IMG/VR virus record: IMGVR_UViG_3300020810_000021
Coordinates: 1 to 30,781 of that record
DNA length: 30,781 nucleotides
Strand: one strand, 5' to 3'
From: a virus
The position numbers and the translations under genes are program-made. Below, piece after piece: positions 1-30,781 of this stretch. Numbering within the stretch: position 1 is the first letter of the stretch; each line of letters starts with the position of its first letter. The notes under the pieces were generated by a model, which ran no database searches, was not told where the DNA came from, and saw only the letters and a list, made by a program, of their open reading frames with translations.

Positions 1-2
1 TA

Positions 3-176
3 ATGACACCGCATGAAGAATTATTAGCACACGAAAAACTTTGTGCAGAAAGATATGACACAATACATCATAGATTAGATCGCATTGAAGCAATGCTTAA
101 CAAATTAATCTGGGGTATTATGGCTGGCTTCGGAGCTATTGTAGTAGCTGTAGTTATGAGTACATTACATTTATAA
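3..176 (+). CDS. Small one-TM phage protein (XhlA/holin-accessory-like)
   Basis: A 57-residue ORF whose ATG overlaps a TAA at 1-3, presumably the stop of the previous gene just outside the window (TAATG). The N-terminal half is polar and heptad-like, with HRLDRIEAMLNK near residues 23-34. A single hydrophobic segment follows (about residues 36-52, WGIMAGFGAIVVAVVM), then a short tail. A coiled coil followed by one C-terminal membrane helix is the layout of XhlA-type haemolysin/holin-accessory proteins. The next gene, a 3TM-type holin, overlaps its stop by one base (TAATG at 174-178), so the pair is probably translationally coupled and acts in lysis at the inner membrane. The family assignment is inference from topology and position. 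Confidence 0.7.
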   Translation: MTPHEELLAHEKLCAERYDTIHHRLDRIEAMLNKLIWGIMAGFGAIVVAVVMSTLHL

Positions 177-604
177 TGCTAACTATATTACAACATATAA
201 TTCCAATAGCGTTAGGTTTTTTTGCTAAACTCTTAGCAATTAAATCTAAGCAAGCTCATGAACAACAGAGTCTTATGTTACAAGCAATGTCTGCTAAAAA
301 GATACAGATAGACTCAGCAAGAGAAGCAGCTAGTAAAGAATCAGGAATGGCAGCATGGAATAGACGATTTCTTATTATTGTTATACTAGCATTGGTTGCA
401 ATTTATCCGATAGCTGGTGTATTTAATATAGAAACAGTCATACCTGTAGTAACAGAAGGATGGAGTTTTTTAGGACTATTTGAAATAGGTGGGAGTACAA
501 CTTTTGAGACAGTAAAAGGATTGTATAAATTTGATGAAATCTTCCAATGGGCAACTCTAATTATAGAGTTTTACTTTGGAGGTCAACTAGCAAAAGGAAA
601 CTAA
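176..604 (+). CDS. Putative 3TM-type holin
   Basis: A 142-residue membrane protein. Hydrophobic segments are visible near residues 3-20 (ILQHIIPIALGFFAKLLA), 65-86 (RFLIIVILALVAIYPIAGVF) and 122-138. A charged, Lys/Gln-rich stretch (about 22-62) lies between the first two. The C-terminal WATLIIEFYFGGQLAKG resembles the conserved FYFG ending of 3TM-type holins such as those of gene transfer agents. Holins of this class form inner-membrane lesions that release endolysin or trigger lysis. The gene sits in the lysis/packaging neighbourhood upstream of terminase, as in T7-like phages. A generic membrane protein cannot be excluded. Confidence 0.7.
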   Translation: MLTILQHIIPIALGFFAKLLAIKSKQAHEQQSLMLQAMSAKKIQIDSAREAASKESGMAAWNRRFLIIVILALVAIYPIAGVFNIETVIPVVTEGWSFLGLFEIGGSTTFETVKGLYKFDEIFQWATLIIEFYFGGQLAKGN

Positions 605-606
605 TT

Positions 607-723
607 ATGCCAATGGTAAATGGAAAGAAGTATGCGTACACAAAAGAAGGTATGAAAAAAGCTGCAGAAGCCAAAAAAAAGATGATGGCTAAAAAGAAAA
701 CAACTAAAAAGAAAATGAAGTAA
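607..723 (+). CDS. Lys-rich microprotein, 38 aa
   Basis: A 38-residue, very basic ORF starting MPMVNGKKYAYTKEG and ending in a run of Lys, Met and Thr. It starts two bases after the holin stop, and its TAA overlaps the next ATG (TAATG at 721-725), so it fits the same coupled operon. The N-terminal NGKKYAYTKEG pattern is of a kind I associate with small conserved proteins of marine podoviruses. Function is unknown. A nucleic-acid-binding or packaging accessory role is inferred only from charge and from its position just upstream of the large terminase gene. Confidence 0.65.
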   Translation: MPMVNGKKYAYTKEGMKKAAEAKKKMMAKKKTTKKKMK

Positions 724-1010
724 TGGCTAAATCACCTGCATGGACTAGAAAAGAGGGACAAAATCCTAAAGGTGGATTGAATGCTAAAGGTAGAGCTAGT
801 GCAAAAGCACAAGGATCTAATCTTAAAGCACCTGTTAAGTCAGGAACTAATCCTAGACGTGTATCTTTTGCAGCAAGGTTTGCAGGAATGAAAGGACCTA
901 TGAAAGACGAGAAAGGTAGACCTACTCGTAAAGCACTAGCATTAAAAGCATGGGGATTTGGTTCTGTTGAGGCAGCTAGAAAGTTTGCACAAAACAATAA
1001 AAAGTCATGA
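723..1010 (+). CDS. Small basic conserved phage protein (DUF6321-like)
   Basis: A 95-residue basic protein with the pattern SPAWTRKEGQNPKGGLNAKG near residues 4-23, followed by ARFAGMKGPMKDEKGRPTR and a C-terminal helix-like segment. The PAWTRKEG...GGLNAKGR pattern matches what I recall of DUF6321, a conserved phage domain of unknown function; this is recall, not a search result. It sits among tiny basic proteins immediately upstream of TerL, where T7-like phages carry the small terminase, so it is one candidate DNA-recognition subunit, though unproven. It starts by TAATG overlap with the previous gene and ends in an ATGA overlap with the next. Confidence 0.85.
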   Translation: MAKSPAWTRKEGQNPKGGLNAKGRASAKAQGSNLKAPVKSGTNPRRVSFAARFAGMKGPMKDEKGRPTRKALALKAWGFGSVEAARKFAQNNKKS

Positions 1011-1138
1011 GTCTATACGAAAATATAAATAAAAGAAAAAAAGCAGGTACTTCTCGTAGTAAGAAGAAGAGTACCATTACAAAGAAAGCTTATGCTAATA
1101 TGAAAGCAGGCTTTCCTAAATCTAAAAAGAAAAAATAA
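1007..1138 (+). CDS. Lys/Arg-rich microprotein, 43 aa
   Basis: A 43-residue ORF starting MSLYENINKRKKAGTSRSKK with ITKKAYANMKAGFPK in the second half, then a Lys-only tail. It overlaps the previous stop by four bases (ATGA at 1007-1010), and its TAA overlaps the TerL ATG (TAATG at 1136-1140). That arrangement and the non-random sequence support a real gene despite its size. Proteins beginning MSLY-N-I-x-R-K-K are recurrent next to terminase genes in marine podoviruses, from memory. Function is unknown; DNA binding is plausible from charge. Confidence 0.7.
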   Translation: MSLYENINKRKKAGTSRSKKKSTITKKAYANMKAGFPKSKKKK

Positions 1139-2670
1139 TGTCTCAGATTGACCAAATCAGGGAAGCTGCTGAAGCAGACTTACTCACGTTTATTAAATTA
1201 GTAGCTCCTCATATATTATTTGGAGCAATACATGAAGAGTTAATTACTTGGTGGGCTAGATCAGAAGCTAAAGATAACCAATTAGTTTTACTTCCTCGTG
1301 GACATATGAAGAGTAAGCTCATTGCTTATAGGACAGCTTGGCATATTACTAAACATCCTGAAACAACAGTACTCTATGTATCAGCAACAGCAGATTTAGC
1401 AGAGAAACAACTCTATGCAATAAAACAGATAATAGATTCACCGATATATCGTAGATACTGGGCTAATATGATTCATCCTGAAGAAGGTAAACGGGAAAAA
1501 TGGGCAGTAGCAGAGATAGCAGTAGATCATCCACAACGTAAACTAGAAGGAATACGCGATGCCACTGTTAAAGCTGTTGGACTTACCTCAAATACTACTG
1601 GGTTCCATGCTGACGTTGTTGTTCTTGATGATATTGTTGTACCTGGAAATGCGTATACAGAAGAAGGAAGAGAAAAAGTATCAAATGCTTATTCACAACT
1701 TGCTTCTATTGAAAATCCAGGTGCAGTTGAGTGGGTTGTTGGTACTCGTTATCACCCTAGGGACATTTATGATACTATGATAAACATGAAAGAGGTTTAT
1801 TATGCTACAGATGAAGAAGAAGAAACTGAACATGAGGTATATGAACTCTTTCAAAAAGTAGTAGAGATAGACGGAGAGTTTCTCTGGGCAAAACGAACAA
1901 GAGCTGATGGGAAAACTTTTGGTTTTGATTCTAAAGAACTAGCAAGAATTAAAGCTAAGTATATAGATCAGACTCAATTCTTTGCACAGTATTACAATGA
2001 TCCTAATACAACAGAAAGTGCTAGAATTAATAAAGATAACTTTCAGTACTTTGATAAGTCAGTGCTTAACAATAGAGAAGGTGACTGGTATATTAGAGAT
2101 AGAAAACTAAACATCTATGCAGCAATTGACTTTGCGTTTAGTTTAAGAAAGCAAGCAGATTACACTGCTCTTGTAATAGTAGGTGTTGATCACCAAGCAA
2201 ACTATTATATTTTAGACATAGATAGATTTAAAACAGAAAAGATTGTAGATTACTATAAACACATATTACAGTCTTGGGAAAAATGGGGATTCAGAAAGAT
2301 ACGTGCTGAGATTACTGTAGCACAACAAACGATTGTAAAAGAACTAAAAGATAGTTACCTTAAACCTAATGGAATACCTTTGTCAATAGATGAGTTTAGA
2401 CCTACAAGACATCTAGGAGATAAAGCACAACGAGTGGGTTCTGTATTAGAACCTAAGTATGATAATTTACAAATATGGCACTACAAGGGTGGTAACTGTC
2501 AGACATTAGAAGAAGAATTAGTAATGGTACACCCACCTCATGATGATATTAAAGATGCTTTATCTAATGCAATAGCTATATCTTTAGTCCCAAAAGTAAG
2601 AGCAAATCAGGGTTTAAGTTTTAGTAAACCATTACCAACCCATAGCAGATTTGGCGGCATAACACATTAA
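1138..2670 (+). CDS. terL: Terminase large subunit (TerL)
   Basis: A 510-residue packaging motor and headful or end-generating nuclease. The N-terminal ATPase shows a Walker A-like loop at about residues 52-60 (LPRGHMKSK, where GHMKSK replaces the classic G-x4-GKS/T) and a Walker B at 160-165 (VVVLDD). The C-terminal RNase H-like nuclease shows AAIDFAFS with Asp331 and the closing acidic cluster PHDDIKDAL (Asp469, Asp470, Asp473). Length is normal for podovirus TerL. The start is fixed by a TAATG overlap with the preceding 43-aa gene; there is no separate Shine-Dalgarno, so translation probably depends on coupling. The portal gene follows nine bases after the stop. Confidence 0.95.
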   Translation: MSQIDQIREAAEADLLTFIKLVAPHILFGAIHEELITWWARSEAKDNQLVLLPRGHMKSKLIAYRTAWHITKHPETTVLYVSATADLAEKQLYAIKQIIDSPIYRRYWANMIHPEEGKREKWAVAEIAVDHPQRKLEGIRDATVKAVGLTSNTTGFHADVVVLDDIVVPGNAYTEEGREKVSNAYSQLASIENPGAVEWVVGTRYHPRDIYDTMINMKEVYYATDEEEETEHEVYELFQKVVEIDGEFLWAKRTRADGKTFGFDSKELARIKAKYIDQTQFFAQYYNDPNTTESARINKDNFQYFDKSVLNNREGDWYIRDRKLNIYAAIDFAFSLRKQADYTALVIVGVDHQANYYILDIDRFKTEKIVDYYKHILQSWEKWGFRKIRAEITVAQQTIVKELKDSYLKPNGIPLSIDEFRPTRHLGDKAQRVGSVLEPKYDNLQIWHYKGGNCQTLEEELVMVHPPHDDIKDALSNAIAISLVPKVRANQGLSFSKPLPTHSRFGGITH

Positions 2671-2679
2671 GGAAATAAT

Positions 2680-4485
2680 ATGGCAGGTGAAGTAGCACAA
2701 ATAGAACAAGCAATTGGTACAGAGAACTTAGCTAAGACACTAGCTGGATTATATAACCAATGGTGGATTCAAAGAAATAATAAAGAATCAGAATGGAGAG
2801 AGTTAAGAAATTATCTCTTTGCTACTGATACTACAACTACTTCTAATAGTTCTCTTCCTTGGAAAAACAAAACTACTCTTCCTAAGTTAACACAGATTAG
2901 AGATAATTTACATGCTAACTACATGGATGCTTTGTTCCCTAATGACAACTGGATGAAGTGGGAAGGAGCTACGCAAGAAGCTACTACCATGAAGAAACGT
3001 AAAGCTATTGAAGCTTACATGAAAACTAAACTCAAAGAGTCTAAGTTTAGAGAAGAGATTAGTTTACTTGTTTATGACTATATAGACTATGGTAATGCGT
3101 TTGGTGAGGTTATGTATGTTAATGATTCTCATGTAGATCCTATTACTGAAGAAACTATTACAACTTATAATGGTCCTAAACTAAAAAGAATATCTCCATT
3201 TGATCTTGTCTTTAATCCTGTAGCATCTTCCTTTGCTAAGTCACCTAAGTTTACTAGAAAAGTAACCTCTATTGGTGAACTTAAAAAACAACTAACTACC
3301 CGTCCTGACTTAAACTATAATAAAGCAGCATTTAATAAAGCTGTAGACATTAGAAAAACTATTTCTATGTTTAGAGTTGAGGATGTAAACAAAGCAGAAG
3401 CATTTATAGCTGATGGCTTTGGTACACTACAAGAATACTATCAATCAGGTATGGTAGAGATACTAGAATTTGAAGGTGATTGGTATGATAAAGATGAAGA
3501 TAAACTTTATGAGAATAGACTTATAACAATCATTGACAGATCTTATATTCTAAGAAACATAAAGAATCCTAGTTACATTGGTCATGACAGCAAAGCTCAT
3601 GTAGCATGGAGAAAACGTCCTGATAACTTATATGGTATGGGACCACTAGATAACCTAGTAGGTTTACAGTATCGTATTGACCACCTAGAGAATGCTAAAG
3701 CAGATGCACTAGACTTAACTATCCATCCCCCTATGGTAGTTAGAGGGGAAGTAGATCCATTTACTTGGGGTCCTGAGGTAACTATTCATTTACAAGAAGA
3801 TGGTGATATACAAATGTTACCACCTAACCCTGCAGCTTTTCAAGTTAACAACGAGCTAGCAGCATTAATGAATACAATGGAAGAGATGGCGGGTGCTCCT
3901 AAAGAAGCAATGGGTATCAGAACTCCAGGAGAGAAGACAGCCTTTGAAGTACAATCATTACAGAATGCTGCTGGTAGAATATTCCAAAATAAAGTTAATC
4001 AGTTTGAGATTGAGTTCCTAGAACCTGTTCTTAACATGATGTTAGAAACTGCTAAACGGAATCTTAACTTACCAGAGTTAGCTAAAGTCTATGATGATGA
4101 CTTTGGTGTACAAGACTTCTTATCTATTACTAAAGAAGATTTAACCGCACGTGGTAAGATTAGACCTATAGGTGCTAGACACTATGCAGCTAGAGCACAG
4201 CTACTACAGAACATTCTAGGTGTATTTAATAGCCCAATTGGTCAAATGATTGCTCCACATGTATCACCTAAACATTTAGCCGAAATGGTAGAGGAGTATA
4301 TGGGTTTTGATAAATATGGATTTATTAAAGATAATGCTGCATTATTTGAAGCAGGAGAGCAAGAAAAGATTAAAATGCAGATACAACAAGATTTACAATC
4401 TCAGCAAGCAGCTCCTTCTATGGAAGAACAAATGGTTGACCAACAAATCAATCAAGTAGAAGGACAACTACCTCCTGAGATGTAA
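2680..4485 (+). CDS. Portal (head-tail connector) protein
   Basis: A 601-residue protein at the position and length of podovirus portals, between TerL and scaffold. Portals form the dodecameric ring at one capsid vertex through which DNA enters and leaves. Supporting sequence includes an N-terminal region rich in Trp and Arg, the central RPDNLYGMGPLDNLVGLQYR (about residues 310-329) and the helical segment MAGAPKEAMGIRTPGEKTAF near 406-426, a pattern seen in T7-like connectors. A Gln/Glu-rich C-terminus (QQDLQSQQAAPSMEEQM) is also typical. AAGGAAATA upstream gives a reasonable ribosome binding site. The stop codon lies inside an inverted repeat next to promoter P1. Confidence 0.93.
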   Translation: MAGEVAQIEQAIGTENLAKTLAGLYNQWWIQRNNKESEWRELRNYLFATDTTTTSNSSLPWKNKTTLPKLTQIRDNLHANYMDALFPNDNWMKWEGATQEATTMKKRKAIEAYMKTKLKESKFREEISLLVYDYIDYGNAFGEVMYVNDSHVDPITEETITTYNGPKLKRISPFDLVFNPVASSFAKSPKFTRKVTSIGELKKQLTTRPDLNYNKAAFNKAVDIRKTISMFRVEDVNKAEAFIADGFGTLQEYYQSGMVEILEFEGDWYDKDEDKLYENRLITIIDRSYILRNIKNPSYIGHDSKAHVAWRKRPDNLYGMGPLDNLVGLQYRIDHLENAKADALDLTIHPPMVVRGEVDPFTWGPEVTIHLQEDGDIQMLPPNPAAFQVNNELAALMNTMEEMAGAPKEAMGIRTPGEKTAFEVQSLQNAAGRIFQNKVNQFEIEFLEPVLNMMLETAKRNLNLPELAKVYDDDFGVQDFLSITKEDLTARGKIRPIGARHYAARAQLLQNILGVFNSPIGQMIAPHVSPKHLAEMVEEYMGFDKYGFIKDNAALFEAGEQEKIKMQIQQDLQSQQAAPSMEEQMVDQQINQVEGQLPPEM

Positions 4486-4504
4486 TACATAGATCAAGTA
4501 TTAC
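4482..4504. repeat. Inverted repeat abutting promoter P1
   Basis: GTAATAC (4482-4488) and GTATTAC (4498-4504) form a perfect 7-bp inverted repeat with a 9-base loop. The left arm contains the portal stop codon; the right arm ends one base before the TTGACT -35 hexamer at 4505. It could be an operator for a regulator, a weak terminator for the TerL-portal transcript, or chance in AT-rich DNA. Confidence 0.45.
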
Positions 4505-4533
4505 TTGACTTTTACTTAAAAATATGGTATAAT
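4505..4533 (+). promoter_or_regulatory. Promoter P1, sigma-70-like with extended -10
   Basis: TTGACT (4505-4510), a 17-base spacer, then TATAAT (4528-4533), preceded by TGG for an extended -10. The transcription start expected six to seven bases downstream falls on the A of the ATG at 4540. It sits in a short gap after portal and points into the 68-aa gene, scaffold and capsid. The spacer closely resembles those of the minus-strand elements at 24264-24292 and 26898-26926, which share A8-A10, A12, T13, T15 and G16. Confidence 0.85.
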
Positions 4534-4539
4534 TATAGT

Positions 4540-4746
4540 ATGGATTTAAAAAGTGATAAAGCACAGTCTTTAACAAAGAAACAAGTTATTGAAGAGTTAA
4601 AAGGTTATCTTGATGATCAAGTAGCAATATCTCAAAGAAAGTGTATAGATGAAGAAACATTCAAACTACCTGCTTACAATGAGTATCAAGCTTATCAAAG
4701 AGGTGTCCAAAAAGCTTTAACAAAACTATACAACTTATTACCTTGA
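4540..4746 (+). CDS. Small protein behind promoter P1, 68 aa
   Basis: A 68-residue, mostly helical, charged protein (MDLKSDKAQSLTKKQVIEEL...). I do not recognise a family. It has no Shine-Dalgarno: the sequence before its ATG is the -10 region of promoter P1, so the mRNA is predicted to be leaderless or nearly so. It ends in a TGA 17 bases before the scaffold ATG and is the first gene of the predicted capsid transcription unit. A capsid-assembly role is only a guess from position. The open frame, placement and absence of a competing ORF support a real gene. Confidence 0.75.
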   Translation: MDLKSDKAQSLTKKQVIEELKGYLDDQVAISQRKCIDEETFKLPAYNEYQAYQRGVQKALTKLYNLLP

Positions 4747-4763
4747 CCAAAGGAGATAGTAAC

Positions 4764-5477
4764 ATGAATGATGAAGTACAACAAGCAACTAAAACACCTG
4801 TAGAGCAGAGTACCAACGAAGCTGTACAAACAGATACTGCACCAGAGACATTTGAAATTCCGACCGAAGTTCAATCGTTAGTTGGTGAAGGTAAAAAGTA
4901 CCAGAGTCCAGAAGATGCTCTTAAATCTGTTCCTCATGCTCAAAAGCATATTGAGACCTTAGAGTCTGAGTTAGCTGAAGCACGTGAAGAATTAACTAAG
5001 AGAAGAACTACTCAGGAACTTATAGATGAAATCAAGTCTGGAGTTCAACCGACAGTCACGACCGCACCAGTAGGGGAACTTAATCAAGATAACATAATGG
5101 ATTTAGTTAATCAAACATTAAGTATTAGAGAGAAACAAGCTAAGGCTAAAACTAATGCTGATCAGGTAGCGAAAGCTTTTACTAGTCAGTATGGTCAAGA
5201 AGCTGAAAAGACTTACAATTCTATTGCTAATGACTTGGGACTATCCGTTACACAACTAAATGAGCTTGCAGCAGCAAGCCCTAAAGTAGTATTAAAAGCA
5301 GCAGGATTAAGTCTTGCTAAAGCACCTTCAGGTTCTATTGAAAGTGATGTTAATACTCAAGCTTTAAGTAATCAAACAACTCCTGCAATACTATCTGCAA
5401 AGGTAGCAGGGGGTTCTACGAAAGACTTATTAGCTGCTTGGGGTAATGCTGGAGCTAAAATTAAACAACAGTCTTAG
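4764..5477 (+). CDS. Scaffolding protein
   Basis: A 237-residue acidic, Gln/Thr/Glu-rich protein between portal and capsid, the usual location of the podovirus scaffold, which templates procapsid assembly and leaves before or during packaging. A predicted coiled coil covers about residues 58-90 (HAQKHIETLESELAEAREEL), followed by a second helical Lys/Ala-rich region. I chose the ATG at 4764, not the in-frame TTG at 4743, because AGGAG at 4751-4755 lies eight bases upstream of it. The identification rests on position, composition and coiled coil, since scaffolds diverge quickly. Confidence 0.85.
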   Translation: MNDEVQQATKTPVEQSTNEAVQTDTAPETFEIPTEVQSLVGEGKKYQSPEDALKSVPHAQKHIETLESELAEAREELTKRRTTQELIDEIKSGVQPTVTTAPVGELNQDNIMDLVNQTLSIREKQAKAKTNADQVAKAFTSQYGQEAEKTYNSIANDLGLSVTQLNELAAASPKVVLKAAGLSLAKAPSGSIESDVNTQALSNQTTPAILSAKVAGGSTKDLLAAWGNAGAKIKQQS

Positions 5478-5488
5478 GAGACTTTTAA

Positions 5489-6475
5489 ATGTCACAACTG
5501 ACAAGTAATACTTCTGCCTTTATTGAGGCTCAGCAGTATTCTCAGTTTATTCTTGATAACTTACATGACTACTTATTACCAGAAGGTATGTGGCGTGATG
5601 TAACAGACTTCGGTTCAGGTACAACACTCAACATTAAAACAGTTGGTACTGTAACACTTCAAGATGCAGCAGAGGATACACCTTTAAACTTTACAAACAT
5701 TGACACAGGTACTATTAACCTAACTATCACTGACTACATTGGTGATGCTTGGAAAGTATCTGATGATCTTCGTGAAGATGGTTCACAAGTAGACACATTG
5801 ATGGCTATGCGTGCAATGGAATCAACACGTGCTCTTGGTGAAAACCATGAAGGACGATTCTTAGGCACAGCTAACAATGGTCAAACAGTAGCTAATCTTA
5901 ACTTAGTCAATGGTCGTCCACATAGATGGGTAGCTGGTGGTTCTGGTGGAACATCACGTAACATCGTTCTAGCTGACTTTGTATCTATGAAATTAGCATT
6001 TGACAAAGCTAATGCACCTGCTTCAGGTCGTATAGCTATTGTTGATCCTATTGTAGAAGCTACACTAAACTCATTGATTTCTCAAACATCAGTAGTTAAT
6101 AACACTCCGCAATTCCAAGGTGTTCTTAACGAAGGTTTTGCTAGAGATCATCGTTTCGTAAGAAACATTATGGGTTGGGATATTTACACTTCTAACTTCT
6201 TACCATCACTTACAGCAACAGAAGCTATTAACGGTGCAGCATATGACCTAGCTAATGATACAGCTGAAATTGGTGATAAAGCTAACGTATTTATGTGCGT
6301 AGCTGATGACTCTTGCAAACCTGTTATGCACGCTTGGAGACGAGCTCCGCAAACAGAAGGTTGGAGAGACAACGAAGAAAGAGCTGATAAATATCAAGTT
6401 ACTTCTCGTTTTGGTTTCGGTGTTCAGCGTGCTGATACACTGGGTGTGATTTTAACTGACGACTCAACTTACTAG
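5489..6475 (+). CDS. Major capsid protein
   Basis: A 328-residue protein directly after the scaffold, of the length expected for an HK97-fold podovirus major capsid protein. It begins with an N-terminal arm (SAFIEAQQYSQFILDNLHDY) leading to a hydrophobic beta-rich region (TTLNIKTVGTVTLQD) and ends in FGFGVQRADTLGVILTDD, typical of marine podovirus capsid proteins. A strong Shine-Dalgarno (TAGGAG) precedes the ATG. It is the third gene behind promoter P1 and ahead of the hairpin at 6961, which fits high-level late expression. No protease gene was seen nearby, so maturation may not need cleavage. Confidence 0.93.
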   Translation: MSQLTSNTSAFIEAQQYSQFILDNLHDYLLPEGMWRDVTDFGSGTTLNIKTVGTVTLQDAAEDTPLNFTNIDTGTINLTITDYIGDAWKVSDDLREDGSQVDTLMAMRAMESTRALGENHEGRFLGTANNGQTVANLNLVNGRPHRWVAGGSGGTSRNIVLADFVSMKLAFDKANAPASGRIAIVDPIVEATLNSLISQTSVVNNTPQFQGVLNEGFARDHRFVRNIMGWDIYTSNFLPSLTATEAINGAAYDLANDTAEIGDKANVFMCVADDSCKPVMHAWRRAPQTEGWRDNEERADKYQVTSRFGFGVQRADTLGVILTDDSTY

Positions 6476-6485
6476 GAGATATAAT

Positions 6486-6953
6486 ATGACTATTGAATTA
6501 GCTCCTATCAGGGGCGTAGCAAGTCACTACGGGGTTCGTACATCTAATAACTCATTAGGTGGTCAAGAATCTACAAAAGAGGGTATTGTTAAAAGTGCGG
6601 AGTGGTCATTTAGCTACGACAATCTTTCAGCAACACTAAATAGTAACCTTGCACAAACTATACCTGCAAATGCTTCTGTTGTTGAAGCTACTTTGTATGT
6701 AGACGATGCTTGGATTGGTGGTACTAACCTAACTATTGGTTTATATACACCAGCAGGTGTTGCAATTGATGCAGATGGTTTAGTAGAAGCTAAACTAACA
6801 GCAGCTTTAACTGCTAATAAAGTTATTGCTGGCGATGGTGCTTTAATAGGCACTACTGTTGGTGCTAATGCTGGACAGTTAGTAGCAGCAACTACAGGTA
6901 CTTATACTGCAGGTTCTGCTAGAGTCGTAGTTAAATTTAAATACGACGTGTAA
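6486..6953 (+). CDS. Capsid-adjacent beta-rich structural protein
   Basis: A 155-residue Ala/Thr/Gly-rich protein with alternating hydrophobic strands (SVVEATLYVDD, NLTIGLYTPAG, SARVVVKFKYDV), suggesting a beta-sandwich. AGGAGATATA upstream is a strong ribosome binding site, and the gene lies ten bases after the capsid stop and just before the post-capsid hairpin. The position is that of a decoration or minor capsid protein. I cannot name a family; the capsid role is inferred from location and fold-like composition. Confidence 0.8.
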   Translation: MTIELAPIRGVASHYGVRTSNNSLGGQESTKEGIVKSAEWSFSYDNLSATLNSNLAQTIPANASVVEATLYVDDAWIGGTNLTIGLYTPAGVAIDADGLVEAKLTAALTANKVIAGDGALIGTTVGANAGQLVAATTGTYTAGSARVVVKFKYDV

Positions 6954-6960
6954 TACAACG

Positions 6961-6989
6961 AGATAGCTCCCCTTCGGGGGAGTATATCT
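6961..6989 (+). terminator. UUCG-capped hairpin after the capsid genes
   Basis: CTCCCC (6967-6972), TTCG loop (6973-6976) and GGGGAG (6977-6982) form a C(UUCG)G-capped 6-bp GC stem. It is extended by AGATA (6961-6965) pairing with TATCT (6985-6989) across small internal bulges. This is the strongest hairpin I noticed in an intergenic stretch. The following bases are CCCTAATTTAA rather than a U tract, so it may be an attenuator, an RNase processing site or a 3'-end stabiliser instead of a full intrinsic terminator. Its location corresponds to the T7 terminator after gene 10. Confidence 0.6.
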
Positions 6990-7013
6990 CCCTAATTTAA
7001 TACAGGAAATAAC

Positions 7014-7577
7014 ATGACCATACAACATTCAACAATTACAGGTGCAGATCTGCATGAGCCTAAGGGAGTAGCCACAGCTGCAAATAATACTGTGTATGTT
7101 GCTAATGGTTCAGCTTCAGGTGCTTGGACACCTTTAAGTAGATACTTAGGAGCTTATACAGGTTTTGATTCTACTACTCCTGCTTACACTCATAGTACTA
7201 CAACATCTGATACAGTCTTAAATAATACATTTACTGCTACTGAAAATAATGGCTTTACTGTACTAACCTCTCCTAATACAAGAATACGTTATGATGGCAC
7301 TGAAACTATATCTGTTAATGTTTTAATATCTTTATCTACTGAGCAAGCTTCAGGATCTAATAAAGAGGTAGAATGGGCATTATATAAAAATGGAAGTGCT
7401 ATTACTGGAGCAAGATCTCTTAGAACACTCAGCTCTTCTAGCTGGGGATCTATTACTTTAAGTGGCTTTACTGAATTATCAACAAATGATTACTTAGAAA
7501 TCTTTACTAAAGCAGATGGAGCAAGCTCAATATTATATGCTTCTATACAACTTTCAATTGTGGGAACTAAAAAATAA
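7014..7577 (+). CDS. Putative virion fibre/decoration protein
   Basis: A 187-residue protein whose N-terminus has the pattern DLHEPKGVATAANNTVYVAN followed by GSASGAW (about residues 12-37). I recall this as recurrent in capsid- or tail-adjacent structural proteins of marine phages. The rest alternates Ser/Thr with hydrophobic residues and ends in a strand-rich region (YLEIFTKADGA...ILYASIQLSIVGTK), resembling a C1q/TNF-like trimeric beta domain. CAGGAAATAAC precedes the ATG, and the stop overlaps the next gene (TAATG). It is the best candidate in view for an exposed, possibly receptor- or surface-binding protein; head fibre is the likelier reading. Exact role is unproven. Confidence 0.75.
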   Translation: MTIQHSTITGADLHEPKGVATAANNTVYVANGSASGAWTPLSRYLGAYTGFDSTTPAYTHSTTTSDTVLNNTFTATENNGFTVLTSPNTRIRYDGTETISVNVLISLSTEQASGSNKEVEWALYKNGSAITGARSLRTLSSSSWGSITLSGFTELSTNDYLEIFTKADGASSILYASIQLSIVGTKK

Positions 7578-8353
7578 TGGCTAAGTTAACTTTACTTGAA
7601 ATGACACAAGACATCATGTCTGATATGGATTCAGATGAAATTAATAGTATTAATGATAGTGTTGAAGCATTACAAGTAGCTCAGATAATTAAGACAACTT
7701 ACTACAATATTATTGATGGTAAGGACTATGCTTTTTTATATGAATTGTTCCAGATGGATGCTAGTGGTACTGCTACACGCCCTACTCATATGTCATTACC
7801 AGAAGATGTTATAGACTTAAAATGGATTAAGTATAATTGTAGAACAAGTGTTTCAGATAAAAACTTATATCAATTAGTTGAATACAAGAGTCCTGAAGAC
7901 TTTATGTATATTTTAGATGGTAGAGATAGTAAAGCAACTAATGTTCAAGTAGTAGTTGATAGTACAGGAATTAATCTTAACATACTTACTGATAAAGCAC
8001 CACAATACTTTACGTCTTTTGATGATGTAACTCTAGTATTTGATTCACTAATTAATACTGTAGATACTACATTACAAAACAGTCAAACACAATGCTGGGG
8101 TAAGCGTTCTATAGCATTTACTTTATCAGATACTTTTACTCCTGACTTACCAGTACAGATGTTTACTTACTTACTGAATGAAGCAAAGTCTGCAGCATTC
8201 TTAACTCTTAAACAAATGGCTAATCAAAAAGCAGAGCAGATCTCTGTTAGTCAAAGAAGACGAATGAGTCAAGATGCCTTTAAGATTGAGAAAGGTATTA
8301 AGTATCCAAACTATGGTAGAAACAGAGCAACTAAAAGGACACCTAACTATTGA
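7577..8353 (+). CDS. Tail tubular protein A-like (gp11-like adaptor)
   Basis: A 258-residue protein in the slot of T7 gp11, which forms the ring joining portal to tail nozzle. The N-terminus is helical (LTLLEMTQDIMSDMDSDEIN), followed by SVEALQVAQIIKTTYYNIID and a beta-rich middle with LPEDVIDLKWIKYN, the usual layout of podovirus adaptor proteins. A C-terminal helical part (MFTYLLNEAKSAAFLTLKQM) and a basic tail follow. Its ATG overlaps the previous stop (TAATG) and its TGA overlaps a TTG start of the next small gene. Confidence 0.85.
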   Translation: MAKLTLLEMTQDIMSDMDSDEINSINDSVEALQVAQIIKTTYYNIIDGKDYAFLYELFQMDASGTATRPTHMSLPEDVIDLKWIKYNCRTSVSDKNLYQLVEYKSPEDFMYILDGRDSKATNVQVVVDSTGINLNILTDKAPQYFTSFDDVTLVFDSLINTVDTTLQNSQTQCWGKRSIAFTLSDTFTPDLPVQMFTYLLNEAKSAAFLTLKQMANQKAEQISVSQRRRMSQDAFKIEKGIKYPNYGRNRATKRTPNY

Positions 8354-8523
8354 GTTCATTAACAAGTAATACAGCTCCCTTTATTAAAGGGGATGTCTAT
8401 GGTGCAAAAAAGAAGAAGAAATTAAAAAGAGGTATATCTACAACAATGGATGGTACAAAGTTTAAGAATATACCAGGTAGTTTTAGTAAACAACTTAGAA
8501 CAAAAACAGGGAGAAAGAAGTAA
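8350..8523 (+). CDS. Lys-rich microprotein with TTG start, 57 aa
   Basis: An open frame from TTG (8350-8352), which overlaps the TGA of the adaptor gene, to a TAA that overlaps the next ATG (TAATG at 8521-8525). It encodes 57 residues beginning SSLTSNTAPFIKGDVYGAKK after the initiator, then a Lys run, GISTTMDGTKF and a basic tail. No ATG exists in frame before codon 33, so a TTG start is required. The seamless overlaps at both ends argue that it is a gene rather than a 170-base gap. The TMDG motif recurs in the next gene (STMDGNAY). Function is unknown. Confidence 0.6.
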   Translation: MSSLTSNTAPFIKGDVYGAKKKKKLKRGISTTMDGTKFKNIPGSFSKQLRTKTGRKK

Positions 8524-8966
8524 TGGCTATTAGAGAAGCAGTAAAAAAAATGCAACAACGTAGAAGAAAAACTACTTCTTTTAAAACAGACACAGTAAAA
8601 GTTGTTGCTGGTCCTCAACGAGGAGAAGGCTCTGCTAAAGATATTCCTAATACTGTAGATAAAAAGAATGCTCCCTCTTATATGAAAAAAACAACTAAAC
8701 CTTCTGCCAGTACAATGGATGGTAATGCTTATACTCCTACACAACTTAAACCTGTAGGTCCTGATATGGGTAAGGTTAATCGTAAAACTAAAGGTAATTC
8801 TGTTCCTGGTAGTGCAGCAGTTAAAAAGAAAGCTCCTGTTAATCCAGCATTAGTAAGTAAGAATACACCTTCAAGTGTAAATAGAATGGATAAAAAGAAA
8901 CCAAGTACTAAAAAGAAAAGTAGAGGTTTAGTAACAATGACTTCTATGCAAAATAAATATTTATAA
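8523..8966 (+). CDS. Lys-rich low-complexity virion-region protein
   Basis: A 147-residue, strongly basic protein rich in Lys, Pro, Ser and Thr, probably largely disordered. Distinct pieces are an N-terminal Arg cluster (KKMQQRRRK), STMDGNAYTPTQLKP in the middle and several KKK clusters at the C-terminus. It lies between the tail adaptor and tail nozzle genes. The basic character suggests DNA contact inside the virion or during packaging, but I do not recognise a family. It may share a motif with the preceding 57-aa protein, hinting at partial duplication. Confidence 0.75.
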   Translation: MAIREAVKKMQQRRRKTTSFKTDTVKVVAGPQRGEGSAKDIPNTVDKKNAPSYMKKTTKPSASTMDGNAYTPTQLKPVGPDMGKVNRKTKGNSVPGSAAVKKKAPVNPALVSKNTPSSVNRMDKKKPSTKKKSRGLVTMTSMQNKYL

Positions 8967-8980
8967 AAATAAGGATAAAC

Positions 8981-9259
8981 ATGACCAATGTTGCAAAGAG
9001 TTATAAAACAAATGGTACCATGGATTTACAAGCAGTAATTCAACCAGGTACATCACATTACGTATTACAATGGAGTGGAGGTGGAGAGATTCCTAAGTCA
9101 CTAGAAGGAAAGTTTACATCACTTTCATTTGTAGATACACAAGTAGCTACTTATGTTAATTCAAATAAACAAGAACCTAAGTTAGATGAAGCAGAGAAAG
9201 CTAGGGTAAGTTACGAGAAAAAACAGGCTAAGAAAGAAGCTATTACAATAGAGGAATAG
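8981..9259 (+). CDS. Small tail-region protein, 92 aa
   Basis: A 92-residue protein with an AAGGATAAAC ribosome binding site. The first two thirds look like a small beta domain (MDLQAVIQPGTSHYVLQWSG...SLSFVDTQVATYV); the last third is a charged Lys/Glu helix ending ITIEE. It lies between the Lys-rich protein and the tail nozzle gene, two bases before the latter. No family recognised; a minor structural or tail-assembly role is inferred from position only. Confidence 0.75.
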   Translation: MTNVAKSYKTNGTMDLQAVIQPGTSHYVLQWSGGGEIPKSLEGKFTSLSFVDTQVATYVNSNKQEPKLDEAEKARVSYEKKQAKKEAITIEE

Positions 9260-9260
9260 A

Positions 9261-11507
9261 ATGGCTCAGAAGGGTGAAAAGGCTTTTAGATCCTTTGTTA
9301 AAGGTCTAATTACTGAAGCAAATCAATTAACATTTCCAGAGAATGCTTCTATAGATGAAGCTAACTTTGTACTTAATCGTGATGGTTCACGATATAGACG
9401 TTTGGGTGTTGATTATGAATCAGACTATACCTTGACATCTACTGGCTTTACTGCTACTGATATAAAAGAAGGTAAACAATCATTTCATCAATGGGAAAGT
9501 CCTGGTGGAGATACGACAGTATCATTAGGTATTGTACGAGTTAATAATAAACTTTGGTTTATGGATTTGTTAACACCTTCTCCATCTTCTAATCTTAAGA
9601 ATAGTGGTGCTCCTATTACTATTGCAGGATTAGCTAATAGTAACATTGAAACATCAGTTATTAATAACAACTGTATTATTGTTTCTAAAGATTTAGCTAA
9701 ACCTGTTTTACTTAAGTATGAACCTACTACAGGTGCTGTAACTCAATCAGAGATTACTCTTGAAATTAGAGATATCTATGGTGTAGAAGATAACTTATTC
9801 TTAGATACTAGACCTACAACATTAAGCCCTGAACACAAATATAACTTGCGTAACCAAGGTTGGAACAAGAACATTGTTACTAGTACTGGTGCTGATGCGA
9901 TAACTTATACGTTTACAAAAATTGCACAATATCCTAGTAATGCAGATAACTGGACATTAGGTAAAATATCTAATACTGCTTCTGCTGATTATGAGAAGTA
10001 TGATCCAGATACTCTAGTTAAGAACTCCCAGTCTAACTATCAGATTGCTAAAGGCTCATTTATTATTGATGCTTTTAACAGAGGTACATCTAGGATGGCT
10101 AAGTCAGATGTTACTACTGGTTTACCTTTAGATCAAGAACAAGGTACAATTACTAGTGTTACTTCTTATGCACAACGATTATTTTATGCAGGTATAGATT
10201 CTACTATTTCTAATGGAGATGCAAGATCACCTAACTACTCTGGTTATATTTTCTTTTCAAAAGTTATTAGAAATGATAATGACTTAGGAACTTGTTACCA
10301 AGAAGCTGATCCTACTGATCCAGGTATTAATGATCTAATAGATACTGATGGTGGCTCCATACAGATACCTGAGATCACTCGTATTGTTAAAATTGTAGCT
10401 TCACAAGCATCTATACTAGTCTTTGCAGAAAATGGCATATGGGAGATCTATGGAGATACTGGAGGGTTTATTGCTACCTCTTTCCAAGCTTCTAAGATTT
10501 CTACTAATGGTGTATTTAATTCTAAAGCAATTGTTAATGTTAATGGTAACTTTATTTACTGGTCAAGAGCTGGTATATACTTACTTAAACCTGATACAGC
10601 TTCAGGACGATTTGCAGCAGAGTCTATATCATTGACCTCTATACAAAAGCTTTACTTAGAGATACCAGAAGCAGGTAAGAATAATGCTAGAGGTTTCTAT
10701 GATGAGAAAGAAAACAGAGTTAGATTTCTTTACAATGATAGTATAGGCTATGATACTCTAAACTATGTTAATAAATATAACAAAGAATTAATATATGATT
10801 TAACTTTAACTGCTTGGTATAAAAATGAAATATCTGATGTAATAGGAAGTTCTCCTTATGTAGCAGCCTATGTAGATATTCCAGGATACTCTGTAAATGA
10901 ACAAGAGGAGACTGTGGTTGCAGGAACAGATACTGTATTAGTAACATCTGGGGATACTGTAGTTGTAGATGATGATGTAGCTATTAGTAGATCTTCCCAA
11001 TTTAGTTTCTTAACTATAGATGATACATCTTTTACCTTGTCTGAATACAATGATAATACCTTTGTAGATTGGAAAACTAAAGATAGTGTTGGTGCTAACT
11101 TTAGTAGTTACTTAATTACAGGTTATGAATTGTTTGGTGACATCATGAGAGAAAAACAAATACCTTATGTTTTCTTTTACTTCCAAAGAACTGAAGATGG
11201 ATTTGTATTATCAGGAGATGATTTAGTATTTACTAATCAATCTGGTGCTCAAGTACAAGCTCAATGGGGTTGGGCAAACTCTGGTGCTAATGGTAAATGG
11301 GGTAATCCTTTCCAAGCCTATAAGATACTAAGAAACTATACTCCTTCAGGAGCAGGTAGCTTTGCTAGTGGAGACTCTATGGTAGTTACTAAGAATAAAC
11401 TACGAGGATCAGGTAAATGTTTAAGCCTTTATATCTATTCTGAATTTGGTAAGGATATGAGATTACTAGGATGGGGTCATCCAGTAACTATGTTAACAAC
11501 ACAATAA
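9261..11507 (+). CDS. Tail tubular protein B-like (gp12-like nozzle)
   Basis: A 748-residue protein in the position of T7 gp12, which forms the tail nozzle below the adaptor ring. The N-terminus has the recognisable FVKGLITEANQLTFPENAS (about residues 12-30) followed by DEANFVLNRDGSRYRRLGVD, a pattern of podovirus nozzle/stabilisation proteins. The remainder is beta-rich, consistent with the propeller and plug architecture. A Val/Thr/Asp-rich insert (TVVAGTDTVLVTSGDTVVVD, about residues 551-570) has a repeated T-V-V/L-V pattern. The acetyltransferase-like gene starts one base after its stop. Confidence 0.88.
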   Translation: MAQKGEKAFRSFVKGLITEANQLTFPENASIDEANFVLNRDGSRYRRLGVDYESDYTLTSTGFTATDIKEGKQSFHQWESPGGDTTVSLGIVRVNNKLWFMDLLTPSPSSNLKNSGAPITIAGLANSNIETSVINNNCIIVSKDLAKPVLLKYEPTTGAVTQSEITLEIRDIYGVEDNLFLDTRPTTLSPEHKYNLRNQGWNKNIVTSTGADAITYTFTKIAQYPSNADNWTLGKISNTASADYEKYDPDTLVKNSQSNYQIAKGSFIIDAFNRGTSRMAKSDVTTGLPLDQEQGTITSVTSYAQRLFYAGIDSTISNGDARSPNYSGYIFFSKVIRNDNDLGTCYQEADPTDPGINDLIDTDGGSIQIPEITRIVKIVASQASILVFAENGIWEIYGDTGGFIATSFQASKISTNGVFNSKAIVNVNGNFIYWSRAGIYLLKPDTASGRFAAESISLTSIQKLYLEIPEAGKNNARGFYDEKENRVRFLYNDSIGYDTLNYVNKYNKELIYDLTLTAWYKNEISDVIGSSPYVAAYVDIPGYSVNEQEETVVAGTDTVLVTSGDTVVVDDDVAISRSSQFSFLTIDDTSFTLSEYNDNTFVDWKTKDSVGANFSSYLITGYELFGDIMREKQIPYVFFYFQRTEDGFVLSGDDLVFTNQSGAQVQAQWGWANSGANGKWGNPFQAYKILRNYTPSGAGSFASGDSMVVTKNKLRGSGKCLSLYIYSEFGKDMRLLGWGHPVTMLTTQ

Positions 11508-11508
11508 T

Positions 11509-11814
11509 ATGGAAATACTGTACGAAGAAACAGATAATGGATTTATTGGAATATCCTGGAATGAAGCATTAAATAACTGGGAAATGCACATAGAGTGTCT
11601 TTCTTGGAGTCATACTAAGTTTAAAAGATACCTAAAAGGATTAGAAAAAGTTAAGACTATTCTTAGGGAACGAGGAATAGAACAAGTAATAGGTATCTGT
11701 GCTTCAAAGAAAGAGAGAAAGTTTAACATAGTCTTTGGAGCAAAAGCCGTGCCAAATGGTATAATACTTACAGAAGATGGATTATTAAATTATTTAACAG
11801 TACTGGAGATATAA
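11509..11814 (+). CDS. Degenerate acetyltransferase-like internal protein (gp13-position)
   Basis: A 101-residue protein between the tail nozzle and the first ejection protein, the slot of T7 gp13. Sequence such as WEMHIECLSWSHTKFKRYLK, a central helix, then KKERKFNIVFGAKAVPNGII resembles the C-terminal half of phage GNAT-like proteins found at this locus. The acetyl-CoA-binding R/Q-x-x-G-x-G/A motif is not visible and the length is short for a GNAT (usually about 140 or more). It may therefore have lost catalysis and kept a structural role. The fold assignment is tentative. Confidence 0.75.
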   Translation: MEILYEETDNGFIGISWNEALNNWEMHIECLSWSHTKFKRYLKGLEKVKTILRERGIEQVIGICASKKERKFNIVFGAKAVPNGIILTEDGLLNYLTVLEI

Positions 11815-11815
11815 C

Positions 11816-12412
11816 ATGGGTAAAGTAGTAAAAAAAGTAGCACCAATTGCAATTGGAATAGGATTAGGTATGGCAACAGGTGGATTTGGTACAGCAGCAA
11901 GTGGTGGACTATTTAGTGGTATATCTTTACCTACTGCATTGCAAGGGGCTGGTTTACTTACTTCTGTAGCAAGTCAGATTCAATCTCAAAAGTATGCAAA
12001 AAAACAATCAGGTTTTCAAAGAGAACAAGTAGAACAACAAAATAAAGCAGAAGAAGCTAGAAATAGGTACAATCAATTACTACAAAAAAGAAGTAGATTA
12101 GCTACCATTAGACAAGGACGTATTCAACAAGGGCAAATTGGAGGTAGTATGGGTGCATTAGGTGCTGGTGGTACATCTTCTTACACTGGTGCTGTTGGTG
12201 CTATTGGTTCACAAACCTCTGCTAACTTAGGTAATATTAATGTAGCTCAAGATGTAGGTAATCAAATTACTGGATTTAATGTAGCTGCTGCTAATGCAGG
12301 ATCACAAGCTAATACTGCAGCAAGTAAGAGTAACATGTGGTCTAGTGTTAGTACTCTAGGTGGTACTTTATTATCAGAAGGTCCTAAAATTGCCAATATT
12401 TTTACAAGCTAA
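11816..12412 (+). CDS. Internal virion protein, gp14-like
   Basis: A 198-residue protein with a glycine-rich, weakly hydrophobic N-terminus (IAIGIGLGMATGGFGTAASG, about residues 12-31), a Gln/Arg-rich central helix (about 60-105) and an Ala/Gly/Ser-rich C-terminus. This is the composition of the T7 gp14 class, the ejection protein that inserts in the outer membrane to start the DNA-translocation channel. Position after nozzle and gp13-like genes and before two large ejection proteins agrees. Confidence 0.82.
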   Translation: MGKVVKKVAPIAIGIGLGMATGGFGTAASGGLFSGISLPTALQGAGLLTSVASQIQSQKYAKKQSGFQREQVEQQNKAEEARNRYNQLLQKRSRLATIRQGRIQQGQIGGSMGALGAGGTSSYTGAVGAIGSQTSANLGNINVAQDVGNQITGFNVAAANAGSQANTAASKSNMWSSVSTLGGTLLSEGPKIANIFTS

Positions 12413-12420
12413 GGATATAA

Positions 12421-15400
12421 ATGTCTGAAACAATGTTAAATAATGGTGCTCCTTTTTCTGATTATCAGGATCCAATTACTATTCCTACATCTACACAAGA
12501 TGATGTTTTTTATGCAACTCTTTTAGATGACTCAGATTCTCAAGATCCTGTAGAAAACTATAAAAGAATTAAACAAGAACAAGAAGAGTTAGGTTATTCT
12601 ATTACTATAGAAAAAGCTAGAGAAGCTTGGAAACAAGAACAAGACTTTACTAATAGAGAAACTATTGTTTCTATTATTGATGATCCTACTTTAGATAAGC
12701 AAAGTAAAAAAACTATTCTTGATGATTATTTAAAAACATCTACTATTTCTGATGATATAAAAGATAAAGTTATTTTTAATATGACGAATAATTATATCTT
12801 AGAAAATGGATTAGAGAATGATGATCAAGCTATTGAACAAGTAGATTTAATTGTTAGCAAACTTAAGTATAATCAATACAAAGAAAGAATGCTAGAAAAT
12901 GTTAAAGTATCTGGAGAAAATACAGCTACTGTAACAGAACAAGAAGCAGCTAATAAAGCATTGACTGTAGCTCAGAAATTAGAACGTGGTCTTGAGTTAG
13001 ACTCTTCTGCTGGTTATAGTACAGAAGCAGAGTTAGTATGGTTCTATGATATGCTTATAGGAAAAACGGCTAATTATTTACAGACATTTTTTCAAACATT
13101 ATCTCAAGCTACAATAACACCTCAAGAAATCATAGGTAAAGAAACATTACGTAAACTTTTTCCTTCAGAACAATTAGTACAAGCAGGCATAGATGTAGGT
13201 TATAATACTAAGTCATTAACAGAACTACGTACTGAAATAACTGCACGTAATGAACAAAGTTGGACAGCAACATGGAGAGATTCTGTAGCTGATGCATTAG
13301 AAGAAATGGGGTACTCTCAAGAATTAATTCATAATACTATAGCTGGTACAGTTTTTGCTAAACTTGGAGAAGCTTTTGAATACCTAGGAAATACTTTAAG
13401 TCCTAATGATCCTCAAGCTATTATTATGCCGTTAGAAGCAATCCTATTTGGATTACCTTTGTTTGGTAAGTCTAAGGGTAAAGGTACCGAGATAGTAACG
13501 GAAACAACTACAGGTCCTCAACCAAAAAGAAAAGCTACTGAGTCTCAAAAAGCTGCAGTTAGAGCAGAAAATCAACGACAAGCCCAGCGATCTAAAGTAA
13601 AGGCAAGTGCTACTGTTAGTGCTAAAGAAAATTCTCCTGTATCTACATTACATCAAGCTAATAGAAAAGCAGGTAGTGATTTAGTTGAAGGTATTATTCA
13701 AGATAAAACAGGACGACTAGGTGAGGTATCTGGATTAACTAGACCTCAACTTATACATTATTTAACAGATCCTAACAGTAATATTATTAAATCTACACAG
13801 TTTGGTTTTAGTACAGATATTTCTAGGGTAACTCAAATGGAGTTGCAAGCTGCTAGAGATAGGCAATCACTTATAGAGAACCCTAACTTAGCAGATACTC
13901 CTGCACTTAAAGAACTTTTAGATGAGGTAGTAATAACACTCAATGGTATTATTCCTACAGTACCTATGATTGTATCAAATACTTTCTCTACTTTTGTACG
14001 TACTCCTACTGGAGTAAGACTTAGTATTCCTTTTATAAAGAATCCTGGTGAGTTTTATAGAGCAAACGAAATAGTACCTGCATTTGATCAGGCATTAACA
14101 AGTATTAAAGACAACTTCCTAGATGCTGAAGGTGCTGTTAGACCTGGCGAATTAGTTATACAAGAGTTAGATAGTATTAATAATGTAGTTAATGAGTTTA
14201 CTCCAGATACTCTTACTTTTAATCTAAACCCTGCAGGTGATTATGTAGTTGTTTGGAGACCTGATGGTGATCTATATGATGCTGTCTCAGATTCTTTTGG
14301 TAATAAACCTTCTGATCGTTTTCCTACAAATAACATAACAGACAAAACACAACGATTCTTGTATGATTCAGAAGTTTCTGCATCTAGTACAGGATTAATT
14401 AATCAATTGTTTACCTATGGTAGGTATGATAAAGCACTAGAAAAACGTGTATATCAAGATCAATTAAATAAAAATGCTTACTTTAAACAACAAGAAAGAC
14501 AATTACAACTATCTATTAAGAAAAGTTTAAATAAAAAACAACAAAATGAATTAGCTAAACTTCTAGCTTATCAAGATAACAATGGATTAAATCAATTATC
14601 TCCAAAGCAGATTAGTAATGCTTTAGGATATGTTCCAGAACTAACTGAAGTAAATAAACTACAAGAAGCACTAACAGTTTACCGAATCTTTGATAACTCT
14701 AAGTATCAAGCAGACAATGTTACCTATAGTAATATGTTAGTAGAAGCAGGATATGATAAGTCATTCTATATTGAACCACAGCGATCTCCTGAAGGTATTA
14801 AAAATACAGAAGTTATGCCTGTTAAAGCAGAGTTTGTTGTAGAAGCTCAAGATCCTTTAGTGTTTACAGAAGCAGGTGAGGTACTATCTTATCAAATATG
14901 GGATTTCACAGCTCAGAAAGCGATTCTGTGGGAACCAGAGGTAGGTTTTAATAAGACTCATTATGTTATAGGCAAAGATAAAATGCCTAATCAACAAGTA
15001 TATAGATTAGCACGTAACTTTAATGATCCTATTACTGGTGATATTTATCAATATGGTACATTTAGTACACTAAAACCACAGCCATTACCTAATGATGTAT
15101 TACCTAGACGACCAGGACACGTGCCTAAAATGCACGAAGAAACCTATGCTATAATGTCATTACCTTTACGATTTAAAATTAATGGTAGAGAGCTAGACTT
15201 TACTCAAGGTAAATATGCAGATGTAGGCAATAAACGTATTCTTGATACAACAGGAAAACTTCTTACTGACATACAAAGTTTAACTAGAGCTGAGGTAATG
15301 CAAAAGTTAATGCCTTTTGCTTCTACTGTTGCTATGAGAAACTCTAAAGCTAAAGCTTATAGATGGTCTAGGGAAAATATCTTTGGTAATCCTAATAACT

Positions 15401-17715
15401 TATACATCCTAGTTAAGGCTAGAGAACTAACCTTAAACGAGGTAGCTGACTATCGTATTAGAGAAGTACAGTCTGTACAAGGACAACGATTTAGAAATGA
15501 AAAGCTAGACTTTGAATTAGCTTCTGATCCATATGAAACTGCTATTAGAACAGGTACAAGTATAGGTCAAATGGCTTATGGTCAAATAGGACTTAATCAA
15601 CTTAAGAAAGAATGGAATAATACATATAATACAGATCCTAGAATCCAAATAATTAAGAATCCAGTAACTACTAAACCTCTTTCTCAGTTAGATATAGAAT
15701 CTCAAATGCAGGCTAAGGCTGAGTTTCCTTTAGAAGCTACACAGATTAAAGATGTTGCAGGTTATGAAAAGTTTGGTAGACAGGCTAGAGCTGATTGGTG
15801 GTTAATCTATAATAAAGAGATGACTAGTACAGCTATTGATACTAAAGCAGCAGTTAGAGGTATACGTAAATTAGCTGATGAAGTAGGTAATTTAACTGAA
15901 AATAAAAAGTATACTGCTTGGATGGCAAAGTATGCTAGAGAAGCTCAACGAAATCCTCAAGCAGTATCAGGCTCATTACTTAGGACAGTTACTACTATGC
16001 AACTAATGGTTAACTTACCTAAACAATTATTCTTACAAGGATTAGCTCCTTTAACAGGGTTATTAACAGTAAGTAAAAATCCTGCAGAGTTTATACAAAA
16101 CTCATACTATGCTATAGCGTTAATGTCAAGGCAACTTTCTAATAGCCGTCAACTTAAAAAAGGTGAGTTAGACTTACAAGCTACACATGATTATTTCTTT
16201 GAACAAGATAACTTAAATGTTGTTGATGGACCTCTTAAATTAACAGGAAAAGATTATGATTTACTAGTTAATGCAATGAAAGAATCAGGGTTTAGTAATG
16301 TATCTGATCATATCTTTACTCAAGGTTTAGGATTACAATCTATACCTAAATTAGGAGAAGGTACAAATCCTGTTAACTTCCTACTTGAAACATTAGCTGA
16401 GTATGGTTTTGAATTAGGTGAATTAATTAGTAGGGATGGACATGCTATTGTAGCACTACGTAACTGGTTAGATCAAAATCCAGGAAAGAATTGGAGAACT
16501 AAACAAAACTTAGATCAAATAATGTTTGATGCTTATAGACTCTCAGGCAGTATGACCAATGTTACTACTATGGGCTGGCAAAATAGTCTTTCATTACGTT
16601 TTGTGGGACAGTTTGTCGCTTTCTTAATGCGAATGAATGAAGCAGCAATTAATCCTAGTGCTACTCCATTTAATCCTAAACAACGTGCTAAAAATATAGC
16701 TTATCATTACGCTATGTATGGTACAGCTATGTATGGTGCGGTTGATTATATTGCTACTAACATGGAAGAATCTGGTAATGAATCATTCTATAATATTGCT
16801 CAGATGATAAGATATACAAATGTTTCTTTTATATTAGGTAATATGGTAGCTGATTATATTTTAGGAAATGATGGACGTAGTTCAGAATCTATCTTTGGAG
16901 GTAGTTTTGGATTGTTTGGTGGTAAAGATCAAATATTTGGACCTTGGAGTATTATCTCTGCTTTCATGTTAGGTATATGGAATGATGATGTAGATACTCG
17001 TAATGTAGGTGCTACCATTTCATGGGCTAAAAAAGCATGGGGTATCTCAGAAGAAATATCAGAGATGTGGATACGTAATCCAGAATCACATAAAGATGAG
17101 AGATTACTTACTTCGTTAATAGCTTTATCTGATTTATTACCTCCAGTTAAAGGAGCAATTAATCTTAAACAAGAGTTAGATGCTAAGTATAGACGAGCTT
17201 CTGCTACAGGACATGACTATGGTTTAGACTTTACTTTGTCTGAATTAGTCTTTCAAAATCTTTGGGGTGTTCAAACTAAAGAAACTAAGTTATTATGGGA
17301 ACTACAAAAGTCAGAAGCAGACAGGAGTAGATCACTTAAAGAGCATGCTAAACGCTTTATGAAGATTATTGCTAGAAGATCTGATGGTGGTATGCCTGAT
17401 TACTTTGAGGTATCTAGGGCATTAATTTCTTATAAACTAATCTTAGATAACAAAGGATTTATAGCTAATTCAGCAGAGCATAATGAGTTTGTTAATGAGG
17501 TTATGTCATTAATAGGTAGACAACAAACTCCTATTACACAAAACTTTATGAAGAAATATATGAATAGACTATTGACAGGTAAGGATTTTTCAGGTAAAGA
17601 AATTGCTAGATTTAGATCAGCTATAGAAACTGCTCCTGTACCAGAAGATGAAAAAGAAAATCTTAGAAACTTATTACGTACTATAATAAATACGCAATCA
17701 ACAGAGGAAAAATAG
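12421..17715 (+). CDS. Giant internal virion (ejection) protein, 1764 aa
   Basis: A 1764-residue protein, the largest in the window and longer than T7 gp16 (about 1318 aa). The N-terminal third is acidic and helical. A hydrophobic segment near residues 338-350 (MPLEAILFGLPLF) is followed by a Lys/Gln linker. The middle contains LPRRPGHVPKMHEETYAIM (about 898-916), a pattern I associate with large polyvalent or internal virion proteins of podoviruses. The C-terminal third has several amphipathic or hydrophobic helices (QLMVNLPKQLFLQGLAPLTG; FVGQFVAFLMRMNEAA; YAMYGTAMYGAVDYIA) consistent with membrane insertion during ejection. No lysozyme motif was seen here; that activity is in the gene at 19600. 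The three-gene order gp14-, gp16- and gp15-like differs from T7. Confidence 0.85.
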   Translation: MSETMLNNGAPFSDYQDPITIPTSTQDDVFYATLLDDSDSQDPVENYKRIKQEQEELGYSITIEKAREAWKQEQDFTNRETIVSIIDDPTLDKQSKKTILDDYLKTSTISDDIKDKVIFNMTNNYILENGLENDDQAIEQVDLIVSKLKYNQYKERMLENVKVSGENTATVTEQEAANKALTVAQKLERGLELDSSAGYSTEAELVWFYDMLIGKTANYLQTFFQTLSQATITPQEIIGKETLRKLFPSEQLVQAGIDVGYNTKSLTELRTEITARNEQSWTATWRDSVADALEEMGYSQELIHNTIAGTVFAKLGEAFEYLGNTLSPNDPQAIIMPLEAILFGLPLFGKSKGKGTEIVTETTTGPQPKRKATESQKAAVRAENQRQAQRSKVKASATVSAKENSPVSTLHQANRKAGSDLVEGIIQDKTGRLGEVSGLTRPQLIHYLTDPNSNIIKSTQFGFSTDISRVTQMELQAARDRQSLIENPNLADTPALKELLDEVVITLNGIIPTVPMIVSNTFSTFVRTPTGVRLSIPFIKNPGEFYRANEIVPAFDQALTSIKDNFLDAEGAVRPGELVIQELDSINNVVNEFTPDTLTFNLNPAGDYVVVWRPDGDLYDAVSDSFGNKPSDRFPTNNITDKTQRFLYDSEVSASSTGLINQLFTYGRYDKALEKRVYQDQLNKNAYFKQQERQLQLSIKKSLNKKQQNELAKLLAYQDNNGLNQLSPKQISNALGYVPELTEVNKLQEALTVYRIFDNSKYQADNVTYSNMLVEAGYDKSFYIEPQRSPEGIKNTEVMPVKAEFVVEAQDPLVFTEAGEVLSYQIWDFTAQKAILWEPEVGFNKTHYVIGKDKMPNQQVYRLARNFNDPITGDIYQYGTFSTLKPQPLPNDVLPRRPGHVPKMHEETYAIMSLPLRFKINGRELDFTQGKYADVGNKRILDTTGKLLTDIQSLTRAEVMQKLMPFASTVAMRNSKAKAYRWSRENIFGNPNNLYILVKARELTLNEVADYRIREVQSVQGQRFRNEKLDFELASDPYETAIRTGTSIGQMAYGQIGLNQLKKEWNNTYNTDPRIQIIKNPVTTKPLSQLDIESQMQAKAEFPLEATQIKDVAGYEKFGRQARADWWLIYNKEMTSTAIDTKAAVRGIRKLADEVGNLTENKKYTAWMAKYAREAQRNPQAVSGSLLRTVTTMQLMVNLPKQLFLQGLAPLTGLLTVSKNPAEFIQNSYYAIALMSRQLSNSRQLKKGELDLQATHDYFFEQDNLNVVDGPLKLTGKDYDLLVNAMKESGFSNVSDHIFTQGLGLQSIPKLGEGTNPVNFLLETLAEYGFELGELISRDGHAIVALRNWLDQNPGKNWRTKQNLDQIMFDAYRLSGSMTNVTTMGWQNSLSLRFVGQFVAFLMRMNEAAINPSATPFNPKQRAKNIAYHYAMYGTAMYGAVDYIATNMEESGNESFYNIAQMIRYTNVSFILGNMVADYILGNDGRSSESIFGGSFGLFGGKDQIFGPWSIISAFMLGIWNDDVDTRNVGATISWAKKAWGISEEISEMWIRNPESHKDERLLTSLIALSDLLPPVKGAINLKQELDAKYRRASATGHDYGLDFTLSELVFQNLWGVQTKETKLLWELQKSEADRSRSLKEHAKRFMKIIARRSDGGMPDYFEVSRALISYKLILDNKGFIANSAEHNEFVNEVMSLIGRQQTPITQNFMKKYMNRLLTGKDFSGKEIARFRSAIETAPVPEDEKENLRNLLRTIINTQSTEEK

Positions 17716-17716
17716 C

Positions 17717-19600
17717 ATGGCAACATTTGATACTACAAGAATACAACAAAATGCACCAGGACTTACTTATGCTACGCCAAAAGCTATGCCAGGTAAGTTT
17801 AGTAAATTAGGTGGAGTTTTAGATGTAGCTAATACAGCAATTAAAGGTGCTGTTGCTTTAGATGAAAGTCTTACTCTGAGTGATGCTGAACAACAAGCAG
17901 AAGACTTACGTAAAGACTATGAGTTACAAAGTGCTTCTAACATTAATACTTTAGAACAAAAGAAAATATTCTTAGAACAAAGTTTAGCATCTGCAGATGA
18001 AGCTAATGTTGATCCATTACCTTTTGAAGAGGAACTAAATGAGGTTACAAACAAGTTAGTCCTTGCTAAAAATCAAGGTGTTATGACTCCATATGAATTT
18101 CAATCAAGAGCTAGTATTATTGGTGAAGAAATGATTGAAAAGAATCCTGCTTATGCTGATAAAATTACAGCTAAAATGGCTAATGTATTTCAACGTGGTA
18201 ATCTTGCTACGTTACTTAAATCAGATGTTGCTGCAATAGAAGCTGCTCAAGCTCAACAAGCTGCTATTTTTAAATCTAAAACAGACTATTTAACTACTCG
18301 TAAAATTCCTTGGCAGTTTATGGAAGCAGATGAAATAGATATTGCTTTTTTACAAGAACAAAAATCAGAGAGAGATGCTTTAGAGATTAAAGCTGCAGTA
18401 GATGCTAATATAAGACTTGATGAAAATCAAAAAATAGATTTTTTAAATAACATAAAAAAAGATCATCCTGGAACAGGTATCTATGGTGCTGCAGAAACTC
18501 AATGGAACACTTTGTTTAATCAATTAGAATTATTAGAAGACTCTAACGTAAGTGCTGATGAAAAGAATGATCAACGTCAACAACTAGTTGCAGGTGCTCG
18601 TAGTTATCTTGATTGGTTTGTAGGTAACTTACCTTCACGTACAGAAGAAGAAAAAGCAGCTAATACTAGATTTTATACTAATCAAAAAGAATTGATTAAC
18701 GACTTAAATACAGAAATGAAATCTGTTATTCCTGGTAATGAGAAAGATTTTTTACAACAAAAAGCAGATACTATAAGACTTAATCAAGAGCTTGTTGAAT
18801 TAGAAAATGGTTGGAATCAAGCTAAAGCATCTAACATTAAAACTACGTTAGAAGCTTGGAAATTACTTAGAGAAGCAGGAATAGATGTTACATCTAAAGT
18901 AACTCCAACTGAAATTCTTCAAATAAAAGATGGTTTAAAAGCTATTGTACTAAATGATGGTGGTAAACTACCTCCTTCTACTCTTGCTAATAGATGGAAA
19001 GATTTAAATCATTACTCTGCTATAAAGAATTTTGATGGTTTAGCACAAGCAGAACTAAAAGATGGGGAGATGCAAGTACAAACTAAAGGTTGGTTTAATA
19101 ACATATTTCAAAAAGTAGATAGTTTAACAGGTAATAACAAGTTAAAAGAACAAGATCAATTGTTACCTTTACTTACTAGTAAGATAAGTAATCCTGTATT
19201 TAATACTTTAATGCAAGATCCTGACTTTAGTGCTAGTATACTTAATAACCTAGAGTTTTATAAAGAGGCTATAATTAATACTATTCCTGATGGATTAGAA
19301 CTTACTATGTCTAATGGACTATTTTATTATCCTAATGACACTAGAATTAATAAGAATGTTATTAGATTAAATAACTATATCTTAATGAAAGCTAAGACTG
19401 AGAATAAAACACCTAGTCAAATATCAGAAGATATTCTTAATAATGAGTTCCCTATGTTTAACATTAAAGGACAAGCTCCTAAACAAGCTGTTACAACACA
19501 AGAGGTTGAACCTATTAGAGTTACTACAGAAGAAGAGGTATTAAAATTAGCTCCAGGAACAGTCTTTATAGGACCTAAAGGTATTAAAAGGGTAAGATAA
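17717..19600 (+). CDS. Internal virion protein, coiled-coil, gp15-like
   Basis: A 627-residue, Gln/Asn/Glu-rich, predominantly helical protein following the giant ejection protein by one base and overlapping the next start by one base (TAATG at 19598-19602). Long coiled-coil segments are apparent around residues 50-110 and 330-390. There is no hydrophobic membrane segment. T7 gp15 is a helical tube protein of the ejection channel, and this gene fits that role by size, composition and place. The assignment is inferred from context; sequence identity to gp15 is not evident by eye. Confidence 0.8.
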   Translation: MATFDTTRIQQNAPGLTYATPKAMPGKFSKLGGVLDVANTAIKGAVALDESLTLSDAEQQAEDLRKDYELQSASNINTLEQKKIFLEQSLASADEANVDPLPFEEELNEVTNKLVLAKNQGVMTPYEFQSRASIIGEEMIEKNPAYADKITAKMANVFQRGNLATLLKSDVAAIEAAQAQQAAIFKSKTDYLTTRKIPWQFMEADEIDIAFLQEQKSERDALEIKAAVDANIRLDENQKIDFLNNIKKDHPGTGIYGAAETQWNTLFNQLELLEDSNVSADEKNDQRQQLVAGARSYLDWFVGNLPSRTEEEKAANTRFYTNQKELINDLNTEMKSVIPGNEKDFLQQKADTIRLNQELVELENGWNQAKASNIKTTLEAWKLLREAGIDVTSKVTPTEILQIKDGLKAIVLNDGGKLPPSTLANRWKDLNHYSAIKNFDGLAQAELKDGEMQVQTKGWFNNIFQKVDSLTGNNKLKEQDQLLPLLTSKISNPVFNTLMQDPDFSASILNNLEFYKEAIINTIPDGLELTMSNGLFYYPNDTRINKNVIRLNNYILMKAKTENKTPSQISEDILNNEFPMFNIKGQAPKQAVTTQEVEPIRVTTEEEVLKLAPGTVFIGPKGIKRVR

Positions 19601-20856
19601 TGGAAGATTGGGAAGATAAATATTCTTCAGTAGAAAATTCTTGGGAAGACAACTACTCAGTATTTACTGGTGAAAAAACAGATGTAGCTCTGTTTGTAGA
19701 AGCAAAGCCTGGTCAACCTAGTGCTGGTTTAGGTGTATGGCAAGATTCACAGGGTAAAGATAAGTATTTAACAGAAATAGATGATAGAGAATCATCTATT
19801 GTAGATAGTAATTATAGTAAATATTTATTAGATAAAGATTATAGAAACGATTTAAAAAAAGATTCAGTAAAAACTTCATTAAATAAGTTATTAAAACATG
19901 ATAAACTTTTTAAAAATAATCCTGAATTAGAAAATTTAGAGGTAGAATTACGAAGAACAGCAGATCCAGAAGGACCTTATACTAATGCTGTAGCTGCTTT
20001 TGATTACCCTACAAATAATAGACAAGGTAAACTTATTATTCATGCAGATAAAATAAAGGATAAAGATGATTTAAGGTCTGTTCTTATACATGAAATACAA
20101 CATGAACGAGATTATGAGTCTAGGGTTATTAAAGATGAAAAAGATAATTATTTTGTAAGACGTGAAAAAACTAAGAATGGTATAGTAATTGATGATGGTT
20201 CTTTAAACTCTGATTGGCAAAGAACAGAAACTAAAATGAATACTGAATCACTTTCTGAAGTAGCAGAAGATAGATTACGTAGCCAAAATAATAACCCAGA
20301 TGAAAACTATTTAGTTACTCAACATTTAAAACGTCTTAATGTAGCTAGTACAGTATCAGCTGATAATCCTAATGAAGAAAATGCTAGAAGACATTTAGAT
20401 AGATTTATGCAAGAACTTGCAGAAGTAGAAAGTAGAAATCAAAATGTAGCTAATACTACTGGTGAATCTTCAGCTAAAGGATACTTTCAGTTTTTAACTG
20501 ATACTAAGGCAGGACAGTCTGCATTACAAACCGCAGTAAAAAGAACAAAGAAATATTTTGGGGATAGAAAAATAAATTGGTTAGATGAGGTTGCAAAAAC
20601 TGGTGATGTATTAAGTTTAACTTATGAACAACAAAAATTATTAGCTATAGGTGATCTTATGGAAAAAACTGCAGTAGTTAATGGTAAAAAAGTACCAGGA
20701 TTAGGTGATAAACTATGGAAAAGATTTTTTACAGCTAAATCTAAAAAAGAATTAATAGAGGTAAAAAGAGAAATATATAGTAAGTTACATCATACAGATA
20801 CAGGTGGTAAAAATGCAGCAGCTATTAAAAAGAACATGGATACTATTTGGAAATGA
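19600..20856 (+). CDS. Virion HExxH peptidase - lysozyme-like transglycosylase fusion
   Basis: A 418-residue protein with two enzyme-like parts. The first has HEIQH at residues 164-168 in SVLIHEIQHERDYESR, a zinc-metallopeptidase signature like that of the HEIQH domains of phage polyvalent proteins. The second has the lytic-transglycosylase pattern: catalytic Glu277 in AEVES followed by KGYFQF (293-298), then an extended helical region with LTYEQQKLLAIGDLM. The N-terminus carries a duplicated W-E-D-(K/N)-Y-S element within the first 20 residues. It probably travels in the virion and opens the peptidoglycan during DNA entry, the role of the N-terminal domain of T7 gp16. A role in lysis is an alternative, since no other endolysin is visible here. 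Confidence 0.85.
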   Translation: MEDWEDKYSSVENSWEDNYSVFTGEKTDVALFVEAKPGQPSAGLGVWQDSQGKDKYLTEIDDRESSIVDSNYSKYLLDKDYRNDLKKDSVKTSLNKLLKHDKLFKNNPELENLEVELRRTADPEGPYTNAVAAFDYPTNNRQGKLIIHADKIKDKDDLRSVLIHEIQHERDYESRVIKDEKDNYFVRREKTKNGIVIDDGSLNSDWQRTETKMNTESLSEVAEDRLRSQNNNPDENYLVTQHLKRLNVASTVSADNPNEENARRHLDRFMQELAEVESRNQNVANTTGESSAKGYFQFLTDTKAGQSALQTAVKRTKKYFGDRKINWLDEVAKTGDVLSLTYEQQKLLAIGDLMEKTAVVNGKKVPGLGDKLWKRFFTAKSKKELIEVKREIYSKLHHTDTGGKNAAAIKKNMDTIWK

Positions 20857-20942
20857 TTGAATGGAAGGAACTGACGTTCCCCCCTATCAACCTTTGGACA
20901 GTTAAGAGTACGCAAACTTATTCGCAACTTGAGGTACTTTAA
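20853..20942 (+). CDS. Overlooked microprotein with FPPINLW motif, 29 aa
   Basis: A 29-residue ORF whose ATG overlaps the lysozyme TGA (ATGA at 20853-20856). It starts MIEWKELTFPPINLWT, a pattern I recognise as recurring in small phage proteins of unknown function. Its last 41 bases run antisense to the 3' end of the minus-strand SLOG gene. A 5-bp hairpin (20867-20880) lies inside it. The evidence is the coupled start plus the recognisable motif; the length alone would not support it. Confidence 0.5.
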   Translation: MIEWKELTFPPINLWTVKSTQTYSQLEVL

Positions 20943-21294
20943 CTACCTTCACAGGTATCTCTAGCTTCTGAGCATACTTGATTGCATATTCCGTACCCTT
21001 ACTGTGTGTATTCCATATTGCTAGTAAAGCATCTGCATTGTTTATAAGTTGCTTCGTGCGAACAAAGAAATACTTACTATCAAAGTTAGATGTAGAATCT
21101 AACAAATGATATGGAAGGAACCTAATTATATCTATATCATGAGACTGTGCATAGTGAGCTACTGTAGGATCAATACCTTTAGCATCTCCAATCAATACAC
21201 AACTCGGATTTAATTCCTTAACTACTTTATCTACTGACCTCAGTATTAAAGCATCGTCTGTAATACTTCTACTACCTATAATAGCTAATCTCAT
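20902..21294 (-). CDS. SLOG-family (YspA/YpsA-related) nucleotide-binding protein
   Basis: A 130-residue Rossmann-like protein: N-terminal MRLAIIGSRSITDD, GDAKGIDPTVAHYAQ in the middle, RTKQLINNADALLAIWN, then SKGTEYAIKYAQ. This is the SLOG/YspA cpYpsA pattern (IGSR, GxxxG-x-D, R, aD-llai, S-x-GT). I chose the ATG at 21294 because the upstream 45-aa gene ends in TAATG there; an in-frame GTG at 21306 would give 134 residues. SLOG proteins bind nucleotides or nucleotide-derived ligands, and LOG relatives cleave the N-glycosidic bond of nucleotides. Position at the end of the RNR operon suggests nucleotide metabolism or signalling. Substrate and activity are unknown. Confidence 0.82.
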   Translation of the reverse strand: MRLAIIGSRSITDDALILRSVDKVVKELNPSCVLIGDAKGIDPTVAHYAQSHDIDIIRFLPYHLLDSTSNFDSKYFFVRTKQLINNADALLAIWNTHSKGTEYAIKYAQKLEIPVKVVKVPQVANKFAYS

Positions 21295-21431
21295 TATGGA
21301 TACCACGAAAATTGAAAACGAACTATAAACAAATCTATTAACATATAGCTAATAGCTTCATCATTAACTATACCATCGGTAAACTCAAACCCGAGGTGTA
21401 CTCCTAGTATTGGATAGATAGTTAATCTCAT
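21294..21431 (-). CDS. Microprotein between RNR and SLOG genes, 45 aa
   Basis: An ORF of 45 residues: MRLTIYPILGVHLGFEF, a short acidic loop, then a hydrophobic amphipathic helix (ISYMLIDLFIVRFQFSWYP). Its ATG overlaps the RNR TGA (ATGA), and its TAA overlaps the SLOG ATG (TAATG), so it exactly fills a 130-base gap in a coupled operon. I recall similar short proteins with a G-H-x-G-F and FxFSW(Y) ending in marine phages near nucleotide genes. The C-terminal segment could associate with membrane or a partner protein. Function unknown. Confidence 0.65.
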   Translation of the reverse strand: MRLTIYPILGVHLGFEFTDGIVNDEAISYMLIDLFIVRFQFSWYP

Positions 21432-23287
21432 ATTTCACAACTCCCACCTGTACAGGCTAATGTTTGACTGCCTTCAGTAAAGTCGTCTTCTTCTAAGAAA
21501 GATGTCCAATCAATTTCTTGTGGAGTAATCTTCTTCAACGCTTCATACTCTTCCTTGCTGCAATCGGTATAAGGTGCTTGTACATAAGTATGATCACTAT
21601 GAGGTAAGAAAGATATACCACTAATCTCATCAAAGTATTTCCATACCCAAGTACCTACTTCCATCCACTCATCATCTTTAACGGAGATCGTTACAGAAGG
21701 TTTATGTTCACACCAGTGACGTTGGTATACTAACCAGTTCTCTAACTGCTCAATAGCTGTCATGTCATTCCTAGTAATAGCTCCTTTAGGTGCTTTCATA
21801 GGGAAGCTAAACACTGATGTACTATCTGGTCTAAACTGTTCTGGCTCTACTTGTACCCCTTTATCAGTTAAGAACTGAGTAATAGGATCCTTGTTATCCA
21901 TACGGATGGTTCTTATGTAGTAGTCGTTATGACGAGCATGTATGCCGCTAGCACTATTAACAAGCTGAGACACAGTCCCAGAAGGTTTAACACATGTAAT
22001 ACTTCTTGATCGTGGGATGTCAAGTTTGTCTGCGTATTTGTGATTGGTTTTTCTAGCATGATCTTTTAACCTCTCTAGTAGTTTAGGATCAGGGTTAGCT
22101 GTTATTTTAGCATCCATGATACCTGTTAATGAAACACCCAGTAGTCTTTCTTCTGACGTATTCTTAAGCCATTCTGCTGATAAAAACTGAAAATTAGTTA
22201 GATTACTCTGTAATGTACCTAGTATAGTAGCTAGTCTTACTTTGTTAGCTAAGGTTTCTTCTGTATCACCATTACGTACTACTACCTCTGTGAGGTTACA
22301 GAACTGTTTATCACGGAGAATGATCTCTGAACAAGGGTTAGTACCATAGTTTAGATTAGGATCTCTACCCTGCTTTGCTGCTTGTACCTGTGCAGCAACT
22401 CTATTAAAGATACCACGTTCTCCTGACTTAGACTTAACAAGAGATACCCATTCTTCCATGAATGTTTCCATATCAGGCTTTTCTGTGTAAGCCACTGAGT
22501 TATTAGCTAATCCTCGGTATGCAAAATCATTGTACCATGCACCCATTTTAGCTTCTCTCATGCGTTTATCTGTAAGATTTGATAGGGAGATAAGGGCTGA
22601 TCTTCTAACACCACCAACAACTACTATCTCTCCAACCATACAGACTATATCATGGACCTCTATTGAGTTTAACTTACGACCATGTGCATGTTTAAATGTA
22701 TCTATAACAAAGTCAAACAATCTTTTAAGAGGCTCAGGACCACTAGCTCTACCACCAAATGTCTTGAGACGTGCACCAGCAGGACGTACTTGTGAGTAGT
22801 CTACACTAGGTATATCTCCTTCCCATAGGGATGACAGTAACTTCTTAAAGGCTTTCGCCCATCCTAACTTACTATCACCAACTACGATGACATCATCAAC
22901 AACTGATAGTTCAGCTGGGATCTCTGGTAGCTTGGCAATTTCTTGTCGTTCACAGCTGAATCCTACACCAGTACCATTCATCAATATGTACAAAGCTTCA
23001 CTAAAGGCACGCTTGTTATTGATGGCTAGGTATGAACAGTTATATGCTGCAATGTTATCTCTATCACATGCTTCACCAGCAGACATCATAAGTCTCATTG
23101 ATGGCATGATTTCAAGGTTATACACAGCCTCTCTTATCTCTTTAAATTCTTTATCTAGTCCTGCATTTTTAGATTGTAAGTAGTTTACCATTCTATCTAC
23201 TGTTTCTGCCCAGGTTTCTCGTCTATTGAGTTCTGGTATATATCTTGCATAGCGTGAGCTAGCAATTACCGATTGGTATACATCCAT
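21428..23287 (-). CDS. nrdJ: Class II (B12-dependent) ribonucleoside-triphosphate reductase
   Basis: A 619-residue monomeric class II reductase (RTPR type) that makes deoxynucleotides using adenosylcobalamin and needs no oxygen or iron subunit. Key cysteines are visible: Cys84 (YNCSYLA), Cys319 in NPCSE and Cys330 (KQFCN). The 11-residue spacing of the last two matches Cys408/Cys419 of Lactobacillus RTPR. The C-terminal redox pair Cys612/Cys617 (ACTGGSCEI) has the same spacing as Cys731/Cys736. It is shorter than the bacterial enzyme (about 740 aa), as in marine phages. GGAGATAAGCAAC precedes the ATG. It supplies dNTPs for phage DNA synthesis in a host able to provide or import cobalamin. No thioredoxin gene is visible here. 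Confidence 0.93.
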   Translation of the reverse strand: MDVYQSVIASSRYARYIPELNRRETWAETVDRMVNYLQSKNAGLDKEFKEIREAVYNLEIMPSMRLMMSAGEACDRDNIAAYNCSYLAINNKRAFSEALYILMNGTGVGFSCERQEIAKLPEIPAELSVVDDVIVVGDSKLGWAKAFKKLLSSLWEGDIPSVDYSQVRPAGARLKTFGGRASGPEPLKRLFDFVIDTFKHAHGRKLNSIEVHDIVCMVGEIVVVGGVRRSALISLSNLTDKRMREAKMGAWYNDFAYRGLANNSVAYTEKPDMETFMEEWVSLVKSKSGERGIFNRVAAQVQAAKQGRDPNLNYGTNPCSEIILRDKQFCNLTEVVVRNGDTEETLANKVRLATILGTLQSNLTNFQFLSAEWLKNTSEERLLGVSLTGIMDAKITANPDPKLLERLKDHARKTNHKYADKLDIPRSRSITCVKPSGTVSQLVNSASGIHARHNDYYIRTIRMDNKDPITQFLTDKGVQVEPEQFRPDSTSVFSFPMKAPKGAITRNDMTAIEQLENWLVYQRHWCEHKPSVTISVKDDEWMEVGTWVWKYFDEISGISFLPHSDHTYVQAPYTDCSKEEYEALKKITPQEIDWTSFLEEDDFTEGSQTLACTGGSCEI

Positions 23288-23299
23288 GTTGCTTATCTC

Positions 23300-23491
23300 C
23301 TAATCTATATCTTGGTTAAATAAATCTAATGTAGAATCTTTTTCTAAATCAATAGCTAATAATTCTAAATCTTCCTCTATCTTATCTTGAAACTTGTTAA
23401 CGAGTTTATCTGATGTGATGTCAAGCACTTCCAGTAATGTAGTCTCGTCTAGTTTAGATAATTCTTCACAAACTTCTTTAAACGTAAGCAT
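23300..23491 (-). CDS. Small acidic conserved phage protein, 63 aa
   Basis: A 63-residue acidic helical protein starting MLTFKEVCEELSKLDETTLL, with EVLDITSDKLVNKFQDKIEE following. The LLE-x-L-D-I-(T/S)-S...F-x-D-(K/R)-I-E-E pattern is one I recall from small proteins in many phage replication regions. Start choice: an upstream in-frame ATG (93 aa) would overlap the previous gene deeply, whereas the ATG at 23491 follows that gene's stop by a few bases. Function unknown. It lies directly upstream of RNR in the same operon. Confidence 0.8.
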   Translation of the reverse strand: MLTFKEVCEELSKLDETTLLEVLDITSDKLVNKFQDKIEEDLELLAIDLEKDSTLDLFNQDID

Positions 23492-23495
23492 GTTA

Positions 23496-23699
23496 TTATG
23501 ACCGACCTTCCACTTTGTTATCAATAGGTTTCCCACATGATTGACAAAGTACGTTGTTTTTATTATCTTGTTTAAAATCACAGTGATTACAGGTTAATGA
23601 TCCAAAGATTGCATCATAGTTATCTTTGTATTTCTTTGAGGGCACTTTGCTACGCATGATTGCCCCAGTGATTTCATAATCATTAATACTATTACTCAT
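23496..23699 (-). CDS. Zinc-ribbon-like small protein, 67 aa
   Basis: A 67-residue protein beginning MSNSINDYEITGAIMRSKVP and containing two Cys pairs, TCNHCDF and LCQSCGK, separated by a short loop, as in a small zinc ribbon. The ATG at 23699 overlaps the end of the upstream gene by eight bases and has AAGGAAAG upstream, so I prefer it to the longer 92-aa frame. Zinc ribbons of this kind often bind nucleic acid or proteins; which one applies here cannot be told from sequence. Confidence 0.75.
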   Translation of the reverse strand: MSNSINDYEITGAIMRSKVPSKKYKDNYDAIFGSLTCNHCDFKQDNKNNVLCQSCGKPIDNKVEGRS

Positions 23700-23910
23700 G
23701 TATTTCTTTCCTTGTTGTAGCCCAGTCTGCAGGTAGATGAACATACTCTTCATTAAGACAACGATAACCATCACTAGTAACTAGAGGATCAAAGTGTACT
23801 ATGTAATACATATGTGCTTTATCACATGATGTAAAATTACCAACGTATTGTTCATACGATGCACCAAATGGATCTAATAAACTTACTAGTAATACATATT
23901 CTGCTATCAT
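23692..23910 (-). CDS. Small conserved phage protein, 72 aa
   Basis: A 72-residue protein: a hydrophobic start (MIAEYVLLVSLLDPFGASYE), then VGNFTSCDKAHMYYIVHFD and CLNEEYVHLPADW. Two cysteines about 22 residues apart could form a disulfide if the N-terminus serves as an export or membrane segment. I recall this EYVLL..LDP..G-x-F-x-SC..CL-x-EEY-(I/V)-x-LP pattern from small marine-phage proteins but know no function. It starts by ATGA overlap with the upstream 48-aa gene and has GGAG nearby. Confidence 0.78.
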   Translation of the reverse strand: MIAEYVLLVSLLDPFGASYEQYVGNFTSCDKAHMYYIVHFDPLVTSDGYRCLNEEYVHLPADWATTRKEIHE

Positions 23911-24053
23911 TTCTTTTTCTCCTGTTGACAGTAACCAATCATGTTGAACTCACCTTCTAATGTTTTTATAGAACACCACCACTTCTTGGCATCCCATATC
24001 TTAGCAGGTTCAGCACACTTGTTACAGATTCTTTTCTCTTTAATTTTTACCAT
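23907..24053 (-). CDS. Cys-rich microprotein, 48 aa
   Basis: An ORF of 48 residues (MVKIKEKRICNKCAEPAKIW, then KKWWCSIKTLEGEFNMIGYC and a Lys tail). Four cysteines in CNKC...C...C form could bind zinc, and the C-K-x-C-...-W-x-C layout recalls treble-clef or zinc-knuckle minis. It overlaps the DUF3310 gene by 14 bases at its start, and its stop overlaps the next ATG (ATGA). These couplings and its exact fit to a 130-base gap support a real gene. Function unknown. Confidence 0.65.
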   Translation of the reverse strand: MVKIKEKRICNKCAEPAKIWDAKKWWCSIKTLEGEFNMIGYCQQEKKK

Positions 24054-24258
24054 TTCTTTTTATATCCTTTAACAATTCTAAGTAATGAATTGCTTTATCA
24101 AGATCTTGTATACCATTTTTATCTCTCCAACGGAGAACATACTTGATTACATTACCTTCAATAAAAGGGATGTTGTTCTTTGTTATAAATTCTATAGGTT
24201 GAATCACATATTGTTTATAATGATTACCACCTACTTGTTTTTCTTTACTGTCATTCAT
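24040..24258 (-). CDS. DUF3310 family protein
   Basis: A 72-residue protein with the DUF3310 signature: VGGNHYKQYVIQPIEFI, then GNVIKYVLRW, then DLDKAIHYLELL. Many phages encode this domain; T7 gp1.7, a nucleotide kinase, carries a related region, but kinase activity for this short form is not established. Its ATG has no Shine-Dalgarno and lies five bases after the -10 of promoter P2, so its mRNA is predicted to be leaderless. It is the first gene of the transcript leading through four small genes into RNR, which suggests a nucleotide-metabolism role. Confidence 0.88.
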   Translation of the reverse strand: MNDSKEKQVGGNHYKQYVIQPIEFITKNNIPFIEGNVIKYVLRWRDKNGIQDLDKAIHYLELLKDIKRNGKN

Positions 24259-24263
24259 ATAAT

Positions 24264-24292
24264 ATTATAGCACATATTTACACAAAAGTCAA
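24264..24292 (-). promoter_or_regulatory. Promoter P2, sigma-70-like with extended -10
   Basis: On the minus strand: TTGACT (24292-24287), a 17-base spacer, TATAAT (24269-24264) preceded by TGC for an extended -10. It occupies the only real gap in this operon, right after the phosphoesterase TAG. The expected start coincides with the ATG of the DUF3310 gene at 24258. The spacer resembles that of P1 (TTT at the start, AAA, T-x-TG at the end). Confidence 0.85.
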
Positions 24293-24293
24293 G

Positions 24294-25061
24294 CTATTTA
24301 GCATACTTTCTTTTTAGGTAGTGTAATGGTATAGCACATTCATCAAATGATCCATTTTCTACATTGTGTAACATGTACAATCCTCTCCAATGTTGGTTAG
24401 TCTGATGTGATAGATAGTTTTCATCATGTAAATAACAACTACCACTAATGATTGCAGTCATCTGTTTACCTGTCGCATTCTGCCCATAGGCAATAGAATG
24501 TCCCTGTTGATGTCCTGCAACGCAGCTCATATGTTTCTTAGCAAGCAAAGCATTAGCTGATGTTACTGGTCTACCCATAACGCCACTAGCAAAGTAGTGC
24601 GAGTAGGCAACACCATCTATCTCTTTAACTTCAAGGAATGGTACTACTTCCCATCCTGCTTCTTCGTACTGTAGATCATCAAAAGATATAAGACCATCTA
24701 ACTTTCTATCATACTCAATTGCAGTGTTGATACGCTGCTCATGGTTACCCATAGTCAGTACCATTTTAGGCTTGTATAACTTCTTCTTAGCTTTAGCTAG
24801 TTTGTTGTTCAGGGCATTCATAGGAGCTAGTAGTGCTTCCATACCTTTATGTACAGCACGTATATCAGCTTTATATGTCCTACCTTCAAACGATTTCTTA
24901 CCTACATCATAGCTTGATAAGCTAGGCATATCAGCAAAGTCACCAATCATTACTATAACTTCTGGTTGTTTGTCAACAATATATCTACCTATCCAAGACA
25001 AGTAAGCCAGACTAATGCCTGGCTTTACTTGTGTGTCCCCTATTACTAGGTGTTTCTTCAT
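24294..25061 (-). CDS. Calcineurin-like metallophosphoesterase
   Basis: A 255-residue protein with the metallophosphoesterase motifs in order: GDTQ (residues 8-11), GDFADM (40-45), GNHE (about 105-108) and a late GHQQGH. These bind two metal ions and hydrolyse phosphoester bonds. Substrate cannot be read from the sequence: nucleic acid, cyclic nucleotide and protein phosphoester are all possible. The start is fixed by ATGA overlap with endonuclease I. In an operon of exonuclease, endonuclease and nucleotide genes, a nuclease or phosphatase role in host DNA breakdown is plausible. Confidence 0.87.
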   Translation of the reverse strand: MKKHLVIGDTQVKPGISLAYLSWIGRYIVDKQPEVIVMIGDFADMPSLSSYDVGKKSFEGRTYKADIRAVHKGMEALLAPMNALNNKLAKAKKKLYKPKMVLTMGNHEQRINTAIEYDRKLDGLISFDDLQYEEAGWEVVPFLEVKEIDGVAYSHYFASGVMGRPVTSANALLAKKHMSCVAGHQQGHSIAYGQNATGKQMTAIISGSCYLHDENYLSHQTNQHWRGLYMLHNVENGSFDECAIPLHYLKRKYAK

Positions 25062-25447
25062 GTCGTATACTCCTTTATCATTTTCTTATAGGTAGTGATC
25101 CAATCCTTTCTAAAGTCTAACCATAGAAAGCCTTCTTTCTCAGCCCAATTACTATACGATGTTTTACTTCGTTTAGTTATCTTGTTATCAGGGTTCATAA
25201 ATAAGAATATAATTACTACCTTCGGATTACATTCTTTAAACCATACCATCTTTTGACGTGTAGCTAGGTCAAGTTTACCCTTAGCTTCTATGTATACATT
25301 GTGTGCCATTTTAAAATCAGGATTATATTTCCTCATCTTTACTGGCTGTGTGTATTCAATTACATCTGGTTCATACTTAACACTTGGAAAATGTTTCTTA
25401 AGTTCTGCCCAAGCCTTTACTTCTAACTTACTTTTAAATGTAGGCAT
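25058..25447 (-). CDS. T7-type endonuclease I (Holliday junction resolvase)
   Basis: A 129-residue nuclease matching T7 gp3. The catalytic set Glu9, Asp44, Glu54, Lys56 (KSKLE, YNPDF, YIEAKG) has exactly the spacing of T7 Glu20, Asp55, Glu65, Lys67. It resolves branched DNA before packaging and helps degrade host DNA. I use the ATG at 25447 (MPTFKSK): GGAGA lies nine bases upstream and it overlaps the exonuclease stop by 14 bases. A longer in-frame start at 25504 would add unrelated residues. It ends in ATGA with the phosphoesterase gene. Confidence 0.92.
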   Translation of the reverse strand: MPTFKSKLEVKAWAELKKHFPSVKYEPDVIEYTQPVKMRKYNPDFKMAHNVYIEAKGKLDLATRQKMVWFKECNPKVVIIFLFMNPDNKITKRSKTSYSNWAEKEGFLWLDFRKDWITTYKKMIKEYTT

Positions 25448-26126
25448 TAAATCTATCTCTCCAAACATCATCCTCATGCTGCTGAATCCATAGACAACTT
25501 GCATTCATAATAAACTCTTCATCATTGCCATAGGCAGCACGTACAGTATTAAACATCTCTTGCTCTGTAGTGCAGTCAGCTAACATTTTCTTTGCTGTTT
25601 TATCACCAACCTTTTCAATACCTTTGATATTATCTGCAGTATCTCCTTTAAGACATTGCTCAAAGAACAGTCGTAGTCCTCCGAGCTCAGTCTGGTCAGT
25701 CCATTTGTCAGGCTTAACCCAACCCTTACCTTTAATTTCCCATGAGAAATGTTTACCAGGGATCATGAGCATATCTTTATCTAAGGATACAATCACAGTA
25801 TCATCTGTTTGATTGATACCCATAGCATCATCAGCTTCTATTCCTTCAGGTGCTAATTCAGCTCCCATCTCTTCTAGTGCATAGTCTCTCAATGCTTCTA
25901 AATGGATTGGTTTAGGGGCAGTTCTGTTAGCTTTATATTCAGGATAGATTGTCTTACGAAAGTTAGACTTACCTGACAAGAATGCACGATACTCTGTACA
26001 TCCTGTCTTAGTAAGTAGTTCATCTAACAACGCATCTGCTCTATACTTAGCAATACCAAAGTCATCTTGTTCTGCACTTGCAGCACATCTAAAGACAACT
26101 AAGTCATGGTCAATTAATGCAATCAT
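25434..26126 (-). CDS. 5'-3' exonuclease (T7 gp6/FEN-like)
   Basis: A 230-residue FEN/PIN-superfamily nuclease. Acidic metal-site segments are visible (IALIDHDLVVFR near the start, IEADDAMG near 98-105, VSLDKDMLM) followed by the helix-hairpin-helix GDTADNIKGIEKVGDKTAKK (about 160-180). It degrades 5' ends, removes primers and recycles host DNA, like T7 gp6. ACAAGGATAAAC precedes the ATG. It overlaps endonuclease I and sits downstream of SSB with a 40-base gap holding no clear gene. Confidence 0.92.
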   Translation of the reverse strand: MIALIDHDLVVFRCAASAEQDDFGIAKYRADALLDELLTKTGCTEYRAFLSGKSNFRKTIYPEYKANRTAPKPIHLEALRDYALEEMGAELAPEGIEADDAMGINQTDDTVIVSLDKDMLMIPGKHFSWEIKGKGWVKPDKWTDQTELGGLRLFFEQCLKGDTADNIKGIEKVGDKTAKKMLADCTTEQEMFNTVRAAYGNDEEFIMNASCLWIQQHEDDVWRDRFNAYI

Positions 26127-26166
26127 GTTTATCCTTGTAAGAGTGGTAGCTCTGTTAGTTGTTCAT

Positions 26167-26739
26167 TTAAAATGGTATGTCTTCAATGTCAGATACATCA
26201 TTGGCAAAAGAATTAGCACCACTGTTAGTAGAAGCTAGTCCTAATACATAATCCTCGTACAACTTAGCTAGGCTAATAACATCATTAGCAGAAGCTGTTG
26301 ATCGTTCATTTCTTTCTAGTGCTAGTGTTGCTACAGCATTTGAAAGCGAGGATTGACGGACTATCATTACTTGCCTAGCAGCACGTTCTTCTTTAGTCTC
26401 GTAGTTACTACCTGTTACACGAGTTGTAGGAGCACTTGCCTTAGCTTGAGGAGCTGTTGCAGTATCACCACCACGATTGTCTGTAGTTGTTTCTGCATCA
26501 CCTACTGCTGTCCATTGCCAATAACCATTAGCATCTTTCTCAGTGCTAACATGTACGACATCACCTTTTTGCCATTCTTGAGCAGCTTTAAACACGGCAG
26601 GGTTAGCGAATGACATCAGCTTTTTAGACTGTGCTTGCCCTTGATCGTTCTTGTACATGATTTCTAATGATTGGTATTGTCTACCATTCTTAGCAGCATG
26701 TGTGTTTAAGCTTGATACATCTACAACATTAACTTGCAT
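26167..26739 (-). CDS. Single-stranded DNA-binding protein (SSB-like)
   Basis: A 190-residue protein. The N-terminal ~80 residues look like an OB fold (LEIMYKNDQGQ, FKAAQEWQKGDVVHVSTEKD, GYWQWTAVGD). A low-complexity Thr/Ala linker follows, then a helical region, and the C-terminus ends DVSDIEDIPF, the acidic DIPF tip of bacterial SSB that recruits replication partners. T7 gp2.5 serves the same purpose but ends differently. AGGAGATTTAT precedes the ATG. The intragenic promoter at 26898-26926 would add transcription of this gene. Confidence 0.88.
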   Translation of the reverse strand: MQVNVVDVSSLNTHAAKNGRQYQSLEIMYKNDQGQAQSKKLMSFANPAVFKAAQEWQKGDVVHVSTEKDANGYWQWTAVGDAETTTDNRGGDTATAPQAKASAPTTRVTGSNYETKEERAARQVMIVRQSSLSNAVATLALERNERSTASANDVISLAKLYEDYVLGLASTNSGANSFANDVSDIEDIPF

Positions 26740-26756
26740 ATAAATCTCCTATAAAA

Positions 26757-27467
26757 TTATACATCTTCTACGTTACCCCAGCTATTACCTACTTGTATAT
26801 CAACCCTAACTGGGAGGTTGAAATCTTTACCAAACAAATGTTTAAAGTTTGCTGGTACATTCTCAAATGATTCTTTAACAATTGGAACTATACTATTAGT
26901 ATAACATATCTTTTCATCAAAGTCAAGCATGATAGAGTCATGTACAGTATTGATTAATTTAACACCTTCCATGTTTACTATCTTGTTATACAAACTAACA
27001 CGAGCTATAGTCATTAGGTCAGCACCGAGTCCTTGCACTGGATAGTTAAGGATTCGTGTGCGAGGATACTTAAGGTTACCTTGACTATTAACCTCAGGTT
27101 GATACTTATATGTTCTGCCTGTTGGCATTACTAACTCATTAGTTTGTTTAACATCAAACATTATCTTATCATGCCATGCCTTAAGTCCTGTATACTTAGC
27201 ATAGAACTGATCAATAACTCTTTGCCAAAATGTTTCATTACCTATGTCTTTAAAGTTAGGATCATTGGCATAACTAAAAGCACTACCACCATAGATTAAT
27301 CTAAAGACAAAAGTCTTTGCAATCAATCTACTAGGTAACCCAAACTTTTGTTGGTTATCTGTATGTTGATCTGTCTGTTCCATTATCTCTTTGATAGCTA
27401 CACTATCTTGAGATAAAAACGCAGCACATACCCATTCTAGTTGTTTTGCATCTGCATTAAGTAACAT
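26757..27467 (-). CDS. DNA polymerase A, catalytic (palm-fingers) fragment
   Basis: A 236-residue C-terminal part of a family A polymerase. Motif A is NADAKQLEW (Asp6, Glu11). Motif B/O-helix is RLIAKTFVFRLIYGG with Arg47, Lys51, Phe55 (E. coli Phe762 position) and Tyr59. Motif C is VHDSIMLDF (His176-Asp177-Ser178), with Ser in place of the usual Glu. The first 26 residues continue directly from where the upstream fragment (27737-28900) stops, so together they make one complete polymerase of about 623 residues (T7: 704). It has its own ATG with CAGGA upstream, one base after the stop of the inserted 88-aa gene. Activity requires that the two pieces associate, or that RNA or protein joining occurs. 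Confidence 0.9.
   Translation of the reverse strand: MLLNADAKQLEWVCAAFLSQDSVAIKEIMEQTDQHTDNQQKFGLPSRLIAKTFVFRLIYGGSAFSYANDPNFKDIGNETFWQRVIDQFYAKYTGLKAWHDKIMFDVKQTNELVMPTGRTYKYQPEVNSQGNLKYPRTRILNYPVQGLGADLMTIARVSLYNKIVNMEGVKLINTVHDSIMLDFDEKICYTNSIVPIVKESFENVPANFKHLFGKDFNLPVRVDIQVGNSWGNVEDV
26898..26926 (-). promoter_or_regulatory. Candidate intragenic promoter P3 in PolA fragment
   Basis: On the minus strand: TTGACT (26926-26921), 17 bases, TATACT (26903-26898) preceded by TGT. The spacer matches P1 and P2 at A8-A10, A12, T13, T15 and G16. It lies in the motif C coding region, so coding constraint could explain part of the match. Its start would lie about 150 bases upstream of the SSB gene. 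Confidence 0.5.
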
Positions 27468-27468
27468 A

Positions 27469-27735
27469 TTATAATCCTGAGTTAGCTTCTACTAATCTCT
27501 TATGATAATTATTAATAATAGATTGAGATAGTTCTAATCTAGCATCTTTATCTAGTAAAGCTAAAGTTGTTGTTGGACCATCTTTAAGTATCATGTTGCT
27601 AAATTCTACACTAACAAAATGTTTGTGTGCTTCTTCTTGAGCAGCAATGTATTCTTCTTTAGTCATTTCTACGTGATCATCCTTTCTAAATTTTAATCGT
27701 TTTTCTAAATGTTCCCAATTATCTTCTTCGTTCAT
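27469..27735 (-). CDS. Free-standing 88-aa gene inserted between PolA halves
   Basis: An 88-residue charged helical protein: MNEEDNWEHLEKRLKFRKDD, then EMTKEEYIAAQEEAHKHFVS, then LLDKDARLELSQSIINNYHK. GGAG precedes its ATG at 27735, which follows the N-terminal polymerase stop (TGA at 27739-27737) by one base. Its own TAA ends one base before the ATG of the catalytic fragment. It shows no HNH, GIY-YIG or LAGLIDADG motif, so it is not a recognisable homing endonuclease. It interrupts the polymerase exactly between SRYGE and the motif A strand. It may have been left after a mobile element decayed, or may help join the two subunits. Confidence 0.82.
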   Translation of the reverse strand: MNEEDNWEHLEKRLKFRKDDHVEMTKEEYIAAQEEAHKHFVSVEFSNMILKDGPTTTLALLDKDARLELSQSIINNYHKRLVEANSGL

Positions 27736-27736
27736 G

Positions 27737-28900
27737 TCATTCTCCGTATCTAGATGGAAAGAGAGTTTTAATCTCACCATCAAAGTTTTGTAGGTTAGGC
27801 TTACTACTACTTAGCCTACCTGTCTTAGTCCTACATTGATTAAGTTGACCATGTATGATTCCATTAGCCCAGTGCATCTCATCAATTAGTTGTGGCACAC
27901 CATGATAGTATGTAGTCATACGTTTCTGCATGGTAGCACGTGCCAATATAATTCTTAATATTTCTTTACCTTCATCACTACGTGGTGTTAGCTTACGTAA
28001 GGTCTCTTCATTCGTACTGAAGAACCCTTCTTTTTTAAGCTCAGTCTTAGGCAAAGGATTTATTCTTCGTGGAAATTCTTTGTCTTGTTCTTCCCACCTA
28101 TACTTAACTTCGCCTGTGCGTACGCCAGTTTTGTAATGTCCAATGGGGCGTTGAAAACGCTCCTTAATGATCCCACCATAAAGAAAAGCAGAAAGATGCT
28201 CGCCAGAATTGGGATTAAAATTATCGTAAGCATGAAAGTCATACAGCTTCTTGTTAAGTTTGGATATCTGTTCTTCAAGTTCATCTCCTAATACTTTAGA
28301 CTTATCATAATCATACTGCATACCATTGTATTCCATAGCTTGCAGCACTAGTAAGTCTTGGTTGTGTAGAGCTATGAGCTTACGGAGATGAGGTCGTTTA
28401 GACAACTCTTCCATTTGCTTGACCATAACTTTCTCAGTTAGTTCTAAGTCTCGTTGTAAATACTCAGACAGTATCTCTTCAGGTACCTCAGTAGTATCAA
28501 TACCATTCTTCCAATAGTTTTCTTTAACCTCATCTAGTTTATTACCTAGACCATAGTACTCTGATGTTGCATCTAATGATGGATAAGAATTTTCTTGGTT
28601 AGATAATACATACTGTACTAACTGGCAGTCCCATATTCTTTTCTTATCAAAGGTAATACCATATCTTTTAAGCCAGTGTAAATCAAACTTAATATTAAAC
28701 CCTACCAACACATCGCACTTATCCACGGCTAATTGGATACGATCAAGTGATTCTCGGTAAGGTTCAACGGAGAACTCTATGTCTTCTATACTAACTTCAT
28801 TTTGTGATAACATACCAACCATACATAACTTGTTAGTCTTATCAAAAGGATTACCATTATTACTAATGGTTGTTTCTACGTCTAATACTAAGTAACTCAT
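27737..28900 (-). CDS. DNA polymerase A, 3'-5' exonuclease and N-terminal fragment
   Basis: A 387-residue N-terminal part of a family A polymerase. The proofreading exonuclease is intact: Exo I LVLDVETT (Asp7, Glu9), Exo II VGFNIKFDLHWL, Exo III YLQRDLELTE. After a thumb-like helical region it reaches the pre-motif A element RTKTGRLSSSKPNLQNF and stops at SRYGE, exactly where other PolA proteins continue into motif A. The rest is encoded by 26757-27467 after a separate 88-aa gene. It starts in an ATGA overlap with the helicase. Together with the catalytic fragment it replicates the phage genome. Confidence 0.92.
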   Translation of the reverse strand: MSYLVLDVETTISNNGNPFDKTNKLCMVGMLSQNEVSIEDIEFSVEPYRESLDRIQLAVDKCDVLVGFNIKFDLHWLKRYGITFDKKRIWDCQLVQYVLSNQENSYPSLDATSEYYGLGNKLDEVKENYWKNGIDTTEVPEEILSEYLQRDLELTEKVMVKQMEELSKRPHLRKLIALHNQDLLVLQAMEYNGMQYDYDKSKVLGDELEEQISKLNKKLYDFHAYDNFNPNSGEHLSAFLYGGIIKERFQRPIGHYKTGVRTGEVKYRWEEQDKEFPRRINPLPKTELKKEGFFSTNEETLRKLTPRSDEGKEILRIILARATMQKRMTTYYHGVPQLIDEMHWANGIIHGQLNQCRTKTGRLSSSKPNLQNFDGEIKTLFPSRYGE

Positions 28901-30132
28901 AAGTCTTCATACCTCGCTATGTTAGGTTTAATCATACACTGTTTGTTGCCATGACGCAAGTCAGGCAGTGTATCTTTATCACCAATTAATTTATTCTTAC
29001 TGATGTTTAAGAATCGCATGTTACTTGTGTTGTCTTGTTCTTTTCCTATGCCTAGTATCCAGTCAGCTTCACCTTGCTTTGCAGTCTTGCTGCTGTCTAC
29101 ATCATCCATTGTTAACCACACCTTGCCTTCGGCAGTACCACCTGCTTGGGATACGGCAATGACAGGGGCATAACTCTTAGCTATTTCTCTTGCCCATTGG
29201 TATATCTTTTTAAGTTCAAGGTCATAGCGTTCATTCTTAAATCCTTTTATCTTATCTATCTGATCAAAGATAATTAATGAGGGATTAACTTCTTTAATGA
29301 TAGACTCAATCCGCTTGTAGCTACTTGAGTCTTCATAATCATATATCTTAATCCTACTACCAATAAGATCATGATACTCTTCTTTGTATCTATCTACGTT
29401 ACTAAACAAAGTCTCACTATCTACACCAAACAATGCTTGGTAACATCTGATCGCTACTTTCTTACCTTGTTCCTCGTTGTTAAACCATAGGATGTCACCA
29501 TCTGTTTGTGTTACCATGTGTGTCATCTCACTAGCTAGGAACGTAGTCTTACCTGTCTCAGGTCTAGCAAAGATGAAACCAAAGTCACCCTTACGTAGAG
29601 AGCCTAGTGATTTGTTAAGCCAATCAAGTCTCCAACGTAGACCAGGCGTAGCTATTGCTGTGTCATATAACTCACTCAAGTCCATGTTAACTGTGTTAGC
29701 AGCATCTTCTGTTATGTCATCAGCTTCAAATTCTTTAACCTTATCTAGTAGATCAGATAGTTCAGCACTACCATCTTCAACATCAAGTGCTACTTTAGCT
29801 AGCTCACCTGCAACGCAGCGTTTCTTGTGTTCATTGAGGTAACTTACTGTGTTGTCAATATTAACATCAAGAGTTAGTATACGATCAAGCGTATCAGATA
29901 GTTCATTACGTTCACTATCTTCTAACAAGTAACTACTATGGTATGCTAACTCAAAGTCTAACTTACTTAGTGCATGACTTTGATTAGCCTCATAGTACTG
30001 GTGTACTATAAGGAACAACTTATATATATTACTAAAATTATTTTTAATATAATTTAGATTTATATACTTGTAGTAATTGTTATAGTATGATCTGTCATCA
30101 CAGAATAACTTTATTATTAACTCTTCAACCAT
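28897..30132 (-). CDS. Replicative DNA helicase (DnaB/gp4-like)
   Basis: A 411-residue RecA-fold helicase. An N-terminal ~150-residue helical domain (similar to DnaB N-domains in character) precedes LRKGDFGFIFARPETGKTTF with the Walker A at about residues 188-196. Walker B is LIIFDQID, then PVIAVSQAGG, and a C-terminal RFLNISKNKLIGDK with an arginine-finger-like segment. T7 gp4 fuses primase and helicase; here they are separate genes overlapping by 16 bases (30117-30132). It unwinds DNA ahead of the polymerase. It ends in an ATGA overlap with PolA. Confidence 0.92.
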   Translation of the reverse strand: MVEELIIKLFCDDRSYYNNYYKYINLNYIKNNFSNIYKLFLIVHQYYEANQSHALSKLDFELAYHSSYLLEDSERNELSDTLDRILTLDVNIDNTVSYLNEHKKRCVAGELAKVALDVEDGSAELSDLLDKVKEFEADDITEDAANTVNMDLSELYDTAIATPGLRWRLDWLNKSLGSLRKGDFGFIFARPETGKTTFLASEMTHMVTQTDGDILWFNNEEQGKKVAIRCYQALFGVDSETLFSNVDRYKEEYHDLIGSRIKIYDYEDSSSYKRIESIIKEVNPSLIIFDQIDKIKGFKNERYDLELKKIYQWAREIAKSYAPVIAVSQAGGTAEGKVWLTMDDVDSSKTAKQGEADWILGIGKEQDNTSNMRFLNISKNKLIGDKDTLPDLRHGNKQCMIKPNIARYEDL

Positions 30133-30781
30133 TTCATAATCTCCGTTTTGTTATACTCTTTGGGATCAAGCGGTGTAATGATAGCCTTGCTTGTAATACC
30201 TAAAGCTCTTAGTTTATTTCTTATACGTATAGCTTCCTTAGCCTTATCTCTATCAAGCCATACGTGTATTGTTTTGTATCTCTTAGTTAACTGAGCCATA
30301 CTTTGCTTGCTCAACGAGGAGCCAAGCAAAGGACTGGCACATATACTTTCATCATAGCATCTTGCTATTTTAGTAGCAGACAAAACATCTTCTACTACTA
30401 CTATTGTATCACCTTTACCATACACTGTCAAGGGTTTAATACCTTGAGAGTAATACTTAATGTTACCAAAGCCAAAGTTTCTACCTTGCCAGTAATCTTT
30501 ACGGCTAATTAATACTAGCAGCTGTCGTGATGGACTCCAGGAGATGCCGTATTTTTCTATCTCTTCGGGGGAGATGCCGTAAGATAGCAACCATTTCATT
30601 GCTTTCTGTGGTATTTCTTTAACTGTATCAATTAGTTGACCTGCTTTTATAGTATTAGTTTGTTCCTTACGTTTAAGTCTATCTCGTAGTGATTGAGTAT
30701 CATTCTTTTGTTCTAATTTACTACAACCAAAACACCAGAAACCATTCTCATACTCAGCACGATTGTCTTTTGATCCACAAT
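30117..30781 (-). CDS. DNA primase (zinc ribbon + TOPRIM), 5' end cut by window
   Basis: The frame stays open from 30117 to the window edge, giving at least 221 residues, so the ATG at 30599 is internal. The visible N-terminal part contains a zinc-binding pattern, C-G-S-K...GFWCFGCSK, like the second half of the T7 gp4 zinc ribbon; the first cysteine lies outside the window. The TOPRIM core follows: IVVVEDVLSATKIA with its Glu, SPLLGSSLSK, and IHVWLDRDKAKEA with the DxD. It makes RNA primers and presumably acts with the separate helicase encoded next. No helicase motor domain is fused to it. Confidence 0.9.
   Translation of the reverse strand, partial: CGSKDNRAEYENGFWCFGCSKLEQKNDTQSLRDRLKRKEQTNTIKAGQLIDTVKEIPQKAMKWLLSYGISPEEIEKYGISWSPSRQLLVLISRKDYWQGRNFGFGNIKYYSQGIKPLTVYGKGDTIVVVEDVLSATKIARCYDESICASPLLGSSLSKQSMAQLTKRYKTIHVWLDRDKAKEAIRIRNKLRALGITSKAIITPLDPKEYNKTEIMKWLKS
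30403..30431 (-). promoter_or_regulatory. Candidate intragenic promoter P4 in primase
   Basis: On the minus strand: TTGACA (30431-30426), exactly 17 bases, TACAAT (30408-30403) preceded by TGA (extended -10). It is wholly inside the primase TOPRIM coding sequence, about 270 bases upstream of the helicase start. The consensus match is good but its spacer is less like P1-P3, so chance in coding DNA is more likely here. Confidence 0.35.

Follow-up and report, generated by a model that had tools for sequence, protein, structure and literature searches.

A family A DNA polymerase encoded in two genes across a phage clade, with exchangeable small genes at the junction

Essential phage enzymes that are encoded in two genes are known from Aeromonas phages. 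In phages 25 and 44RR the family B DNA polymerase gp43, and in Aeh1 the nrdA gene, are split with an endonuclease or other sequence lying between the two parts, and the halves are active together: the gp43 halves of phage 25 co-purify and are active, and the split NrdA of Aeh1 is active as well (PMC2988022). Another point of reference is phage T4, where genes 39, mobA, 60.1 and 60 carry a 50-nt bypass (PMC3014915, PMC5009743), and where the combination of an HNH endonuclease with the bypass process has been described as apparently unique to gene 60 (PMC3014915). Closest to the present locus are the Methylophilales phages MEP401 and MEP402, for which the gene order polN, small ORF, polC has already been published and an intron considered possible (PMC10580990), so the bare observation of a split with a small ORF is not new.

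Here we analyse a family A DNA polymerase (PolA) of a marine phage on a stretch of viral DNA of 30,781 nt (IMG/VR record IMGVR_UViG_3300020810_000021), the whole of which is called the window. The window shares its gene order with MEP401 and MEP402, but where the paper on these phages leaves the intron open (PMC10580990), we find an intron to be unsupported, and an insert that is exchanged and that the clade as a whole can do without. In comparison to gp43 and nrdA, the polymerase of the window belongs to family A, has no endonuclease between its parts and has a split that is fixed over a clade, while the assembly of its halves is something that we infer. The new points are the clade-wide split (138 loci), the independent exchange of inserts, the finding of no intron, and motif A interruptions that are linked to HNH endonucleases. 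Throughout a large and widespread phage clade the replicative family A polymerase has existed as two genes, with the break at a structurally defined turn; it offers natural parts for split polymerases and a means to test how an active site is put together from two chains. In the relatives, an endonuclease is linked many times independently to very short interruptions of an essential active site, and the way in which homing endonucleases, gene splitting and translational bypass combine becomes directly testable.

The split polymerase of the window

The locus has the following features:

27737..28900, minus strand: polN, 387 aa, ending in SRYGE with stop codon TGA; 3'-5' exonuclease-like domain, thumb and first part of the palm of a family A DNA polymerase
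27742..27745, minus strand: GGAG, putative Shine-Dalgarno-like site of ORF88, within the last polN codons
27469..27735, minus strand: ORF88, 88 aa, predicted small all-helical protein between polN and polC
27475..27478, minus strand: AGGA, putative Shine-Dalgarno-like site of polC, within the last ORF88 codons
26757..27467, minus strand: polC, 236 aa, starting MLLNADAKQLE; family A catalytic part, from motif A onward
27435..27452, minus strand: motif A codons D-A-K-Q-L-E of polC, unbroken here and broken in 21 distinct relatives

The three genes occupy three different frames. The two polymerase genes match the N part (polN, 1e-19) and the C part (polC, 5.8e-26) of PF00476, the matches of polC in the PDB begin at motif A, and polN has a weak match to the 3'-5' exonuclease family PF01612 (1.1e-4, slightly short of the curated cut-off). 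ORFs, frames and the two halves of PF00476 confirm the original prediction of a split PolA with an 88-aa gene in between, and the separate ribosome binding sites which it assigned to ORF88 and polC were located as the GGAG and AGGA sites, both Shine-Dalgarno-like as read from the sequence. polN is 79% identical to gp13 of MEP401, and polC is 84-85% identical to gp15 of MEP401 and MEP402. The split PolA lies in a replication module with Toprim primase-like, DnaB-type helicase, 5'-3' exonuclease, endonuclease I, metallophosphoesterase and ribonucleotide reductase genes, which has 77% DNA identity to those two phages. By its gene order with an exonuclease-like polN, its break point and its membership of the split clade, the locus is a MEP401-type split PolA.

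Alignment of split and intact phage PolAs places the break just before motif A. Intact PolAs read ...KKLFISRFGDDGQIIQSDFSSLE..., the window reads ...KTLFPSRYGE / MLLNADAKQLE..., and only a few turn residues are missing at the junction, so the earlier reading of the joined halves as one uninterrupted PolA holds. In the PolA structure this site is a turn that joins two palm strands, immediately ahead of motif A.

The PolA of ICP2 and VP41s3 is likewise encoded in two genes and broken near motif A, but its break is situated about 14 residues upstream (PNLQNISN / MSDIKRCIISRF) and its origin on the tree is separate. Window-type split PolAs form one clade (support 98/94), whereas the ICP2 type falls together with intact PolAs, those of phiKT and of Pseudomonas phages; since it sits among intact PolAs, the two types of split look like two events. 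VpV262, SIO1 and Vibrio phage 1.015.O each have an unsplit PolA. In the ICP2 and VP41s3 loci (L124:2453-4546 and L125:1724-4054), VP41s3 also has a small ORF between the halves.

A sequencing error as the cause of the split was considered and rejected. Three independent IMG/VR contigs (sample numbers 20173, 20174 and 22925) are 100% identical over all three genes, and with 138 distinct loci split alike this objection, raised together with the original prediction, can be set aside.

A fixed split with a variable spacer

Viral contigs and annotated phages were scanned, and both halves were found at 200 loci. Of these, 138 are distinct split loci, all broken at the same point as the window. The two-gene polymerase is fixed, as had been proposed, although the queries were taken from split members and the fixation holds for the clade rather than for all PolAs. 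The polC of an Alcaligenes phage, used as a query, had no match in the viral contigs.

In contrast to the break point, the spacer between polN and polC is highly variable, and ranges from overlapping genes (TAATG, or an overlap of 17 nt) to 3.6 kb. It may contain nothing, a member of the ORF88 family (33 distinct loci), a member of a second small helical family that we call YP (27 loci, i.e. L323:2792-2974 and 26 more junctions in another part of the clade), or an HNH endonuclease; a winged-helix protein, membrane-like peptides and an R67-type dihydrofolate reductase domain are found as well. The last of these (PF06442, 2.7e-22) lies between the polymerase halves of the environmental phage MW202697 (L004:3590-3796). 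The longest spacer, at L003:429-3999, is 3.6 kb long, and among its genes are one for a cytosine methyltransferase and one that is stomatin-like. At 29 distinct junctions the spacer is shorter than 110 nt and holds no ORF88-like ORF. A profile match between the YP and ORF88 families (hhalign, single-test P 8e-4, probability 25%) is suggestive of a distant common origin. At L010:454-1134 the end of polN and the insert are of MEP401 type, and the polC body after them resembles the PolA of HMO-2011 type, with 33% identity to the window; this contig is either a natural recombinant or an assembly chimera.

Homologues of ORF88 occur in 33 contigs, and their sequences indicate that the insert is swapped independently of the polymerase halves. 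Among 21 insert-bearing loci the identities of polN and polC are strongly correlated (0.93), while those of polN and the insert are not (0.23). Between the window and L008, dS is 0.85 in polN and 0.50 in polC but 0.02 in the insert. The identities of polN, insert and polC are 99, 41 and 94% to L040, as opposed to 61, 80 and 67% to L012. Tracts of high identity in the insert reach into the conserved flanks, which fits recombination through conserved polymerase sequence. Homologues of ORF88 that stand alone, and that are closely related in sequence to the insert of L028, are found at L036:3911-4132 and L035:2592-2813; no family A polymerase was found in these two contigs, which may be incomplete.

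The AlphaFold2 model of ORF88, based on 23 sequences, is all-helical (pLDDT 84, pTM 0.48). The model has no match among PDB folds and only weak ones in BFVD (best E 0.6), and the sequence matches nothing in Pfam or PHROGs, endonucleases included, in agreement with the original remark that the gene carries no homing-endonuclease motif. ORF88 is most likely a small accessory or selfish gene rather than a required subunit. Since the spacers run from overlap to 3.6 kb and some hold no ORF, the 88-aa protein is not generally needed for joining the halves. The suggestion that the insert bridges the halves does not stand as a rule, given the 29 short junctions, the independent swapping and the homologue in contigs where no PolA was detected. 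Alignments of the ORF88 family show conserved residues, and together with the presence of a small helical gene at 33 + 27 of the 138 junctions this leaves room for a role with the polymerase, possibly an auxiliary one that is restricted to the lineage of ORF88.

HNH endonucleases and interrupted motif A codons in relatives

No HNH endonuclease gene is present between the halves in the window, but relatives have one. In L110 the spacer encodes a 142-aa HNH-type endonuclease (phrog_3322, 8e-29). Its nearest relatives among viral contigs (L151-L157, L233-L237) are without exception encoded at the junction of a split PolA, between polN and polC. A search with the profile of this lineage found it at 11 distinct junctions, and L140 is a further, divergent case. 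The trait changes 9 times on the tree, with at least 8 changes forced. As several lineages that are separate on the tree have HNH endonucleases at the junction, the earlier proposal that the insertion is the relic of a mobile element is plausible; however, most junctions have no HNH and at least 8 changes are forced, so repeated invasion of an existing split fits as well as an ancestral cause.

The same lineage is associated with a break of the polC frame, which falls a few codons into the gene, close to the codons that separate the catalytic Asp from the next Glu. The frame is broken in 11 out of 11 loci with the junction HNH lineage (-1 to +8 nt) and in 10 of the 127 distinct loci without it; the remaining 117, the window included, are unbroken. 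Fisher's test gives 6e-11 if loci are taken as independent, but this value, like the binomial value below, ignores relatedness. The test on the tree accounts for relatedness and is much weaker: about 7 of 8 independent pairs have HNH and interruption together and none the opposite (median p 0.016), while the interruption changes 17 times, at least 14 of them forced. The gap may protect from cleavage by the linked endonuclease; what the data show is the association of the two (11/11 vs 10/127). L140, with an HNH and unbroken motif A, was not counted, as its polC has an interruption at motif B. Two of the ten broken loci without the lineage (L329, L336) carry other HNH types, and L313, L314 and L346 have another HNH type with motif A unbroken.

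The interrupted loci and the forms of the interruption are:

Broken, with the HNH lineage: L110, L152-L157, L233, L234, L236, L237, L326
Broken, without the HNH lineage: L004, L138, L319, L328, L329, L335, L336, L338, L348, L358
L237: CTG TAA CTG GAG
L335: CTT TAG CTT GAA
L358: CTT TAG CTT GAG
L157: CTT TAG CTC GAA
L154: CTT TAG CCC GAA
L326: CAG TAG CGG CTA GAA
L153: CTT C CTT GAA
L233, L236: CTT T CTT GAG
L155: CAA ATATG CAG CTT GAA
L138: CTC to CTT by +2
L152, L319, L338: CTT TA, then GAA or GAG
L328, L331: CTT TGA G, as at the site where the release factor 2 gene frameshifts
L110, L234: -1 shift in GCAAAGCA
L004: +1 in a run of A
L336: +7
L329, L348: +10, beginning with TAG

A stop codon directly follows the last normal codon in 12 of the 21 cases (binomial 2e-11, assuming independence). 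In 15 out of 21 the resume codon stands for the same amino acid as the take-off codon, although the pairing was done by hand and some of the pairs would arise anyway from tandem duplications. A start codon lies 5-6 codons ahead of the Asp in all 21, most with a strong Shine-Dalgarno sequence. In the closest pairs dN/dS 3' of the gap is 0.10-0.14, meaning that the part downstream of the gap is under selection as protein.

The interrupted loci are nearly all metagenomic; no cultured phage with an interrupted motif A was found, only the environmental record MW202697. Sequencing error is nevertheless unlikely, given that the break falls on a single spot in 21 distinct loci. L155 and L156 are the same sequence from two assemblies, L233 and L236 are concordant from two metagenomes, and odd polC lengths elsewhere occur in only two of the 138 loci. 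Single-nucleotide cases such as L004 are possible sequencing errors. Stop-codon reassignment was also considered, and fails for the gaps that change the frame.

Probable origin of the split and possible translation across the gaps

The split, the position and fixation of the break, the exchange of inserts and the HNH genes at relatives' junctions can be read off the sequences. The explanation that we favour, with a probability of roughly 0.8, is that the family A polymerase would be made as two polypeptides which reassemble without a covalent link, the split being ancestral and fixed in a large phage clade rather than the product of a live intron. The junction would be a hot spot for the uptake and exchange of small genes, and the 88-aa gene would be one such resident, swapped by recombination via the conserved polymerase flanks and dispensable clade-wide. 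A free-standing HNH homing endonuclease is the likelier source of the original break, given the distinct HNH lineage that many relatives have at the junction. There is a rival for this last step: a simple stop-and-restart mutation, in a turn that tolerates it, with HNH and other cargo arriving later, has in our opinion somewhat less than an even chance of being correct. It would agree with the many junctions without an HNH, with the repeated changes of the HNH label on the tree, with the tightly overlapping junctions, and with ICP2 and VP41s3, which are split 14 residues away and have no HNH. On the other hand, several HNH-family types occupy the junction across the depth of the clade, and an HNH is easily lost.

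A junction that is the relic of a group I intron or intein and is still removed to give one polymerase chain seems very improbable, although phage DNA polymerase genes often contain introns and one was suggested for MEP401 (PMC10580990). An intein was ruled out, as there are three frames with separate stops and starts and no continuous frame. Rfam searches gave no intron match at the window junction, nor in L110 at lax thresholds, and the RNA fold of the junction is not better than shuffled sequences. The same search does find a group I intron in the polC of L141, at motif B rather than at the split (RF00028, 61.6 bits, E 2.5e-13), which makes the negative result at the window junction informative and bears out the doubt about such an intron that accompanied the original prediction. 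Moreover, there are separate stop and start codons with putative ribosome sites, and the TAATG junctions of relatives leave nothing for removal. It is also rather unlikely that ORF88 is a genuine third subunit which bridges or chaperones the halves in MEP401-type phages. Its position and order are kept in 33 distinct junctions, it has conserved residues and in some pairs a low dN/dS, and the second small helical family lies at the corresponding place with a suggestive profile match (P 8e-4, probability 25%); against this, many junctions are too small to hold ORF88, it is exchanged independently of the halves, and homologues occur in contigs without a detected PolA. The intron of L141 is at 3086-3451, and L140 has at this same motif B site an insert with a second HNH-like ORF (L140:2331-3001).

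For the interrupted relatives of the two-gene polymerase we lean, with less confidence than for the split itself, towards a recurrent mobile cassette that consists of the junction HNH and the very short interruption of motif A in polC. The indel in the motif A codons would remove the cleavage site of the linked HNH, and ribosomes would regain the frame by a hop or slip from one matched codon to its partner, e.g. CTT TAG CTT, CTG TAA CTG, CTT T CTT or CTT TGA. Readthrough of the 6-nt forms would add two residues beside the active-site Glu and cannot cover the frame-changing forms, therefore hopping or slippage over the polC gaps is preferred. The window would be an HNH-free relative with a circulating small gene now at its junction.

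It is instructive to compare this arrangement with T4. As with mobA and gene 60, the relatives have a split gene, an HNH and a small ORF in between, and an interruption at the 5' end of the second gene; as in gene 60, a stop codon follows the take-off codon and the codons are matched. The differences are that the gaps of the relatives measure -1 to +10 nt as opposed to 50, that they occur in many lineages, and that the window has neither gap nor HNH. The short gaps resemble the synthetic stop-hops reviewed in PMC5009743. If the reading is true, the relatives would supply, from many lineages, a series of natural cases of what has been described as apparently unique to T4 gene 60. Contigs of bacterial genomes yielded one further split PolA (L392), in which motif A is intact.
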